From Pseudomonas fluorescens (GTDB lineage: Bacteria > Pseudomonadota > Gammaproteobacteria > Pseudomonadales > Pseudomonadaceae), in NCBI RefSeq assembly GCF_000730425.1, contig NZ_CP008896.1:1922001-1986000 (forward strand): a stretch of DNA of 64,000 bases. Direction: 5' to 3'. Within the stretch, counting starts at the first letter, position 1; the number at the start of each line of letters is the position of its first letter. The notes under the pieces are model-generated. The model made no database searches, had not been told where the DNA came from, and was given only the letters and a program-made list of their open reading frames with translations. Below, piece after piece: positions 1 through 64,000 of the stretch. A program made the translations under genes and the position numbers.

Positions 1-987
1 CAGGCTGGCTTCATCGCCCAGGCGCTCGCCGTACGGCGGGTTACAGATCACCAAGCCTTTCTGGTTCTGGTCCGGGCGCGGCTCGAAGGTGCCGACTTCG
101 CCCTGGTAGATCTTGATCCAGTGGCTCAGGCCGGCACGCTCGATGTTGTTGCGCGCGGGCTGGATCAGACGCGGGTCCGCTTCGTAGCCACGGATCCACA
201 GTGGCGGCTTGTTCATGCCGATGGCCGCACGCTCGCTGGCCTCGGCATGGAGTTTTTTCCACAAGGCCGGCACGTGGCCGAGCCAGGCAGTAAAGCCCCA
301 CTGCTCGCGGTTGAGGTTGGGAGCCATGTCGGCAGCGATCATCGCGCCTTCCACGAGGAAGGTGCCGACGCCGCACATCGGGTCAGTCAGCGCGCCGTTT
401 TCTGCGGCAATGCGCGGCCAGCCGGCCCGAATCAGAATCGCCGCTGCCAGGTTTTCCTTCAACGGTGCTGCCCCCTGCTGGAGGCGATAACCGCGCTGGT
501 GCAGGCTGTGGCCGGACAGGTCGAGGGAGAGGATCGCTTCGCCACGGTCCAGGCGCAGGTGAATGCGCAGGTCCGGGTTGATCTTGTCGATGGACGGGCG
601 TTCGCCGGTCGGGGTGCGCAGCTTGTCGACGATGGCATCCTTGACCTTCAGGGCGCCGAAGTGAGTGTTGTCGATACCCGAGCCATGGCCGCTGAATTCC
701 ACCGCGAGGGTGCCATCAGGGACCATGTGGTCTTGCCATTCGATATCCAGCACGCCGTGGTACAGGTCTTCGGCATCCTTCATCGGGAAGCGCTTGAGCA
801 CCAGCAGCACACGGTTGGCCAGGCGCGACCAGAGACACAGGCGATAGGCGGTCTCCATGTCGGCCATGCCGCGCACGGCCGAGGTGTGCTCGCGCGCGTC
901 TTCAAGGCCAAGCCCGACGGCTTCCTCGATCAGCAGGCCTTCAAGGCCCTTGGGGCAGGTGAGGAAGAGTTCGTAACGGTCCGACAT
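1..987 (-). CDS. rlmL: 23S rRNA (guanine-N2) methyltransferase RlmL/RlmKL, N-terminal part
   Basis: The first 329 codons of the bifunctional 23S rRNA methyltransferase that makes m2G2445 (and, in fused forms, m7G2069). The protein begins MSDRYELFLTCPKGLEGLL. An N-terminal THUMP-type RNA-binding region is followed by a methyltransferase domain with a DPMCGVGTF SAM-binding loop near residue 202 and the catalytic NPPYG motif near residue 320. The gene runs off the left edge, so more than half of the usual 700-plus residues lie outside. An in-frame ATG two codons upstream (993) is an alternative start; I chose 987 because homologues begin MSDRYELF. It is divergent from rmf across about 530 bp. 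Confidence 0.93.
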   Translation of the reverse strand, partial: MSDRYELFLTCPKGLEGLLIEEAVGLGLEDAREHTSAVRGMADMETAYRLCLWSRLANRVLLVLKRFPMKDAEDLYHGVLDIEWQDHMVPDGTLAVEFSGHGSGIDNTHFGALKVKDAIVDKLRTPTGERPSIDKINPDLRIHLRLDRGEAILSLDLSGHSLHQRGYRLQQGAAPLKENLAAAILIRAGWPRIAAENGALTDPMCGVGTFLVEGAMIAADMAPNLNREQWGFTAWLGHVPALWKKLHAEASERAAIGMNKPPLWIRGYEADPRLIQPARNNIERAGLSHWIKIYQGEVGTFEPRPDQNQKGLVICNPPYGERLGDEASL

Positions 988-993
988 GGGCAT

Positions 994-1520
994 TCCAGGC
1001 TTTTCAGCAATAAGTGAACGGGCGACGCATCGCGCGTTCGGTTTTCAATCAAGCGCTTTTCTTGAAGAACGCTCGCGTGGCACGAATGTGTGCCGTTCCA
1101 CCCCGATGTCCAGGCCTGCAGGCCTTGATTGCCAGGGCAGATAGATAATTGGTGCAACAAAAAGAAATATTCCGACCCTTCGTCGAATAATAACCGACGG
1201 CCAGCGGCGGGTATTCTCACTAAAGGATTAAACCCATCCTCTATGCAGGGCACATCATAGCTGGCTTTGCCCAACAAATGGGGCGAAAAGCCACACCAGC
1301 TTATGGCTATAGCATCATTATCGTTACGTGCTTATGACAAAACGATCATTGAATCCATGTGACCTATTGGTTAGAACTCAACACAGGTCAGCGCCGCAAC
1401 GACGCCGACACCTAGGCTCGCCACGCCGGCAGCGAGCCACACCAACGGCAGAAAAACTCTGCCCGGCCTCGGACGAGGTCGAAGGATATCAAGACAGTCA
1501 ACAAGTGAGGGAAACACCCT
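994..1520. other. Intergenic region between rlmL and rmf
   Basis: No convincing gene here. The part next to rmf is GC-rich and probably holds the rmf promoter and leader. A 68-codon open frame on the + strand (1328-1534) has an arginine- and proline-rich composition unlike a protein and overlaps the start of rmf, so I do not call it. Confidence 0.5.
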
Positions 1521-1736
1521 ATGAGAAGACTTAAGCGTGATCCGTTGGAAAGAGCATTTTTACGCGGATATCAGTATGGCGTTCATGGCAAATCCCGTGA
1601 GCTTTGCCCATTTACTCTACCGTCGGTGCGCCAAGCCTGGATTAACGGCTGGCGCGAAGGACGCGGCGACAATTGGGACGGTATGACCGGCACTGCGGGG
1701 ATCCACAGACTCAACGAACTTCACGCCGTCGGCTAA
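1521..1736 (+). CDS. rmf: Ribosome modulation factor
   Basis: Small basic protein of 71 aa that in gammaproteobacteria binds the 30S subunit in stationary phase and drives formation of inactive 100S ribosome dimers. The whole protein matches the family: MRRLKRDPLERAFLRGYQYG at the N-terminus, then a CPF motif and a WINGWREGR segment. It starts after GTGAGGG about 9 nt upstream. It is monocistronic, with a strong terminator at 1823-1847. Expression is normally growth-phase and ppGpp dependent; nothing in this sequence proves that here. Confidence 0.95.
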   Translation: MRRLKRDPLERAFLRGYQYGVHGKSRELCPFTLPSVRQAWINGWREGRGDNWDGMTGTAGIHRLNELHAVG

Positions 1737-1821
1737 TCAGGGCACTTAATTCCGACAACCACCTTGAAGAATGCAACGACTTAACCACGCACGCCCCATC
1801 CGGGCGGCGGGCTTCGGCCCA

Positions 1822-1848
1822 GGGGCTCCTTCGAGGAGCCCTTTTTTA
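1822..1848 (+). terminator. Intrinsic terminator of rmf
   Basis: GGGCTCCT and AGGAGCCC pair around a TCG loop (1823-1841) and are followed by six T residues. Placed about 90 bp after the rmf stop codon and before the convergent pyrD. Confidence 0.9.
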
Positions 1849-1856
1849 TGGGGAAC

Positions 1857-1887
1857 TGTAGGAGCCGGCAAGCGGGCTCCTATAAAG
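1857..1887. repeat. REP-like palindrome
   Basis: Contains GTAGGAGCCGGCAAGCGGGCTCCTA, an imperfect palindrome of the REP type found between Pseudomonas genes. It lies just past the 3' end of pyrD. Confidence 0.6.
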
Positions 1888-1890
1888 GCA

Positions 1891-2916
1891 TCAGGGTTTT
1901 GGCAAGGCCGCGATGGCGTCCACCGATTGGCGAATCAACGCCGGCCCCTTGTAGATAAACCCGGAATACAACTGCACCAGGCTGGCACCTGCGGCGATTT
2001 TCTCGGCGGCGTGCTTGCCCTCGGTAATCCCGCCCACGGCAATGATCGGTAAACGCCCGGCCAGCTCGGCAGCCAGCACCTTGACGATATGGGTGCTCTG
2101 GTCGCGCACCGGCGCACCGGAAAGCCCACCCGCTTCGTCGCCATGGGCCAGGCCTTCAACGCCTGCACGGCTGAGGGTGGTGTTGGTGGCAATCACCGCG
2201 TCCATCCCCGAATCCACCAGGGCCTGGGCTACCAGCACGGTTTCTTCGTCGTTCATGTCCGGGGCGATCTTGATGGCCAACGGCACGCGCTTGCCATGGC
2301 GTACCGCCAGGTCTTCCTGGCGCTGGCGCAGGGCTTCGAGCAGTTGCTTGAGGGAGTCGCCAAACTGCAGGCTGCGCAGGCCCGGGGTGTTGGGCGAACT
2401 GACGTTGACTGTCACATAGCTGGCGTGAGCGTAGACCTTGTCCAGGCAGATCAGGTAGTCATCCACCGCACGCTCCACCGGGGTATCGAAGTTCTTGCCG
2501 ATATTGATGCCGAGGATGCCCTTGTACTTGGCGGCTTGCACTCGCGACAGCAGATGATCGACCCCCTGGTTGTTGAAGCCCATGCGGTTGATGATCGCCT
2601 CGGCTTCCGGCAAGCGGAAAATACGTGGCTTGGGGTTGCCCGGCTGCGGGCGTGGCGTGACGGTACCGATCTCGACAAAACCGAACCCCAACTGGGCAAA
2701 ACCGTCGATGGCCGCGCCGTTCTTGTCCAGGCCAGCCGCCAGGCCGACCGGGTTGGGGAAATCAAGCCCCATGACCGAGACCGGCATCTTCGCCGGCGCC
2801 TTGCACACCAGGCCATTGAGCCCCAGGCGGCCACCCGCGCCGATCAGGTCCAGGGACAGATCATGGGAAGTTTCCGGGGAGAGTTTGAACAACAGCTGGC
2901 GGGCCAGGGTATACAT
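1891..2916 (-). CDS. pyrD: Dihydroorotate dehydrogenase (quinone), class 2
   Basis: Membrane-associated FMN enzyme of 341 aa that oxidises dihydroorotate to orotate with quinone as acceptor, the fourth step of UMP synthesis. The N-terminal helix [15 protein letters not shown] is the class 2 membrane-association region. Visible family motifs include [10 protein letters not shown], the substrate loop [20 protein letters not shown] with the class 2 catalytic Ser, and the FMN phosphate region VGGI. The start at 2916 is set by homology; the open frame continues 26 codons upstream without family similarity. Confidence 0.97.
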
Positions 2917-3006
2917 GGGCGGGCTTGACTCGGATGGCGGCGAAAGGTGGCGGCGATTATAGCCGGGGTGACGGGTCCGTGCGAGGCATGGCACACCGTC
3001 GGTCGA

Positions 3007-3471
3007 TCATCCATTGCGATGGGCCATCAACTCCTCGTAGCGGGCCCAGATCTTCTGCGCATAACGCAGGCGCAGCGCCTCGCGCTCGGCCCCAGCCCCG
3101 GGGCCGGCGTTATAGGCGCCCACAGCGGTCCAGTTGTAGCCAAACTGCTTGATGAAGTCGGCAAGGATCGATGCCCCCACCTCTACCGACAGGCACGGCT
3201 CATCCAACAGCCGCTGCTCGGTAATGCCCTGCTTAAGCAGGCGCGGCAAATGAATGCTGTTGATTTGCATCAGGCCGATGTCACGGCTGCCATTGTTATT
3301 GCTGTAATTCATGGCTTCGGCGCGGTAGCCGGACTCCACGGCAGCAATCGCCTGCAACAGTTCCGGCTCGATATCGTATTGGCGAGCGGCCTCGGCCCAG
3401 CAGTAAGCCCGAACCTCAGCCACCCCACCCAGGCTGAGCAACAGCAGTACCAACCGGCAGGCGTGCTTCAT
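3007..3471 (-). CDS. IagB-like lytic transglycosylase of a relic SPI-1-type locus
   Basis: Secreted SLT-domain protein of 154 aa that should cleave peptidoglycan glycan strands. A signal peptide (KHACRLVLLLLSLGGVAEVRA) precedes the mature start YCWAEAA. The catalytic Glu sits in AIAAVESGYR, followed by GLMQINS and AVGAYNAG, the usual lytic-transglycosylase motifs. From memory of the sequence, it resembles Salmonella IagB along its length (DIGLMQINS, DEPCLSVEVGASIL, RYAQKIWARY). The ATG at 3471 overlaps the stop of the upstream HilA-like gene by ATGA, so the two are probably translationally coupled, as hilA and iagB are neighbours in SPI-1. It may have a housekeeping wall role instead. Confidence 0.85.
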   Translation of the reverse strand: MKHACRLVLLLLSLGGVAEVRAYCWAEAARQYDIEPELLQAIAAVESGYRAEAMNYSNNNGSRDIGLMQINSIHLPRLLKQGITEQRLLDEPCLSVEVGASILADFIKQFGYNWTAVGAYNAGPGAGAEREALRLRYAQKIWARYEELMAHRNG

Positions 3472-3875
3472 ACCCACTCACCGCACCATCCACAGGCCGG
3501 ACAAGCGCGGGGTTCTGCGCCCATCGCCCGCACCGTGCCAGGCTGTTCGACCACCCGCACCCAGCCATTGAAGCGGTAGCCGCGACCATATACCGTCGCG
3601 ATCAACGCCCGATCACCCTCCAATTGCTTGCGCAACGAGTAGATGCAGCGGGTCAGGGACTCTTCGGCAACGTCGATATCGGGCCAGACCTGCTCCAGCA
3701 GCCAGTCCTTGGTAACGAGCATGCCGGGGGAGGCCAGCAGCAGGCGCAACACATGACACTCCTTGGGCGCCAATTGAATATCACGCCCTTCGGTGGTCAA
3801 CCTGCCATCCCTCTGCAACGTCCAATGCCCAAAGACGAGGGACGCCGCCATCAGGGCCTCAACTGCAACAATCAT
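3468..3875 (-). CDS. HilA-like winged-helix DNA-binding protein, short form
   Basis: A 135 aa protein made almost entirely of an OmpR/ToxR-type winged-helix domain (about residues 15-105). The segment EESLTRCIYSLRKQLE and the wing YGRGYRFN closely match the N-terminal domain of Salmonella HilA, the SPI-1 activator. HilA is about 550 aa with a long TPR-containing C-terminal part, which is absent here: the frame stops about 30 residues after the wing in a Cys/Gly-rich tail. It precedes the IagB-like gene with a 4 bp overlap. It could be an intact minimal regulator or the remains of a longer one. Confidence 0.8.
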   Translation of the reverse strand: MIVAVEALMAASLVFGHWTLQRDGRLTTEGRDIQLAPKECHVLRLLLASPGMLVTKDWLLEQVWPDIDVAEESLTRCIYSLRKQLEGDRALIATVYGRGYRFNGWVRVVEQPGTVRAMGAEPRACPACGWCGEWV

Positions 3876-4036
3876 TCAAACCCCTGTACCTGTCTGCGGA
3901 GGTATCGCACCGCCTGGGAGATGTCGCGACTATAAAAACCCGCCGCCAATTTCACGTTAGGAAAAAGCCCTCTGCATCGAAATATTCCGGGAGTGTTGTG
4001 TAGGAACTTTCAAAGCCTGCTCCCCAGAGCCCGGCT

Positions 4037-4975
4037 TTATTGCTCGGCGGCCCGTGTAAATGCGCGCCGTACATGTTCGTACTGATCGGCGCTCAGGGGC
4101 GTCGAAGCGATGTGCCCTTCAAACTCATGCCCGTCTGCAGAAACCTCCTCGGGACGCGGGGGTACATCCAGTTCAGCCACCAGTTTTTTGATTAACCTCA
4201 ACTGCTGCTCGCTGCCCTTGATCAACAGGCTGTTGACCTGCGGGTAGGCAATCACCGCAGCGCCAGCACCGGCCTTGCGCCCCAGCTCGGCGAGCTGTTT
4301 CTCGATGAGCGTGGCAATACCGGGCACGGTGACGGTCTGCGAGCCCATGTCGTAACGGCGGTCCGCGACATCGGCATTGTTCACCTGGATCACATCCACC
4401 TTGGGCAAATCCTCGCGGTGCACCGGACGCGGGCGATCCATCAACTGGGCCAGACGCAAGACGTGATCAACGTAATTGGCCGGCCCGGACACATAAAACA
4501 ATCGCGGCCCGGCCTTGCGAATGGGATAGCGTGCCTCGTCGAGCCCCGAGCGCCGCATGGCATCGCGCAACCGATCGACCGTCATGTGCCGCAGCATCAC
4601 CCCGGAACTCTTGGCCTCGCTGGCGTCGTACAGATGCAGCACCTGGCCGTCGCTGTACCAGATCAACTCATGCTGCAACGCCACGGCCTCCAGGACCGCT
4701 TGCGCCTCGGCAAAATCAAATTGCCCGGTAATACGCTTGCCCGCCGCCTGCTTGCTGACCACGATGGGCTGGCCGAGGGGCACTGCAAGCCGGCTGAAGA
4801 AGCCCACCAGGCTTTCGTCCCACACCCAATAGGACTCACCCATCGCAGGCTGGACATTGAGCATCAACAACCAGGCCAGCAGCCCGCGCTGCAAAAAGCC
4901 ATGAACGGTCGCGGCGATAAATCGATCAAGGAGCACGCCGGGTTTCCTGAGCGGTGTTACATGAAGGGGCGCCAT
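4037..4975 (-). CDS. InvG-like type III secretin N-terminal domains, barrel missing
   Basis: A 312 aa protein with an N-terminal hydrophobic export segment (about residues 25-45, ending QPAMGES) followed by the periplasmic N0, N1 and N3-type ring domains of type III secretins. Stretches such as IVVSKQAAGKRITGQFDF, LIWYSDGQVLHLYDASEA, LFYVSGPANYVDHVL, VPGIATLIEKQL and AYPQVNSLLIKG correspond to Salmonella InvG in order. InvG is about 560 aa; here similarity ends at VAELDVPPR, exactly where the membrane barrel should begin, and a short unrelated tail follows. I chose the ATG at 4975 because GAGGAGG lies 8 nt upstream. It cannot form a secretin pore by itself. Confidence 0.82.
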   Translation of the reverse strand: MAPLHVTPLRKPGVLLDRFIAATVHGFLQRGLLAWLLMLNVQPAMGESYWVWDESLVGFFSRLAVPLGQPIVVSKQAAGKRITGQFDFAEAQAVLEAVALQHELIWYSDGQVLHLYDASEAKSSGVMLRHMTVDRLRDAMRRSGLDEARYPIRKAGPRLFYVSGPANYVDHVLRLAQLMDRPRPVHREDLPKVDVIQVNNADVADRRYDMGSQTVTVPGIATLIEKQLAELGRKAGAGAAVIAYPQVNSLLIKGSEQQLRLIKKLVAELDVPPRPEEVSADGHEFEGHIASTPLSADQYEHVRRAFTRAAEQ

Positions 4976-5027
4976 AGTGAAAGCCTCCTCACGGCGTAAT
5001 CTTGATGAAAACCTGACCCCGCACACC

Positions 5028-5044
5028 GTGGCATGTGCCTTGCT
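5028..5044 (+). promoter_or_regulatory. Sigma-54 promoter upstream of nasS
   Basis: TGGCATGTGCCTTGCT has the GG (5030-5031) and GC (5042-5043) doublets exactly 10 nt apart, the hallmark of a sigma-54 -24/-12 promoter. The predicted start near 5055 is just before the leader hairpin at 5063. NtrC would be the expected activator for nitrogen control (inference). Confidence 0.8.
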
Positions 5045-5054
5045 TTAACTTGCC

Positions 5055-5150
5055 TATCGCAGCCCGCACCAACGTCGGAACGGGCTCACGGACAAAGGCG
5101 TCGTTACCTGCCGGGGCTTGCATGCCATCCTGCATAACGACGCCTTTTTT
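5055..5150 (+). ncRNA. ANTAR-type (NasT) antitermination leader of nasS
   Basis: Two hairpins with six-base loops followed by an intrinsic terminator. P1 (5063-5084) is CCCG-CA-CC around loop AACGTC closed by GG-AA-CGGG. P2 (5091-5102) is GAC around loop AAAGGC closed by GTC. Both loops have A in position 1 and G in position 4, the signature bound by ANTAR regulators. The 3' side of P2 overlaps the terminator stem AAGGCGTCGTTA (5095-5106), which pairs with TAACGACGCCTT (5135-5146) and ends in a T run. P2 bound by NasT should block the terminator. Ordinary NasST logic releases NasT when nitrate is present. Confidence 0.85.
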
Positions 5151-5170
5151 CATACAAAAGGTAGGTGTGG

Positions 5171-6397
5171 ATGAATGATCAGGTCGGCAACAGCCAGGCA
5201 AGTAACCCCCTGGCCTGGGTCAACGGCAGCGATGCCCCGGAAAAGAGCAGCCTCGACCTGGGCTTCATGGCCCTGAGCGATTGCGCCTCGCTGGTGGTCG
5301 CAGCGACCCAGGGGTTCGCCCAACCGTACGGCCTGACATTGAACCTCAAGCGCCAATCGTCCTGGGCCGGCCTGCGGGACAAGTTGGTCAGCGGCGAACT
5401 GGATGCCGCCCACAGCCTGTATGGCCTGATCTATGCGGTACACCTGGGCATCGGTGGCGTCGCGCCGACCGACATGGCAGTGCTGATGGGCCTGAACCAG
5501 AACGGCCAAGGCATCAACCTCTCGCAGGGCCTGCAACAACAGGGCGTGACCAGTCCTGAGGCGCTGGAGCGCAAGGTGCACCAAAGCCGGACAAAACTCA
5601 CCTTCGCCCAGACGTTTCCTACCGGAACCCACGCCATGTGGCTGTATTACTGGCTGGCCAGCCAGGGCATTCATCCACTACGGGATGTCGAGAGCGTGGT
5701 GGTCCCGCCGCCGCAAATGGTCGCGCACCTGCAGGCCGGGCGGATCGATGGCCTGTGCGTCGGTGAACCCTGGTGTGCCAGCGCGGTGCAGCAGAGCCAG
5801 GGCTTTACCCTTGCCACCAGCCAGACGATCTGGCCGGACCACCCGGAAAAAGTCCTGGGCTGTACCCAGGCGTTTGTCGAGCAATACCCCAACACCGCCC
5901 GCGTGCTGGTGATGGCGGTCCTGGAGGCCAGCCGTTTTATCGACGACAGCATCGAGAACCGTCGCTCCACCGCGCAACTGCTCTGCGCCAGGGACTACCT
6001 GGACGCCCCGCTCGACTGCATCGAGCCACGACTGCTGGGTACCTATGACGACGGCCTGGGTAACCGCTGGCAAGACGTGCACGCCCTGCGCTTTCATGGT
6101 GGTGGCGAGGTCAACCTGCCATACCTGTCTGATGGCATGTGGTTCATGACCCAGTTCCGCCGCTGGGGCCTGCTGCGTGACGACCCCGATTACCACGCCG
6201 TTGCCCGTCAGGTGCAACAACTGGACCTCTATCGCCAGGCCGCGACAGCCGTGGGTGTGGCCGACCGGGGTCAGGAAATGCGCAGTTGCCAATTGATCGA
6301 CGGCAAGGTCTGGGATGGCTCGGACCCGGCCGGCTACGCCCGCAGTTTCCGCCTGCACGCCCTGGCCGACGATGTCGTCCGCCACGCCTTGCGCTGA
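5171..6397 (+). CDS. nasS: NasS nitrate/nitrite sensor (NrtA/CmpA-like binding protein)
   Basis: Cytoplasmic protein of 408 aa related to the nitrate-binding proteins NrtA/CmpA but with no signal peptide. In NasST systems it binds NasT and holds it inactive until nitrate or nitrite is sensed. Family features include LGFMALSDCASLVVA, LVSGELDAAHSLYGLIYA and FPTGTHAMWLYYWLA. It sits 13 nt upstream of nasT. I prefer ATG 5171; an in-frame GTG at 5165 is possible. Its own mRNA begins with an ANTAR leader, so it may be under the control it exerts. Confidence 0.92.
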   Translation: MNDQVGNSQASNPLAWVNGSDAPEKSSLDLGFMALSDCASLVVAATQGFAQPYGLTLNLKRQSSWAGLRDKLVSGELDAAHSLYGLIYAVHLGIGGVAPTDMAVLMGLNQNGQGINLSQGLQQQGVTSPEALERKVHQSRTKLTFAQTFPTGTHAMWLYYWLASQGIHPLRDVESVVVPPPQMVAHLQAGRIDGLCVGEPWCASAVQQSQGFTLATSQTIWPDHPEKVLGCTQAFVEQYPNTARVLVMAVLEASRFIDDSIENRRSTAQLLCARDYLDAPLDCIEPRLLGTYDDGLGNRWQDVHALRFHGGGEVNLPYLSDGMWFMTQFRRWGLLRDDPDYHAVARQVQQLDLYRQAATAVGVADRGQEMRSCQLIDGKVWDGSDPAGYARSFRLHALADDVVRHALR

Positions 6398-6410
6398 CGG
6401 GAGGCCACCC

Positions 6411-6986
6411 ATGTTGCGAATCCTGCTGATCAATGACACCCCGCGCAAAGTCGGGCGCCTCAAGAGTGCGCTGACCGAGGCCGGCTTTGAGGTCATCGAC
6501 GAGTCCGGCCTGACCATCGACCTGCCAGCCCGCGTCGAAACGGTGCGCCCGGACGTGATTCTGATCGATACCGAGTCACCCGGCCGCGATGTGATGGAAC
6601 AAGTGGTGCTGGTCAGCCGCGATCAGCCCCGGCCCATCGTGATGTTTACCGACGAACACGACCCCGGCGTGATGCGCCAGGCAATCAAGTCCGGGGTCAG
6701 TGCCTATATCGTCGAAGGCATCCAGGCCCAGCGCCTGCAACCGATCCTCGACGTCGCCATGGCGCGCTTCGAGAGCGACCAGGCCCTGCGCGCGCAACTG
6801 CTGGCCCGCGACCAGCAGTTGGCGGAGCGCAAGCGCATCGAGTTGGCCAAAGGCCTGTTGATGAAAATGAAAGACTGCAATGAGGAACAGGCCTACACCC
6901 TGATGCGCCGCCAGGCCATGAGCCGCCAGCAGAAGCTGATCCAGGTGGCGGAGCAGATTATTGCCATGAGTGAGTTATTAGGCTGA
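6411..6986 (+). CDS. nasT: NasT ANTAR antiterminator
   Basis: RNA-binding response regulator of 191 aa. Residues 1-120 form a receiver-like domain (MLRILLINDTPRKVGRL, then DVILIDTESPG with the aspartate, and VMFTDEHDPG). The C-terminal 60 residues are an ANTAR domain (AERKRIELAKGLLMKMKDCN, then EEQAYTLMRRQAM). ANTAR proteins bind paired hexaloop hairpins and stop terminator formation; three such leaders lie in this locus, at 5063, 7143 and 10435. It starts after GGGAGGCC and is cotranscribed with nasS. Confidence 0.95.
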   Translation: MLRILLINDTPRKVGRLKSALTEAGFEVIDESGLTIDLPARVETVRPDVILIDTESPGRDVMEQVVLVSRDQPRPIVMFTDEHDPGVMRQAIKSGVSAYIVEGIQAQRLQPILDVAMARFESDQALRAQLLARDQQLAERKRIELAKGLLMKMKDCNEEQAYTLMRRQAMSRQQKLIQVAEQIIAMSELLG

Positions 6987-7001
6987 TCCCACCACCTTCC
7001 C

Positions 7002-7103
7002 TGTAGGAGCTGGCTTGCCAGCGAAAATCTTCCACGATAACGCGCGGTACCCCGCTGCCCCGCGCCGCTCTCGGGTCCTTCGCCGGCAAGCCGGCGCCTA
7101 CAG
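7002..7103. repeat. Pair of inverted REP elements (REPIN)
   Basis: TGTAGGAGCTGGCTTGCCAGCGAA at the left and TTCGCCGGCAAGCCGGCGCCTACA at the right face each other about 55 bp apart between nasT and the nasA promoter. Confidence 0.85.
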
Positions 7104-7111
7104 TTTCAACA

Positions 7112-7128
7112 TTGGCGCAAGACTTGCT
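7112..7128 (+). promoter_or_regulatory. Sigma-54 promoter upstream of nasA
   Basis: TTGGCGCAAGACTTGCT carries GG (7114-7115) and GC (7126-7127) with 10 nt between them. The predicted start near 7139 lies four bases before the first leader hairpin. Confidence 0.82.
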
Positions 7129-7138
7129 AACTGAACAT

Positions 7139-7224
7139 CACAGGTAGCCAACGGCGGTTGCCCCTCCACGACAAAGACGTCGCACATCCGGTTTGCCCAG
7201 GCAGACCCGATGGCGGCGTTTTTT
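7139..7224 (+). ncRNA. ANTAR-type (NasT) antitermination leader of nasA
   Basis: P1 is GGTAGCC (7143-7149), loop AACGGC, GGTTGCC (7156-7162), seven pairs. P2 is CGAC (7169-7172), loop AAAGAC, GTCG (7179-7182). Both loops keep A1 and G4. The terminator uses CGTCGC (7178-7183) pairing with GCGGCG (7213-7218), extended by further pairs inside the hairpin, then six T residues, so P2 and the terminator exclude each other. nasA starts 75 nt further on. Confidence 0.87.
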
Positions 7225-7298
7225 CGTTTGGGTGGGGCGGCCTTCCCTGGCCGTTCCATCACCAGGCCTTCTACAAGATCCCCAACCTGAGGTGCGTG

Positions 7299-8510
7299 AT
7301 GAAATCAAGCTTCTGGAAATCCGGACACACCCCAACCTTGTTTGCCGCGTTCCTGTACTTCGACCTGAGCTTCATGGTCTGGTACCTATTGGGCCCGCTG
7401 GCCGTACAGATCGCCGCCGACCTGCAACTGACCACCCAGCAGCGCGGGCTGATGGTTGCCACGCCGATCCTGGCGGGAGCGATCCTGCGCTTTTTGATGG
7501 GCATGCTGGCGGACAAACTGTCGCCCAAGACCGCCGGCCTGATTGGCCAGGTGATCGTGATTGTGGCGCTGTTCTGTGCCTGGAAACTGGGGATCCACAG
7601 CTATGAACAGGCGCTGCTGCTGGGGCTGTTTCTCGGCATGGCCGGGGCGTCCTTTGCCGTCGCCCTGCCGCTGGCCTCCCAGTGGTACCCCGCCGAACAC
7701 CAGGGCAAGGCCATGGGCATCGCCGGTGCCGGCAACTCCGGTACTGTGTTCGCCGCCCTGCTGGCACCGTTGATCGCCGCCGCATTTGGCTGGAACAACG
7801 TGTTCGGGTTTGCCCTGATCCCGCTGATCCTGACCCTGATCGTCTTCGCCTGGCTGGCGCGCAATGCGCCTGAGCGACCAAAAGCCAAATCCATGGCCGA
7901 CTATTTCAAGGCCTTGGGAGACCGTGACAGTTGGTGGTTCATGTTCTTCTACAGTGTGACCTTCGGTGGCTTTATCGGCCTGGCCAGCGCCCTGCCCGGC
8001 TACTTCAACGACCAATATGGCTTGAGCCCGGTCACTGCCGGCTACTACACCGCTGCCTGCGTGTTCGGTGGCAGCCTGATGCGGCCTTTGGGCGGTGCCC
8101 TGGCTGATCGTTTTGGCGGGATCCGCACGTTGCTGGGTATGTACGGCGTCGCGGCGGTTTGCATCGCCGCAGTGGGTTTTAACCTACCCAGTTCCTACGC
8201 CGCACTGGCGCTGTTCGTCTGCACCATGCTCGGCCTGGGTGCCGGTAATGGCGCGGTGTTCCAACTGGTGCCTCAGCGCTTTCGTCGCGAGATTGGCGTG
8301 ATGACCGGGCTGATCGGCATGGCCGGCGGTATCGGCGGTTTCGCCCTGGCGGCGGGCATGGGCGCAATCAAGCAAAGCACCGGCAGCTATCAGTTGGCAC
8401 TGTGGCTGTTCGCCAGCCTGGGCGTGCTGGCGTGGTTCGGCCTGTATGGCGTGAAGCGTCGTTGGCGGACCACTTGGGGTTCAGCCGCTGTCACCGCAGC
8501 GCGGGTCTGA
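7299..8510 (+). CDS. nasA: NasA nitrate/nitrite transporter (MFS, NNP family)
   Basis: Inner-membrane nitrate importer of 403 aa with about 12 membrane segments. It shows the nitrate signature motifs of the NNP family: AGAGNSGTVFAAL after segment 4 and GLGAGNGAVFQLVP near segment 10, plus the MFS loop MGMLADKLSPKTAGL. The start at 7299 follows GAGGTGCGTG and the sequence KSSFWKSGHTPTLF. It shares one base with the next gene. With the leader upstream, it should be induced by nitrate through NasT and by nitrogen limitation through sigma-54. Confidence 0.95.
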   Translation: MKSSFWKSGHTPTLFAAFLYFDLSFMVWYLLGPLAVQIAADLQLTTQQRGLMVATPILAGAILRFLMGMLADKLSPKTAGLIGQVIVIVALFCAWKLGIHSYEQALLLGLFLGMAGASFAVALPLASQWYPAEHQGKAMGIAGAGNSGTVFAALLAPLIAAAFGWNNVFGFALIPLILTLIVFAWLARNAPERPKAKSMADYFKALGDRDSWWFMFFYSVTFGGFIGLASALPGYFNDQYGLSPVTAGYYTAACVFGGSLMRPLGGALADRFGGIRTLLGMYGVAAVCIAAVGFNLPSSYAALALFVCTMLGLGAGNGAVFQLVPQRFRREIGVMTGLIGMAGGIGGFALAAGMGAIKQSTGSYQLALWLFASLGVLAWFGLYGVKRRWRTTWGSAAVTAARV

Positions 8511-10177
8511 TGGGCCTGCAACTGAGCGCGGCCCAGGCCAGTGCCATCGGGCCACGGGCAGAAAACCAGGACGCCCTGCGCCTGGTCACCCCGGCCCCGG
8601 AGCTGGCCGCCAGCAAAGGTTACCTGTGCGCAATTGCCGATGGCGTCAGCCAGTGCGCCGACGGCGGCCTGGCCGCACGTTCGACCTTGCAGGCCCTGGC
8701 CATGGACTACTACGCCACGCCGCAAACCTGGGGCGTGGCCCAGGCCCTGGACCGGTTGTTACTGGCACAGAACCGCTGGCTGCAGGCCAATGGCGGCGGC
8801 CAGCCGCTGTTGACCACCCTCAGCGCCCTGGTGTTTCGCGGCCAGCGCTTTACCCTGGCCCATGTCGGTGATTGCCGGGTGTATCGCTGGTTCGACGGCG
8901 AGTTGCAGCGCATCAGTCAAGAACATGTCTGGGAGCAGCCAGGCATGCAACACGTGCTCAAGCGCGCCCTGGGTCTGGATCAGCACCTGGTGGTGGATTT
9001 TCTCGACGGTGAACTGCGCCAGGGCGAATGTTTCCTGTTGCTCAGCGATGGTGTGTGGTCGTCCCTGGCCGATCACAGCATCCGCGCGATTCTGCGCGAA
9101 CAGGCCGACCTGGAGTTGGCCGTCAATACACTGGTCAACGCCGCGCACCTGGCAGGTAGCCAGGACAATGCCAGCGCCCTGCTGGTGCGCATCGACCAGC
9201 TCGGCGCGGCGACCCTGGGCGATGCGCTGGTGCAGTTGCAGCAATGGCCATTGCCACCGCCGTTGAAGACCGGGCAGTCCTTTGAAGGCTGGCAGGTGGA
9301 AAAGGTGCTGGCGCAAAGTCGGCAGTCGTTGCTGTACCGGGTGAGCGATGCCCAGCAGCAACCCTGGCTACTGAAGACCCTGCCCCCTGGCCAGGATGAT
9401 GACCACGACGCCGCCCAGGCCTTGCTCGCGGAGGAATGGTTTCTGCGCCGGGTGGCCGGGCGGGCCTTTCCTGAAGTCCATCCGGGCGGCGGGCGTCAGC
9501 ATCTGTATTACGTGATGCGTGAATACAGCGGGCAGACCCTGGCCCAACTGTTCCAAGGGCAAGGCCCGTTGCCCCTGGCACAATGGCAGTCCATCGCCGA
9601 GCGTTTGCTGCGGGCGGTGGGCATGCTGCATCGCCGGCAAATCCTGCACCGCGATATCAAGCCGGAAAACCTGCTACTGGGGGATGACGGCGAACTGCGG
9701 GTGCTGGATTTTGGCCTGGCCTATTGCCCAGGGTTATCCGAAGACCGCGCTCACCTGTTGCCGGGCACCCCCAGTTTTATTGCGCCTGAAGCCTTTAGTG
9801 GCGATCGTCCGACTCCGCAGCAGGATTTGTACAGCGTCGGCGTGAGCCTGTATTTCCTGCTGACCGGGCACTATCCCTACGGTGAAATCGAAGCGTTCCA
9901 GCGGCCCCGGTTCAACACGCCTGTCAGCGCCAGCCGCTATCGGCCGGACCTGCCCGACTGGTTGCAGCAAAGCCTGGAACGTTCGGTCGCCGCACAACCG
10001 GAGCAACGCTATGAAACCGCTGAGGAATGGCTGCTGGTACTGGAACAGGCCGACCGCCGCGAACTGAGCGTGCGCCCCCGCCCGCTACTGGAGCGCGAGC
10101 CGCTGAAGGTCTGGCAAACCCTGGCATTGGTGTCGCTGCTGATCAATATGGTGCTGCTGTATCTGCTGTCCCTGTAA
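8510..10177 (+). CDS. Bifunctional PP2C phosphatase / Ser-Thr protein kinase
   Basis: A 555 aa protein that fuses opposite activities. Residues 1-235 form a PP2C phosphatase with metal-binding motifs ENQDAL, ADGVSQCADGG, HVGDCRVYRW, SDGVW and DNASALL. Residues about 265-525 form a Hanks-type kinase with WLLKTLPP (lysine), HRDIKPENLLL (catalytic loop), DFGLAY and GTPSFIAPEAF. A single membrane segment lies at the extreme C-terminus (TLALVSLLINMVLLYLLSL), so both domains face the cytoplasm. The start overlaps the nasA stop by one base, as in other pseudomonads. Its target is unknown; the location suggests control of nitrate uptake or reduction (inference). Confidence 0.92.
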   Translation: MGLQLSAAQASAIGPRAENQDALRLVTPAPELAASKGYLCAIADGVSQCADGGLAARSTLQALAMDYYATPQTWGVAQALDRLLLAQNRWLQANGGGQPLLTTLSALVFRGQRFTLAHVGDCRVYRWFDGELQRISQEHVWEQPGMQHVLKRALGLDQHLVVDFLDGELRQGECFLLLSDGVWSSLADHSIRAILREQADLELAVNTLVNAAHLAGSQDNASALLVRIDQLGAATLGDALVQLQQWPLPPPLKTGQSFEGWQVEKVLAQSRQSLLYRVSDAQQQPWLLKTLPPGQDDDHDAAQALLAEEWFLRRVAGRAFPEVHPGGGRQHLYYVMREYSGQTLAQLFQGQGPLPLAQWQSIAERLLRAVGMLHRRQILHRDIKPENLLLGDDGELRVLDFGLAYCPGLSEDRAHLLPGTPSFIAPEAFSGDRPTPQQDLYSVGVSLYFLLTGHYPYGEIEAFQRPRFNTPVSASRYRPDLPDWLQQSLERSVAAQPEQRYETAEEWLLVLEQADRRELSVRPRPLLEREPLKVWQTLALVSLLINMVLLYLLSL

Positions 10178-10184
10178 CCCCCCT

Positions 10185-10285
10185 CTGCAGGAGCCGGCTT
10201 GCCGGCGAAAAAAGCCCAGTCACCACGTTAAGCCTGGTACCACGCGTTATCGTTGACGATCTTCGCCGGCAAGCCGGTTCCTACA
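10185..10285. repeat. Pair of inverted REP elements (REPIN)
   Basis: TGCAGGAGCCGGCTTGCCGGCGAA and TTCGCCGGCAAGCCGGTTCCTACA flank a short spacer after the kinase gene and before the nirB promoter. Confidence 0.85.
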
Positions 10286-10386
10286 CAGATCGAGGGCGCG
10301 CCAGTTGTGGGCGCTACGCCTTTAAATGGTGCGCAAATACCTTGGGGCCTTCGCCAAACACTCAATAAAAACGCGGCGTGTGCGAC

Positions 10387-10403
10387 TTGGCACAACCACT
10401 GCA
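10387..10403 (+). promoter_or_regulatory. Sigma-54 promoter upstream of nirB
   Basis: TTGGCACAACCACTGCA carries GG (10389-10390) and GC (10401-10402) with 10 nt between them, and the TGGCAC half is a perfect match to the -24 consensus. Predicted start near 10414. Confidence 0.83.
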
Positions 10404-10413
10404 TTAGCTCCTG

Positions 10414-10522
10414 CAACACCCCACATACAGCCCTACCTTCAACGACGAAGGTGGAGCTCTCCCGAGAGAACGGGACCAGGACAAAGGCGTCCTCGCTAGG
10501 TAACTAGCGGGGCGCCTTTTTT
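10414..10522 (+). ncRNA. ANTAR-type (NasT) antitermination leader of nirB
   Basis: P1 is ACCTTC (10435-10440), loop AACGAC, GAAGGT (10447-10452), a perfect six-pair stem. P2 is AGGAC (10478-10482), loop AAAGGC, GTCCT (10489-10493). The terminator (10484-10518) pairs AAGGCGTCC and CGCTAG with CTAGCG and GGGCGCCTT, one base bulged, and ends in a T run to 10522. P2 again overlaps the terminator's 5' arm. The spacer between P1 and P2 is longer than in the other two leaders and can itself form a small CTC/GAG hairpin. Confidence 0.88.
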
Positions 10523-10560
10523 GTTTGCGCGTGATTTGTCGAGCCACTGCGGAGAACGAC

Positions 10561-13014
10561 ATGAAAAAACTCAAACTGGTGATGATCGGCAACGGCATGG
10601 CTGGGGTTCGCACCCTTGAAGAACTGCTGAAACTGAGCACCGAGCTGTACGACATCACCGTCTTTGGCGCCGAGCCCCACACCAACTACAACCGCATCCT
10701 GCTGTCACCGGTGCTGGCCGGTGAGCAGACGTTCGAAGAGATCGTACTCAACGACCTGGATTGGTACCTGCAAAACAACATCAAACTGCTGCTCAACCGC
10801 AAGGTGGTGCAGATCGACAGGGTCAAACGCAAAGTCATCGCTGAAGACGGCACCGAGGCCGAGTACGATCGCCTGCTGATCGCCACCGGTTCGACCCCGT
10901 TTATCCTGCCGATCCCCGGCAACACCTTGCAGGGTGTGATTGGCTATCGCGACATTGCCGACACCCAGGCCATGATCGACACCGCCAGGACCCACAAGCA
11001 CGCAGTGGTCATCGGTGGCGGCCTGCTGGGCCTGGAAGCGGCCAATGGCCTGATGCTGCGCGGCATGCACGTGACTGTGGTGCACATCGGCGAATGGCTG
11101 CTGGAGCGCCAACTGGACAAGACCAGCGGCCAGTTGCTGCAAACCGAACTGGAAAGCCGTGGCCTGGTGTTTCGCCTGAGCGAACAGACCCAGGCCCTGC
11201 ATGACGCCGGCAATGGCCGCGTGGGCTCGGTGCAGTTCAAAAATGGCGAGGTGATTCCAGCCGACCTGGTGGTGATGGCCGCCGGTATCCGCCCCAGCAC
11301 CGAGCTGGCGGAAAAGTCCGGCATCCCCTGCAACCGTGGGATTCTGGTCAACGACACAATGCAGACCTACGACCCACGCATCTATGCCATCGGCGAATGT
11401 GCCAGCCATCGCGGGATCGCCTACGGCCTGGTGGCGCCGTTGTTCGAGCAGGCCAAGGTCTGTGCCAACCACCTGGCCCAGTTGGGCTTCGCCACCTACA
11501 AAGGCTCGGTGACCTCGACCAAGCTCAAAGTCACCGGTATCGACCTGTTTTCTGCAGGCGACTTCATGGGCGGCGAAGGTACCGAAACCATCACCCTTTC
11601 CGACCCCATCGGTGGCGTCTACAAGAAGCTGGTGATCAAGGACGACATATTGGTCGGCGCCTGCCTGTACGGCGATACCGCCGACGGTGGTTGGTACTTC
11701 CGGCAGATCCGTGAGAACCATGCCATTGGTGAGATCCGTGATCACCTGATGTTTGGCGAAAACGCCCTTGGCGATGTCGGCCACCAAGGCCAGGACAAAG
11801 CCATGAGCATGGCCGACAACGCCGAAGTCTGCGGCTGCAACGGTGTGTGCAAGGGCACCATCGTCAAGGCGATTCAGGAACAGGGCCTGTTCAGCGTCGA
11901 TGAGGTGAAGAAACACACCAAGGCCGCCAGTTCCTGCGGCTCCTGCGCCGGTTTGGTGGAGCAGATTCTGATCAATACCGTGGGCGGTGCCGCCGACGTC
12001 AAGCCGAAAAGCGAAAAAGCCATCTGTGGCTGCAGCGACCTCAACCACGGGCAAATCCGCCAGGCCATCCGCGACCAGCACCTGCTGACCATTGCCGGCA
12101 CCATGAGCTACCTGAACTGGCGCACCCCCAACGGCTGCGCCACCTGCCGCCCGGCGCTGAACTACTACCTGATCTCCACCTGGCCGGGGGAAGCCAAGGA
12201 TGATCCGCAATCGCGCCTGATCAACGAACGGGCCCACGCCAATATTCAGAAAGACGGCACCTACTCGGTAGTCCCACGGATGTGGGGCGGTGTGACCAAT
12301 CCTTCCGAACTGCGGCGGATTGCCGATGTAGCCGACAAATACAAGGTGCCGATGGTCAAGGTCACCGGCGGCCAGCGTATCGACTTGCTGGGCATCAAGA
12401 AACAGGACCTGCCCGGCGTGTGGAAGGACCTCGACATGCCATCCGGGCACGCCTACGGCAAATCCATTCGCACGGTGAAGACCTGCGTCGGCAGCGAGTT
12501 CTGTCGCTTCGGCACGCAAAATTCCACGCAACTGGGCATCGAGCTGGAGCATGACCTGTTCAATATGTGGTCGCCCCACAAGGTCAAGCTGGCGGTCTCC
12601 GGGTGCCCGCGCAACTGCTCGGAAGCCGGGATCAAGGATGTAGGCATTATTGGCGTCGACTCTGGCTGGGAGATGTACATCGGCGGCAATGGCGGGATCA
12701 AGACCGAAGTCGCGGAGTTTTTCGTCAAGCTCAAGACCGCCGAAGAGGTGCGCGAATACAACGGTGCCTTCCTGCAGTTGTATCGCGAAGAAGCCTTCTA
12801 TCTGGAGCGCACCGTGCACTACCTGCAACGGGTCGGCATGGAGCATATCAAGAAGGCCGTGCTGGAAGACCCGCAGCGACGCCGGGCGTTGAACGAGCGC
12901 CTGCAATTCTCCCTGTCGTTTGAACAGGACCCGTGGAAAGAACGCCTTGAGCAGCCGTTGCTGAAGAAGGAATTCGACACCATCGCCGTCAAACAGCTGG
13001 AGGCAGTGCTATGA
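10561..13014 (+). CDS. nirB: Assimilatory nitrite reductase [NAD(P)H], large subunit
   Basis: Cytoplasmic siroheme enzyme of 817 aa that reduces nitrite to ammonium. An FAD/NAD oxidoreductase part comes first (GNGMAGVRTLEELL, VVIGGGLLGLEAANG, YAIGECASHRG). Two BFD-like [2Fe-2S] cysteine clusters follow (CGCNGVCKGT with SCGSCAG, and CGCSDLN with CATCRPA). The C-terminal part holds the siroheme/4Fe-4S ligands TCVGSEFCRFG and SGCPRNCSEAG. The ATG at 10561 follows GGAGAACGAC. It overlaps nirD by 4 bp. Confidence 0.97.
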   Translation: MKKLKLVMIGNGMAGVRTLEELLKLSTELYDITVFGAEPHTNYNRILLSPVLAGEQTFEEIVLNDLDWYLQNNIKLLLNRKVVQIDRVKRKVIAEDGTEAEYDRLLIATGSTPFILPIPGNTLQGVIGYRDIADTQAMIDTARTHKHAVVIGGGLLGLEAANGLMLRGMHVTVVHIGEWLLERQLDKTSGQLLQTELESRGLVFRLSEQTQALHDAGNGRVGSVQFKNGEVIPADLVVMAAGIRPSTELAEKSGIPCNRGILVNDTMQTYDPRIYAIGECASHRGIAYGLVAPLFEQAKVCANHLAQLGFATYKGSVTSTKLKVTGIDLFSAGDFMGGEGTETITLSDPIGGVYKKLVIKDDILVGACLYGDTADGGWYFRQIRENHAIGEIRDHLMFGENALGDVGHQGQDKAMSMADNAEVCGCNGVCKGTIVKAIQEQGLFSVDEVKKHTKAASSCGSCAGLVEQILINTVGGAADVKPKSEKAICGCSDLNHGQIRQAIRDQHLLTIAGTMSYLNWRTPNGCATCRPALNYYLISTWPGEAKDDPQSRLINERAHANIQKDGTYSVVPRMWGGVTNPSELRRIADVADKYKVPMVKVTGGQRIDLLGIKKQDLPGVWKDLDMPSGHAYGKSIRTVKTCVGSEFCRFGTQNSTQLGIELEHDLFNMWSPHKVKLAVSGCPRNCSEAGIKDVGIIGVDSGWEMYIGGNGGIKTEVAEFFVKLKTAEEVREYNGAFLQLYREEAFYLERTVHYLQRVGMEHIKKAVLEDPQRRRALNERLQFSLSFEQDPWKERLEQPLLKKEFDTIAVKQLEAVL

Positions 13015-13328
13015 ATTGGCTCGATATCTGCGCCCTCGAAGAAATCAACGCCCTGGGCTCGCGCATCATCAGTGGCCCGAAAGGCGAAATCGCGATTTTT
13101 CGTACCAGTGACAACGAAGTGTTCGCCCTCGACGACCGTTGCCCGCACAAGGGCGGGCCGTTGTCCCAGGGGTTGATCTATGGCAAACGCGTGGCGTGCC
13201 CGCTGCACAACTGGCAGATCGACCTGGCCTCCGGCGAAGCCCAGGCCCCGGATATCGGGTGCGCCCACCATCATCACGCCCGGGTGGAAAACGGCCGAGT
13301 GATGCTGGCCCTGCGGGACGCCGGTTGA
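13011..13328 (+). CDS. nirD: Nitrite reductase small subunit (Rieske type)
   Basis: Small partner of NirB, 105 aa. It keeps the complete Rieske [2Fe-2S] ligand set, RCPHKGGPL and CPLHNW, which many enterobacterial NirD proteins lack, so an iron-sulfur centre is likely here. The start overlaps the nirB stop (ATGA), and its own stop overlaps the start of the nitrate reductase gene. Confidence 0.95.
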   Translation: MNWLDICALEEINALGSRIISGPKGEIAIFRTSDNEVFALDDRCPHKGGPLSQGLIYGKRVACPLHNWQIDLASGEAQAPDIGCAHHHHARVENGRVMLALRDAG

Positions 13329-16036
13329 TGAACCGCCAGGTCACCGCATCGACCTGCTGCTACTGCGGGGTCGGCTGCGGCGTGCTGATCGAGCATGATG
13401 GCGCGCAGATCCTCGGCGTCCGTGGCGATCCATCGCACCCGGCCAACTTCGGCAAGTTGTGCAGCAAGGGTTCCAGCCTGCACCTGACTGGCGACCTCGC
13501 CTCCCGGGCGTTGTACCCCGAACTGCGCCTGGGCAAAGGCCTGGCCCGTGGCCGCACCGATTGGGACAGCGCCCTTGACCACGCCGCCCATGTGTTCGCC
13601 GATACCATCGCTGAGCACGGTCCTGACAGCGTCGCGTTCTATATCTCCGGGCAACTGCTGACCGAGGACTACTACAGCTTCAACAAACTCGCGCGAGCCC
13701 TGGTGGGCACTAACAATATCGACAGCAACTCCCGGCTGTGCATGTCCTCGGCGGTGGTCGGCTACAAGCGCAGCCTGGGTGCCGACGCGCCGCCATGTAG
13801 CTATGAAGACCTGGAGGCCAGCGATTGCGTGATGATCGTCGGCAGCAATATGGCCTACGCCCACCCGGTACTGTTTCGCCGGCTGGAAGAAGCCAAGGTG
13901 CGCCGACCCGATATGAAAGTGGTGGTCATCGACCCTCGGCGCACCGACACCTGTGACTTGGCAGATATGCATCTGGCGATCCTGCCCGGTACTGATGTCG
14001 CCTTGTTCCATGGGATTTTGCATCTATTACTGTGGGAAGACTGGATCGACCGCGACTTTATCCAGGCTCACACCGAAGGTTTGGTCGAGCTGAAACGGCT
14101 GGTCCACGACTACACGCCGCAGATGGTCACACAGCTGTGCGGGATCAGCGTCGAGCAACTGCGCCAGTGTGCGCAGTGGGTCGGCACCTCATCGAGCTTC
14201 CTGTCGTTGTGGTGCATGGGGCTTAACCAGTCCACCGCAGGTAGCGCAAAGAACAGTGCCCTGATCAATCTGCATCTGGCCACCGGTACTATCGGGCGCC
14301 CTGGCTGTGGGCCTTTTTCCCTGACCGGCCAGCCCAACGCCATGGGCGGCCGGGAAACCGGCAGCCTGTCGAACCTGCTACCGGGCCATCGCGACGCCAG
14401 CAACCCCGAGCACCGCGCACAAGTGGCTGCTTACTGGGGGGTTGAACAATTGCCATCCAGCACGGGGCTGACCGCCATCGAACTGTTCGAGCAGGTACAG
14501 GCGGGCAAAATCAAGGCTCTGTGGATCGCCTGTACCAACCCTGCGCAATCCTTGCCGGACCAGAACAGCGTGCGTCAGGCCCTGGCTGCGTGCCCGTTCG
14601 TGGTGTTGCAGGAAGCGTTCCGCACCACCGAAACCGCTGCCTTCGCCGATCTGTTGTTGCCGGCCGCCAGTTGGGGCGAGAAAGAAGGCACCGTGACCAA
14701 TTCCGAGCGGCGCATTTCCCACGTGCGCCAAGCCATTGCCCCACCGGGCGAGGCACGGGCAGACTGGGCGATTACCGTGGATTTCGCGCAACGCCTGGAG
14801 CAACGTTTGCGACCCGGCCAGCCGAGCCTGTTTGCCTTTGACCAACCGGCGCAGGTTTTTGATGAGTTCAAGCAACTGACCCGCGGCCAGGACCTGGACC
14901 TGTCAGGTATCAGCCATGCCCTGCTCGACCGGATCGGGCCGCAACAATGGCCGTTTCCCGCCGAGGCCCGGGCCGGCACGCCACGCTTGTACACCGACGG
15001 CATCTTCCCGACCGCCAGTGGCCGTGCACACTTTATCGCCGACCCTTATCGCGCCGCCAAAGAACAACGCGATGCGCGCTACCCACTGACCCTGATCACC
15101 GGCCGCCTGCGCGATCAATGGCACGGCATGAGCCGCACCGGTACGGCAGCACAACTGTTTGGACACGTCAGCGAAGCCCTGCTCAGCCTGCACCCGGATG
15201 AACTGCGCCGGCACCGCTTCAAGGATGGCGATCTGGTCAGCCTGAAAAGCCGCCGTGGCAGTGTGATTGTGGCTGTCACCGGCGATGACAGCGTACGACC
15301 CGGCCAGGCGTTCCTGCCAATGCATTGGGGTGATCGTTTCCTCAAGGGCGGCGTCAACACGCTGACTCAGCCGGCATTCGATCCCTTGTCGAAACAACCC
15401 GAGCTCAAGCACAGCGGTGTGCGCCTGGAAGCGGTGCAATTGCCTTGGCAGTTGTTTGCACTGATCGAAGGTGATGTACAGCAACACTTCGAAGCCTTGC
15501 GTCCGCTTTGCGAGCACTTTGCCTACGTCAGCCTGAGTTTGACCGGTCGCGAACGACCAGCGCTTCTGGTGCGTGCCGCCCATACCGAGGCGCCGGACCT
15601 GCAGTTGCTCAAGAGCATCGACCACCTGTTGGGGCTCAATGACGGCCCGGTCATGGCCTATGACGACCCGCGGCGCTCCATCGGTAAACGGGTGAAAATC
15701 GAAAAAGGCCGCATTACTGCGATCCGCCTGGCCGGCGAGACCCTCGCCCGTCACTGGCTGCAAAGCCTGTGGCTGGAAGGTCGGGCCGACGAGCAACTGC
15801 GGCGCTGGCTGCTGGCGCCGCTCAGCGCGCCGCCCGGTGGTGGAGCCACCCGCAACAGAATTCTCTGCAACTGCAAGAACGTCAGTGAAAACGCCCTATG
15901 TGCAGGCATCAACCGCGGCCTGGACCTGGATGGGCTGAAACAGGAACTGGGCTGCGGTACGCAGTGTGGTTCCTGCGTCCCCGAAATCAAACGGCTATTG
16001 GCGAGCACCCCGCAGCCGATCGCTATCAGTGTGTGA
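13328..16036 (+). CDS. nasC: Assimilatory nitrate reductase catalytic subunit
   Basis: Molybdenum bis-MGD enzyme of 902 aa that reduces nitrate to nitrite in the cytoplasm. The N-terminal [4Fe-4S] motif is CCYCGVGCGVLIEHDG with the fourth Cys in GKLCSKGS. Later come the molybdopterin oxidoreductase region (VVIDPRRTDTCDLADMH) and the MGD-binding domain (LITGRLRDQWHGMSRTG). A C-terminal BFD-like [2Fe-2S] domain (CNCKNVSENALC then CGTQCGSCVPEI) probably takes electrons from a partner reductase. The gene is called nasC in P. aeruginosa and nasA elsewhere. The start overlaps the nirD stop by one base. Confidence 0.95.
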   Translation: MNRQVTASTCCYCGVGCGVLIEHDGAQILGVRGDPSHPANFGKLCSKGSSLHLTGDLASRALYPELRLGKGLARGRTDWDSALDHAAHVFADTIAEHGPDSVAFYISGQLLTEDYYSFNKLARALVGTNNIDSNSRLCMSSAVVGYKRSLGADAPPCSYEDLEASDCVMIVGSNMAYAHPVLFRRLEEAKVRRPDMKVVVIDPRRTDTCDLADMHLAILPGTDVALFHGILHLLLWEDWIDRDFIQAHTEGLVELKRLVHDYTPQMVTQLCGISVEQLRQCAQWVGTSSSFLSLWCMGLNQSTAGSAKNSALINLHLATGTIGRPGCGPFSLTGQPNAMGGRETGSLSNLLPGHRDASNPEHRAQVAAYWGVEQLPSSTGLTAIELFEQVQAGKIKALWIACTNPAQSLPDQNSVRQALAACPFVVLQEAFRTTETAAFADLLLPAASWGEKEGTVTNSERRISHVRQAIAPPGEARADWAITVDFAQRLEQRLRPGQPSLFAFDQPAQVFDEFKQLTRGQDLDLSGISHALLDRIGPQQWPFPAEARAGTPRLYTDGIFPTASGRAHFIADPYRAAKEQRDARYPLTLITGRLRDQWHGMSRTGTAAQLFGHVSEALLSLHPDELRRHRFKDGDLVSLKSRRGSVIVAVTGDDSVRPGQAFLPMHWGDRFLKGGVNTLTQPAFDPLSKQPELKHSGVRLEAVQLPWQLFALIEGDVQQHFEALRPLCEHFAYVSLSLTGRERPALLVRAAHTEAPDLQLLKSIDHLLGLNDGPVMAYDDPRRSIGKRVKIEKGRITAIRLAGETLARHWLQSLWLEGRADEQLRRWLLAPLSAPPGGGATRNRILCNCKNVSENALCAGINRGLDLDGLKQELGCGTQCGSCVPEIKRLLASTPQPIAISV

Positions 16037-16047
16037 GGGCAATGAAT

Positions 16048-16785
16048 ATGAGCGCAAAAGTCTGGCTGGTGGGCGCAGGCCCAGGTGATCCGGAGTTGTT
16101 GACCCTCAAGGCGGTACGGGCCCTGCGCGAGGCCGATGTGGTGTTGATTGATGACTTGGTCAACCCGGCGGTGCTTGAGCATTGCCCCGGTACGCGGGTG
16201 ATTACTGTGGGCAAACGTGGTGGTTGTCGCTCCACGCCTCAGGATTTTATTCATCGCCTGATGCTGCGTTATGCACGCCAGGGTAAATGCGTGGTGCGGC
16301 TCAAGGGCGGCGACCCGTGCATTTTTGGGCGGGGCGGTGAAGAGGCCGCATGGCTCAGGGATCGAGGCGTCAGCGTGGAGTTGGTCAATGGCATCACAGC
16401 GGGGCTGGCAGGGGCGACAAATTGCGATATACCGCTGACACTGCGCGGGATCAGTCGTGGCGTAACACTGGTCACAGCCCATACCCAGGACGACAGCAGC
16501 CTTAATTGGCGGGCATTGGCCGAAGGGGGTACGACACTGGTGATTTACATGGGCGTGGCGAAGCTTTCAGAGATTGCCCGGCAATTGCTGGAGGGCGGGA
16601 TGGCCGCTGATATGCCGGTGGCAATGATCGAGAACGCTTCATTGCCTGTGCAACGTGAATGTCGCAGCTCCCTGGCGTGCATGCAGGATGATGCCAAGGC
16701 CTTCGCCTTGAAGAGCCCAGCCATCCTGGTAATCGGCACGGTGGCGGCCACGGAGGTGGAAGCAGCCTTGCTGGCCAGCGCCTGA
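16048..16785 (+). CDS. cobA: Uroporphyrinogen-III C-methyltransferase
   Basis: Transfers two methyl groups from SAM to uroporphyrinogen III to give precorrin-2, the route to siroheme, which NirB needs, and to cobalamin. 245 aa. Motifs are VGAGPGDPELLTLKA, the RLKGGDPCIFGRGGEE loop and GITAGLAGA. It is the last gene of the nitrate operon, 11 nt after the reductase. An in-frame ATG at 16042 is the alternative start. A shared bidirectional terminator follows. Confidence 0.95.
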   Translation: MSAKVWLVGAGPGDPELLTLKAVRALREADVVLIDDLVNPAVLEHCPGTRVITVGKRGGCRSTPQDFIHRLMLRYARQGKCVVRLKGGDPCIFGRGGEEAAWLRDRGVSVELVNGITAGLAGATNCDIPLTLRGISRGVTLVTAHTQDDSSLNWRALAEGGTTLVIYMGVAKLSEIARQLLEGGMAADMPVAMIENASLPVQRECRSSLACMQDDAKAFALKSPAILVIGTVAATEVEAALLASA

Positions 16786-16800
16786 GGCAAATGGCAGGCG

Positions 16801-16832
16801 AAAAAAAGCCCGGCCTAAGCCGGGCTTTTTTC
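16801..16832. terminator. Bidirectional terminator between cobA and oprF
   Basis: AAAAAAAGCCCGGC and GCCGGGCTTTTTTT pair around CTAA. The A run on one side and T run on the other serve both convergent genes. Confidence 0.93.
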
Positions 16833-16845
16833 TACCACTCAGTTA

Positions 16846-17826
16846 TTACTGAGCTTGAGCTTCAACCGATGCTTCTACGCGACGGTTAACAGCACGACCT
16901 GCTTCAGTTGCGTTGTCAGCAACTGGGCGGGATTCGCCGTAACCAACCGAAGTGATACGGTTAGGAGCTACGCCATCTTTAACCAGGACTTGCTTAACAG
17001 CGTCAGCACGACGCTGGGACAGCTTCTGGTTGTAGGCGTCTGGACCGACGGAGTCAGTGTGACCAGCAACTTCTACGTTGGTAGCTGGGTACTGAGCCAT
17101 GAAGTCGGCCAGGTTTTTCACGTCGCCGTAGCTGTTAGGCTTAACAACGGCCTTGTCGAAGTCGAACTTCACGTCCAGCTCAACACGAACAACCTGAGCA
17201 ACCGGAGCTTCTGGCTCTGGAACTGGCTCTGGAGCTGGTGCTGGGGTAGGAGCTGGAGCTGCTGCGCCAGCGTTACCGCCGAAGTTTACGCCCAGGCCGA
17301 CCAGTGCGGAGTAGTCCCACTTGCCGTTGTCCAGACCGTAGTCAGCTTCAACACCGGCACGAGCGTACAGGTTGTTGGTGAAGTAGTACTTAACACCAGT
17401 ACCTACGATAGCCAGGGTAGTCTGATCGCGACCAGTGTGGCCGTCAGCACGAACGCTGCCACGGCTCTGGTGACCGAAACCACCTTCTACGTATGGACGC
17501 AGGGAGTCGACGCCAGCCTGACCGAAGTGGTACTGAGCAACGAGGCTGCCGGTATCACCTTTGATCTTCTGGTTGCCGGTACCGTCAGTCGAACGGGTGT
17601 GGTTGGTCTTGTCGTAGGACAAGTTCAAGGACAGGTCGTCGGTCAGGAAATAACCGATGCGAGCGCCAGGATTGAAGCCGTCTTCGATGTGCTTGACGCT
17701 ATCGTTGTACTGCTTCTTGTAGAACAGCTCGCCTTCAACTGCGCCTTGGCCTTGTGCCAGAACGCCGAAAGAAGTAGCGGCAATAAGAGAACCAATGGCC
17801 AAGCCCAAGGTGTTTTTCAGTTTCAT
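16846..17826 (-). CDS. oprF: Major outer membrane porin OprF
   Basis: Abundant porin and structural protein of 326 aa. A signal peptide (MKLKNTLGLAIGSLIAATSF, cleaved after VLA) is followed by an eight-strand beta-barrel domain to about residue 180, a proline/alanine/glutamate linker (residues about 185-210) and an OmpA-type peptidoglycan-binding domain with VEVAGHTDSVG and NQKLSQRRADAV. Codon use is strongly biased, as expected for a very highly expressed gene. It lies downstream of sigX, which in pseudomonads drives part of oprF transcription. Confidence 0.98.
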   Translation of the reverse strand: MKLKNTLGLAIGSLIAATSFGVLAQGQGAVEGELFYKKQYNDSVKHIEDGFNPGARIGYFLTDDLSLNLSYDKTNHTRSTDGTGNQKIKGDTGSLVAQYHFGQAGVDSLRPYVEGGFGHQSRGSVRADGHTGRDQTTLAIVGTGVKYYFTNNLYARAGVEADYGLDNGKWDYSALVGLGVNFGGNAGAAAPAPTPAPAPEPVPEPEAPVAQVVRVELDVKFDFDKAVVKPNSYGDVKNLADFMAQYPATNVEVAGHTDSVGPDAYNQKLSQRRADAVKQVLVKDGVAPNRITSVGYGESRPVADNATEAGRAVNRRVEASVEAQAQ

Positions 17827-17933
17827 CCGTTAAATCCCCATCTGGTGATTGTAAAGCAGTCCCACATACCGGGGGACAACTCGGCGACAAGTCTAACAGA
17901 ACTTGCCTACACGTAAGAGATATTTGCACCGAA

Positions 17934-18524
17934 CTAAGTTTCAGTACTGTCCGCAAATTTCTCACGCAATTTATCAAGAGCGCGTTTGTAACGCATTTTT
18001 GTAGCACTCAAACCCATATGCATAATGTCAGCAATTTCCTGAAATTCCAGTTCTGCGACAAATCGTAGCACCAGAATTTCCCGGTCAATTGGATTCACAT
18101 GCACCAACCAGCGATCAAGCCCGCCCTTCTCCTCGGGTGCCGGCGTCTTTTCTTCAGACGCTTCCTCAAGGGGGTCCAGGCTCAACGCGTCCATCAAGCG
18201 ACGCTTTCGCCGTTCCTTACGATACTGCGTGATGCACTCGTTGTACGTGATGCTGTAGAGCCAGGTTTTGAACTTCGATTTCCCCTCGAAGTTCTTCAGG
18301 CCATACAGCACCTTGAGCATCACTTCCTGACAGACATCATCCGCATCGCGATCGTTCCCTAAATATCTTGAACAAACGTTGAACAGAGTGCGTTGATACC
18401 TGCGCATCAATTCTTCGTACGCGCGTGTTACGTGAAACAGCTCCGTGTGCGAGCGCGCGACCAACTCCTCATCAGAGAGCTCACGGGGGTCATAGCGCGT
18501 GGACAGCGTTTGGGCTTTATTCAA
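17934..18524 (-). CDS. sigX: ECF sigma factor SigX
   Basis: ECF sigma factor of 196 aa. Region 2 contains RNDADDVCQEVMLKVL-like sequence (DRDADDVCQEVMLKVLYG), and region 4 contains ILVLRFVAELEFQEIADIMH with SATKMRYKRALDKL. In Pseudomonas SigX controls oprF and membrane lipid composition in response to osmolarity and envelope change. No anti-sigma gene is adjacent; instead the mechanosensitive-channel-like cmpX and crfX lie upstream, as in other pseudomonads. Confidence 0.96.
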   Translation of the reverse strand: MNKAQTLSTRYDPRELSDEELVARSHTELFHVTRAYEELMRRYQRTLFNVCSRYLGNDRDADDVCQEVMLKVLYGLKNFEGKSKFKTWLYSITYNECITQYRKERRKRRLMDALSLDPLEEASEEKTPAPEEKGGLDRWLVHVNPIDREILVLRFVAELEFQEIADIMHMGLSATKMRYKRALDKLREKFADSTET

Positions 18525-18610
18525 AACAAGTCGTGCCGACAGTCAGGTCAATGTCCACCACACCCTGGCAAGCCAGGATTGCGGCGGCGTACATTAGCAG
18601 GATTACCGGG

Positions 18611-19435
18611 TTAGCGGCTATTGACCTGCTGTTCCAGCAGAACCCGATTGGACAGCGACACTAGTTCGCCATCATCGGTCAGCACTGTAGTTTTCACCGT
18701 GCCGATCTCTTCAATCTGCCCTTCGACCTCGCCAACACGCACGTGCTGCCCTACCTGATACAACTCACGCACATAGATTCCCGCAAGAATCTGACCGGCA
18801 ATTCCCCGGCTCCCCAAACCCATGGCCAGCGCAACGGCCAGACCAACGGTAATCAAAACGATCACAATCACATGGTTGAGCAGGTCAGTCTTGACCTCCA
18901 ACTGGCTGATCGCCACCGAAATACTGATGATGATCACCAAGCCCTGGGCAATTCGCCCCAGGCCTGCGGCATAGTCCAGGCCCACACCTTCAGCAGCGCC
19001 GCGCACCAGACCATTGGCCAACTGCGCTAGCAAAACCCCTACCAGCAACACCAGCGCGCCACCGAATACTTTCGGCAAATACAGCGCCAGCATGTCGAGC
19101 GTAGCTGAAACTCGCTCAAGTCCAAGGGATTGCGCAGCAGAAACCAGAAAAATCAGCAAAACAAACCAGTAAACGATCTTGCCGATCAACGTCGAGATCG
19201 GTACCTGCAGCCCCACACGCCCCAGCAGCTTGGTCAAACCAGTGCCAGCCATCAAGCGATCGAGGCCCAGTTTGGCGAGCAATTTGGAGAGCAGGGTGTC
19301 AAGCAGCTTCGCCACGACAAAACCCAGCAACACCAGCACCAGCGCACCAAACAGGTTGGGAATGAAGTTCGCCACCTTGGTCCACAACGCAGTCATTGCA
19401 GTGACCAGACTCTGCGTCCAGAGATCAAGTTCCAT
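18611..19435 (-). CDS. cmpX: CmpX, MscS-type small-conductance channel protein
   Basis: Inner membrane protein of 274 aa with about five membrane segments and a C-terminal MscS-like beta domain (GLGSRGIAGQILAGIYVREL, then VGEVEGQIEEIGTVKTTVL). In Pseudomonas its loss affects SigX activity and membrane behaviour. The ATG at 19435 lies just after the crfX stop; a TTG two codons upstream is less likely. Confidence 0.92.
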   Translation of the reverse strand: MELDLWTQSLVTAMTALWTKVANFIPNLFGALVLVLLGFVVAKLLDTLLSKLLAKLGLDRLMAGTGLTKLLGRVGLQVPISTLIGKIVYWFVLLIFLVSAAQSLGLERVSATLDMLALYLPKVFGGALVLLVGVLLAQLANGLVRGAAEGVGLDYAAGLGRIAQGLVIIISISVAISQLEVKTDLLNHVIVIVLITVGLAVALAMGLGSRGIAGQILAGIYVRELYQVGQHVRVGEVEGQIEEIGTVKTTVLTDDGELVSLSNRVLLEQQVNSR

Positions 19436-19437
19436 AT

Positions 19438-19683
19438 TCAATCAGCCTTATCAGCAGTACGAGCAATAGGTTTACGACGAGAAACAGGTGACACATGGGC
19501 AGAACCATTGTTCAGCGCCATCATCAGTGCCGGCACCCAGCGGCCGAGCAGACCAAACAGGTCGCCCGCGCCTACCTGGCGGTTGGCCGTTTTCAGTACG
19601 CGGCCCAGGCAAGCATCGTCGTCACGGTTGGACGGCGAAGCGTTAAGCATGTCACGTAGAGACTGTTCAAACGGATCGTGCAT
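19438..19683 (-). CDS. crfX: CrfX, small conserved protein upstream of cmpX
   Basis: Protein of 81 aa, MHDPFEQSLRDMLNASPSNR at the N-terminus, then CLGRVLKTANRQVGAGDLF. No membrane segment or known catalytic motif. Identified by sequence and by its fixed place ahead of cmpX-sigX-oprF, where the P. aeruginosa homologue is called cfrX or crfX. A role in the SigX regulon is the usual suggestion. GTG and ATG codons further upstream exist, but homologues begin MHDPFE. Confidence 0.85.
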   Translation of the reverse strand: MHDPFEQSLRDMLNASPSNRDDDACLGRVLKTANRQVGAGDLFGLLGRWVPALMMALNNGSAHVSPVSRRKPIARTADKAD

Positions 19684-19768
19684 AGGGACCTCTCGCAAGT
19701 GATTTTAAAGACGAGGGCAAAATTCGTCGGGTCACATGACCTCTCCCGCCGTTCAGGTCACGTTCAGG

Positions 19769-20764
19769 TCAAACCCAGCGTAAACGTCGAAACAGCCACC
19801 ACTGCCCAAGGGCCACCGAGACCATTAACAGACAGGCTATCGCGAAGCCATAAGGGCTCTCGGAGAAGGGAATTCCACCCACGTTGATCCCCAGTAACCC
19901 TGTCAGAAAACTCATCGGCAAAAAGATCCCGGTGATGATTCCGAAGCGGTACATCGTGCGGTTCATCCGCACGCTCAAACGCCGATCCTCGGCCTCCAGC
20001 ACCAGCCCCACGCGCTCCCGGCTCAATTCCAGCTCTTCCAGGTAACGGGTCAGGCTGTTATTCAATTCATTCCAGTAGTCGGCATCGTCATCGACGAACC
20101 ATGGCAGTTTTATGCGTGTCAGCTGCGCAAAAATGTCGCGCTGCGGTGCCAGGAATCGTTTGAGCGCGGCAGCACGCCGACGGATCTGCAGGACACTGCC
20201 ATGTTCCGGGGTATACCGTTCGTCGGCATCCAGTTTTTCTTCTTCGCTATCGACGATTTCAGAGAGGTCGCTGACCAGATCCTGCACTTTATTGGTCAGG
20301 TACTGCGCCATGTACAGGATCAGCTCGGAAGCGGTTCTGGGGCCTTTCCCATCAGCCAACTGCACCAGCAACTCGTCGGTGGCGCGCAAGGGCCGCAGAC
20401 GCAGGGAGATAACACGGTCAGCCGAGGCAAAGATACGCACCGACACCATGTCTTCCGGCTCTGCCCCTGGATTGAGGTTGATCCCGCGCAAAAACAGCAG
20501 CAACTCGTCGTCCGGCAACGGCAACAACCGTGGGCGGGTGTTCTCCTCCAGCAGCAAGTCACAGGCGAACTCGCTCAGGCCACTGGATTTGCGCAACCAG
20601 GTCTGGGTCTGGGGATGGCTGCGGTCCCAATGCAGCCACAGGCTTTCCTGGGGCTGCAACTGCAGGTCGTCAAGCTCAGTCCGGGCAATCGAACGCGCAC
20701 CGCCTTTACCGTCCAGCACCAGGGCATGCACCAGCCCCCATTGCGCGTTTTCTTCCTCGAACAT
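19769..20764 (-). CDS. zntB: CorA/ZntB-family divalent cation transporter (CmaX)
   Basis: Protein of 331 aa with a large cytoplasmic alpha/beta N-terminal domain and two C-terminal membrane helices. The signature of the pore is GLLGINVGGIP, a GIN variant of the CorA GMN motif that is typical of ZntB proteins. From homology it carries zinc, probably proton-coupled uptake. The P. aeruginosa counterpart in this position is called cmaX. Divided from rraA by 24 bp in the same direction. Confidence 0.9.
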   Translation of the reverse strand: MFEEENAQWGLVHALVLDGKGGARSIARTELDDLQLQPQESLWLHWDRSHPQTQTWLRKSSGLSEFACDLLLEENTRPRLLPLPDDELLLFLRGINLNPGAEPEDMVSVRIFASADRVISLRLRPLRATDELLVQLADGKGPRTASELILYMAQYLTNKVQDLVSDLSEIVDSEEEKLDADERYTPEHGSVLQIRRRAAALKRFLAPQRDIFAQLTRIKLPWFVDDDADYWNELNNSLTRYLEELELSRERVGLVLEAEDRRLSVRMNRTMYRFGIITGIFLPMSFLTGLLGINVGGIPFSESPYGFAIACLLMVSVALGQWWLFRRLRWV

Positions 20765-20788
20765 CCTCACCCCTGTCGGCTACTGCAG

Positions 20789-21280
20789 TTATTCAGGCAT
20801 TTTCAACGGGCTGGGTGAAACAATCACGCCGTTATTGTCGGCGTAGACATACTCACCGGGACGGAACGTTACCCCGGCAAAGGTCACGGCCCCGCCCAAA
20901 TCGCCCACACCCTGACGATGGCTCTTCTTCGGATGGCTGGCCAGCGCCTGCACGCCAAGATCGGTCTGGGCGAGGACATCCACATCACGCACACAACCGT
21001 AGATCACCAACCCTTCCCAGCCATTTTTCGCGGCGCGATCTGCGATCATGTCGCCCAGCAAGGCGCAACGCAGCGAACCACCACCGTCGACCACCAGTAC
21101 TTTGCCAGTCCCCTCCAACTCGGCCTGTTCCTTGACCCGAGAGTTGTCTTCGAAGCACTTGACGGTCACGATCTGGCCACCGAAGGAGTCCCGGCCGCCA
21201 AAGTTGGCGAACATCGGCTCCAGCACCTGCACCAGGTCCGGGTAGGCGTCACACAGGTCGGGGGTAACGTAATGGTTCAT
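20789..21280 (-). CDS. rraA: Ribonuclease E activity regulator RraA family / HMG aldolase
   Basis: Protein of 163 aa of the RraA-like family. Characterised members either inhibit RNase E or act as 4-hydroxy-4-methyl-2-oxoglutarate / oxaloacetate aldolases. Motifs are [17 protein letters not shown] and [12 protein letters not shown], containing the Arg and Asp residues of the aldolase site. I set the start at 21280 ([15 protein letters not shown]); the frame extends upstream without family similarity. Confidence 0.93.
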
Positions 21281-21511
21281 CGAAAAACTCCTGTCGGTGA
21301 AAGAAAGGTGCCGAACATCCACAGCTACATCAGGAAAACGCATCGCAACAGGCATTCTTTAATGACCTGCCGCTGCAAGGGCGACAATGATCAAACCCAC
21401 TAGACTGTAACGCAATAGCCACTTCGCGACTGAATATGACCAGAACAGCCCGGTGCGTCATATCTTATCTGCAAGCCATCCCAAGCGAAACGCCCTCTTT
21501 AGAGCCTTTTC

Positions 21512-22501
21512 TCAGCCAGTCGCGGACACCCGTGCCGGCACTGCAGCCAAAGGTGTCAGTGGATCTTTCAACCAACGCTGCACCAGTGGCCATACTTCGG
21601 CCTGGGCGGCTTTACTGACCAGCATCTCGACATGCCCGAAATCATCGCTGAACCCTTGCTTGCGCCCCAGGCACAGGTATTGACGATGCTCGCTGCCCAC
21701 TTGGTCAAACAGCTTGCGGCAGGCCCAGTCCGGATCTTGACGATCACCAGCGGCACTCACTGCCAGCAGCGGTACATCGACCTCAGCCAGGCCTTTCCAC
21801 CAGTCGCGCTCGGCATCGCCAAAACGCCCGAACAAACCGTGCCAGCGCATGCTTTCCAGGGCAAGGCCAATGGGTTCGTCTTCCGGACCACGCTTGAGCC
21901 GCGAACCGGAAAGTTGAGCAAAGCGCCTCAAGATCAGTCGCCCCCCCCACTCCACCGGCGGAATTTTCAACGGCCAGTAGGTACGGCTGACCTGGCAGCC
22001 AAACAGAGCGACCGACGCCACCGCCGGCGCACCCAGATATTGGCCTCCCAGCGCAGCCGCCAGGGTCGTGCCGCCCAACGAGTGACCAATCCAGTGCGGA
22101 ACCTGCGCACTTTGCTCACGCACAAAGGCGGCAATGGCTGGCAAATCGTAACGAGCATAGTCGGCGACACGATTCCTGGCGTAATCCTGGTTGCGTCGGG
22201 AAAGCCCGTGGCCACGCATTTCCGGGATCCACACATCAAAACCCTGGCGCGCCAGATACGCCCCCAGGCCAATCCCTTTGGGCGAATACCAGAAACGGCG
22301 ATTGGAAAAGCTGCCATGCACCAGTACCACCGGTATGCCACGGCTCTGCGCGACATCGGCCAGCCCCAGGCGCGTCACCGCCAGTTCTACGGTGCCGTCG
22401 GGGCTGTTGCCAGGCTTGAGGCGATAGACATCTTCACTCAGGTCGCCACGGCGCTCAGCGCTGATCAAGGCGACGGGAAACAGGTTGCTGCTGCTTTGCA
22501 T
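21512..22501 (-). CDS. Alpha/beta hydrolase (EstX-type esterase)
   Basis: Cytoplasmic alpha/beta hydrolase of 329 aa. The oxyanion region is VVLVHGSFSNRRFW and the nucleophile elbow is WIGHSLGGTT. The catalytic His is probably the one in DDFGHVEML, and the Asp lies in SAAGDRQDPDW. Natural substrate unknown. Same position relative to ppsA and rraA as the P. aeruginosa esterase estX. Transcribed after the ppsA terminator. Confidence 0.88.
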   Translation of the reverse strand: MQSSSNLFPVALISAERRGDLSEDVYRLKPGNSPDGTVELAVTRLGLADVAQSRGIPVVLVHGSFSNRRFWYSPKGIGLGAYLARQGFDVWIPEMRGHGLSRRNQDYARNRVADYARYDLPAIAAFVREQSAQVPHWIGHSLGGTTLAAALGGQYLGAPAVASVALFGCQVSRTYWPLKIPPVEWGGRLILRRFAQLSGSRLKRGPEDEPIGLALESMRWHGLFGRFGDAERDWWKGLAEVDVPLLAVSAAGDRQDPDWACRKLFDQVGSEHRQYLCLGRKQGFSDDFGHVEMLVSKAAQAEVWPLVQRWLKDPLTPLAAVPARVSATG

Positions 22502-22514
22502 AATGTTCTTGCAC

Positions 22515-22548
22515 AAAAAAGGGCGGCGCCCGGAGGGAGTCCCGCCCT
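22515..22548 (-). terminator. Intrinsic terminator of ppsA
   Basis: Read on the reverse strand, AGGGCGG pairs with CCGCCCT around a 14-15 base loop and is followed by T residues (the A run 22515-22520 on the + strand). Confidence 0.8.
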
Positions 22549-22600
22549 GTACAGAATGAGAAATGCCGGCCAGCCATAGAGGCTGACCGGCAGATGGCAA

Positions 22601-24976
22601 TTACGCCGAGGCTTGGCCTTCAGCCAGGAAGAACCAGGTTTCCAGCACGGAGTCGGGGTTCAGCGAGACGCTTTCGATGCCCTGTTCCATCAGCCATTTG
22701 GCCAGGTCCGGGTGGTCGGAAGGGCCTTGGCCGCAGATCCCGATGTACTTGCCGGCCTTGTTACAGGCCTGGATGGCGTTGGCCAACAGCTTCTTGACCG
22801 CTGGGTTACGCTCATCAAACAGGTGAGCGATGATCCCGGAGTCGCGATCCAGGCCCAGGGTCAACTGGGTCAGGTCGTTGGAACCGATGGAGAAACCATC
22901 GAAGAACTCCAGGAACTCCTCGGCCAGGATGGCGTTGGATGGCAGCTCGCACATCATGATCACACGCAGGCCGTTCTCGCCACGGGTCAGACCGTTTTCG
23001 GCCAGCAGGTCAACCACCTGGCTCGCTTCGCCCAGGGTGCGCACAAATGGCACCATGATTTCGACGTTGGTCAGGCCCATCTCGTTGCGCACACGCTTGA
23101 GGGCGCGGCACTCAAGCTCGAAGCAATCACGGAACGCTTCGCTGATGTAACGCGAGGCACCACGAAAGCCCAGCATCGGGTTTTCTTCTTCTGGCTCGTA
23201 GAGCTTGCCGCCGATCAGGTTCGCGTATTCGTTGGACTTGAAGTCCGACAGGCGCACGATGACTTTCTTCGGCCAGAACGCCGCCGCCAGGGTGCTGATG
23301 CCTTCCACCAGCTTCTCAACGTAGAAGCCCACCGGGTCGTTGTAGCCGGCGATGCGCTTGTCGACACTGTCCTTGATTTCCACCGGCAGGCCGTCGTAGT
23401 TCAGCAGGGCCTTGGGGTGTACGCCAATCATGCGATTGATGATGAACTCCAGGCGGGCCAGGCCCACACCGGCATTCGGCAACTGCGCGAAGTCGAAGGC
23501 GCGGTCAGGGTTGCCGACGTTCATCATGATCTTGAACGGCAGGTCCGGCATGGCGTCGATGGAGTTTTGCTTGATGTCGAAGCCCAGTTCACCTTCAAAG
23601 ATGAAGCCGGTATCGCCTTCGGCACAGGATACGGTGACGCCCTGACCGTCCTTGAGCAGTTGGGTGGCGTTGCCGCAACCCACGACTGCCGGGATCCCCA
23701 GCTCACGGGCGATGATCGCCGCGTGGCAGGTACGCCCGCCACGGTTGGTGACGATGGCGCTGGCGCGTTTCATCACCGGTTCCCAGTCCGGGTCGGTCAT
23801 GTCGGAGACCAGCACGTCACCCGGCTGGACCTTATCCATTTCGGACACGTCCTTGATGATCCGCACCTTGCCGGCGCCGATGCGCTGGCCAATGGCACGG
23901 CCTTCCACCAACACAGTGCCGGTTTCTTTCAACAGGTAGCGTTCCATGACATTGGCCGAGGTGCGGCTTTTCACGGTTTCCGGGCGGGCCTGGACGATAT
24001 ACAGCTTGCCGTCGTCGCCGTCCTTGGCCCACTCGATGTCCATCGGGCACTTGTAGTGCTTCTCGATGATCATCGCCTGCTTGGCCAATTCGCTGACTTC
24101 AGCATCGCTGAGGCAGAAACGCGCACGTTCAGCCTTGTCTACATCAACGGTTTTCACCGAGCGACCAGCCTTGGCCTCATCGCCGTAGATCATCTTGATG
24201 GCCTTGCTGCCCAGGTTACGGCGCAGGATTGCCGGACGACCGGCTTCAAGGGTGTGCTTGTGTACGTAGAACTCGTCGGGGTTGACCGCGCCTTGTACGA
24301 CGGTTTCACCCAGGCCGTAGGCGCCGGTGATAAACACCACGTCACGAAAGCCCGATTCAGTATCCAGGGTGAACATCACACCCGCAGTGCCAGTTTCCGA
24401 ACGCACCATGCGCTGTACACCGGCAGACAGGGCCACCAGTTTGTGGTCAAAACCCTGGTGCACACGGTAGGAAATGGCGCGGTCGTTGAATAGCGAGGCG
24501 AATACTTCCTTGGCTGCACGGATGACATTCTCCACGCCACGGATGTTCAGGAAGGTTTCCTGCTGGCCGGCGAAGGAGGCGTCGGGCAGGTCTTCGGCCG
24601 TTGCCGAGGAGCGCACGGCGACCGCCATGTCCGGGTTGCCGGCCGACAGGGTGGCGAAGGCCGTGCGGATTTCTGCGTTGAGCTTCTCGGGGAACTCGGC
24701 TTCCATGATCCATTGACGGATCTGTGCGCCGGTCTTGGCCAGGGCGTTGACATCATCGACGTCCAGCACGTCCAGGGCAGCGTGGATCTGATCGTTGAGA
24801 CCGCTCAGCTCGAGGAAATCGCGGTATGCCTGGGCCGTGGTGGCGAAACCACCGGGCACCGAGACACCTGCGCCCGCAAGATTACTGATCATCTCGCCGA
24901 GGGATGCGTTCTTGCCCCCCACATGCTCTACATCATGGACGCCGAGCTTATCGAGGGAAACTACGTACTCTACCAA
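22601..24976 (-). CDS. ppsA: Phosphoenolpyruvate synthase
   Basis: Makes PEP from pyruvate and ATP with release of AMP and phosphate, for gluconeogenic growth. 791 aa, full length. N-terminal nucleotide-binding domain ([31 protein letters not shown]), the phosphohistidine domain with [15 protein letters not shown] near residue 420, and a C-terminal PEP-binding barrel ([35 protein letters not shown]). The likely start codon is TTG (24976), preceded by GGAGAGATCACC. Divergent from its regulator gene. Confidence 0.97.
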
Positions 24977-25154
24977 GGTGATCTCTCCACTAACTGTGTT
25001 GGAAAAGCTCAGGGCGCCGGTGGCTCAGTAGGAGCAATTACCGGCGTTTGTGGCCTGGACCTGGAAAATAAGTGAGAATGCGGCCCACTGTGGGACGGCA
25101 AAATCGCGCCTATCATATCCAAGATTCGTCATCAGCTTAAGGCCCAAGGCTCAA

Positions 25155-25973
25155 ATGAAACGATCTGCTTTCTTTATCTCCGATGGCACCGGCATTACCG
25201 CCGAAACCCTGGGTCAGAGCCTGCTGGCGCAGTTCGAAAGCATTACCTTCGCCAAATTCACCCGGCCTTACATCGATAACGTGGATAAAGCGCGGGCCAT
25301 GGTACAACAAATCAATCTGGCCGCCGAAAAAGACGGGATGCGCCCGATCATTTTCGACACCATCGTCAATCAAGACATCCGTGAGATCCTCGCGACCTCC
25401 AATGGTTTCATGATCGACATCTTCTCGACCTTCCTTGCCCCCCTGGAACAAGAGCTGAGCGAACATTCCTCGTACTCCGTGGGCAAGTCCCATTCCATTG
25501 GCCATAACTCCAACTATATGGAGCGCATCGAGGCGGTGAACTTCGCCCTGGACAACGACGACGGTGCCCGTACCCACTACTACGACAAGGCCGACCTGAT
25601 CCTGGTCGGCGTATCGCGCTGCGGCAAGACCCCGACCTGTCTGTACATGGCCATGCAGTTCGGCATCCGCGCGGCCAACTACCCGCTGACCGAGGACGAC
25701 ATGGAGCGCCTGCAACTGCCGGCGGTACTGCGCCCCCATCAGCACAAGCTGTTTGGCCTGACCATCGACCCGGATCGGCTGACGGCCATCCGCAACGAGC
25801 GCAAGCCCAACAGCCGCTATTCGAGCTATGCCCAGTGCGAGTTCGAGGTGCGGGAAGTGGAAAATCTATTCCGCCGGGAAAACATTGCGCATATCAATTC
25901 CACGCATTTTTCGGTGGAAGAGATTTCGGCGAAGATCCTGGTGGAAAAGGGGGTGGAGCGGCGCTTCAAGTAA
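25155..25973 (+). CDS. ppsR: PEP synthase regulatory kinase/pyrophosphorylase
   Basis: DUF299 protein of 272 aa that switches PEP synthase off by ADP-dependent phosphorylation of a threonine and on again by phosphate-dependent removal. Opens with [20 protein letters not shown]; the P-loop is [15 protein letters not shown]. The ATG at 25155 follows AAGGCTCAA. Divergent from ppsA, the usual arrangement. Confidence 0.95.
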
Positions 25974-25993
25974 TCTCTGTTGCCTGGACTGAC

Positions 25994-26071
25994 GCTATCG
26001 CAGGCAAGCCAGCGCCCACAGGGGAATGCAGTCCAAGTGTGGGCGCTGGCTTGCCTGCGAAGAACGATAAC
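25994..26071. repeat. Inverted REP pair (REPIN)
   Basis: CGCAGGCAAGCCAGCGCCCACA and TGTGGGCGCTGGCTTGCCTGCG face each other across about 20 bp between ppsR and the MocR-type gene. It may also act as a terminator for both convergent genes. Confidence 0.85.
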
Positions 26072-26084
26072 GCAGTAAGCCTGC

Positions 26085-27509
26085 TTACAACTGAAACCTC
26101 CCCCCACCCTGCCCCAGCGCCGTGGCCAGCGCATCAAACCCCGCCCGCAATAACAGGTCATCCCCAGATGTATTGCAGATGCTCGCCCGGATAAACTGCG
26201 GCACCGCCGTCTGCCCTACGGCAAAGGCTTCTGCCGTGGCGATCAGGTAATTGTTTTGCTTGAGCTCAGCCTCGATTTCCGACGCCCGCCAAGGCTCCGG
26301 GACTTCAATCCAGAAGTGCGGGCTGTTGGGGTGCGTACGGTATTGCAGGCCGGCCAGCAGGTCTGCGACCAACGCCTTGCGCCGGCTGATTTCATTGATC
26401 TGCTGATGCAACAGGTACTCTGCCGTGCCGTTTTCAATCCACTGCGTGGCCAGTTCCAGGGTCACCGGCGTGGCCATCCAGCAAGTTGAGCGCAGGGCCG
26501 CAGAAATACGGCTGACCAGCGCCGGTGGCGCATGCACATACCCCACCCGCAAGCCCGCCGACACGGCCTTGCTCAGGCTGCTGATCAGAATCGTGCGCTC
26601 CGGGGCAAAATGGCTCAGGGGCGGCGGACGATCTTCCACCAGCACCCCGTGAGCCTCGTCTTCCAGAATCAGTAGGTTGTGCTCGCGGCACACCTTCACC
26701 AGCGCCTCGCGGCGGGCCACCGACAACACGGCAGTCGTCGGATTCTGGATGGTTGGCGTGCAATACAAGGCCGACACCCGGTGATTACGACAGACCTCCT
26801 CCAAGGCCGTCGGCACCACGCCTTCCTCATCCATCTCCAGGCCGATCAGACGGATGCCGAGCATCCGTGCGGCGGTGATCAGCCCTGGATAGGTCAACTG
26901 CTCGGTGACCACCGTGTCGCCCGCACGCACCAACGCCATCAACGCGCACAGCAACCCATGCTGGCCGCCATTGACACAGATGACCTGCTCGGGAATCGGA
27001 TGAAAGTCGCGTTGAACCAGCCATTGCGCGCCCGCCGCGCGGTAGCGGGGCAAGCCGGCATCCGGAGTATAGGCACTGATGTCCTGGAGAAACTTGGCGT
27101 TGGTCGACAGGGTTTGGAAGCTCTGGGCCAGGAAGGCCGTTTCCTGACCGGGGATATGCATATTGCGGCTCATATCGAAATATTGGCGCGGCTCCTCGCT
27201 GAAGTTGCGAAAGCCTTCGTCGCGCTGACGCTCCATCCCACGCTTGCGCACGAATGTACCGTCCCCTACCCGCGCCACTACCAATCCCAGGCGTTCCAGT
27301 TCACCGTAGGCACGACTGATGGTGCCAATGGTCACCCCCAGATTGTCGGAAAGTACCCGGTGAGGTGGCAGCTTGCGCCCCGGCTCGATCAAGCCTTCGA
27401 GAATGCCCCGCTCCATGACGTCGGACAGGCGCTTGTACTTCACGCCCTGCCCATTGGACAGGCCCTCCCGCATAATTGACACCATGTCAATATTTGTTTT
27501 GACAGCCAT
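26085..27509 (-). CDS. MocR-family transcription regulator (GntR HTH plus aminotransferase domain)
   Basis: Protein of 474 aa. Residues about 20-90 form a GntR winged helix (LPPHRVLSDNLGVTIGTISR, then AYGELERLGLVVARVGDGTF). The rest is a fold-type I aminotransferase domain with the PLP lysine in ILISSLSKAVSAGLRVGY, preceded by EDEAHG. MocR proteins sense PLP or an amino-acid adduct and control a divergent target operon. Here the divergent operon begins at 27613 with an exporter and sulfur genes. Direct repeats of GGGTTMAA lie between them. AGGG sits 7 nt before the ATG. Confidence 0.92.
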   Translation of the reverse strand: MAVKTNIDMVSIMREGLSNGQGVKYKRLSDVMERGILEGLIEPGRKLPPHRVLSDNLGVTIGTISRAYGELERLGLVVARVGDGTFVRKRGMERQRDEGFRNFSEEPRQYFDMSRNMHIPGQETAFLAQSFQTLSTNAKFLQDISAYTPDAGLPRYRAAGAQWLVQRDFHPIPEQVICVNGGQHGLLCALMALVRAGDTVVTEQLTYPGLITAARMLGIRLIGLEMDEEGVVPTALEEVCRNHRVSALYCTPTIQNPTTAVLSVARREALVKVCREHNLLILEDEAHGVLVEDRPPPLSHFAPERTILISSLSKAVSAGLRVGYVHAPPALVSRISAALRSTCWMATPVTLELATQWIENGTAEYLLHQQINEISRRKALVADLLAGLQYRTHPNSPHFWIEVPEPWRASEIEAELKQNNYLIATAEAFAVGQTAVPQFIRASICNTSGDDLLLRAGFDALATALGQGGGRFQL

Positions 27510-27535
27510 CTTTCGCCCTAATAGTGTGCTTTTAC

Positions 27536-27588
27536 GGGTTCAATCACCGGGTTAAACCTCTAATTACAAGTCCAATATAGAGTTCAAT
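27536..27588. promoter_or_regulatory. Candidate MocR operator: repeats of GGGTTMAA
   Basis: GGGTTCAA (27536), GGGTTAAA (27549) and GAGTTCAA (27580) repeat in one orientation in the gap between the regulator and the exporter operon. The first two are 13 bp apart. MocR proteins are known to bind spaced direct repeats; the assignment here is inference from position. Confidence 0.5.
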
Positions 27589-27612
27589 TCCGGCTCAGGG
27601 AAGCAATAAACG

Positions 27613-28563
27613 ATGCCAATGTCCGCCATTCTCGAAAATACCGAAAAAACCAAATCCCCCAAACAATGGTTGGCTGGCCTGATCACCAGTGTGATGTTCC
27701 TGATTGTCTGCCTGAGCTGGGGCACTACCTGGCTGGGGATCAAGATCGCAGTGGAAAGCGTGCCGCCACTGACGTCAGCGGGCCTGCGCTTTTTGATCGC
27801 CTTCCCACTGTTCCTGTGTTTTGCCTTCCTGCGTCGCGAGCCAATCCTGTTCCCCCGGGAAAGCCGTTGGTTCTTTGTGTTCGTGACCCTTTGCTATTTC
27901 AGCGTGCCCTACTACCTGCTCAACTACGGCGAGATGCACGTCTCGTCCGGGCTCACCGCCCTGCTGTTCAGTTGCATGCCCGTATTTATCCTGATCTTCT
28001 CCGCGCTGTTCCTGCGCGAGCGCATCTACTTTTCCCAGGTCGTCGGGATCGGCATCGGTTTCGGCAGCCTGTACATGATTATCCGCAGCCAGGGGCTGCA
28101 CCTTGACCATGCCGAGTTCTTCGGCGTACTGGCCATTCTGACCGCCGCGATCATGCATGCCTTGTGCTATGTCATTACCAAGCAAAAAGGCAGCGCCATC
28201 AGCGTGATCACCTACAACACCCTGCCCATCGGAATTGCCGGGTTGATGCTGTTCGTCGCCGGCCTCTGGTTTGAATCGCCGACCTTCGGCGCCATTACCC
28301 TGCGTTCCTGGAGCGCCCTGTTCTACCTGGGCCTGGTCGCCTCGGTCGGTGGTTTTATCGTGTATTTCATGCTGCTCAAGCGCCTGAGCCCGATCATCCT
28401 GTCGTTCGTCTTCATTATCTTCCCGGTGTTCGCCGTGATCATCGGCGCCTGGTACGAGGGCCTGGAACTGTCCCGGGACTTGATGCTGTATTCGGCGATC
28501 CTGCTGGCCGGCTTTGCCATCACCAAGCTGCCGATCGAAAAACTGCTGGCGAAAGCCAATTGA
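27613..28563 (+). CDS. DMT-family transporter (EamA, RhaT/YdcZ-like exporter)
   Basis: Inner membrane protein of 316 aa with ten predicted membrane segments in two EamA repeats (first half includes CLSWGTTWLGIKIAVESVPP, second half FYLGLVASVGGFIVYFMLL). Members such as YdeD/EamA and RhtA export cysteine, O-acetylserine or threonine. Its place at the head of a cysteine-synthase operon makes export of a cysteine-like product or O-acetylserine a reasonable guess. It is 23 bp before the four-domain sulfur gene, so cotranscription is very likely. Confidence 0.88.
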   Translation: MPMSAILENTEKTKSPKQWLAGLITSVMFLIVCLSWGTTWLGIKIAVESVPPLTSAGLRFLIAFPLFLCFAFLRREPILFPRESRWFFVFVTLCYFSVPYYLLNYGEMHVSSGLTALLFSCMPVFILIFSALFLRERIYFSQVVGIGIGFGSLYMIIRSQGLHLDHAEFFGVLAILTAAIMHALCYVITKQKGSAISVITYNTLPIGIAGLMLFVAGLWFESPTFGAITLRSWSALFYLGLVASVGGFIVYFMLLKRLSPIILSFVFIIFPVFAVIIGAWYEGLELSRDLMLYSAILLAGFAITKLPIEKLLAKAN

Positions 28564-28589
28564 CCCTTTCCCAACCACGCGAGAGAAAC

Positions 28590-30452
28590 ATGGACGTCCT
28601 CCGCCAAACCACCCTGGAACAGATCTACGCCCACGCCAGCAGCACCTACCCCGAAGAGTGCTGCGGCTTCGTCTTCGCAGACGCCAGCGTGTACCTGGGC
28701 AGCAATATCCAGAACGAGTTGCATCGCAAGAACCCCGAGGCCTACCCCCGCAGCGCGGCCAACGGCTACACCTTCTCGGTGACCGACACGCTGCTGATGA
28801 ACAAGGCCTTTGGCACGGATAACCCGGTAGTGGTGATCTACCACTCCCACCCGGATGTCGGTGCCTACTTCAGCGACGAGGATCAGGACAAGGCCCTCTA
28901 CATGGGCGAGCCGATCTACCCCGTCAGCTACCTGGTAGTGGATGTCCGCCAGGGCAAGGCCCTTGGGTCGAAGCTGTTTGCCTGGGATGGCACGCACTTC
29001 GCCCCCAACCCCTTCAACGACCTGCAAACGGAGTTGTACATGAACGCTGTCTCTTTCCCCGACATCCTGGTCCGCGTGGCCAAGTTGCCAGAATCGACCC
29101 TTGAGGGGGCCGGATCGACATTGCGCGAAGTCATTGAAGATACCTGCACCCGCTACCCCCAACTGCGGGCGCACCTGTTCCACGAAAACAACGGCCAGCT
29201 CAAGGAACACTTCCTGTTCACCGCAGGAGAAGAGCTGGTCGGCCCCGACGATCCACTCCCCGAAAAGGCAAAAATCGAAGTGCTGCTGGCCACCTCCGGC
29301 GGCATGGACATCGAGTCCTTGAGCAACGAAGAAGTACAACGGTATGTACGCCACATCACCCTGCCCGGTGTTGGTCGCGAAGGGCAACGGAACCTGAAGA
29401 AAGCCAAGGTGCTGATCATCGGTACCGGTGGCCTGGGCTCGCCCATCAGCCTGTACCTGGCCGCTGCGGGCATCGGCACCCTGGGGCTGGTGGACTTCGA
29501 TGTGGTGGAAAGCAGCAACCTGCAACGCCAGGTCGTGCACGGCAACAGCACCCTGGGCCTGCCCAAGGTCGAATCCGCCAGGCGCCGACTGCAGGACCTC
29601 AACGCCCATATCCGGATCAACACCTACGACACCGCGCTGAACGCCGATAATGCCCTGGAACTGGTCGGCGCCTACGACCTGGTGATCGATGGCACTGACA
29701 ACTTCGAGACCCGCTATCGGGTCAACGATGCCTGCGTACAGTTGGGCAAGCCGCTGGTGTACGGCGCAATCTACCGTTTCGACGGCCAGATCAGCGTGTT
29801 CAATTATCAAGGTGGGCCTTGCTACCGCTGCCTTTACCCCTACGCGCCACCTGCGGAACTGGCACCCAATTGCAGCGCCGGCGGAGTCATCGGCGTACTG
29901 CCCGGCGTGGTCGGGATGATCCAGGCCACCGAGGCAATCAAGCTGTTGATCGGCCTGGGCGAATCCCTGTCCGGCCGGTTGATGCGCTTTGATGCCCTGG
30001 CCATGAAATTCAGTGAGATCCGCTTCAAGCGCCGTGCTGACTGCCCGTGCTGCTCCGAATTGCGTGAAGCGCACCAACCCGCAGCATTCGTGTGCGCCGA
30101 TACTGTCCGCAGCACCCCAGGCCTGGCCGAAGAACACTACATAAAGCCCCAGGTGCTCAAGCGACTGCTGGAGCAGCGCAGCAGCACCGATATCCTGCTG
30201 GATGTACGCGATGCCAGCGAGCTGGAGGTATGCCAACTGCCCGGCGTGGTGCATATCCCCCTGGCTCAGCTCGACGATCATCTCGATACCCTCAGCCGCG
30301 ACAACACCCATTACCTGATCTGCTACGCCGGCATCCGCGCCGAGCAAGCCGCCAGCACCTTGCTGGCCGCAGGCTTTGCCAACACCCGGGTGCTGGTAGG
30401 CGGCATGAAACGCTGGGTGCACGACGTCGAACCCGACATGCCTTTGTACTGA
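28590..30452 (+). CDS. Four-domain sulfur carrier protein: JAMM protease, ubiquitin-like domain, E1-like MoeB/ThiF, rhodanese
   Basis: A single 620 aa polypeptide with four domains. (1) Residues 1-145, JAMM/MPN+ metalloprotease: Glu23 in PEECCG, H85-S-H87-P, then S95-x-x-D98, a complete zinc site. (2) Residues 151-238, a ThiS/MoaD-like ubiquitin fold ending in ATSGG (Gly237-Gly238), the place for adenylation and thiocarboxylate formation. (3) Residues 239-500, an E1-like adenylating domain with GTGGLGSP (278-285), the CxxC pairs 411/414 and 485/488 that bind zinc, and the catalytic cysteine 428 in PNCSAGG. (4) Residues 510-620, a rhodanese with active Cys578 in CYAGIR. Each part matches a piece of the mycobacterial Mec/CysO/MoeZ system. 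I chose ATG 28590 after GAGAGA. The Gly-Gly is internal, so either it acts without a free C-terminus or the JAMM domain cuts after it. Confidence 0.9.
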   Translation: MDVLRQTTLEQIYAHASSTYPEECCGFVFADASVYLGSNIQNELHRKNPEAYPRSAANGYTFSVTDTLLMNKAFGTDNPVVVIYHSHPDVGAYFSDEDQDKALYMGEPIYPVSYLVVDVRQGKALGSKLFAWDGTHFAPNPFNDLQTELYMNAVSFPDILVRVAKLPESTLEGAGSTLREVIEDTCTRYPQLRAHLFHENNGQLKEHFLFTAGEELVGPDDPLPEKAKIEVLLATSGGMDIESLSNEEVQRYVRHITLPGVGREGQRNLKKAKVLIIGTGGLGSPISLYLAAAGIGTLGLVDFDVVESSNLQRQVVHGNSTLGLPKVESARRRLQDLNAHIRINTYDTALNADNALELVGAYDLVIDGTDNFETRYRVNDACVQLGKPLVYGAIYRFDGQISVFNYQGGPCYRCLYPYAPPAELAPNCSAGGVIGVLPGVVGMIQATEAIKLLIGLGESLSGRLMRFDALAMKFSEIRFKRRADCPCCSELREAHQPAAFVCADTVRSTPGLAEEHYIKPQVLKRLLEQRSSTDILLDVRDASELEVCQLPGVVHIPLAQLDDHLDTLSRDNTHYLICYAGIRAEQAASTLLAAGFANTRVLVGGMKRWVHDVEPDMPLY

Positions 30453-30478
30453 TCACAGGCCTTGGGGGTACTTATCTG

Positions 30479-31393
30479 ATGTTGCATAACTCTATACTCG
30501 ACGCCATTGGCCACACGCCCATCGTGCGCCTGGAACAATTCTCCGAAGACCTGGGCATCGAGGTCTTCGCCAAGCTTGAATCCCTGAACCCGGGCGGCAG
30601 CCATAAGGCGCGGATCGCGCTGGGCATGATCCTCGACGCCGAGCGTCGCGGTATCCTGATTCGCGATTCGGGGCAAACCATCATCGAGCCCAGTGGCGGC
30701 AATACGGGCATCGGCCTGGTCATGGCCGGCAACGTGCTGGGCTACAAAGTAGTGCTGGTGATTCCCGACAACTACAGCCCCGAAAAGCAAAAGCTGCTGC
30801 GACTGTATGGGGCCAAGGTGGTGCTCTCGGACAGCCGCCTGGGCAACAATTCCCATGGCGAGAAGTGCATGGAACTGCAGTTGGAAAATCCCAGCTTCGT
30901 CATGCTCAACCAACAACGCAATGGCGCCAACCCTCAGACCCATCGCGACACCACCGCCCCGGAAATCATCCGAGCCTTTGGCGAACGCCAGGTCGACTAT
31001 TTCGTCAGTGGCATCGGCACAGGGGGCCATATCACCGGTATCGGTGAAACCCTCAAGGCCACCTGGCCGCAAATCCGCGTGATGGGTGTGGAACCCGAGG
31101 AATGCGACCTGCTCAGCGACCGCCATGCGCCGCACCATATCCAGGGCCTGTCCATCGGCCTGATCCCGAGCATTCTCAACCTGAAAGTGCTGGACGGCAT
31201 GCTCAAGGTTTCGCGCCTTGAATGCCTGGAAATGATGAAGCGCATCATGCGTACCGATGCCATCAGCCTGGGGCTGTCCTCAGCCGCCAATATGGTGGCC
31301 ATCGCCAGGCTCGCCCCGGAACTGCCCACCGACACCGTCGTCCTGACCATGGTGTATGACAGCGCCGACAGTTATCTGCCCTGTTTCGAATAA
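30479..31393 (+). CDS. Cysteine synthase family PLP enzyme (CysM/CysK-like)
   Basis: Fold-type II PLP enzyme of 304 aa. Opens with SILDAIGHTPIVRLEQFS. The PLP lysine is Lys43 in NPGGSHKAR, where most family members have SVKDR. Other motifs are EPSGGNTGIGL (PLP/substrate loop) and the phosphate-binding GIGTGGHITG. It probably replaces an acyl or phosphate group on serine with sulfide or a protein thiocarboxylate. It follows the sulfur-carrier gene by 26 bp and precedes a serine-acetyltransferase-like gene. The altered SHKAR motif and PSGGNTG loop mark it as a divergent branch, so another beta-substituted alanine is possible. Confidence 0.88.
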   Translation: MLHNSILDAIGHTPIVRLEQFSEDLGIEVFAKLESLNPGGSHKARIALGMILDAERRGILIRDSGQTIIEPSGGNTGIGLVMAGNVLGYKVVLVIPDNYSPEKQKLLRLYGAKVVLSDSRLGNNSHGEKCMELQLENPSFVMLNQQRNGANPQTHRDTTAPEIIRAFGERQVDYFVSGIGTGGHITGIGETLKATWPQIRVMGVEPEECDLLSDRHAPHHIQGLSIGLIPSILNLKVLDGMLKVSRLECLEMMKRIMRTDAISLGLSSAANMVAIARLAPELPTDTVVLTMVYDSADSYLPCFE

Positions 31394-31416
31394 CGACCAT
31401 TACGGGGGTGCCTTCC

Positions 31417-32409
31417 ATGGGAGGCTTTATCGACATGCAACAGTTGCACGATGAGTTGCTGACCCACCTCATCAAGGCCCTGTCGCCGGCGCAGATGGCA
31501 CAGTTGCAGCCACATCTGGCGGCGTTGATCCAGCCAGCGGCGCAGGAGGTGGCCGAGGACCTGATCGCCTATGCCTGGCGCGATCCGGCGTCCAGGGGCC
31601 GGGGCGAGTTGATCCTGGAGTCCTACGCCTCGTTCAAGGCCGTGCTGTTTTACCGGCTGGCGCACCGGGTATGGAATCTTCCCGACCAGCCCCACGGCCA
31701 GTCCTGCGCCATCGCGCTGACCTTGAGCAACCAGGGCAAGATCCTGTCCGGGGCCGAAATCCACCCGGCCGCCCAGATTGGCCGGCGTTTTGTCCTGGAT
31801 CATGGCTTTGGCACGGTGATCGGCGAAACCTGCGAAATCGGCAATGACTGCTACATCCTGTGTGGCGTGACCCTGGGCGCCCGGGGCATCGCCAACAACC
31901 CGGACGGCAAGCGCCACCCACGCCTGGGCAACAATGTGGAAGTCGGCTCGGGCGCCAGGGTGCTCGGGTATGTGCTGATTGGCGACAACGTATTTATCAG
32001 CCCCTCCTGTGTGATTACCCAGGACGTACCCGCGGGCACCAAGGTCAAGGTGGTCAACCAGATCCAGTTGCAGAAAAACGACGAATCAGACGCCAGCACC
32101 TACCTCGGGGCGTTTGCCCTCGACGAGCGCCTGCATGTGGTCGGCGAAGTCAACACCAGCCACCGGGTCACGGTGCTGGATGCTGACTTCCATCCGCTGC
32201 CCGGCCTGGTGCTGGAACCCACGGTCAAGGAACGCCATCACCTGCAATTTCGCCTGCGCACGCTGCAGGCACCCACCCATCCACCGCGCCTGCCCCTGAA
32301 CCTGAAGGTATGCGGGCCGAAGTTCGAGGTCACCCTGCTTTCCCCACCCGGGTTGAGCGCAATGGTGCGGCGTCTGCTGCAAACCAGCCCACTGATCGTT
32401 GGAGGTTGA
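31417..32409 (+). CDS. Serine O-acetyltransferase-like protein with a C-terminal extension
   Basis: Hexapeptide-repeat acyltransferase of 330 aa. The N-terminal helices and the central left-handed beta-helix match serine acetyltransferase: LDHGFGTVIGETCEIGNDCY contains the catalytic His and Asp region, and LGNNVEVGSGARVLG the later coils. It should make O-acetylserine for the enzyme upstream. CysE proteins usually end near residue 270; this one carries about 100 more residues (from about 225) with no recognised motif. ATG 31417 is preceded by GGGGGTG; an in-frame ATG at 31435 with GGGAGG ahead is equally possible. Confidence 0.85.
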   Translation: MGGFIDMQQLHDELLTHLIKALSPAQMAQLQPHLAALIQPAAQEVAEDLIAYAWRDPASRGRGELILESYASFKAVLFYRLAHRVWNLPDQPHGQSCAIALTLSNQGKILSGAEIHPAAQIGRRFVLDHGFGTVIGETCEIGNDCYILCGVTLGARGIANNPDGKRHPRLGNNVEVGSGARVLGYVLIGDNVFISPSCVITQDVPAGTKVKVVNQIQLQKNDESDASTYLGAFALDERLHVVGEVNTSHRVTVLDADFHPLPGLVLEPTVKERHHLQFRLRTLQAPTHPPRLPLNLKVCGPKFEVTLLSPPGLSAMVRRLLQTSPLIVGG

Positions 32410-32411
32410 AC

Positions 32412-33140
32412 ATGTCCGTGCACACAATGGAAACCCTGGCGCTGTTCGACAGCGCGCCTTACCAGAACGCCTTCAGCGCCCGTGTGATCGCCGTCAGTGA
32501 ACAGGGCGTCGCCCTGGAACACACGCTGTTCTATCCCACAGGGGGTGGGCAACCAGGAGACACCGGTTATTTCACGCTGCCGGACGGCAGCCAGGTCAAC
32601 GTGACCGGGACCGTGCGCGACCCAGTGCTGCGCTCGATCATCTGGCATCAAGTGGAACACAGCCCCGAATCATTGCGTGCTGGCGTGCAGGTCGACGCAG
32701 GCCTGGACTGGGAGCGGCGCTACCAGCACATGAAGATGCACACCTGCCTGCATCTGCTGTGCTCGATCATCGACGCACCGGTGACCGGTTGCAGCATCAG
32801 CGCCGACAAGGGCCGCCTGGATTTCGACCTGCCGGAAATGACCCTGGACAAAGAAAGCATCACCCGCGACCTGAATGCCTTGATCGAACAGGCCCATGAG
32901 GTCAAGTCGCTGTCGATGCCGGCGTCTGAGTATTCCACCCTGCTGCAGATCACCCGCACCCAAGCCGTCGCGCCACCGGTGATCCAGGGCGCGGTCCGGG
33001 TGATAGAGATTGCCGGCATCGATATCCAGCCGTGTGGCGGCACCCATGTGGTCAACACCGAGGAGATCGGTCGGGTGTTCTGCGAAAAAATCGAGAAAAA
33101 AAGCAAACACAACCGGCGGGTGATCCTGCGGTTCGAGTGA
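32412..33140 (+). CDS. Alanyl-tRNA editing protein (AlaX-like)
   Basis: Free-standing AlaRS-type editing domain of 242 aa. The four zinc ligands are visible: HTCLH (H-x3-H, in KMHTCLHLL) and CGGTH (C-x3-H, in QPCGGTHVVN). The N-terminal part has the GGGQPGDTG loop. AlaX proteins hydrolyse Ser-tRNA(Ala) or Gly-tRNA(Ala). It begins 2 bp after the preceding gene with GGAGG upstream, so it belongs to the same operon. A role in guarding translation against serine or a serine-like intermediate accumulated by this pathway is inference. Confidence 0.9.
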   Translation: MSVHTMETLALFDSAPYQNAFSARVIAVSEQGVALEHTLFYPTGGGQPGDTGYFTLPDGSQVNVTGTVRDPVLRSIIWHQVEHSPESLRAGVQVDAGLDWERRYQHMKMHTCLHLLCSIIDAPVTGCSISADKGRLDFDLPEMTLDKESITRDLNALIEQAHEVKSLSMPASEYSTLLQITRTQAVAPPVIQGAVRVIEIAGIDIQPCGGTHVVNTEEIGRVFCEKIEKKSKHNRRVILRFE

Positions 33141-33179
33141 AGTCGCAGGCCGCCAATTGGGGGGGAGCTCAGCCTCCCC

Positions 33180-34079
33180 TTACTTCGCCTGGGCTTTGAT
33201 CTGGGAGCTCAATTGCGCTATTTGCTGCTGCAGTTGGGCAATCGCTTGAGTGAATTCAGTCATCATTTGATCGATGCTCGCACGCAACTGCTCGTTCTCG
33301 TGTATGAGCTGGTCAACGCTGCGAGTCGCCGGAGCCGATGGGGTGTTGCCCTGGGTACTGGTCGCTTGCCCCGTCGGCGCGGTGTCCGACGGAACATTGC
33401 TATTGGCCTTCGGGTCCGAGGTGGCAGCAGGCGCCTGGTTCTCGGGGGCCGGCGCACTACCCACCTTCTGACTCAACGCCTGGATCTGCTCTTGCAGTTG
33501 GGTCACCACCCTCGTGAACTGGGTTTTCAGGCGCTCGATCGCATCGCGCAACTCATCGTTTTCAGCAGTCAATTGCCCAAGATTTCGCGGCGCTTCGCCT
33601 CCCGAAACCGTTGTATCTCCCACACGAACAGGTGTTTCAGGTGGGGTATTGTCCTGCTGCACCGCAGGGCTGTTACTCGCGCCCGGATTCGATGGGGACT
33701 CCGCTTTCCCCGGGCGTTGCATCGTATTGACTTGCTGAGCCAGGTCAGCCACTTGCCGTTGAAGCTCCATGATTATCGGCGTGAACTGAGCAACCAGCTG
33801 GTTAAGCTTGTCGCGCAGTTGATTGTTCTCCTGGGAAAGCTGTGCAAGCCGGGCCGGGTCAATATTTGTCGCAGATGACGGTGAATTGACCAGCCCCTTA
33901 TGTGCAGAAAACTGCCCGCGCTGTTGAGCAGTCATTGGCGGTCGGGGTGACGCTGAGTCTGACGGGACTTGCCTGGGACTGTGTGTTGGACCTCTGTTTT
34001 CGCTCCCCCCAGACACTGGCTTGGGGTGTGTTTCATAAACGTAATTGGGTGCGTACTGCTGAGGACTAACGCTAGTCAT
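33180..34079 (-). CDS. Orphan protein with three coiled-coil repeats in disordered linkers
   Basis: Protein of 299 aa that I cannot assign to a family. A disordered N-terminus (residues 1-75, rich in Pro, Ser, Gln) is followed by three similar coiled-coil units at about 78-120, 167-208 and 256-297. Each has an ENxQLRDxxxxLxxQFTxxxxxLQxQxxxLxxQ pattern. The units are separated by linkers rich in Pro, Ala, Thr, Ser and Asn. There is no signal peptide, no membrane segment and no cysteine seen. ATG 34079 follows AGAGGTCCTCC. It is monocistronic, between the sulfur operon and the prp operon. The layout is reminiscent of secreted or scaffold proteins, without proof. Confidence 0.75.
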   Translation of the reverse strand: MTSVSPQQYAPNYVYETHPKPVSGGSENRGPTHSPRQVPSDSASPRPPMTAQQRGQFSAHKGLVNSPSSATNIDPARLAQLSQENNQLRDKLNQLVAQFTPIIMELQRQVADLAQQVNTMQRPGKAESPSNPGASNSPAVQQDNTPPETPVRVGDTTVSGGEAPRNLGQLTAENDELRDAIERLKTQFTRVVTQLQEQIQALSQKVGSAPAPENQAPAATSDPKANSNVPSDTAPTGQATSTQGNTPSAPATRSVDQLIHENEQLRASIDQMMTEFTQAIAQLQQQIAQLSSQIKAQAK

Positions 34080-34234
34080 GGAGGACCTCTCAGATTCATG
34101 TATTGGACTCATGAGACGGCCCGCGTAAACAGGCCATCTGGCTACCTGATTGGTGGTTATCTGAATATGGTTCCTACGATGCAGGGCGTACTAATAGCAA
34201 ATGTGTCCACTTCACAAACGTTCGTCCGACGCTC

Positions 34235-35719
34235 TTACATCACCCACAGGTCCACAAACCGGCTCACGGACGTCGCTTCGAGCCGTGCCTGATCCTTGCA
34301 CAAGGCAAAAATCTCGGCACTGCGCTGCGCGGTAAACCGGGTGGACAGGTTGGCCTTGAACTTATCTTCGAGCAACGGAATCCCATCGGCCCGGCGACGG
34401 CGATGGCCAATCGGATACTCCACTGCCACCTGCTCGGTGCTGGAGCCATCCTTGAAGAACACCTGCACCGCGTTGGCAATGGAACGCTTGTCCGCTTCCA
34501 GGTACTCGCGGCTGTAGCGCGGGTCTTCGACAATGACCATCTTCTCGCGCAATTGATCGAGGATCGGGTGCGCGGCATGGAACTCATCTTCGTACTGTTC
34601 GGCCACCAGGTTGCCGAACGCCAGGGGCACAGCCGTCATGTATTGCAGGCAGTGGTCGCGGTCGGCGGCATTGGCCAGTTGGCCGACCTTGGAAATGATG
34701 CGAATCGCCGACTCATGGGTGGTAATGACGATTCTGTCGATTTCATGCAACCGGTGCTTGACCTGCGGATGCAAACTCACCGCCGCTTCGCAGGCAGTTT
34801 GTGCGTGGAACTCGGCAGGGAAACTGATCTTGAACAGCACGTTTTCCATCACGTAGGTGCCATAGGGCTGGGGCAGGCTGAATGCACGCTTGTCTTCGGG
34901 CTTGAGGGCCAGGTCCTTGTTGGTATGGCTGAACAGCACGTCATAGAAGCCCCATTGCGGTGCGCTCAGCACGCCGGGAATCCCCATCTCGCCACGCATG
35001 GCGATGTCGGCCAGGCGCACGCCACGGCTTGACGCATCCCCCGCCGCCCAGGACTTGCGTGATCCGGCGTTCGGCGCGTGGCGATAAGTACGCAGGGCCT
35101 GCCCATCGACAAACGCCTGGGACAGCGCCGCCAGCAGTTGCTCGCGCTGGGCGCCCATCAACTTGGCGCACACTGCCGTGGAGGCGATTTTGACCAGCAG
35201 CACATGGTCAAGGCCGACGCGGTTGAAGGCGTTTTCCAGGGCAATCACACCCTGGATTTCGTGGGCCATGATCATCGCTTCCAACACCGCGCGCATGGTC
35301 AACTGCGCCTCGCCATTGGCCACGCGCTTTTGCGACAGGTGATCGGCAACGGCCAGGATGCCACCGAGGTTATCCGAAGGATGGCCCCATTCGGCGGCGA
35401 GCCAGGTGTCGTTGTAGTCAAGCCAACGTACGATGCAACCGATATCCCACGCGGCCTTGACCGGGTCCAGGCGATAGGACGTACCCGGCACCCGCGCACC
35501 GAACGGCACCACCGTACCCTCGACGATCGGCCCCAGGTGCTTGGTGCACTCAGGAAAACGCAGGGCCAGCAGGCCACAACCGAGGGTGTCCATCAGGCAA
35601 TTGCGGGCGGTGTCCAGGGCATCCCGCGAATCGATACGGTAGTTGAGGACGTAATCGGCGATGTCCTGCAAAACCTGGTCGTAGTCGGGGCGGTTGTTCT
35701 GGTCGACGTTGGCGCTCAT
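34235..35719 (-). CDS. prpD: 2-methylcitrate dehydratase PrpD
   Basis: Protein of 494 aa of the MmgE/PrpD family, cofactor-free dehydratase in the methylcitrate cycle of propionate use. Full length for the family, with [19 protein letters not shown] near the N-terminus and [17 protein letters not shown] in the middle. It is the last gene of the prp cluster, separated from prpF by a 239 bp gap holding a REP pair. With acnD and prpF present its dehydratase activity may be redundant. Confidence 0.95.
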
Positions 35720-35849
35720 GGCAGTACTCCAAAATGGGTTGGGTGTGTTCCGTCCTCAGGCTCAGGGTTGGGTGTTTGTGGCAGGTCTGAGTGCCTGCTC
35801 TCGTACATAAATTCAGAAGCTACCGATAATCCCCAGTGGAAGCGGGTTT

Positions 35850-35942
35850 GTGTGGGAGCGGGCTTGCTCGCGAAAGCGGTGGATCAGTCAATACAAGTGC
35901 TGACTCAAATACCGCTTTCGCGAGCAAGCCCGCTCCCACATT
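35850..35942. repeat. Inverted REP pair (REPIN)
   Basis: GTGTGGGAGCGGGCTTGCTC and GAGCAAGCCCGCTCCCACA face each other, and the inner parts CGCGAAAGCGGT and ACCGCTTTCGCG are also complementary. Lies between prpF and prpD. Confidence 0.88.
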
Positions 35943-35958
35943 GGGGCCGGTGCAAGGT

Positions 35959-37149
35959 TTAGAACGCGTCGCCGGGGACCCGCACGAAGCCTTCCATCAA
36001 CACCCGCGCACTGCGGCTCATGATGGCTTTCTTCACCACCCATTCGCCGTTGACCTGGCTGGCTTCGGCGCCCACACGCAAGGTGCCCGACGGATGCCCA
36101 AACCGCACGGCATTGCGTTCCACGCCGCCCGCCGCGAGGTTGACCAGGGTCCCGGAAATCGCCGCTGCCGTGCCAATCGCCACCGCCGCCGTCCCCATCA
36201 TCGCGTGGTGCAGCTTGCCCATGGACAGCGCCCGCACCAGCAGATCCACATCGCCTGCCTTGATCGCCTTGCCGCTGGAGGCCAGGTAATCCGCAGGCTT
36301 GGCCACAAACGCCAGCTTCGGCGTGTGCTGGCGCCGGGCGGCTTCGTCCAGGTGCTTGATCAAGCCCATGCGCAACGCGCCATGGGCCCGTACTGTCTCG
36401 AACATGGCCAAGGCTTTCGGGTCGCTATTGATCGCGCCTTGCAGCTCGGTGCCGGTGTAGCCGAGGTCTTGGGCATTGATAAAAATCGTCGGGATCCCTG
36501 CGTTGATCAGCGTCGCCTTGAAGGTGCCGACCCCAGGTACCTCCAGGTCGTCGATCAGGTTGCCGGTGGGGAACATCGAACCGCCGCCGCCCTCTTCTTC
36601 CGCTGCCGGGTCGAGGAACTCCAACTGCACTTCGGCCGCCGGGAAGGTCACGCCATCGAGCTCGAAGTCGCCGGTTTCCTGCACCGCACCGTTGGTGATG
36701 GGCACATGGGCGATGATGGTCTTGCCGATATTCGCCTGCCAGACCCGCACCACGGCTACGCCGTTATGAGGCACGCGGCCTGGGTCAACCAACCCGGTAC
36801 TGATGGCGAACGAACCGACCGCCGCCGACAGGTTGCCGCAGTTGCCACTCCAGTCGACAAAGGGCTTGTCGATGGACACCTGCCCAAACAGGTAGTCCAC
36901 GTCATGCCCGGCGCGGGTGCTCTTGGCCAGAATCACCGTCTTGCTGGTGCTGGACGTGGCGCCACCCATGCCATCGATCTGTTTGTCATAGGGGTCGGGG
37001 CTGCCGATCACCCGCAGCAGCAAGGCATCCCGCGCCGCCCCCGGGACCTGGGCCGATTCGGGCAGGTCCTTGAGGTTGAAAAACACGCCCTTGCTGGTGC
37101 CGCCACGCATGTAGGTGGCGGCGATCTTGATTTGCGCTACGTGTGTCAT
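35959..37149 (-). CDS. prpF: 2-methylaconitate cis-trans isomerase PrpF
   Basis: Protein of 396 aa of the DAP-epimerase-like fold. It isomerises the 2-methylaconitate released by AcnD so that it can be hydrated to methylisocitrate. Visible motifs are TYMRGGTSKGVFF, GNCGNLSAAVGSFA and MMGTAAVAIGTAAA. It lies 11 bp after acnD, the standard acnD-prpF pair. Confidence 0.96.
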   Translation of the reverse strand: MTHVAQIKIAATYMRGGTSKGVFFNLKDLPESAQVPGAARDALLLRVIGSPDPYDKQIDGMGGATSSTSKTVILAKSTRAGHDVDYLFGQVSIDKPFVDWSGNCGNLSAAVGSFAISTGLVDPGRVPHNGVAVVRVWQANIGKTIIAHVPITNGAVQETGDFELDGVTFPAAEVQLEFLDPAAEEEGGGGSMFPTGNLIDDLEVPGVGTFKATLINAGIPTIFINAQDLGYTGTELQGAINSDPKALAMFETVRAHGALRMGLIKHLDEAARRQHTPKLAFVAKPADYLASSGKAIKAGDVDLLVRALSMGKLHHAMMGTAAVAIGTAAAISGTLVNLAAGGVERNAVRFGHPSGTLRVGAEASQVNGEWVVKKAIMSRSARVLMEGFVRVPGDAF

Positions 37150-37160
37150 GGGTATCCTCT

Positions 37161-39755
37161 TCAGGCGGTCGCTGCCGATTCCAGGAAGTCCTGGGCAAAG
37201 CGTTGCAATACACCGCCCGCCTCGTAGATCGACACTTCTTCGGCGGTGTCCAGGCGGCAGGTCACCGGCACTTCGACACGCTCGCCATCCTTGCGGTTGA
37301 TCACCAGGGTCAACTGCGCACGCGGGGTGCGCTGGCCGATCACGTCATAGGTTTCACTGCCATCGATCTGCAGGGTCTTGCGGTCGGTGCCCGGCAAGAA
37401 CTCCAGGGGCAACACACCCATGCCCACCAGGTTGGTACGGTGGATACGCTCGAAGCCTTCGGCGGCGATCGCTTCCACACCGGCCAGACGCACACCCTTG
37501 GCTGCCCAGTCGCGGGACGAGCCCTGGCCGTAGTCGGCGCCGGCAATGATGATCAGCGGCTGCTTGCGTTCCATGTAGGTTTCGATGGCTTCCCACATGC
37601 GCGTGACCTTACCTTCAGGCTCGATCCGCGCCAGGGAACCCTGCTTGACCTTGCCGTTCTCCTGGACCATTTCATTGAACAGTTTCGGGTTGGCAAAGGT
37701 TGCACGCTGGGCGGTCAAGTGGTCGCCGCGGTGTGTGGCGTAGGAGTTGAAGTCGACCTCCGGCAAGCCCATTTTCGCCAGGTATTCACCGGCGGCGCTG
37801 TCGAGCATGATCGCGTTGGACGGCGACAGGTGATCGGTGGTGATGTTGTCCGGCAACACCGCCAGCGGGCGCATGCCCTTGAGCGGGCGCGCGCCGGCCA
37901 GGGCACCTTCCCAGTACGGCGGGCGACGGATGTAGGTGCTTTGCGGGCGCCAGTCGTACAGCGGCGCGACTTTCGGGCCGGTGTCTTCATGGATGGCAAA
38001 CATCGGGATGTAGACCTGGCGGAACTGCTCCGGCTTGACCGAAGCCTTGACCACCGCGTCGATTTCTTCATCGCTCGGCCAGATGTCCTTCAGGCGGATT
38101 GCCTTGCCGCTCGCGTCCAGGCCCAGCACATCTTTTTCGATATCGAAACGGATGGTGCCGGCAATCGCATAGGCCACCACCAACGGTGGCGACGCCAGGA
38201 ACGCTTGCTTGGCATACGGGTGGATGCGCCCGTCGAAGTTGCGGTTGCCCGAGAGCACGGCGGTGGCGTACAGGTCGCGGTCGATGATCTCTTGCTGGAT
38301 CACCGGGTCGAGTGCACCGGACATACCGTTGCAGGTGGTGCAGGCGAAGGCGACGACGCCAAAGCCCAACTGCTCCAACTCACTGGTCAGCCCAGCTTCG
38401 TCGAGGTACATGGCCACCGTTTTCGAGCCCGGTGCCAGGGACGACTTGACCCACGGTTTGCGGGCCAGCCCGAGCTGGTTGGCATTGCGCGCCAGCAGGC
38501 CGGCGGCGATCACATTGCGCGGGTTGCTGGTGTTGGTGCAACTGGTGATGGCCGCGATGATCACTGCGCCATCGGGCATTTGCCCCGGTACATCGTCCCA
38601 TTGCCCGGAGATGCCCTTGGCGGCCAGGTCGCGGGTAGCCACGCGGGCGTGCGGGTTGCTGGGGCCGGCCATATTGCGCACGACGCTGGACAGGTCAAAG
38701 CTCAGGCCACGCTCATAGTGCGCGCCCTTGAGGTCATCGGCCCACAGGCCGGTATGCCGGGCATACTGCTCGACCAGCGCGACCTGCTCATCTTCACGCC
38801 CGGTGAGCTTGAGGTAGGCAATGGTTTGCGCGTCGATGTAGAACATCGCCGCCGTGGCACCGTATTCCGGGGCCATGTTGGAGATGGTCGCGCGGTCGCC
38901 CAGGGTCAGGGCCGAGGCGCCCTCGCCGAAGAACTCCAGCCAGGCACCAACGACTTTCTGCTGGCGCAGGAATTCGGTCAGTGCCAGCACCATGTCGGTG
39001 GCGGTGATGCCCGGTTGCAGCTTGCCCGTCAGCTCGACACCAACGCTTTCCGGCAGGCGCATCCATGAGGCGCGGCCGAGCATCACGCTCTCGGCCTCCA
39101 GGCCGCCGACGCCAATGGCTATCACGCCCAGGGCATCCACGTGCGGGGTATGGCTGTCGGTGCCGACGCAGGTATCCGGGAAGGCCACGCCGTCACGCAC
39201 CTGGATCACCGGGGACATTTTCTCCAGGTTGATCTGGTGCATGATGCCGTTGCCTGGCGGGATCACGTCGACATTCTTGAAGGCCTTCTTGGTCCACTCG
39301 ATAAAGTGGAAGCGGTCTTCATTGCGGCGGTCTTCAATGGCGCGGTTTTTCTCGAAGGCGTCCGGGTCAAAACCACCGGCCTCGACAGCCAGGGAGTGGT
39401 CGACGATCAGTTGGGTCGGCACCACCGGGTTGACCTGGGCCGGGTCGCCGCCTTGCAGGGCGATGGCATCACGCAGGCCGGCGAGGTCCACCAGGGCGGT
39501 CTGGCCGAGGATGTCATGGCACACCACACGGGCCGGGAACCAGGGGAAGTCAAGGTCGCGCTTGCGCTCGATCAGTTGGCCCAGGGACGCGTTGAGGGTC
39601 GCCGGGTCGCAACGGCGCACCAGGTTCTCGGCGAGCACGCGGGAGGTGTAGGGCAAGGTGGCGTAGGCGCCAGGGGTGATTGCCTCGACAGCCCCACGGG
39701 CGTCGAAGTAGTCCAGGCGACTGCCGGGGAGCGGTTTGCGAAATTCAGTGTTCAT
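37161..39755 (-). CDS. acnD: Fe/S-dependent 2-methylisocitrate dehydratase AcnD
   Basis: Aconitase-family enzyme of 864 aa that dehydrates 2-methylcitrate to trans-2-methylaconitate. 4Fe-4S ligands are in FACTTCNGMSG and the TSCTNTSNP motif; substrate-binding sequence GADYGQGSSRDWAAKG is near the C-terminus. Start 39755 (MNTEFRKPLPGSRLDYFD) chosen by homology. Second enzyme gene of the prp operon after prpC, with a REP pair in between. Confidence 0.96.
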   Translation of the reverse strand: MNTEFRKPLPGSRLDYFDARGAVEAITPGAYATLPYTSRVLAENLVRRCDPATLNASLGQLIERKRDLDFPWFPARVVCHDILGQTALVDLAGLRDAIALQGGDPAQVNPVVPTQLIVDHSLAVEAGGFDPDAFEKNRAIEDRRNEDRFHFIEWTKKAFKNVDVIPPGNGIMHQINLEKMSPVIQVRDGVAFPDTCVGTDSHTPHVDALGVIAIGVGGLEAESVMLGRASWMRLPESVGVELTGKLQPGITATDMVLALTEFLRQQKVVGAWLEFFGEGASALTLGDRATISNMAPEYGATAAMFYIDAQTIAYLKLTGREDEQVALVEQYARHTGLWADDLKGAHYERGLSFDLSSVVRNMAGPSNPHARVATRDLAAKGISGQWDDVPGQMPDGAVIIAAITSCTNTSNPRNVIAAGLLARNANQLGLARKPWVKSSLAPGSKTVAMYLDEAGLTSELEQLGFGVVAFACTTCNGMSGALDPVIQQEIIDRDLYATAVLSGNRNFDGRIHPYAKQAFLASPPLVVAYAIAGTIRFDIEKDVLGLDASGKAIRLKDIWPSDEEIDAVVKASVKPEQFRQVYIPMFAIHEDTGPKVAPLYDWRPQSTYIRRPPYWEGALAGARPLKGMRPLAVLPDNITTDHLSPSNAIMLDSAAGEYLAKMGLPEVDFNSYATHRGDHLTAQRATFANPKLFNEMVQENGKVKQGSLARIEPEGKVTRMWEAIETYMERKQPLIIIAGADYGQGSSRDWAAKGVRLAGVEAIAAEGFERIHRTNLVGMGVLPLEFLPGTDRKTLQIDGSETYDVIGQRTPRAQLTLVINRKDGERVEVPVTCRLDTAEEVSIYEAGGVLQRFAQDFLESAATA

Positions 39756-39826
39756 CGTCAGGACTCGGTCACGGTAGTTACAAAAGGAAGATCTGCGCCG
39801 CCCCAGAATTGGAATGAGGTCAAAAA

Positions 39827-39918
39827 TGTGGGAGTGGGCTTGCTCGCGAATGCGGTGTGTCATTCAACACATTCAGTGACAGTGATCCCGCGTTCGCGAG
39901 CAAGCCCGCTCCCACACT
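39827..39918. repeat. Inverted REP pair (REPIN)
   Basis: TGTGGGAGTGGGCTTGCTCG and CGAGCAAGCCCGCTCCCACA face each other between prpC and acnD. Confidence 0.88.
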
Positions 39919-39958
39919 TTTGATTCGGTTACCCATTCGGGATTGTCGGTCTCCTCAC

Positions 39959-41086
39959 TCAGCGACGTTCGATTGGCACGAACTTGCGCTGTTCGACGCC
40001 GATGTACTCGGCACTTGGACGGATGATGCGGTTGTTGGCACGCTGCTCAAACACATGCGCAGCCCAGCCGGTCAGGCGCGAACACACGAAGATCGGGGTG
40101 AACAGCTTGGTCGGGATCCCCATGAAGTGATACGCCGAGGCATGGTAGAAGTCGGCATTGGGGAACAGTTTTTTCTGTTCCCACATGGTCTTGTCGATGG
40201 CCTCGGAGACCGGGAACAACACCTTGTCGCCCACTTCATCGGCGAGTTTTTTCGACCAGCCCTTGATCACTTCATTGCGCGGGTCGTTGTCTTTGTAGAT
40301 CGCATGGCCAAAGCCCATGATCTTGTCCTTGCGCTCCAGCATGCCGAGGGTGCCCTTCACGGCTTCTTCGGCCGAAGAGAAACGCTCGATCATTTCCATC
40401 GCCGCCTCATTGGCGCCGCCATGCAACGGGCCGCGCAGCGAGCCAATGGCCGCAGTGACGCAGGAATACAGGTCGGACAGGGTCGAGGCACACACCCGAG
40501 CGGTGAAGGTCGAGGCGTTGAATTCGTGCTCGGCATAAAGGATCAACGACACGTTCATGACTTTTTCATGCAGCTCGCTCGGCTTCTGGCCGTGCAGCAG
40601 GTGCAGGAAATGCCCGCCGATGCTCGGCTCGTCGGTCACGCAGTCGATACGCTTGCCGTCGTGGCTGAAGCGGTACCAGTAGCACATGATCGCCGGGAAG
40701 GCGGCCAGCAGACGGTCGGTGACATCGCGCTGCACGCTGAAGTCTTTTTCCGGCTCGATATTGCCGAGGAACGAGCAACCGGTGCGCATCACGTCCATCG
40801 GGTGGGCGTCGGCGGGGATGCGCTCCAGCACTTCTTTCAGCGCTTGCGGCAGATCGCGCAGCGTAGCCAGCCTGGCGGTATAGGCGGCCAGTTCAGCCTT
40901 GCTTGGCAGCTCGCCGTACAGCAACAGGTAGGCGACTTCTTCAAATTGCGCGTCGGCGGCCAGTTCGCGCACGTCGTAGCCGCGATAGGTCAGGCCGGCA
41001 CCGGCCTGGCCCACGGTGGACAGTGCGGTCTGCCCGGCCACTTGGCCACGCAGGCCGGCGCCACTCAGTACTTTTGCTTCAGCCAT
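39959..41086 (-). CDS. prpC: 2-methylcitrate synthase
   Basis: Citrate-synthase family enzyme of 375 aa that condenses propionyl-CoA with oxaloacetate. Catalytic residues lie in LRGPLHGGANEAAME (His) and IMGFGHAIYKDNDPR (His), with the Asp in the C-terminal part. Length matches short type II-like methylcitrate synthases. Follows prpB by about 95 bp that holds a REP hairpin. Confidence 0.96.
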   Translation of the reverse strand: MAEAKVLSGAGLRGQVAGQTALSTVGQAGAGLTYRGYDVRELAADAQFEEVAYLLLYGELPSKAELAAYTARLATLRDLPQALKEVLERIPADAHPMDVMRTGCSFLGNIEPEKDFSVQRDVTDRLLAAFPAIMCYWYRFSHDGKRIDCVTDEPSIGGHFLHLLHGQKPSELHEKVMNVSLILYAEHEFNASTFTARVCASTLSDLYSCVTAAIGSLRGPLHGGANEAAMEMIERFSSAEEAVKGTLGMLERKDKIMGFGHAIYKDNDPRNEVIKGWSKKLADEVGDKVLFPVSEAIDKTMWEQKKLFPNADFYHASAYHFMGIPTKLFTPIFVCSRLTGWAAHVFEQRANNRIIRPSAEYIGVEQRKFVPIERR

Positions 41087-41138
41087 GGTTCTTCTCCAAT
41101 CTTGTATTTATAAGGAGGCCTTCGGTAATCGCGGCCCC

Positions 41139-41164
41139 GCAGGAGCCGGCTTGCCGGCTCCTGC
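41139..41164. repeat. Single REP palindrome
   Basis: GCAGGAGCCGGC and GCCGGCTCCTGC form a near-perfect hairpin between prpB and prpC. Confidence 0.85.
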
Positions 41165-41181
41165 GGTTGTTCGTAAGGCGT

Positions 41182-42075
41182 TTATTTCTTGGCAGCAAAC
41201 AATGCGTCGAGCTTCTGCTCGAAGGTGTGATAGTCAATGCGATCGTAAAGCTCCATGCGGGTCTGCATGGTGTCGATCACATTCTGTTGGGTACCGTCGC
41301 GACGGATCGCGGTGTAGACGTTCTCGGCGGCCTTGTTCATGGCACGGAAAGCCGACAGCGGGTACAGGACGATGGAAACATCGGCAGATTTCAACTGTTC
41401 GGTGGTGTACAGCGGCGTCGCACCGAATTCAGTGATATTGGCCAGGATCGGGGCTTTCACACGCGAAGCGAACAGTTTGTACATCTCAAGCTCGGTAATG
41501 GCTTCCGGGAACACCATGTCGGCGCCGGCCTCTATGCACGCGGCGGCGCGCTCCAGGGCAGACTCCAGGCCTTCAACGGCCAGGGCGTCGGTGCGGGCCA
41601 TGATCACAAAGCTGTCGTCGGTTCGGGCATCCACGGCGGCTTTGATGCGGTCGACCATTTCCTGCTGGGACACGATCTCTTTGTTCGGGCGATGGCCGCA
41701 GCGCTTGGCGCCCACCTGGTCCTCGATATGGATCGCGGCGGCGCCGAACTTGATCATCGACTTGACAGTGCGCGCCACGTTGAACGCCGAGGAACCAAAC
41801 CCGGTGTCCACATCCACCAGCAGCGGCAGGTCGCATACGTCAGTGATGCGGCGCACATCGGTCAGCACGTCATCCAGGCCGGTGATGCCCAGGTCCGGCA
41901 CACCCAGGGAGCCTGCGGCAACACCGCCACCGGACAGGTAGATGGCCTTGAAGCCGGCGCGTTTGGCCAGCAGAGCGTGGTTGGCGTTGATTGCGCCGAC
42001 CACTTGCAGGGGGTGTTCGCTGGCGACTGCGTCACGGAAACGCTGGCCGGGGGTGCTGTTTTTATAGGAACTCAT
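41182..42075 (-). CDS. prpB: 2-methylisocitrate lyase
   Basis: Isocitrate-lyase family enzyme of 297 aa that splits methylisocitrate into pyruvate and succinate. It shows the catalytic [10 protein letters not shown] loop with its cysteine and the Mg-binding DVDTGFG. The start overlaps the stop of the GntR regulator by ATGA, so regulator and pathway are coupled in one transcript. Confidence 0.97.
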
Positions 42076-42782
42076 GACTCACCTCTCGAGGGGGCGCCGT
42101 CGGGGAAGTGACGGGCGATATTGCGTTTGGAGGCGCCGATATGGCGGCGCATCAACAGCTCGGCCAGCTCACCGTCGCGATCGGCAATCGCGTCAAGAAT
42201 GCGGTGATGCTCGGCAAATGCCTGGCGTGGACGGTTGGGGGTGGCGGAGAACTGGATACGGTACATGCGCACCAACTGATACAGCTCGCCGCACAACATT
42301 TGGGTCAAGGTGCGATTGCGCGCGCCCTGAATGATCCGGTAGTGAAAGTCGAAGTCACCTTCCTGCTGGTAGTAGCCAACACCGGCCTGGAATGCGGCAT
42401 CGCGCTCGTGGGTGTGCAGGACCTGGCGCAGTTCCTCGATTTCCTCGTCGGTCATGCGTTCGGCGGCCAGGCGGCAGGCCATGCCTTCGAGGGACTCGCG
42501 GATTTCGTAGAGTTCCACCAGTTCAGCCTGGCTCAGGGATACCACCCGCGCGCCGACATGGGGCACGCGTACCAGCAGGCGCTGGCCTTCCAGGCGGTGG
42601 ATCGCCTCGCGCAGCGGGCCACGGCTGATACCGTAGGTGCGCGCCAGTTCCGGCTCCGAGATCTTGCTGCCGGGGGCTATCTCGCCCTTGACGATGGCGG
42701 CCTGGATACGGCGGAAGACATTCTCGGACATCGTCTGGGAGTCGTCCTGCCCTACTACCGGCATTTCCAGCTGATCCAGCAT
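42072..42782 (-). CDS. GntR-family (FadR subgroup) regulator of the prp operon
   Basis: Protein of 236 aa. N-terminal winged helix ([20 protein letters not shown]) and a C-terminal all-helical FCD effector domain ([13 protein letters not shown], then [14 protein letters not shown]) with the metal-binding histidines of that family. It probably senses methylcitrate or a related acid. It leads the prp operon and has two copies of an ATTGTCGACA palindrome at its promoter, one touching its start codon, which predicts autorepression. ATG 42782 chosen; a frame start 8 codons upstream would overlap the operator. Confidence 0.92.
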
Positions 42783-42783
42783 G

Positions 42784-42868
42784 ATTGTCGACACCTTTAA
42801 AAGCAATGCCGCAAAAACTAGCCAATCAGCCCCTGATAGTCAAAGAATAAATACACATTGTCGACAAT
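42784..42868. promoter_or_regulatory. Candidate GntR operators, two ATTGTCGACA sites
   Basis: ATTGTCGACA at 42784-42793 and the perfect palindrome ATTGTCGACAAT at 42857-42868 lie just before the regulator gene. FadR-subgroup regulators bind short palindromes of this kind. Two sites 73 bp apart (close to seven helical turns) could allow looping. Confidence 0.7.
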
Positions 42869-43054
42869 CGTCTAATAAGCCTTCTTGCACGCTGTCAGGC
42901 ATGGCCGGCTGCCAGCGCTGGCGCCAGAAAACCTTCATGTTAGAATGCCCGCCGCATTTGCCTGACATCTATCGATGAAAAGGCGCACGAGGGAGCTTGC
43001 GCAGCAATGCCAGTCGCCTTGAATCAAACATCGCACTGCACCGCCTCAGGATCT

Positions 43055-43591
43055 ATGAGACTCAAGCCCTTCCCCTTATTGTTCTGCCTATTGATGTTTC
43101 CGGGCCTTGGCATTGCTGCCGAGAAGACCGTTTATGGCCTCAATGAATACGCCAAGCTGGCGGGCATTGACCTGGAAGTTGCCGCCAAGCTCGACACCGG
43201 CGCCAAGACTGCATCCTTGAGTGCCCGGGATATCAAGCGCTTCAAGCGCAATGGTGAGTCCTGGGTGCGCTTCTACCTGGCCATCGATACCGCCCACTCG
43301 CACCCCATCGAGCGCCCCCTGGCCCGCGTCAGCAAGATCAAGCGCCGCGCCGGTGACTACGACCCCGATGAGGACAAGAACTACACCGCCCGTCCGGTGA
43401 TTGCCCTGGACATCTGCATGGGCACCGCTTTACGCAGCATCGAAGTGAACTTGACTGACCGCAGCGCCTTCCAATACCCGCTGCTGATCGGCTCCGAAGC
43501 CTTGAAACGCTTTGATGCGCTGGTCGACCCCAGTCTTAAATATGCAGCGGGCAAACCTGCCTGCGCCACCGACGCTCATACCGCCGAGTAA
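43055..43591 (+). CDS. Retropepsin-like aspartic protease (ATP-dependent zinc protease family)
   Basis: Secreted or periplasmic protein of 178 aa with a signal peptide (MRLKPFPLLFCLLMFPGLGI, then AA). The DTGAKTASL motif (Asp47 region) is the active site of the retropepsin-like family often annotated as ATP-dependent zinc protease or RimB. Followed within 5 bp by a membrane transglutaminase-like gene and then an ATP-grasp gene, a conserved trio in pseudomonads. I take ATG 43055 with AGGAT ahead. Confidence 0.85.
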   Translation: MRLKPFPLLFCLLMFPGLGIAAEKTVYGLNEYAKLAGIDLEVAAKLDTGAKTASLSARDIKRFKRNGESWVRFYLAIDTAHSHPIERPLARVSKIKRRAGDYDPDEDKNYTARPVIALDICMGTALRSIEVNLTDRSAFQYPLLIGSEALKRFDALVDPSLKYAAGKPACATDAHTAE

Positions 43592-43596
43592 TTCCA

Positions 43597-45129
43597 ATGC
43601 GCTCTCTTACTATGCACCTGAAGATTCTGATCGCCGTCCTGGTGGTACTGGGCATTTCGGTCACGGCCTATCAGATCCTGGTCCTCGGCATCCCGGTGAC
43701 CGAAGACGCCACTGACGACCTGTGGAACATCGACGCCAAGGTCGAGTTCGTCGCCAATGCGAAGGACCCGGTAAAGGTCCAGATGTTCGTGCCGCCCCTG
43801 AGTCGCGACTTCGTCAGCCTCAATGAGAGCTTCATCTCCAATAACTACGGGGTGAGCGTCAACCGCATCGACGGCAACCGCAAGGTGACCTGGTCGGCCC
43901 GACGCGCCAAGGGCAACCAGACCCTCTACTACCGCCTGGTGCTGACCAAACGCTACAGCGGTGAAAAGGTCAAGGTCAAGGGCCCGACCTTCCGCGACAG
44001 CATCGCCGTGGAAGGCCCGGAAAAAATCGCCGCCGAGGCCCTGCTGGCGCCGATCCGCCAGCACTCGGCCGACGTCGAGACCTTTATCAGCGAAGCCATC
44101 AAGCGCACCAACAACCTCAACGACGACAACGTCAAACTGCTGCTGGCAGGCGATCCGTCGACGCCGCACAAGGCCAAGATCGTCGAGTTGCTGCTGTCCA
44201 TCGCCCATGTGCCGGTGGAAAAGGTCCACACCATCCGCCTGGTGGCCGACCAGCCACAAACCCCGGAACTGTGGCTGCGCAGCTTCAATGGCAACGACTG
44301 GCTGTACTTCAACCCGGAAACCGGTGAGCAGGGCCTGCCCTCCGACCGCCTGCTGTGGTGGACCGGCGATGAAAACCTGATCACCGTCGATGGCGGCAAG
44401 AAAGCTGCCGTGACCTTCAGCCTGAACAACAGCGAAATGAACGCCATTCGCCTGGCCAAGCTGACGGACGAGAACACCGACGCCAACTTCCTCGAATACT
44501 CGCTCTATGGCCTGCCGCTGCAAACCCAGCAGACCTTCATGATCATGGTGATGATCCCGATTGGCGTGCTGGTGATCCTGATCCTGCGCAACCTGATCGG
44601 CCTGCAGACATTGGGTACGTTCACCCCGGTGCTGATCGCCCTGGCGTTCCGCGAGACACAGCTGGGCTTTGGCATCGTGTTGTTTACCGTGATTACCGCG
44701 CTCGGGCTGTCCCTGCGCTCGTACCTGGAGCACTTGAAGCTGCAGATGCTGCCGCGGTTGTCGGTGGTGCTGACCTTCGTCGTGGTGCTGATTGCGGCCA
44801 TCAGCCTGTTCAGCCATAAGCTGGGCCTGGAGCGCGGCCTGTCGGTGGCGTTGTTCCCGATGGTGATCCTGACCATGACCATCGAACGCCTGTCCATTAC
44901 CTGGGAAGAGCGCGGCGGCGGCCATGCGATGAAAGTCGCAATTGGCACCCTGTTCGCCGCGTCCCTGGCCCACCTCATCATGAGCGTGCCAGAGCTGATC
45001 TACTTCGTGTTCACCTTCCCGGCGATCCTGTTGATCCTGGTGGGTTTCATGCTGGCCATGGGGCGCTATCGCGGCTACCGCCTGACCGAGCTGGTGCGTT
45101 TCAAGGCTTTCCTCAAGGCTGACTCGTAA
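43597..45129 (+). CDS. Inactive transglutaminase-like protein with 7TM domain
   Basis: Inner membrane protein of 510 aa. One N-terminal membrane segment (HLKILIAVLVVLGISVTAYQ) leads to a periplasmic transglutaminase-like domain (about residues 40-300) and then seven membrane segments (from about residue 310). NCBI names this family inactive transglutaminase / UUP1-type. Its stop and the next gene's start share one base, so the unit is coupled. Function unknown; the trio suggests that a peptide or glutamate polymer is ligated in the cytoplasm and processed outside (inference). Confidence 0.85.
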   Translation: MRSLTMHLKILIAVLVVLGISVTAYQILVLGIPVTEDATDDLWNIDAKVEFVANAKDPVKVQMFVPPLSRDFVSLNESFISNNYGVSVNRIDGNRKVTWSARRAKGNQTLYYRLVLTKRYSGEKVKVKGPTFRDSIAVEGPEKIAAEALLAPIRQHSADVETFISEAIKRTNNLNDDNVKLLLAGDPSTPHKAKIVELLLSIAHVPVEKVHTIRLVADQPQTPELWLRSFNGNDWLYFNPETGEQGLPSDRLLWWTGDENLITVDGGKKAAVTFSLNNSEMNAIRLAKLTDENTDANFLEYSLYGLPLQTQQTFMIMVMIPIGVLVILILRNLIGLQTLGTFTPVLIALAFRETQLGFGIVLFTVITALGLSLRSYLEHLKLQMLPRLSVVLTFVVVLIAAISLFSHKLGLERGLSVALFPMVILTMTIERLSITWEERGGGHAMKVAIGTLFAASLAHLIMSVPELIYFVFTFPAILLILVGFMLAMGRYRGYRLTELVRFKAFLKADS

Positions 45130-46115
45130 TGTTCGGGTTCTGGAAGACCTGGAAGGCCCTGGAAGCGCGGGGCATCATGGGCATCAACCGGCGCAATGCC
45201 GACTACGTGCTCAAGTACAACAAGCGCAGCCTGTACCCGATCGTCGATGACAAGATCATCACCAAGGAGCGGGCGATCCAGGCCGGTATCCATGTGCCAG
45301 AGATGTACGGGATCATTTCCACCGAGAAAGAAATCGACAAGCTCGACGAAATCATCGGTGGCCGTAGCGACTTCGTGATCAAGCCGGCCCAGGGCGCCGG
45401 CGGCGACGGCATCCTGGTGATCGCCGACCGCTTTGAAGGGCGCTATCGCACGGTGTCCGGCAAGATCATCAGCCATGAGGAGATCGAGCATCAGATTTCC
45501 AGCATCCTCACCGGCCTGTACTCCCTGGGCGGCCACCGTGACCGTGCGCTGATCGAATACCGGGTGGTGCCCGACCAGATCTTCAAGAGCATCAGCTACG
45601 AAGGCGTGCCGGATATCCGCATCATCGTGTTGATGGGCTACCCGGTAATGGCCATGCTGCGCTTGCCGACCCGTCAATCCGGCGGCAAGGCCAACCTGCA
45701 CCAGGGCGCGATTGGCGTGGGTGTGGACCTGGCCACCGGCCTGACCCTGCGGGGCACCTGGCTGAACAACATCATCACCAAACACCCCGACACCACCAAC
45801 GCGGTGGACGGCGTGCAACTGCCCAACTGGGACGGTTTCATGAAACTTGCCGCCGGCTGCTACGAGCTGTGCGGGCTGGGTTACATCGGGGTCGACATGG
45901 TGCTGGACCAGGAAAAAGGCCCGCTGATCCTGGAACTCAATGCCCGGCCAGGGCTGAACATCCAGATCGCCAACGACTGCGGCCTGACCTTGCGCACCCA
46001 TGCCGTAGAGGCGCGCCTCGAAGAGCTGAAAGCGGCCGGGGTAGCGGAAACGGCGGAAGAACGCGTGAAATTCGCCCAGGAAATGTTCGGACACATTCCC
46101 CCCGTGCAAGGCTGA
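45129..46115 (+). CDS. Alpha-L-glutamate ligase-like ATP-grasp enzyme (RimK-like)
   Basis: Cytoplasmic ATP-grasp ligase of 328 aa. It has the ATP-binding loop KPAQGAGGDGILV, a GGKANLHQGAIGVGVD segment and the Mg-binding LILELNARPGLNIQIAN. RimK relatives add glutamate to peptides or proteins. It is the last gene of the retropepsin / transglutaminase-like / ATP-grasp operon. Confidence 0.9.
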   Translation: MFGFWKTWKALEARGIMGINRRNADYVLKYNKRSLYPIVDDKIITKERAIQAGIHVPEMYGIISTEKEIDKLDEIIGGRSDFVIKPAQGAGGDGILVIADRFEGRYRTVSGKIISHEEIEHQISSILTGLYSLGGHRDRALIEYRVVPDQIFKSISYEGVPDIRIIVLMGYPVMAMLRLPTRQSGGKANLHQGAIGVGVDLATGLTLRGTWLNNIITKHPDTTNAVDGVQLPNWDGFMKLAAGCYELCGLGYIGVDMVLDQEKGPLILELNARPGLNIQIANDCGLTLRTHAVEARLEELKAAGVAETAEERVKFAQEMFGHIPPVQG

Positions 46116-46121
46116 TCGCTT

Positions 46122-46147
46122 GGTAGGAGCCGGCTTGCCGGCGATAG
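46122..46147. repeat. REP palindrome
   Basis: GGTAGGAGCCGGCTTGCCGGCGA just after the ATP-grasp gene. Confidence 0.75.
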
Positions 46148-46261
46148 CGCCCTAACAGACAACACCGCCCCCCACCCAACAATCCCCGACATCCCCTCTA
46201 GGAGCAAATCCTACAGGGGACTACAATCCCCTCCCCACGCCCATGGCTGATACACCCCCGC

Positions 46262-47605
46262 ATGTCGACCTGCTCCGTACACCCGCTGCCCTACCATGCC
46301 AACCCCGCCGAGTATTTTGCGGCGATCCGCCATGCCCCCGGCGCCGTGCTGCTGGACAGTGGCCGACCGGCCGCCGAGCGTGGTCGCTATGACCTGCTCA
46401 GCGCTTGGCCGGAAGCAACCCTGGCGGTGTGGCCGGACGAAAGCGGTAGCGATTTCCTGCAACGACTTAGGGAAAACCTGACGCTGCTGGGTGATGCCAG
46501 CCTGCCCGCGCCTTATGAGCTGCCATTTGTCGGCGGCTTGATCGGCTACCTGAGCTACGACTTTGGTCGCCACCTGGAACAACTCCCGCGTCAGGCAATC
46601 GACGACATCGGCCTTCCCGATGCACGTTTTGGTCTTTATTCCTGGGCCTTGATCAGCGACCACCAGGCACACACCAGCCAATTGGTGTTCCACCCAAAAC
46701 TGCTGGAAAGCGAACGGCAACGGCTGCTGGCCCTGTTCAGCCAACCTGTCGCCCATCCCCCGGCCAGCTTCAAGCTGCACACCCGGATGACGGCGGACTT
46801 GAGCGCCGAAACCTATAAGCAGGCCCTGGCCCGTATCCAGGACTATATCCAGGCGGGTGACTGCTATCAGGTCAACTTCGCCCAACGCTTTCGTGCGGCG
46901 TGCAACGGTGATCCCTGGGTCGCCTATTGCGCCCTGCGCGCAGCGTGCCCGACGCCGTTCTCGGGCTTTCAGAGCCTGCCGGATGACGGCGCAGTCGTGA
47001 GCCTGTCACCGGAACGTTTCGTGCGGATCAGCCAGCGCCAGGTGGAAACCCGCCCGATCAAGGGCACCCGCCCGCGAGGGCTGACCCCGCAAGAAGATGC
47101 AGCCAACGCCGCCGAACTCCTGGCCAGCCCCAAGGATCGCGCAGAGAACCTGATGATCGTCGATCTGCTGCGCAATGACCTGGGCCGCACCTGCCGCATC
47201 GGCTCGGTCAAGGTGCCGGAACTGTTCAGCCTGGAAAGCTACCCGAATGTGCATCACCTGGTCAGCAGCGTGACCGGTGAACTGGCCGCCGACAAGGACG
47301 CCCTGGACCTGATCGCCGGCAGCTTCCCCGGCGGCTCGATCACCGGCGCACCGAAAATCCGCGCCATGCAGATCATCGACGAACTGGAACCGACCCGGCG
47401 CGGGCTGTACTGCGGCTCGTTGCTGTACCTGGATGTGCGCGGCGAAATGGACAGCTCCATCGCCATTCGCAGCCTGCTGGTCAAGGATGGCCAGGTCTGT
47501 TGCTGGGGCGGTGGTGGGATCGTTGCCGATTCCCAGTGGCAAGAGGAGTATCAGGAATCGATGACCAAGGTGCGGGTGCTGCTGGAAACACTTGAGGATT
47601 TGTAG
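46262..47605 (+). CDS. pabB: Aminodeoxychorismate synthase component I
   Basis: Chorismate-using enzyme of 447 aa that makes 4-amino-4-deoxychorismate for folate. It carries the PIKGT motif of PabB (RPIKGTRPRG) with the catalytic lysine, which separates it from TrpE, as well as ENLMIVDLLRNDLGRTC and FPGGSITGAPKIRAMQIID. Full length. Monocistronic, followed by a hairpin. Confidence 0.95.
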   Translation: MSTCSVHPLPYHANPAEYFAAIRHAPGAVLLDSGRPAAERGRYDLLSAWPEATLAVWPDESGSDFLQRLRENLTLLGDASLPAPYELPFVGGLIGYLSYDFGRHLEQLPRQAIDDIGLPDARFGLYSWALISDHQAHTSQLVFHPKLLESERQRLLALFSQPVAHPPASFKLHTRMTADLSAETYKQALARIQDYIQAGDCYQVNFAQRFRAACNGDPWVAYCALRAACPTPFSGFQSLPDDGAVVSLSPERFVRISQRQVETRPIKGTRPRGLTPQEDAANAAELLASPKDRAENLMIVDLLRNDLGRTCRIGSVKVPELFSLESYPNVHHLVSSVTGELAADKDALDLIAGSFPGGSITGAPKIRAMQIIDELEPTRRGLYCGSLLYLDVRGEMDSSIAIRSLLVKDGQVCCWGGGGIVADSQWQEEYQESMTKVRVLLETLEDL

Positions 47606-47620
47606 CGCCTTTGCCGGCCC

Positions 47621-47642
47621 CATCGCGAGCAAGCCCGCGATG
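47621..47642. repeat. Hairpin between convergent pabB and thrH
   Basis: CATCGCG and CGCGATG pair around a loop with AGCAAGCC, a short REP relative. No T run on either side, so termination is uncertain. Confidence 0.5.
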
Positions 47643-47666
47643 AGGCAACCCGCCTCGCTAGATCAC

Positions 47667-48284
47667 TTACAGGCTCAACGAACGATTCGACGCCTTGATG
47701 AACGCTTTCTTCAAGTCCTCAAAGGTATGCACCGCGGGGAATTGCGGGAACTCGCGAATCACGTTTTGCGGCGCATGGAACAGAATCCCGCAATCCGCTT
47801 CCCCCAGCATGGTGGTGTCGTTGTAGGAATCACCTGCTGCGATTACCCGGTAGTACAGAGTCTTGAAGGCCAGCACCGATTGGCGCTTGGGGTCTTTCTG
47901 ACGCAGTTGATAGCTCACCACCCGGTCATTTTCATCGGTGATCAAGCGATGGCAAAGCAGGGTCGGGAAGCCCAGCTGACGCATCAACGGCTGGGAAAAC
48001 TCATAGAAAGTGTCCGACAGGATCACCACCTGGAAGCGCTCACGCAACCAATCGACGAACTCGACGGCGCCCTCCAGCGGCGTGAGGGTGGCGATCACTT
48101 CCTGGATATCCGACAACTTCAAGCCGTGTTCGTCGAGAATCCGCAGGCGCTGCTTCATCAGCACGTCATAGTCGGGAATGTCCCGGGTGGTGGCCCGCAA
48201 GGATTCAATACCGGTTTTTTCAGCGAAGGCGATCCAGATTTCCGGAACCAGTACCCCTTCCAGGTCGAGACAGGCAATTTCCAC
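47667..48284 (-). CDS. thrH: Bifunctional phosphoserine phosphatase / homoserine phosphotransferase ThrH
   Basis: HAD-superfamily enzyme of 205 aa. Motif I is CLDLEGVLVPE with the nucleophile Asp; later come ILSDTFYEF, the lysine in LRQKDPKRQ, and AAGDSYNDTTML. In P. aeruginosa ThrH has phosphoserine phosphatase activity and can transfer phosphate to homoserine. The start codon is GTG (48284). Divergent from cysH. Confidence 0.93.
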   Translation of the reverse strand: MEIACLDLEGVLVPEIWIAFAEKTGIESLRATTRDIPDYDVLMKQRLRILDEHGLKLSDIQEVIATLTPLEGAVEFVDWLRERFQVVILSDTFYEFSQPLMRQLGFPTLLCHRLITDENDRVVSYQLRQKDPKRQSVLAFKTLYYRVIAAGDSYNDTTMLGEADCGILFHAPQNVIREFPQFPAVHTFEDLKKAFIKASNRSLSL

Positions 48285-48437
48285 AAGACACTCCCATTTG
48301 GATTTTTTTCAGTTGAGCGAGCAAAAGGACTGCCGAACTCTAGCGATTCACGCAGGCCACCGCAACGCAGTGCAGATTTTGTTAACATCCCCCTCGTATA
48401 GAGCGCCCAGCGCCATTGACCTGTAGGAACCGTCCTG

Positions 48438-49172
48438 ATGAACCAAGCCTTCGATGTCGCTGAACTCGCCGCGACCTATGCCAACAAGTCCGCCCAGGAC
48501 ATCCTCAAGCTGGCATTCAGCCAGTTCGGCGATGACCTGTGGATTTCCTTCAGTGGTGCCGAGGACGTGGTACTGGTGGATATGGCCTGGAAGCTCAACA
48601 AGAACGTCAAAGTCTTCAGCCTCGACACCGGCCGCCTGCATCCGCAGACCTACCGGTTTATCGAGCAGGTGCGCGATTTCTACAAGATTGATATCGAGTT
48701 GATCTCCCCGGACCAGAGCAAGCTGGAGCCCTTCGTCAAGGAAAAGGGCCTGTTCAGCTTCTACAAGGACGGCCATGGCGAATGCTGCGGCGTGCGCAAG
48801 ATCGAACCACTGCGCCGCAAGCTCTCCGGCGTCAGCGCCTGGGCCACCGGCCAGCGTCGCGACCAGAGCCCCGGCACCCGTAGCCAGGTGGCGGCCCTGG
48901 AAGTCGACAGCGCGTTCTCTACGCCCGAGCGCACGCTCTACAAGTTCAACCCGCTGGCACAAATGACCAGTGAAGAGATCTGGGGTTACATCCGCATGCT
49001 GGAGTTGCCGTACAACAGCCTGCACGAACGCGGTTTTATCAGCATCGGTTGTGAGCCTTGCACCCGCCCGGTGCTGCCAAACCAGCATGAACGCGAAGGC
49101 CGGTGGTGGTGGGAAGAGGCAACCCAGAAGGAATGCGGGTTACATGCGGGCAATATCATCAGCAAGGCCTGA
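48438..49172 (+). CDS. cysH: Adenylyl-sulfate (APS) reductase
   Basis: Thioredoxin-dependent reductase of 244 aa releasing sulfite in sulfate assimilation. The two cysteine pairs [11 protein letters not shown] and GCEPC hold a [4Fe-4S] cluster and indicate an APS rather than PAPS reductase; the catalytic cysteine is the one in QKECGLHAG. Substrate motifs [12 protein letters not shown] and [10 protein letters not shown] are present. Follows AGGAACCGTCCTG and lies opposite thrH. Confidence 0.95.
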
Positions 49173-49613
49173 TCTGGCAACACATGAAAAATGTGGTGTG
49201 GGCTTGTGTGGGAGCGAGCAAGCCCGCTCCCATATTTGCTTACGGCGCATCATCATTGTGTACACATAAACGTAACCAACAGTGCCATTTTTGTGTGCAC
49301 TTTAATAGTTACGCACCGAAAAGTTACACCCCTTTACAGCCAACTTCCTACATCTCCTATTCGCACATCCCTGCATAAAAATAAATACCTGTTCAAACGG
49401 TCAACTTATAGCTGTTTAAATTCAGCTATTTATTAATCAGACATGCAAAAACGAAATAAACAAAACTTTTGATAGATAAAAACCTGGCACACAAGTGGCT
49501 AAGGGAGTTGAAGTCTTTGTATACAACTTCAACAACAACCCTCATACACTTTGTGTCCGCATGCCAGGCGCGCCGAACCACGCGCCCGCTGCAGACGCCA
49601 GGAGCCTGCCGGA
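49173..49613. other. AT-rich intergenic region upstream of the NCS1 permease
   Basis: It holds a REP hairpin near its left end (TGGGAGCGAGCAAGCCCGCTCCCA, 49208-49232). The rest, about 49250-49500, is markedly AT-rich and without a credible reading frame. The promoter of the permease operon is probably here. GTATACAACTTCAACAACAAC near 49518 may be part of a regulator site, but I cannot assign it. Confidence 0.5.
49206..49233. repeat. REP palindrome
   Basis: TGGGAGCG and CGCTCCCA pair around AGCAAGCC, downstream of cysH. Confidence 0.85.
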
Positions 49614-51143
49614 ATGCGTACAAGTCTCTCCAACAACCTCGCACTGGATCTGCCCTCCTCTACGTCCCCCCCCACGACCGCCAACCCCGGCCCGCTGGTG
49701 CTCAGCCCGCGCCTGCACAACAAGGATCTGGCACCCACCAAGGTCGAAGGCCGGCGCTGGGGCGGCTATAGCATCTTTGCCCTGTGGACCAACGATGTGC
49801 ACAACATCGCCAACTACTCCTTTGCCATCGGCTTGTACGCCCTGGGCCTGGGTGGCTGGCAGATTCTGTTGTCCCTGGGGATCGGCGCGGCGCTCGTGTA
49901 TTTCTTTATGAACTTGTCGGGCTATATGGGCCAGAAAACCGGTGTGCCGTTTCCGGTGATCAGCCGGATAAGTTTCGGCATATATGGCGCACAAATTCCC
50001 GCGCTTATCAGGGCCGTGATTGCAATCGCCTGGTTCGGGATTCAAACCTACCTGGCATCAGTCGTGTTCCGCGTGCTGTTGGTGGCGATTCATCCAGGAC
50101 TCTCCGACTACGACCACAACTCGATCCTCGGCCTCTCAACCTTGGGCTGGGCCTGCTTTGTGATGATCTGGTTTGTACAACTGGTGATTCTGGCGTACGG
50201 CATGGAAATGGTCCGACGCTACGAAGGCTTTGCCGGCCCGGTGATTCTGCTGACCGTTGCGGCACTGGCCGGCTGGATGTACTTCCAGGCCAGCGGCAAC
50301 ATCGCCTGGTCAATCCGCGAGCCCCTGAGCGGTGGCGAGATGTGGCGCAATATCTTTGCCGGCGGCGCCTTGTGGCTGGCGATCTACGGCACCCTGATCC
50401 TCAACTTCTGCGACTTCGCCCGTTCATCGCCCTGCCGCAAGACCATCCAGGTCGGTAACTTCTGGGGCCTGCCGGTGAACATCCTGCTGTTCGCAATCAT
50501 CACCATACTGCTGTGCGGCGGGCAGTTCCAACTCAATGGCCAGGTGATCGAAAGCCCCACCCAGATCATCGCGGCCATTCCCAATACCTTCTTCCTGGTA
50601 CTGGGATGCCTGGCCTTTCTGATCGTCACCGTGGCGGTGAACATCATGGCCAACTTCGTTGCCCCGGCCTTTGTATTGAGCAACCTGGCGCCCAAGTACC
50701 TGAACTTCCGCAGCGCCGGGCTGATCAGTGCGTTCCTCGCCGTGCTCATCCTGCCCTGGAACCTCTACAACAGCCCGCTGGTGATTGTGTACTTCCTCTC
50801 CGGCCTCGGTGCCCTGCTGGGCCCACTGTATGGCGTGATCATGGTGGACTACTGGCTGATCCGTAAGGGCCAGATCAACGTGCCGCAGCTGTACAGCGAA
50901 GACCCTGACGGCGCGTATTACTACAGCCGCGGGGTCAACCTGCGGGCGGTGGCTGCGTTTGTCCCGGCGGCGATGATTGCCATTGCCCTGGCGCTGTTGC
51001 CGGGCTTTGCCAGCGTCTCGCCGTTCTCCTGGCTGTTTGGGGCCGGCATTGCCGGGGTGCTGTACCGGCTGATCGCCAAGCGCCAACCGTTCTATGCCGA
51101 TATCAGCGGCGAGAGCATCGCTGTCGACAACGCCAGCCATTGA
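49614..51143 (+). CDS. NCS1-family nucleobase/hydantoin/allantoin permease
   Basis: Inner membrane symporter of 509 aa with about 12 membrane segments. It shows family sequences RRWGGYSIFALWTNDVHNIA near the start, ISRISFGIYGAQIPALIRA, NFCDFARSSP and PLYGVIMVDYWLIRKGQIN. The neighbouring racemase-family gene, 14 bp downstream, favours a hydantoin or allantoin-like substrate. ATG 49614 follows AGGAGCCTGCCGGA. Confidence 0.9.
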   Translation: MRTSLSNNLALDLPSSTSPPTTANPGPLVLSPRLHNKDLAPTKVEGRRWGGYSIFALWTNDVHNIANYSFAIGLYALGLGGWQILLSLGIGAALVYFFMNLSGYMGQKTGVPFPVISRISFGIYGAQIPALIRAVIAIAWFGIQTYLASVVFRVLLVAIHPGLSDYDHNSILGLSTLGWACFVMIWFVQLVILAYGMEMVRRYEGFAGPVILLTVAALAGWMYFQASGNIAWSIREPLSGGEMWRNIFAGGALWLAIYGTLILNFCDFARSSPCRKTIQVGNFWGLPVNILLFAIITILLCGGQFQLNGQVIESPTQIIAAIPNTFFLVLGCLAFLIVTVAVNIMANFVAPAFVLSNLAPKYLNFRSAGLISAFLAVLILPWNLYNSPLVIVYFLSGLGALLGPLYGVIMVDYWLIRKGQINVPQLYSEDPDGAYYYSRGVNLRAVAAFVPAAMIAIALALLPGFASVSPFSWLFGAGIAGVLYRLIAKRQPFYADISGESIAVDNASH

Positions 51144-51157
51144 ACAGGGAGCCTTCC

Positions 51158-51886
51158 ATGCGCATTCTCGTCGTCAACGTCAACACCACCGAATCCATCA
51201 CCGAGGCCATCGCCCAGCAGGCCCGCAGCGTTGCGGCGCCAGGCACCGAAGTTGTCGGGCTGACCCCGTTTTTCGGCGCCGAATCGGTAGAAGGCAACTT
51301 CGAAAGCTACCTGGCAGCCATCGCCGTGATGGACCGGGTGCTGGCCTACGACCAGCCATTCGATGCCGTAATCCAGGCCGGTTATGGCGAACATGGCCGC
51401 GAAGGCCTGCAGGAACTGTTGAACGTGCCGGTGGTGGATATCACCGATGCCGCCGCCAGCACCGCGATGTTCCTCGGCCATGCTTACTCTGTGGTCACCA
51501 CCCTGGACCGCACGGTGCCGCTGATCGAAGACCGGCTCAAGCTTTCCGGGCTGTATGAGCGCTGCGCCTCGGTGCGGGCCAGTGGCATGGCGGTGCTGGA
51601 GTTGGAAGAGCACCCGCAGCAGGCCATGGAAGCGATTGTGCGCCAGGCCGAGTTGGCCATCAGCGAAGACAAGGCCGAGGTGATCTGCCTGGGTTGCGGT
51701 GGCATGGCCGGGCTCGATGAGCAGATCCGCCAGCGCACCGGCGTACCGGTGGTAGATGGCGTGACCGCTGCCGTGACCCTGGCCGAATCCCTGGTGAGGC
51801 TGGGGCTGTCGACCTCGAAGGTGAGGACCTATGCGACACCCCGCCCCAAGAAAGTCATCGGTTGGCCGGGGCGATTCGCACAGTAG
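51158..51886 (+). CDS. Asp/Glu/hydantoin racemase family protein, one catalytic Cys missing
   Basis: Protein of 242 aa similar to hydantoin and allantoin racemases (MRILVVNVNT start, VVDITDAAASTAM, VPVVDGVTAAVTLAESL). These cofactor-free enzymes use two cysteines. The second is present in CLGCGGM (Cys180), but where the first is expected this protein reads AGYGEHG with Gly75 instead of Cys. Single-cysteine members of the superfamily act as decarboxylases or isomerases. So a racemase label is unsafe. It shares an operon with the NCS1 permease, with AGGGAG ahead of the ATG. Confidence 0.83.
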   Translation: MRILVVNVNTTESITEAIAQQARSVAAPGTEVVGLTPFFGAESVEGNFESYLAAIAVMDRVLAYDQPFDAVIQAGYGEHGREGLQELLNVPVVDITDAAASTAMFLGHAYSVVTTLDRTVPLIEDRLKLSGLYERCASVRASGMAVLELEEHPQQAMEAIVRQAELAISEDKAEVICLGCGGMAGLDEQIRQRTGVPVVDGVTAAVTLAESLVRLGLSTSKVRTYATPRPKKVIGWPGRFAQ

Positions 51887-51906
51887 GCCATCACCGACAA
51901 ACCGGC

Positions 51907-52830
51907 TCAGACGGCACTGAACCGCTGCGCCAACTGCTGCTTTGCAAACTGCTCGATGATGAAGTCGACAAACACCCGGGTCTTGCCCGGCAGCAGCTTG
52001 TGTTCTGCGTAATACAGCGAGATGTTGCCGTCATCGACGTACCAGTCGGGCAGCACCCGCACCACCGCGCCACTGTCGAGGAACGGCACGGCCATGGGCA
52101 TGCTGACCAGGGCAATGCCCAGGCCTTGGGTGCAGGCGCAACACGCAGCTTCGGAGTCGCCCATGGTCATGCGCGGCTTGAGCATCAACGGGCGCTGTTC
52201 GCGGGCGCGGTTGGTCAGTTGCCAGGTACGCACGCGGCCGGTTTGCGGCGAACGAATCAGGATGCCATTGCACAGCGCCAGGTCTTCAGGAACCTGCACG
52301 GGCAGGCGTTGCGCCAGGTAATCGGCCGAAGCCACCAGAATCCGGTGGGCCGGGGCCAACTTGCGCGCGACCACGCCTTGCGGCAGCTCGAACCCGCCAC
52401 CGATGGCCGCGTCAAAACCCTGGCCGATCAGGTCGACCTGGCGATTATCAAAGTGCCAGTCAGGGCTGAGATCGGGAAAGCGCTGCAGAAACTCCGCCAA
52501 CAGCGGTACCACATAACGGTTGCCGAATACCGTGCCCATACTCACTTTGAGCGTGCCCACAGGCCGGCCTTCGGCACTGGCCAGGTTGGCCACGGCATTC
52601 TGGATGGTCGTGAGACTGGCGCTGACCTGCTCAAGAAACAACTTGCCGGCTTCGGTCATTGTCAGGCGCCGGGTGCTGCGCTGAAATAGCCGCACACCCA
52701 GGCGCGCCTCCAGCTTGGCCACACTCTTGCCGACGGCGGCCGGCGTCAGGCTCAGGTGCCGGGCCGCCTCGGCAAAGCTGCCGCCTTCGGCGCTGCGCAC
52801 AAAGCATTCGATACTGCCGAAGCTCTCCAT
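51907..52830 (-). CDS. LysR-family transcriptional regulator
   Basis: Protein of 307 aa with an N-terminal winged helix (SFAEAARHLSLTPAAVGKSV, then AKLEARLGVRLFQRSTRRLT) and a periplasmic-binding-protein-like effector domain. Of the CrgA-like LysR branch. Divergent from the SDR gene at 52958, its most likely target; convergent with the permease-racemase operon. Confidence 0.92.
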   Translation of the reverse strand: MESFGSIECFVRSAEGGSFAEAARHLSLTPAAVGKSVAKLEARLGVRLFQRSTRRLTMTEAGKLFLEQVSASLTTIQNAVANLASAEGRPVGTLKVSMGTVFGNRYVVPLLAEFLQRFPDLSPDWHFDNRQVDLIGQGFDAAIGGGFELPQGVVARKLAPAHRILVASADYLAQRLPVQVPEDLALCNGILIRSPQTGRVRTWQLTNRAREQRPLMLKPRMTMGDSEAACCACTQGLGIALVSMPMAVPFLDSGAVVRVLPDWYVDDGNISLYYAEHKLLPGKTRVFVDFIIEQFAKQQLAQRFSAV

Positions 52831-52957
52831 ATCACCCCACTCTAAACTTTTGGTTTACACAGACTATAGCAATCACGGTCTACCGAGGGGCACCCGTGGG
52901 GTCGATACTCGACGCCAACAACAAGGCACCCCTGCCTTGCATGACTGGGAGATCGAC

Positions 52958-53704
52958 ATGACCACGCAAAACCTCAGCGGCAAAGTTGCCTTGATCCAGG
53001 GCGGTTCCCGCGGCATCGGCGCTGCCATCGTCAAGCGCCTGGCGGCGCAAGGTGCAGCCGTTGCCTTCACCTACGTCAACTCTGCTGCCAAGGCCGAGGC
53101 CCTGCAGGACAGTGTCGTCAGCAATGGCGGCCAAGCCCTGGCGATTCATGCCGACAGCGCCGATGCCGAGGCTATTCGCAAGGCGGTCAACACGACTGTC
53201 GAGGTGTTCGGGCGCCTGGATATCCTGGTGAACAACGCCGCGGTACTGGCGGCAGGCCCATTGGAAGAGTTCAAACTGGAGGACTTTGACCAGACCCTGG
53301 CCATCAACGTACGCAGCGTGTTTATCGCCACCCAGGCAGCAGCCCGGCACATGGGTGAAGGTGGGCGGATCATCAATATCGGTAGCACCAACGCCGAGCG
53401 CATGCCCTTCGCCGGCGGCGGCCCGTACGCCATGAGCAAGTCAGCGCTGGTGGGCTTGACCAAGGGCCTGGCGCGCGACCTGGGGCCACGGGGGATTACC
53501 ATCAACAATGTGCAACCGGGCCCGGTGGACACCGACATGAACCCGGCCAACAGTGAGTTTGCCGAAAGCCTGCTGGGGCTCATGGCAATCGGTCGATATG
53601 GACAAGTGGAAGAGATTGCCAGTTTTGTGGCTTACCTAGTTGGACCCGAGGCTGGCTACATCACGGGGGCAAGCCTGTCCATCGATGGTGGCTTCAGCGC
53701 ATAA
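52958..53704 (+). CDS. Short-chain dehydrogenase/reductase
   Basis: Classical SDR of 248 aa. NAD(P) loop GGSRGIGAAI, NNAAVLA, catalytic Ser in INIGSTN, and YAMSK in place of the usual YxxxK (Tyr and Lys kept). Ends SIDGGFSA. FabG-like in sequence, substrate unknown. GGGAGATCGAC lies ahead of the ATG. Probably controlled by the divergent LysR regulator. Confidence 0.92.
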   Translation: MTTQNLSGKVALIQGGSRGIGAAIVKRLAAQGAAVAFTYVNSAAKAEALQDSVVSNGGQALAIHADSADAEAIRKAVNTTVEVFGRLDILVNNAAVLAAGPLEEFKLEDFDQTLAINVRSVFIATQAAARHMGEGGRIINIGSTNAERMPFAGGGPYAMSKSALVGLTKGLARDLGPRGITINNVQPGPVDTDMNPANSEFAESLLGLMAIGRYGQVEEIASFVAYLVGPEAGYITGASLSIDGGFSA

Positions 53705-53707
53705 CCT

Positions 53708-53766
53708 TGTAGGAGCCGGCTGGCCGGCGATGGCGCCCTCAAGGCCGCTATCGCCGGCCAGCCGCG
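53708..53766. repeat. Inverted REP pair
   Basis: TGTAGGAGCCGGCTGGCCGG and CCGGCCAGCCGCGCG, with the inner GCGATGGCG/CGCTATCGC also complementary, between convergent SDR and HAD genes. Confidence 0.85.
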
Positions 53767-53773
53767 CGTTGAT

Positions 53774-54463
53774 TCAGCGCATCGGCGGCAGGCCGTAGGC
53801 GGCCAGGTCGAAGTCCGCGAGTTTGCGGATGATCTGGTCGGCATGCGCGTACTTGCTGTCGGCCATGGCTTCATCGGGCACCGCGATGGCGGTCATGTTC
53901 GCCGCCTTGGCGGCAGTCACGCCAAACGGTGAGTCTTCAAACACCAGGCAATCCTCCGGCGCAACGCCCAGGCGCCTGGCGGCGGTCAGGAAGATGTCTG
54001 GCGCAGGTTTGGCAGCGCCGACTTGCGGATCGTCGGCCGTGACGATTGTGCCGAACAGGCCAAACCATTCACGGTGCAGGGTGGTCTTGTGGCCAAACGA
54101 ATGGCGCGACGAACTGGTGCCCACGGCGATCGGAATATTGTGCGCACTTAAATGCCGCACCAATGCCTCGGCACCTGGCATGCCCAGCGCCTTGGGAAAG
54201 CGCTCGCTCATCAACGGCTCACGGATACGCAGGAACTCTTCGGGCGTGATCGGCAAGTCCAGCGCCTTGACCACATACTCGGCCAGGTCCTGGGCGCCAC
54301 GACCGATGATGTGCTGCTTGATGCCCCAGTCGTAAGTGCGGCCATAGCGCTCGGCGATGATCTGCGTGACTTCGGTGTAGATGCCTTCAGTGTCCAGCAG
54401 CAACCCGTCCATATCGAAAATCACGGCCTTGATCGGGCCGACAGCAGTACGCGATGCACTCAT
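53774..54463 (-). CDS. HAD-superfamily phosphatase (beta-phosphoglucomutase/DOG phosphatase-like)
   Basis: Protein of 229 aa. Motif I is AVIFDMDGLLLDTEG with the nucleophile Asp, motif II VGTSSSR, motif III GAAKPAPDIF, and the acidic pair in CLVFEDSPFG. Small-molecule sugar phosphatase or GS1-like. ATG 54463; a GTG codon just upstream is less likely. Divergent from the DUF2784 gene. Confidence 0.92.
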   Translation of the reverse strand: MSASRTAVGPIKAVIFDMDGLLLDTEGIYTEVTQIIAERYGRTYDWGIKQHIIGRGAQDLAEYVVKALDLPITPEEFLRIREPLMSERFPKALGMPGAEALVRHLSAHNIPIAVGTSSSRHSFGHKTTLHREWFGLFGTIVTADDPQVGAAKPAPDIFLTAARRLGVAPEDCLVFEDSPFGVTAAKAANMTAIAVPDEAMADSKYAHADQIIRKLADFDLAAYGLPPMR

Positions 54464-54578
54464 CACAAAAGATCCGTGGCAAAGGACTAAAAGGATTCAG
54501 CACAATAACGGCCCTGCCGGCCTGCAAGCAACTCATTATCCCTTAGACTGGCGGCCTGCCCGTTCAAGCGAACCCGAT

Positions 54579-54935
54579 ATGCTTTTGCGCATTGCTGCCG
54601 ACAGCCTGGTGCTGTTTCACCTGTGTTTTATCCTGTTTGTGCTGTTCGGTGGCCTGCTCGCCCTGCGCTGGCGCCGGGTCATCTGGCTGCACTTGCCCGC
54701 CGCAGCCTGGGGCATGGCCGTCGAGTTCTTCCACCTGCCCTGCCCCCTGACCCGCTGGGAAAACCTGCTGCGCCACCTCGCAGGGCAAGAGGGTTATGGC
54801 GCAGGCTTTATCGAGCACTACATCATTGCCCTGATCTATCCGGCGGGGCTGACACCGCAGATCCAAATCGGCCTGGGCGCCCTGGTCCTGTTGATCAATA
54901 TTGCGGTGTATGCGCGCCTTTTCAGGCGCGCGTAG
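54579..54935 (+). CDS. DUF2784 membrane protein
   Basis: Small inner membrane protein of 118 aa with three or four hydrophobic segments. Family sequence includes HLPAAAWGMAVEFFHLPCPL and TRWENLLRHLAGQEGY. No function known. Follows an ATG with weak ribosome-binding sequence. Confidence 0.88.
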   Translation: MLLRIAADSLVLFHLCFILFVLFGGLLALRWRRVIWLHLPAAAWGMAVEFFHLPCPLTRWENLLRHLAGQEGYGAGFIEHYIIALIYPAGLTPQIQIGLGALVLLINIAVYARLFRRA

Positions 54936-55030
54936 CCGGGTTCGTTGCACACGCGGGTATCCCAATCACAATTCTTCGCTATATAGTAAAAAATACAGCG
55001 ATTAGCCCAATAAAAACCGAGGACACCCCG

Positions 55031-55291
55031 TTGAACGCACCTTCGAAGGAAGCCGTGGGCGCCGCCTACAGCATCGATTCCATGCGCCACGCCCAAGCCA
55101 TGACTTGGCGTGCCATTGAGCAATTGTCCCAGCAGATCCGCCCCGGCATGCTCGAATCCGAGGCCCGCGAGCTGGGCAAGCAGGTGCTGGCCCAATTGGA
55201 CATGCAGCGCATCTGGCATCCGCTGCTGGTGCGATTTGGCGCCAACAACTACCCGTTCGCGGTTTTCGAAACCAAGGCCCCCGGTTTATAA
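55031..55291 (+). pseudogene. Truncated M24 metallopeptidase (Xaa-Pro dipeptidase-like)
   Basis: The first 86 codons, starting at TTG (LNAPSKEAVGAAYSIDSMRH, then AQAMTWRAIEQLSQQIRPG), match the N-terminus of an M24 family peptidase. After RFGAN the sequence turns into an unrelated short tail (NYPFAVFETKAPGL) and stops. The metal-binding catalytic domain is entirely absent. The break falls exactly where foreign-looking DNA begins, so an element probably inserted in this gene. The rest of the gene may lie at the far end of the element outside the window. Confidence 0.8.
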
Positions 55292-56216
55292 GGGCTGCAG
55301 CCCGGTGGTGCGCACAGGATCTGTCCCATGGCAGTCCCATGGCTAAAATGCACCAGGTTGCAGAAAACGGTCACAACAGGCGCTTTGAACGATTTATGTT
55401 GAGCCATGGGAAAAAGGTAATTTTGGTAATTATCTGTCAAAAACCTTATAAACCTCAATAAAATCAGGTAGTTGGTAAAGTTTATAGAGGTAATAATAAG
55501 GTAAGTAAGTGGTTAGGAAATTACTTTCAGAGACAGTAATGCCAGTGAGCTGCCAAACCCAGTAAAATGCGGGGCTGAACAAAACATTACCTCTCTCGTT
55601 ACCTTATATTACCCTCCGAGGTAATAGCTGAAAGCCACGTTCTATAAGGGCTCCAGCCAATTCTGACCTACCAATTACTAAAATTACCCTTTTCCCACCC
55701 CTCGCCTGGAAAATGGTCATGCGCCCATCGTTTCGGCGTTGTTTTTCCACACGCTCTGGATTGGTACTGACAGCCTGAACTTGATGGTGATGCTGTGCAA
55801 TGCCGCAGAATGCTGGAAACCCCGACAGGCTGGGCCTCACAGTCGTTTTTGCGTAGGGTCCGACAGCGACTGGTTGAGCCCTGATATGAACGGTTCCGAA
55901 AACGAAAACACCGCCTGCAGTAAGTTTTCACAGCCATAGCCCCCGTAAACCGGGCACCTCGTCTGCGTGACCACTCCCCTACCGCCTCGTGGCGTATGTG
56001 CAAGGCCACTGCACTTTTTTGCAAAGCCTTGCACTCTGTGCAATTGCGAAACCTCCCCCAGAGCCCGCAGCGGGCTTGAGCTGGGGCACCGTTTGCACCC
56101 CACTACCCGTTTGCACAAAAAAGGGACACAAAGCCCGTCGGCGGGAGGGGGATAAGTGCTTTTTGAATGACTTTTTTTATGGATGAGCTACTATTTTCTG
56201 CAGGTGAACGCTCAAA
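55292..56216. other. Non-coding stretch at the left edge of an integrated element
   Basis: About 925 bp without a convincing gene. The left half is AT-rich and holds clustered GGTAA and TTACC repeats. The right half (about 55700-56150) is GC-rich with several short palindromes such as TTTTTTGCAAAGCCTTGCA. It may be a remnant of replication or control sequence of the element. Confidence 0.6.
55416..55690. repeat. Cluster of GGTAA / TTACC iteron-like repeats
   Basis: GGTAA occurs at 55416, 55425, 55474, 55489 and 55500 on the + strand and TTACC at about 55587, 55599, 55609 and 55684 on the opposite sense, with another GGTAAT at 55620. The two groups point toward each other. Such arrays occur at replication origins and regulator-binding regions of phages and satellites. 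Confidence 0.65.
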
Positions 56217-57110
56217 ATGGACTTGAGATATTTTATGGCGACTATTCGACAACACTTTGTACCTCAGGGGTACTTGAGGGGTTTTACAGAAAGCCCCGAG
56301 TCTGCATATGTATGGGTTTATGATAAAAGAGACGGACGACTACCCGCGAGAAAATCGGTCAGGTCAATTGCTTGGGCTCCCTCCTACTATGCACAAGAGC
56401 ATGAAGACGGTAGCGAAGACATAGACTCGGTGGAAAAAAAACTCGCTCTAACAATTGACAGTGAAATACCTAAAATTATAAAAAGTCTTAATTCCAAACC
56501 GGGCGAACTAGTAAATATCAGCGAAGAGGACCAGGGCAAGCTGGCGTTTTTTATTGGTATTTCGCTGACCAGAGTCCCGAGCTTTCGGGATGGAATTAAC
56601 GATATGTACTCTAGTGTCGCCAGCTTTGCCTTAAATCAAGTAGCGCTGGAAAATGAAGCTCTTGCTAAAGTTATAGATGAGACCGGACTAATAGCAGAAG
56701 CTAAACCATGGGTTTCACTTCGCCCAATGGTCGACATGGCAAACGAAATTGCGCTAAGCGCGCTAAGTAAGAACTGGCAGTTCTTTTTGCCTTCACATGA
56801 CATACCTTTTTTGACTTCTGACAACCCAGTACTATTTTCAGGAGGCTCGGTAGGTCTTAAACATTTAGGACCTGCGCATCCAGGAGCAGAATTAGTCATC
56901 AATCTCACGAAAAGTCTGTCCCTTGTTTGCACACCAAAAAAAGGACTTCCATCCCTATCTACATTCCAATTATCGCCAAACGACACAAGAAAATTCAACA
57001 AAGGTATTGTCCGAGCGGCCCGACATCGGGTTTTCTCCAATCACAAATCAGAAAAAATTGAAAGACTGGTAAAAAACTCTGCAGGGCTGGAGCAAAGAAT
57101 AATTGTATAA
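56217..57110 (+). CDS. DUF4238 protein
   Basis: Protein of 297 aa. The segment MATIRQHFVPQGYLRGF and later NWQFFLPSHDIPFLTSDNPVL are typical of DUF4238. The DUF is found in phage and defence islands; activity unknown. The DNA is much more AT-rich than the flanking genes, a sign of transfer. ATG 56217 is preceded by AGGTGA; the alternative ATG is 56235. It is followed 22 bp later by a DUF2971 gene, probably one operon. Confidence 0.8.
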   Translation: MDLRYFMATIRQHFVPQGYLRGFTESPESAYVWVYDKRDGRLPARKSVRSIAWAPSYYAQEHEDGSEDIDSVEKKLALTIDSEIPKIIKSLNSKPGELVNISEEDQGKLAFFIGISLTRVPSFRDGINDMYSSVASFALNQVALENEALAKVIDETGLIAEAKPWVSLRPMVDMANEIALSALSKNWQFFLPSHDIPFLTSDNPVLFSGGSVGLKHLGPAHPGAELVINLTKSLSLVCTPKKGLPSLSTFQLSPNDTRKFNKGIVRAARHRVFSNHKSEKIERLVKNSAGLEQRIIV

Positions 57111-57132
57111 CTCAAAACTTTAAGGATATCTT

Positions 57133-57987
57133 ATGCGCTTATACAAATACCTCTCTCCAGAACTAACTTCTGTTTTAGAAAATCAAATGGTCCGCTTTTC
57201 ACAGCCATCAAGCTTAAACGACCCATATGAGCTAAAACCGCATATATCATCTTTAATGTCCGACGAAGAAATGCTGACCCATTTCTCTCAACACCTACCC
57301 AGCATGATTGATGATGAATATCTCAAACTCGACCCACATATAAAATCGGTATTTCCGTATGGCCAATTCAAAAAGGCAATGACAAAAATCTTAAAAAACA
57401 GTGAACCATTAATGCTAAACACAATCACAACACACACTCCACTCTTCTCAGAGAAACTGTTCGAAACCATGGATAAGTTCCTTGGGATTTTTTGCTTGTC
57501 GGAGATACCAGATAACGAACTTATGTGGTCACACTATGCTGATGCCCATCAAGGCTTTCTCTTGGAATTCGATTCTGAATCACTATTTTTCAATCAAAAA
57601 AGGTCAAGCGTCGATGAACTTAGATACTTAAGACAAATACAGTACTCAGCACAAAGGCCTTCAATAACGTTAAACAAAATTAAGGACTTTACACCTTTTT
57701 TAACAAAGGGAACTCAATGGAGCTATGAACGAGAGTGGCGAATGATGCTCCCCTTAGCCGAAGCTTCTCAAGTAATTGAAAAAGAAAACACAAAGATACA
57801 TCTCTTTCAATTTCCACATGACGCAATAAAAACCATAACACTAGGACACCGAATGACCACCGCTAGAAAAGCTTACATAAAGGATGTTATAAACTCCACA
57901 AATCAATTCGACCACGTAAAACTATATGAAGCTAAAATAGGCACTACTGACTACAGCATCTTCGCTGAGGAGTGCTCAAGGACATGA
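57133..57987 (+). CDS. DUF2971 protein
   Basis: Protein of 284 aa. Opens with MRLYKYLSPELTSVLENQMV and RFSQPSSLNDPYELKPH, and later has GIFCLSEIPDNELMWSHYAD and WSYEREWRMM, the marks of DUF2971. Members are frequent in anti-phage and abortive-infection neighbourhoods, but the mechanism is not established here. AAGGATATCTT precedes the ATG. The gene is strongly AT-rich and ends before the reverse-strand tail genes. Confidence 0.82.
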   Translation: MRLYKYLSPELTSVLENQMVRFSQPSSLNDPYELKPHISSLMSDEEMLTHFSQHLPSMIDDEYLKLDPHIKSVFPYGQFKKAMTKILKNSEPLMLNTITTHTPLFSEKLFETMDKFLGIFCLSEIPDNELMWSHYADAHQGFLLEFDSESLFFNQKRSSVDELRYLRQIQYSAQRPSITLNKIKDFTPFLTKGTQWSYEREWRMMLPLAEASQVIEKENTKIHLFQFPHDAIKTITLGHRMTTARKAYIKDVINSTNQFDHVKLYEAKIGTTDYSIFAEECSRT

Positions 57988-58039
57988 CGAAAACCATGAC
58001 TGGCAGCATCAATCCTTATTAAAATATATTACTTCCCAC

Positions 58040-59011
58040 TCAAACAGTAATATCTTTCAAACTTAAGGCATGAGACTTTGCAACAACCGACGCTGCTATG
58101 AATAGCCCAGCATTGTCAGGAGGTGGGCTCGATGCATGGACATGGGCCGCAACCTCAACATTCATTAACTCCACCAAGTCGAGCAGGTCACACAGCACTT
58201 TAAAAATGTTCACACTCTCAGACCCGATATGGTTCTTCGGTGCCACCAACCGCTGACTGACTGCCGCCACGCTCTCGCGCAACCCTTCAATCCTTTCCTC
58301 CATATCCCCACCCACCGTGGCGTTATGCTTCTGCCCCACCACTAGGTTCAAGTCCCGCCCGGTCGCCTGGTGCAGATCATCCATCGCCGCCAGACTGGTC
58401 GACCCGCCCGACAACAGCTTGAGCGCGCCAAGGGCCTCCAACGTCTTGATGCCACCCACCGACTCAGTGGAATGGTCATCCACCGTCCTGGTGTGGCTCT
58501 GGTAGCGCTCCGTGTTGCCCAGGGCCTCCACTTCCCGCTCTATTGCCTTGTCGTGGATCTTGCCGTCAGTCTGGCGCAGCCAGTTGCCGTCGGCATCGAC
58601 ACGCTGCTGACAGGCTTCGCTGTGCTGCCACACCTGGTCACCCTTTGGCACGCTGGGCATGCTCAGGCCGTGGGGTAGGATCGTCTGGATATAGGGCTTG
58701 TGCGGCAGGCCATAGGCAAAGCACACCACCACCTGGGTGCCTTCCTCGGGAAAGGCATAGATGCCCATTTCCTCGCCACCAGTGGGTAGCGGCAACGGCA
58801 CGCTGGCAAGGATGGGCAGTTTGCTATCTGGCTCGCCATCCGGCCCCAGGACCTCGATATCAACCGCATAGCGCGGCCGGAAGTCGTCACAGATACCGGC
58901 GCCGGCCGGTGCGTCGGCTACGGCGACAACCCGTGCAAAGCGTGGCAGGTGGTAACCGCCTGTGAGTTCGGGGAATTGTCGTTCTACGCTGCGCTTGATT
59001 GCGTCGTCCAT
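58040..59011 (-). CDS. Phage baseplate spike/assembly protein (gpV/gp45-like)
   Basis: Protein of 323 aa. The N-terminal part (residues 10-130) fits the OB-fold of phage baseplate spike proteins (PILASVPLPLPTGGEEMGI, then EEGTQVVVCFAYGLPHKPYI). The middle carries short repeats like HSTESVGG and NATVGGDMEERIEGLRES, as in gpV-type spikes. It overlaps the upstream hub gene by 28 bp. Last gene of the reverse-strand module in this window. Confidence 0.8.
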   Translation of the reverse strand: MDDAIKRSVERQFPELTGGYHLPRFARVVAVADAPAGAGICDDFRPRYAVDIEVLGPDGEPDSKLPILASVPLPLPTGGEEMGIYAFPEEGTQVVVCFAYGLPHKPYIQTILPHGLSMPSVPKGDQVWQHSEACQQRVDADGNWLRQTDGKIHDKAIEREVEALGNTERYQSHTRTVDDHSTESVGGIKTLEALGALKLLSGGSTSLAAMDDLHQATGRDLNLVVGQKHNATVGGDMEERIEGLRESVAAVSQRLVAPKNHIGSESVNIFKVLCDLLDLVELMNVEVAAHVHASSPPPDNAGLFIAASVVAKSHALSLKDITV

Positions 59012-59688
59012 CGGATGGCCATCTGATTATCGACGAGGGCCACACTGGTGATGCGCTCGCCGTGGTTGATCGTTGCACCTGGTCGTAGCCCGGGAAGGGC
59101 TGCAATCATTGCGCTTTGGTTGCCCTGGTAGTCGTCGAACAATTCCGCCGGCAACTGCAGCGGCGGGCGAACGCCAAAGAAGCTGTCAGCCCAACTACCC
59201 ACGAACACCTCCCCATCACCCTGCTGCTGCCAGATAAAGTCGGGGATGTTGAACACCCGGGCCAGGCTGTCCATCGCTTGGTAACCGGCGGCCAGGCTGT
59301 AGAAGAACGGCGCCTTAACCCCGGCGTAGGGCTTGTCCGGCACGCGAAAACGTAGGCCGGTGTGCTGGCTGATCTCGACCAGGACGGCGCGCAGATCAAC
59401 GTGGCGCAGGTTCAGCGGCAGCGGGTTGGCCAGGATCGCCGCCAGCTCACGGCAGAACAGCACCTGCTGGGTGCTGCTGGCCGTGGTGGAGCGTTCGACG
59501 TAACCAATGAAGTGACGCTGCAGCGTGCTGTCGTTGTAGCCGATATCGAGTGTCACCAGGCCTTTGACCGGGGCGGTGGCCTGGATGGTGAAGGTCGCCC
59601 GGCCGGGGCTCTTGGCGTCCAGTCGCACTTCGTTTTTGACCAGGACATAAGGCACGCCACCGATGGCCAACACCTTGTGCAGCTTCAT
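58984..59688 (-). CDS. Phage tail hub-like protein
   Basis: Protein of 234 aa with KLHKVLAIGGVPYVLVKNEV at the start and SPGRATFTIQATAPVKGLV next, resembling the hub (gpD/gp44-like) that seats the spike. Coupled to its neighbours: starts 4 bp inside the previous gene and ends inside the spike gene. Identification is by order and general sequence character. Confidence 0.6.
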   Translation of the reverse strand: MKLHKVLAIGGVPYVLVKNEVRLDAKSPGRATFTIQATAPVKGLVTLDIGYNDSTLQRHFIGYVERSTTASSTQQVLFCRELAAILANPLPLNLRHVDLRAVLVEISQHTGLRFRVPDKPYAGVKAPFFYSLAAGYQAMDSLARVFNIPDFIWQQQGDGEVFVGSWADSFFGVRPPLQLPAELFDDYQGNQSAMIAALPGLRPGATINHGERITSVALVDNQMAIRWTTQSSAA

Positions 59689-60236
59689 GGGGTGTTACTC
59701 CCGCCCAGCCAGCCATCCACCTTTTTCAGCGTGGCTTCAAAGCCTGTCAGTTCCTCGGGGCCTTCGCTGGAGCCTCCACCGTCGCCGGTACCGCCCACCG
59801 CCCCGCCGGGGCCAGACTGGGCTGTCACCTTGTTACCTGGGCGCCGGCCTTCGACTCTCTCAGGGTTGGACAGTTTTTCGGTCAGAGTGAACTGGATTAA
59901 CCAGCCGCGCAGGTTGTCGTCTTCCCGGGCGCTCACGCCTTCGGTGAACGTCACCTGGCGCATGCCGAACGCGGCCGCCGTGTCGTTGACGATGCGGTAC
60001 GTCTTGAGCTGGCCACCTCCGGCGGTTGCTTCCACCAGGCGCATCAGGTCGCGCAGTTGCACCTGGTCAACAAATGGGATCATCAGCGTTACTGTCAGGG
60101 TCTTGGGCTTGAAGCCCTTGTGCCCCTTGTCGGTGTTGCTGGTCTGGCCTGACAGATCGTCGCTCTCAATGCGCAGATTGCCAGTGACCTTGAGGTTCTT
60201 CCCGCGTACCTCTTGCCCGTCGAGTAATAGCGTCAT
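59685..60236 (-). CDS. Baseplate complex protein
   Basis: Protein of 183 aa. The sequence GNLRIESDDLSGQTSNTDKG, then HKGFKPKTLTVTLMIPF, and LRDLMRLVEA with WLIQFTLTEKL resembles N-terminal domains of baseplate-wedge and XkdP-like proteins. The C-terminus is a glycine-rich tail (GPGGAVGGTGDGGGSSEG). It overlaps both neighbours by 4 bp. Confidence 0.55.
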   Translation of the reverse strand: MTLLLDGQEVRGKNLKVTGNLRIESDDLSGQTSNTDKGHKGFKPKTLTVTLMIPFVDQVQLRDLMRLVEATAGGGQLKTYRIVNDTAAAFGMRQVTFTEGVSAREDDNLRGWLIQFTLTEKLSNPERVEGRRPGNKVTAQSGPGGAVGGTGDGGGSSEGPEELTGFEATLKKVDGWLGGSNTP

Positions 60237-61156
60237 AGGCCCACCAGCTCGCGAACAAAGCTCAGGCCCTGCTCAGATCCCACCAGCAGCGCGCCGGCAC
60301 ACAACACCCACTCATGCCCCGGGGCCTCGCCTTGCAACAGCGCCTGGCGAAGCTCGGTGGCGTTGCCGGGGCCGATCAGGCGCGCGCGCATGCTGCTGTC
60401 GGGATTGCCGTTGGCCAGCAGCGCTTTCAGGTCATCCAGCTGTTTGTCGCGGCTCTGTTGCTGGGCAGCCTTGCGCGTGGACAGGGCCGAAAGATCCGCC
60501 ATGGGCGAGCTGTCGGCGGCGTAGCTCTCCAGGACAGAAAGCTGGCCGGCCATGGATTGCTGGGCAGCCTTGACCACCGTGCAGCGCTCCAGGGGCAGTG
60601 TCTGCCAACGGGGCAACGCGCCAGCGGTGGGGATCTCCCACTTTTCCGTTTCCAGCTTCGACAAGTGCCGCGCTCGGCGTTCGGCTCGCACCAGGTCAGG
60701 CATCGGCAACAACGCATTGAAGCGCGCCAGGCTCTCGGCCAACTGATCAAAGCGCGTGGCCAGGAACATCAGACACAGGGCGAACTGGGGGCCATCGGGC
60801 CGGCCGGTGTCGCTCACGTCCACCAGTTTGCCGGCGAGCTGCTGCAGCAAGTTCGGCGCTGACAGGAAACGCTGATATCCGCGGCCCTGGCCAACGCCGC
60901 TTTGAAACGGCGTCACCACCAGGCACGCGGGCGCCTCGCCCATCTGTGTGGCGAGCGCGTCACGGCCTGCAATGATCGCGCCCTGGGCGGCCTCGCCTAC
61001 CGGCCCCGGGTTGGTGCTGGTCTTGCCGCCCAGGTCTGCCAGGCGCTTGGCCGTGCTGACCTGCTCGGTGCTGGCCAGATCCTTGGCCGCTGACAACTGG
61101 CCCATCCATTGCGTGGCCTGTTCTGGCCAGCGCATGGTCACCGGTGCCCAGGTCAT
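60233..61156 (-). CDS. Tail-module protein of unknown role
   Basis: Protein of 307 aa that I do not recognise. Predicted largely helical with a Gln/Ala-rich part (QLSAAKDLASTEQVSTAKRL, and TRKAAQQQSRDKQLDDL). No signal peptide or membrane segment. Overlaps of 4 bp on both sides tie it to the tail operon, so it is likely a structural or assembly component. Confidence 0.6.
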   Translation of the reverse strand: MTWAPVTMRWPEQATQWMGQLSAAKDLASTEQVSTAKRLADLGGKTSTNPGPVGEAAQGAIIAGRDALATQMGEAPACLVVTPFQSGVGQGRGYQRFLSAPNLLQQLAGKLVDVSDTGRPDGPQFALCLMFLATRFDQLAESLARFNALLPMPDLVRAERRARHLSKLETEKWEIPTAGALPRWQTLPLERCTVVKAAQQSMAGQLSVLESYAADSSPMADLSALSTRKAAQQQSRDKQLDDLKALLANGNPDSSMRARLIGPGNATELRQALLQGEAPGHEWVLCAGALLVGSEQGLSFVRELVGL

Positions 61157-61731
61157 GGTTGCAGGCTCTCCCAGGTCACCACCTCCATAGCGTTCAAGTC
61201 TCCATCGGCCAGGGCCTGGTCCAATCGCTGTTTAAGCACATTGGCCCGCTGCAGCAGCTCCATTTTGAAGGTGGTGAAGTCTTCGCTGACCTGGCGCAGC
61301 TGCTTGGCCGTGTGCTGGCGCAGCTCTTTGACGCCCGCCTCGTCGCGGCAGCCGTAGGGGCTGTCAAAGCCCTGCAAAATCACGCTGGTCAAGTTCAGTT
61401 GATCATCCAGTTTGCTGGGGTACTGGTGAGGCGCGCCCAACGCCGGCGACCAGAAGCCGCCGGTGATCGCGGTTTCACACGCGGTATTGATCTCGCTGTT
61501 CTTCTGCCGGTACAGGCTCTGCAGCTGCTCGGGCTTGCTGGTCCCGGGCGCCAGGCGCGCCACGGGCTGTTTGGTTTCGCTGTCGAACACGATCTGCAAG
61601 CCTTCGGACTGCTTGGCCAGCAAATAGGAGTAATCCTGGTAGCTGATCGGCACGCTGTCGCGTGGGCGTTTTGGGTGAATGCCATCCACCAGAAAGGTGT
61701 GAAGTGATGGGCTGTAAAAATACTTGCTCAT
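61153..61731 (-). CDS. Tail fibre assembly chaperone-like protein
   Basis: Protein of 192 aa directly after the tail fibre gene. It begins SKYFYSPSLHTFLVDGIHPK with RPRDSVPISYQDYSYLLA and DSETKQPVARL, the N-terminal pattern of tail fibre assembly (DUF4376-like) proteins. These chaperones fold and attach the fibre. The gap to the fibre gene is 11 bp. Confidence 0.75.
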   Translation of the reverse strand: MSKYFYSPSLHTFLVDGIHPKRPRDSVPISYQDYSYLLAKQSEGLQIVFDSETKQPVARLAPGTSKPEQLQSLYRQKNSEINTACETAITGGFWSPALGAPHQYPSKLDDQLNLTSVILQGFDSPYGCRDEAGVKELRQHTAKQLRQVSEDFTTFKMELLQRANVLKQRLDQALADGDLNAMEVVTWESLQP

Positions 61732-61742
61732 AGGGGATTCCC

Positions 61743-64000
61743 TTAGTGACCTATCGCGATATAGCCGTAGGTGGATACCGCTGTGGCGTTGGCGATAAAA
61801 CCGGTACGAGTGCGGGAGCCGGCCACAATGTTCATCACCTCGGCCTGGCCGGATGTGTCCTCGCCCGTGCCCATGTTGAGTACAAAACATTTGTTGGGGA
61901 ACCCGATCGGGAACAGGAACTGGCTGCCGTTGTTTGCGATGTAGGCATTGCCCCACTGGATGATCAGCCCGCCCAACCAGCGCGGAAACGCGATATAGCC
62001 GTTGTCGGCCAGGCTGATCGAAAAGCCCCAACGCAGGGTGCGCGGCGTCACGATGCTGGTTTCATCGGCCCCGGCGTCCAGTTGTTCCAGGCTGGCGATC
62101 GGCGCGATGCCGGGCACACCAGGAAGGGCCTTTTTGCTGCTGTCGATCACCTCGGACGATCCCGTAAACACAATAGGATTTGGTCCAGGTGCGACTCGCT
62201 GCACACGCATAGCGCCGCCGCCGGCAATCAGCACGACCGCTGAGCGGGATTCATCGTGGCGCATCCAGTGGGCGCCGTTCCAATAACAGTTTTGCGCCAA
62301 GTGGGTTTCTTCCAGCGCCGTCAAAAAGCCGAAGGAACCAGCGTGAATATCCAGACTGTTCCCAGGCAGTGGGTTCAAATTCGGGATGGCGTCATCGATC
62401 CCGTAATGGGCCAGCTTGGTGCCCTTGTCGGCTTTCTTCTTCAGTTCAGCATCGATCTGGATCAACCACTGGTGATGCTGGTTCAACGACTGACGCAGTT
62501 GATCCAAAAAGCTATTGATGCTCGTTTTATCGTAGGTGTCGCCACTGTCCCGTAGCTTCTCGCTGTAGCTCCAGTTGATCGGGTTCAGGCCTGCTTCGGC
62601 TTTACGCACATATACGTTACCGGCGTTGGCAAACACCGTAACGCACGGTTTTGATTCGTCATGGCGCACCCAGTAGTGGCCGTCCCAGTAACAATTTTGG
62701 GCCAGGTTGGTCTCAACCGCCGAGGTGAGAAAAGCATAGGTTCCACCGTGAATATCCAGACTGTTGCCGGGCAGCGGGTTCACGTTCGGAATGGCATCAT
62801 TGATCCCGTAATCATCGAGTTTTGTACCTTTGTTCGCCTTCTTGGCGATCGCCTCGTCAATGGCCTTAATCAACTGATCGATCTTGTCGGAGGTGTAGGT
62901 GTTGCCACTGTCGCGCACGTCGAACACTGACGCCCAGACGATCGGGTTTTTGCCTGGGCCAACCCGCTGCACTCGAACTGTGCCAGAGCCAGCAATCAAT
63001 GACACCGCTGCCCGTTTTTCGTCATGACGTACCCAGTCGGCGCCGTTCCAGTAGCAGTTCTGGCACAGGTGCGTTTCATTGAGCGCGGTCAAAAAGCCAT
63101 AGGAGCCGCCGTGAATATCCAGGCTGTCACCCAGTGGATTGCGATTGGGAATGGCGTCATCGATCTTGTAATCAGCGAGTTTCGTGCCCTTGTTGGCCTT
63201 CTTGTCCAGCTCGCCTTCAACCCACTTTTCCCCCGCAAAATGCTTCACCAGGGAATCACTGATCGGCTCGGCCTGGCGCAGATCGGCCACGCTGTTGGAG
63301 TCGGGTAGATCCGCCAGCGGCACGCAGAAATGGCGCACGCCGGCGCTGTCGGTGAAGTCGGCCAGAGCGGCGCCGAAACGCACTTCCCAACGGGCCACCA
63401 CGTCGCTCAACTGGCGCTCCAGGCTCACATCCAGCCAGGCTTTGGCAGGAAAGCCCGGCGGTGCCACGGCGACGGCAGCCGCCGCCAACACCCGCACGCC
63501 CTCGATATAGGCCGTCCCGGGTTGCACCTGGTAACTGTTGCCGACCTTGGCCAGCTTCAGCCCGTCGCTGAAAAAGCAGGCCCGGCCGAAGGTGTCGCGG
63601 TTGCTCAGGCGCTCGCGCTCGTCGATGCCATGCAGGCGCACGGTGAAGTCGTGCTGCCAGGTCTTGGCGTCGATGGTGATCCCTGTCAGGGCCTGGGCGC
63701 CGTCGAACACCACCAGGAAGTTGCGGGTAACGTTGTTGCCCAGCTGCAGCGGCGGGATGTTCTTGCGCTTCTGCTGCAGCGGCACATAGGCCACGGCCAG
63801 CAACACGCCTTCGGCGGTTTCCAGGCCGATCCAGTTCCAATTAAAATCCCCGATATCGCTGCCCAGCATCAGGCTGTAAACAATCTGGTTGGGGTTCACA
63901 AAGCCTTTTTGCGTGACGTCATAGCTCGCCACCAGGTGCGCGGCCGGCTTCGGTGCTGCTCGATCTACCTGGCCGTTCGGGTCCAGCCCAGGCACGTTGG
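61743..64000 (-). CDS. Phage/tailocin tail fibre protein, 5' end outside the window
   Basis: At least 750 aa. The N-terminal part (VTQKGFVNPNQIVYSLMLGS, then ETAEGVLLAVAYVP) resembles baseplate-attachment domains of tail fibres. Three tandem modules of about 105-135 aa follow, each starting KKA(N/D)KGTKL and containing DAIPNxNPL, SLDIHGG and QNCYWxGxxWxRHDE. The C-terminus (GFSISLADNGYIAFPRWLGG, then IIQWG and YGYIAIGH) is like the gp53-type receptor-binding tips of R-type pyocins. The frame is open to the right edge, so the true start lies outside. Confidence 0.85.
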   Translation of the reverse strand, partial: NVPGLDPNGQVDRAAPKPAAHLVASYDVTQKGFVNPNQIVYSLMLGSDIGDFNWNWIGLETAEGVLLAVAYVPLQQKRKNIPPLQLGNNVTRNFLVVFDGAQALTGITIDAKTWQHDFTVRLHGIDERERLSNRDTFGRACFFSDGLKLAKVGNSYQVQPGTAYIEGVRVLAAAAVAVAPPGFPAKAWLDVSLERQLSDVVARWEVRFGAALADFTDSAGVRHFCVPLADLPDSNSVADLRQAEPISDSLVKHFAGEKWVEGELDKKANKGTKLADYKIDDAIPNRNPLGDSLDIHGGSYGFLTALNETHLCQNCYWNGADWVRHDEKRAAVSLIAGSGTVRVQRVGPGKNPIVWASVFDVRDSGNTYTSDKIDQLIKAIDEAIAKKANKGTKLDDYGINDAIPNVNPLPGNSLDIHGGTYAFLTSAVETNLAQNCYWDGHYWVRHDESKPCVTVFANAGNVYVRKAEAGLNPINWSYSEKLRDSGDTYDKTSINSFLDQLRQSLNQHHQWLIQIDAELKKKADKGTKLAHYGIDDAIPNLNPLPGNSLDIHAGSFGFLTALEETHLAQNCYWNGAHWMRHDESRSAVVLIAGGGAMRVQRVAPGPNPIVFTGSSEVIDSSKKALPGVPGIAPIASLEQLDAGADETSIVTPRTLRWGFSISLADNGYIAFPRWLGGLIIQWGNAYIANNGSQFLFPIGFPNKCFVLNMGTGEDTSGQAEVMNIVAGSRTRTGFIANATAVSTYGYIAIGH
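62129..63203 (-). repeat. Three tandem modules in the tail fibre gene
   Basis: Modules run about 62844-63203 (120 codons), 62439-62843 (135 codons) and 62129-62438 (about 103 codons). Shared landmarks are KGTKL, DAIPN, NSLDIH and QNCYWNG. They probably arose by internal duplication and may act as shaft units or as sites of recombination. Confidence 0.85.

Follow-up and report, generated by a model that had tools for sequence, protein, structure and literature searches.

A single gene in the window (the whole 64,000-nucleotide stretch of Pseudomonas fluorescens DNA analysed here) encodes a JAMM metalloprotease, a ubiquitin-like carrier, an E1 and a rhodanese in one chain, and by analogy with known carrier systems the product is probably a self-processing sulfur-carrier polyprotein that would take part in making cysteine, or an amino acid like it, by a back-up or specialised route. 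The sequence-only reading of this DNA dealt with the four-domain gene only; it is the surrounding operon that bears most on function.

Architecture of the four-domain protein

Positions 28590–30452 of the forward strand translate into 620 residues with no internal stop. The gene and its domains are:

28590–30452, + strand: four-domain gene, JAMM / ubiquitin-like carrier / E1 / rhodanese (translation, Pfam, relatives, conservation)
28590–29036, + strand: JAMM metalloprotease domain, residues 1–149 (Glu23, His85, His87, Ser95, Asp98)
29040–29303, + strand: ubiquitin-like carrier domain of the ThiS/MoaD/CysO type, residues 151–238 (profile match to solved carriers, ThiS, models)
29298–29303, + strand: internal Gly237-Gly238, with predicted cleavage after Gly238 (conservation; alignment to the chain ends of solved carriers)
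29304–30080, + strand: MoeB/ThiF-type E1 domain, Cys428, with zinc pairs Cys411/414 and Cys485/488
30081–30452, + strand: rhodanese domain, Cys578 within the loop CYAGIR (Pfam, conservation)

In the 620-residue protein, the Pfam models Prok-JAB (residues 8–119), ThiF (252–487) and Rhodanese (521–611) all score above cut-off. The active-site set was confirmed by position and comprises Glu23, His85, His87, Ser95 and Asp98 in the JAMM domain, Gly237-Gly238 in the carrier, Cys428 and the Cys411/414 and Cys485/488 pairs in the E1, and Cys578 in the rhodanese; every one of these residues is invariant in an alignment of 72 distinct fused genes. Translation, Pfam and this conservation bear out the sequence-only reading of one chain with four domains and complete active sites, and the layout is not a matter of chance, since the listed four-domain relatives of full length are 84–95% identical.

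The JAMM domain has the JAB/MPN fold, and its JAMM/MPN+ zinc motif (Glu plus HxHx7Sx2D) is invariant in 43/43 aligned rows; the protein scores 26.5 bits with the archaeal desampylase model NF041370, under the cut-off of 130. The E1 domain is of the MoeB/MoeZ type by its ThiF fold, two CxxC zinc pairs and conserved Cys, while remaining under the NCBIfam equivalog cut-offs for MoeB/MoeZ (TIGR02355, 245.8 against 376.55; PRK07878 MoeZ, 401.6 against 647). The NCBIfam model PRK08762 gives 437.7 bits and its cut-off of 449 is not reached. The rhodanese match stands at 52.2 bits for a Pfam cut-off of 22.2, with Cys578 present in 72/72 fused genes.

The carrier domain and its internal Gly-Gly

A Pfam search with the whole protein gave no ThiS match at E 0.001, and residues 151–238 alone reach 20.9 bits, just under the ThiS (PF02597) cut-off of 22.5. 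The same family is matched by 12/13 aligned members of the carrier region at E values up to 1. A profile of this region matches the solved carriers 4n6e_B (1.8e-9) and M. tuberculosis CysO (3dwg_C, 1.2e-6), and also MoaD (1vjk_A) and SAMP1 (3po0_A). Profile and ThiS matches thus agree with the beta-grasp fold that had been proposed for residues 151–238.

Two AlphaFold models cover the region. The full-length model has block means of 84–94 over carrier residues 151–230 and is poor for the JAMM domain (41–56) because few JAMM rows were available; E1 chains take up its fold comparison, which tells little about the remaining domains. In a JAMM-carrier model the JAMM domain is mostly good and the carrier, less sure there (block means 43–76), matches SAMP1 3po0 by Foldseek. 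The Gly-Gly tail falls under pLDDT 50 in both (nearly all of residues 235–257 in the full-length model, 234–245 in the JAMM-carrier model), so that neither model places it in the JAMM or the E1 site; such low confidence fits a flexible linker.

The last position of the carrier profile coincides with the last residue of the chain in 4n6e_B, CysO 3dwg_C, MoaD 1vjk_A and SAMP1 3po0_A, and the chain continues past it in 1v8c_A and 2l83_A. The Gly-Gly of the encoded carrier is internal, so the unprocessed chain has no free C-terminal Gly-Gly. Conservation of this pair in homologues, on which the earlier reading had staked itself, is complete in the sets compared: 72/72 distinct fused genes, 20/20 split three-domain rows (some of them identical) and 121/121 sequences consisting of the query and the best 120 of 7999 scored (ATSGG in 120, AASGG in 1). 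The following residue is of eight kinds in the same 121 sequences (M 65, L 37, I 8, T 3, S 3, V 3, Q 1, A 1). Met239 was considered as the start of a separate E1 and rejected, the position being Ile in 18/72 fused genes. A natural split at the Gly-Gly was likewise rejected for the one genome concerned (G566, locus L118), where a lesion at the junction removes the second Gly and breaks the reading frame.

Split relatives and the origin of the JAMM fusion

A protein search scored 7999 candidates, and the best 120 listed are four-domain proteins of ~619–620 residues, from Pseudomonas wherever NCBI gives a name, followed by JAMM-less proteins of 470–472 residues, among others from Pseudomonas, Paraburkholderia and Bordetella. 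Of 242 loci confirmed in a genome scan, the best 80 were kept for comparison, which biases the set towards close relatives. In 80/80 of these, carrier-E1-rhodanese is directly preceded by a JAMM gene or domain, and so it is in L119–L123.

JAMM and carrier matches were gathered in a set of 110 sequences (window included; L086–L091 and L118 left out), in which the two lie in one frame in 91 and do not in 19. Among these 19, L070 does not count as truly split, being a fused copy with a broken frame; the frame breaks in L064, L070 and L072 are due to decay or sequencing error. In a tree built from 45 rows (20 split and 25 sampled fused ones), the fused genes fall into one clade with support of 100/99, adjoining the split L068. 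Since the fused genes form a single clade, attachment of JAMM was most likely a single event, in one clade of Pseudomonas. Carrier-E1-rhodanese with its internal Gly-Gly is the more widespread unit, and JAMM is a separate adjoining gene in the split relatives examined. The sequence-only reading, which saw in the internal Gly-Gly a possible sign of a machine that processes itself, therefore stands in part: the beta-grasp fold and the conserved Gly-Gly hold, whereas the internal position of the Gly-Gly stems from the wider carrier-E1 fusion.

The distribution of the operon is patchy. A profile of the carrier junction matches 48/298 genomes sampled in the genus, 13/341 in the order (including two E1-only matches) and 6/398 in the phylum (all of the same genus), the window's own genome being counted each time. 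Two loci outside the 110-sequence set, L122 and L123, belong to a different family of the order and have neither a JAMM nor a carrier match to those of the window. They have a synthase, a JAMM gene and a carrier-E1-rhodanese fusion with an internal 'IAGG'. The best solved match of the L122 carrier is CysO (3dwg_C, 1.5e-11); for its synthase the top-scoring model is cysM (256.6 bits, below the cut-off of 394.2) and the best solved structure is O-acetylserine sulfhydrylase B. Thus, carrier-E1 fusion, internal Gly-Gly and an adjoining JAMM occur in a CysO-type setting too.

A constrained, putative internal start at Met151

Three further features lie within the four-domain gene:

29030–29042, + strand: internal Shine-Dalgarno GGAG (29030–29033), 6-nt spacer and Met151 ATG (29040–29042)
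29013–29063, + strand: codons 142–158, surrounding the internal ribosome-binding site (RBS) and start, with very low synonymous variation
29109–29141, + strand: codons 174–184, second stretch of very low synonymous variation

GGAG, 6 nt and the ATG of Met151 are kept in 91/91 sequences in which JAMM and carrier are fused. In the split relatives the three-domain gene opens with an RBS (such as AAAAGGAG) and ATG, and the nearest of them, L068, has the same GGAG-6-ATGAACGCT; the bases constrained in the fused genes are therefore the RBS and start codon of a separate gene in the split ones. Synonymous variation was computed on a codon alignment of the 72 distinct fused genes (gene mean 1.0, SD 0.34). 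It falls to a minimum of 0.047 of expectation at codons 175–183 and to 0.061 at codons 142–150, and the observed minimum was reached by 0/2000 permutations at window sizes of 9, 15 and 21. Near Met151 it is ~5–10% of expectation, far below the four neighbouring genes: with 63 sequences, the lowest 9-codon ratio is 0.054 in the four-domain gene against 0.29 for the EamA, 0.39 for the cysteine-synthase-like, 0.45 for the acetyltransferase-like and 0.35 for the AlaX-like gene. Retention of the old RBS and start, together with this very low variation, suggests that the old start still works and that chains of 620 and 470 residues are probably both made. As the lowest window is at codons 175–183 and not at the internal start, the start site explains only part of the pattern.

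The operon and its likely product

The neighbouring genes are:

26085–27509, − strand: MocR-type (GntR + aminotransferase) regulator, divergent from the operon (Pfam, NCBIfam, 80/80 loci)
27613–28563, + strand: EamA-family exporter, the operon's first gene (Pfam EamA 1.3e-42; 80/80 loci)
30479–31393, + strand: cysteine-synthase-like PLP enzyme with unusual NPGGSHK and PSGGNTG motifs (Pfam, NCBIfam, motifs)
31417–32409, + strand: serine-acetyltransferase-like enzyme, extended at the C terminus by roughly 110 residues (Pfam, NCBIfam, 80/80 loci)
32412–33140, + strand: AlaX-M-like aminoacyl-tRNA deacylase (Pfam, NCBIfam, match to AlaX-M 2e1b, 80/80 loci)

Order and strands (MocR divergent, then EamA, JAMM, carrier, E1, rhodanese, cysteine-synthase-like, acetyltransferase-like, AlaX-like) are constant in 80/80 loci, the best 80 of 242. 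Several of the proteins fall short of the specific NCBIfam models: the regulator is EhuR-like at 457 bits, below the cut-off of 480; the acetyltransferase-like protein reaches 148 bits with cysE, below 210.65; and the PLP enzyme remains below both cysM (TIGR01138, 220 against 394.2) and cysK (TIGR01139, 292.4 against 350.95). The AlaX-like protein scores 204.2 with the AlaXM model, whose cut-off is 300; a piece without the first 14 residues gives 44.7 bits with Pfam tRNA_SAD (cut-off 24), and AlaX-M 2e1b is matched at 2e-24. The PLP enzyme carries the motifs NPGGSHK[A/V/T]RI and PSGGNTG in 83/83 loci; two aligned synthases have V in place of H and T-S in place of S-G. Its best solved match is O-ureido-L-serine synthase (2.4e-65), barely ahead of cysteine synthase (6.1e-65).

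Taken as a set, these conserved genes have the look of a pathway that produces and exports cysteine or a similar amino acid. O-acetylserine is the precursor suggested by the acetyltransferase-like gene, though its protein lies under the cysE cut-off. Since the PLP enzyme is below the cysK and cysM cut-offs, matches O-ureido-L-serine synthase and differs in its substrate loop, the product may not be cysteine. Elsewhere in the genome are five more synthase-like and two more acetyltransferase-like matches, so that the ordinary cysteine supply need not depend on the operon.

By gene order and names, the operon corresponds to PA2100–PA2106 of P. aeruginosa, the MocR regulator being the counterpart by position of PA2100/MdrR2. 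In that species PA2101–PA2104 and PA2106 are tabulated among the genes that RpoH induction upregulates (PMC9866376), and N-acetylcysteine, which mainly gives a zinc-starvation response, raises PA2100–PA2103 (PMC9431628). A cysK cysM double mutant shows no growth up to 18 h and later recovers, which its authors suggest is due to PA2104 and/or PA1061; the same paper terms the mutant a cysteine auxotroph, also on solid medium (PMC12800425). These data are consistent with a route that is normally low, linked to cysteine and either back-up or specialised; they do not fix its product.

Proposed mechanism

Use of this carrier requires a cut after Gly238, because a Gly-Gly inside a chain is not open to adenylation. 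From these features we infer the following route. Two starts would be read, giving the full chain of 620 residues and a carrier-E1-rhodanese chain of 470 residues from Met151. The JAMM domain, in cis or in trans, would cut after Gly238 to yield JAMM-carrier (or free carrier) ending in Gly-Gly and a separate E1-rhodanese; since the constrained Met151 start suggests a JAMM-free form, cleavage may well act between molecules. The E1 would then adenylate Gly238, and persulfide sulfur from rhodanese Cys578 would convert the carrier into a thiocarboxylate. The neighbouring acetyltransferase would supply O-acetylserine, which the PLP enzyme may turn into aminoacrylate; the thiocarboxylate would add to it and, after an acyl shift, JAMM would hydrolyse carrier-Gly-Gly-Cys and free the product. 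One protease would thus serve both maturation and release. The product is envisaged to leave through the EamA exporter, with mischarged tRNA cleared by the AlaX-like enzyme.

Known systems offer good support by analogy for a JAMM that releases the carrier by cutting after Gly-Gly. The archaeal HvJAMM1 cuts a linear SAMP1-MoaE fusion in vitro and in cells, after Gly by mass spectrometry, and this cut is no longer seen when the Gly-Gly is deleted (PMC4443979). MoaX is cut between Gly82 and Ser83 by a protease that the source does not name, and the cut is required for activity (PMC4326299). Where carriers are capped, a protease (QbsD, for example) is typically required, and for thioplatensimycin a JAMM has been put forward (PMC6006322); Iyer, Burroughs and Aravind proposed in 2006 that JAB domains may free fused carriers (PMC1779556). 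For the later steps, the mycobacterial cysteine route consists of MoeZR, CysO, CysM and Mec, in which MoeZR forms the CysO thiocarboxylate (PMC3227635). A literature search, mainly of freely readable papers, found no description of the four-domain fusion or its biochemistry.

A fuller version of this scheme, which we hold only tentatively, would have two in-frame starts and one JAMM for release of both carrier and product, an exported sulfur amino acid toxic enough to need a tRNA deacylase, and an internal start that sets the ratio of protease-bearing to protease-free chains.

Alternative readings

The fused ubiquitin-like domain might never be cut loose and might instead be a docking or regulatory domain of the E1, the true acceptor being another carrier (MoaD or ThiS). 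Some ThiF proteins with an N-terminal ubiquitin-like domain do co-occur with stand-alone ThiS, from which the authors infer a different role (PMC1779556), and the present genome has two clear further ThiS-family loci. None of the six operon proteins matches ThiS in Pfam at E 0.001, so no second carrier is seen in the operon; conservation of the Gly-Gly beside a variable next residue, with JAMM as a constant neighbour, also argues for release and makes a docking role quite unlikely. JAMM, carrier and E1 are equally the parts of SAMP-type conjugation (PMC4443979), but the rhodanese domain and the sulfur-amino-acid genes of the operon indicate sulfur transfer, and the six operon proteins have no E2-like match in Pfam; a ubiquitin-like conjugation system is accordingly very improbable. 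The constraint at Met151 could reflect an RNA element or RNA-binding site, with the 620-residue chain the only product. A start site leaves unexplained the second constrained stretch, which lies 45 nt beyond the first and would suit such an element, and the consensus fold places GGAG in a weak hairpin; as the sequences hardly vary, that hairpin is no evidence of structure, and an RNA structure around Met151 was rejected because the fold is weak and the sequences are too alike to show covariation. The correspondence of the constrained bases to the RBS and start of a separate gene in split relatives, L068 included, leaves this explanation unlikely and favours initiation.

The pairing of an exporter with a tRNA deacylase looks like protection of the producing cell against a toxic amino acid. 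An exporter accompanies FthB. This fluorothreonyl-tRNA deacylase, which the AlaX-like and EamA pair recalls, is the nearest printed example of such protection (PMC11295145). The operon might then make a sulfur-bearing beta-substituted alanine other than cysteine, exported as an antimetabolite or signal, a reading in keeping with the PLP motif signature in 83/83 loci, the O-ureido-L-serine synthase as top solved match and the patchy distribution (48/298 genomes of the genus). AlaX-M and EamA would, however, also fit an overload of serine, O-acetylserine or cysteine (PMC11295145, PMC11005379), no tailoring enzyme is seen by Pfam among the six operon proteins, and the rise of PA2100–PA2103 with N-acetylcysteine fits a thiol or cysteine link (PMC9431628); we regard an antimetabolite as somewhat unlikely. 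A self-processing carrier feeding a back-up or specialised cysteine-type route is the reading we prefer.

Significance and comparison with known systems

On the preferred reading, the protein would be a bacterial counterpart of polyubiquitin and ubiquitin-fusion processing, its carrier locked behind its own E1 until JAMM cuts, and a system for testing how JAMM proteases acquired deubiquitinase roles. The gene is a clear case of a fusion that keeps the start site of the downstream gene under strong constraint. The Pseudomonas operon around it is conserved and little studied; it may account for residual formation of cysteine in the absence of CysK and CysM, or may yield an unknown sulfur amino acid.

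The operon class has been known since 2006, and the four-domain chain is a variant of CysO/Mec-type sulfur-carrier systems. Operon type 4c of Iyer, Burroughs and Aravind, which includes P. aeruginosa, is the same class, with ThiS/MoaD, E1-rhodanese, JAB and cysteine synthase (PMC1779556); carrier, E1-rhodanese, JAB and cysteine synthase are all found in the window and in 80/80 of the best 80 of 242 loci. The four-domain fusion, the internal start and the AlaX/EamA/MocR context are not part of that account in the portions drawn on here. PA2100–PA2106 is annotated with matching functions in the same order (MdrR2, EamA, JAB, MoeB, cysteine synthase, acetyltransferase, AlaS-domain protein), a likeness of order and names only, in which JAMM and MoeB are listed as separate genes.

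The CysO-CysM-Mec-MoeZ system of mycobacteria shares a CysO-homologous carrier, an E1-rhodanese, a JAMM and a cysteine-synthase-like enzyme (PMC3227635). In the window, by contrast, the carrier is fused to the E1 with an internal Gly-Gly, and JAMM is fused too; the acetyltransferase gene suggests O-acetylserine where M. tuberculosis CysM uses O-phosphoserine; and the PLP enzyme is below the cysM cut-off, in the company of an exporter and a tRNA deacylase. In the QbsCDE/PdtFGH systems for thiocarboxylate siderophores of Pseudomonas, the JAMM protein QbsD exposes the carrier Gly-Gly and an E1-rhodanese and carrier lie in the cluster, but the proteins are described as separate and the sulfur goes to an aromatic acid, and Pfam finds no siderophore genes among the operon proteins of the window. 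MoaX (MoaD-MoaE) and SAMP1-MoaE likewise hold an internal Gly-Gly that is cut; there the partner of the carrier is MoaE, the protease lies outside the chain and the SAMP1-MoaE tested was engineered, whereas in the window the partner is the E1.

Synonymous constraint and broken copies

Within the four-domain gene, synonymous variation is also very low across codons 174–184 (window 29109–29141), a further stretch separated by 45 nt from the end of the first, which surrounds the probable internal start at Met151. Among relatives, reading frames are broken in copies of the fused or three-domain (carrier-E1-rhodanese) gene at loci L118, L064, L070, and L072, and the break in L118 falls exactly on the Gly-Gly junction.

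Neighboring genes and other features

30479–31393, cysteine-synthase-like enzyme bearing the motifs NPGGSHK and PSGGNTG
31417–32409, acetyltransferase-like protein extended at its C-terminus by about 110 residues
33180–34112 (−), repetitive protein, its similar segments judged by eye
1367–1502, rmf RNA, scoring above the Rfam gathering score
7114–7183, narK RNA, likewise
10376–10516, Pseudomonas sRNA P11, likewise

Both motifs of the cysteine-synthase-like enzyme are present at 83 of 83 loci; they may indicate that its substrate is distinct or that its sulfur donor is protein-bound. The extension of the acetyltransferase-like protein has no Pfam match. The repetitive protein is strongly variable among relatives, with 27–64% identity in tblastn matches and many of 80 loci lacking a match.

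A carrier-E1 fusion in a CysO-type cluster

L122:166–2907, CysM-like synthase, JAMM protein, and CysO-like-E1-rhodanese fusion
L123:1062–2910, the same three components

These two loci, from another family of the same order, carry an internal IAGG within the fusion; the CysM-like and CysO-like assignments derive from tests of the synthase and carrier in L122 only. This is another carrier-E1 fusion, in a CysO-type setting.
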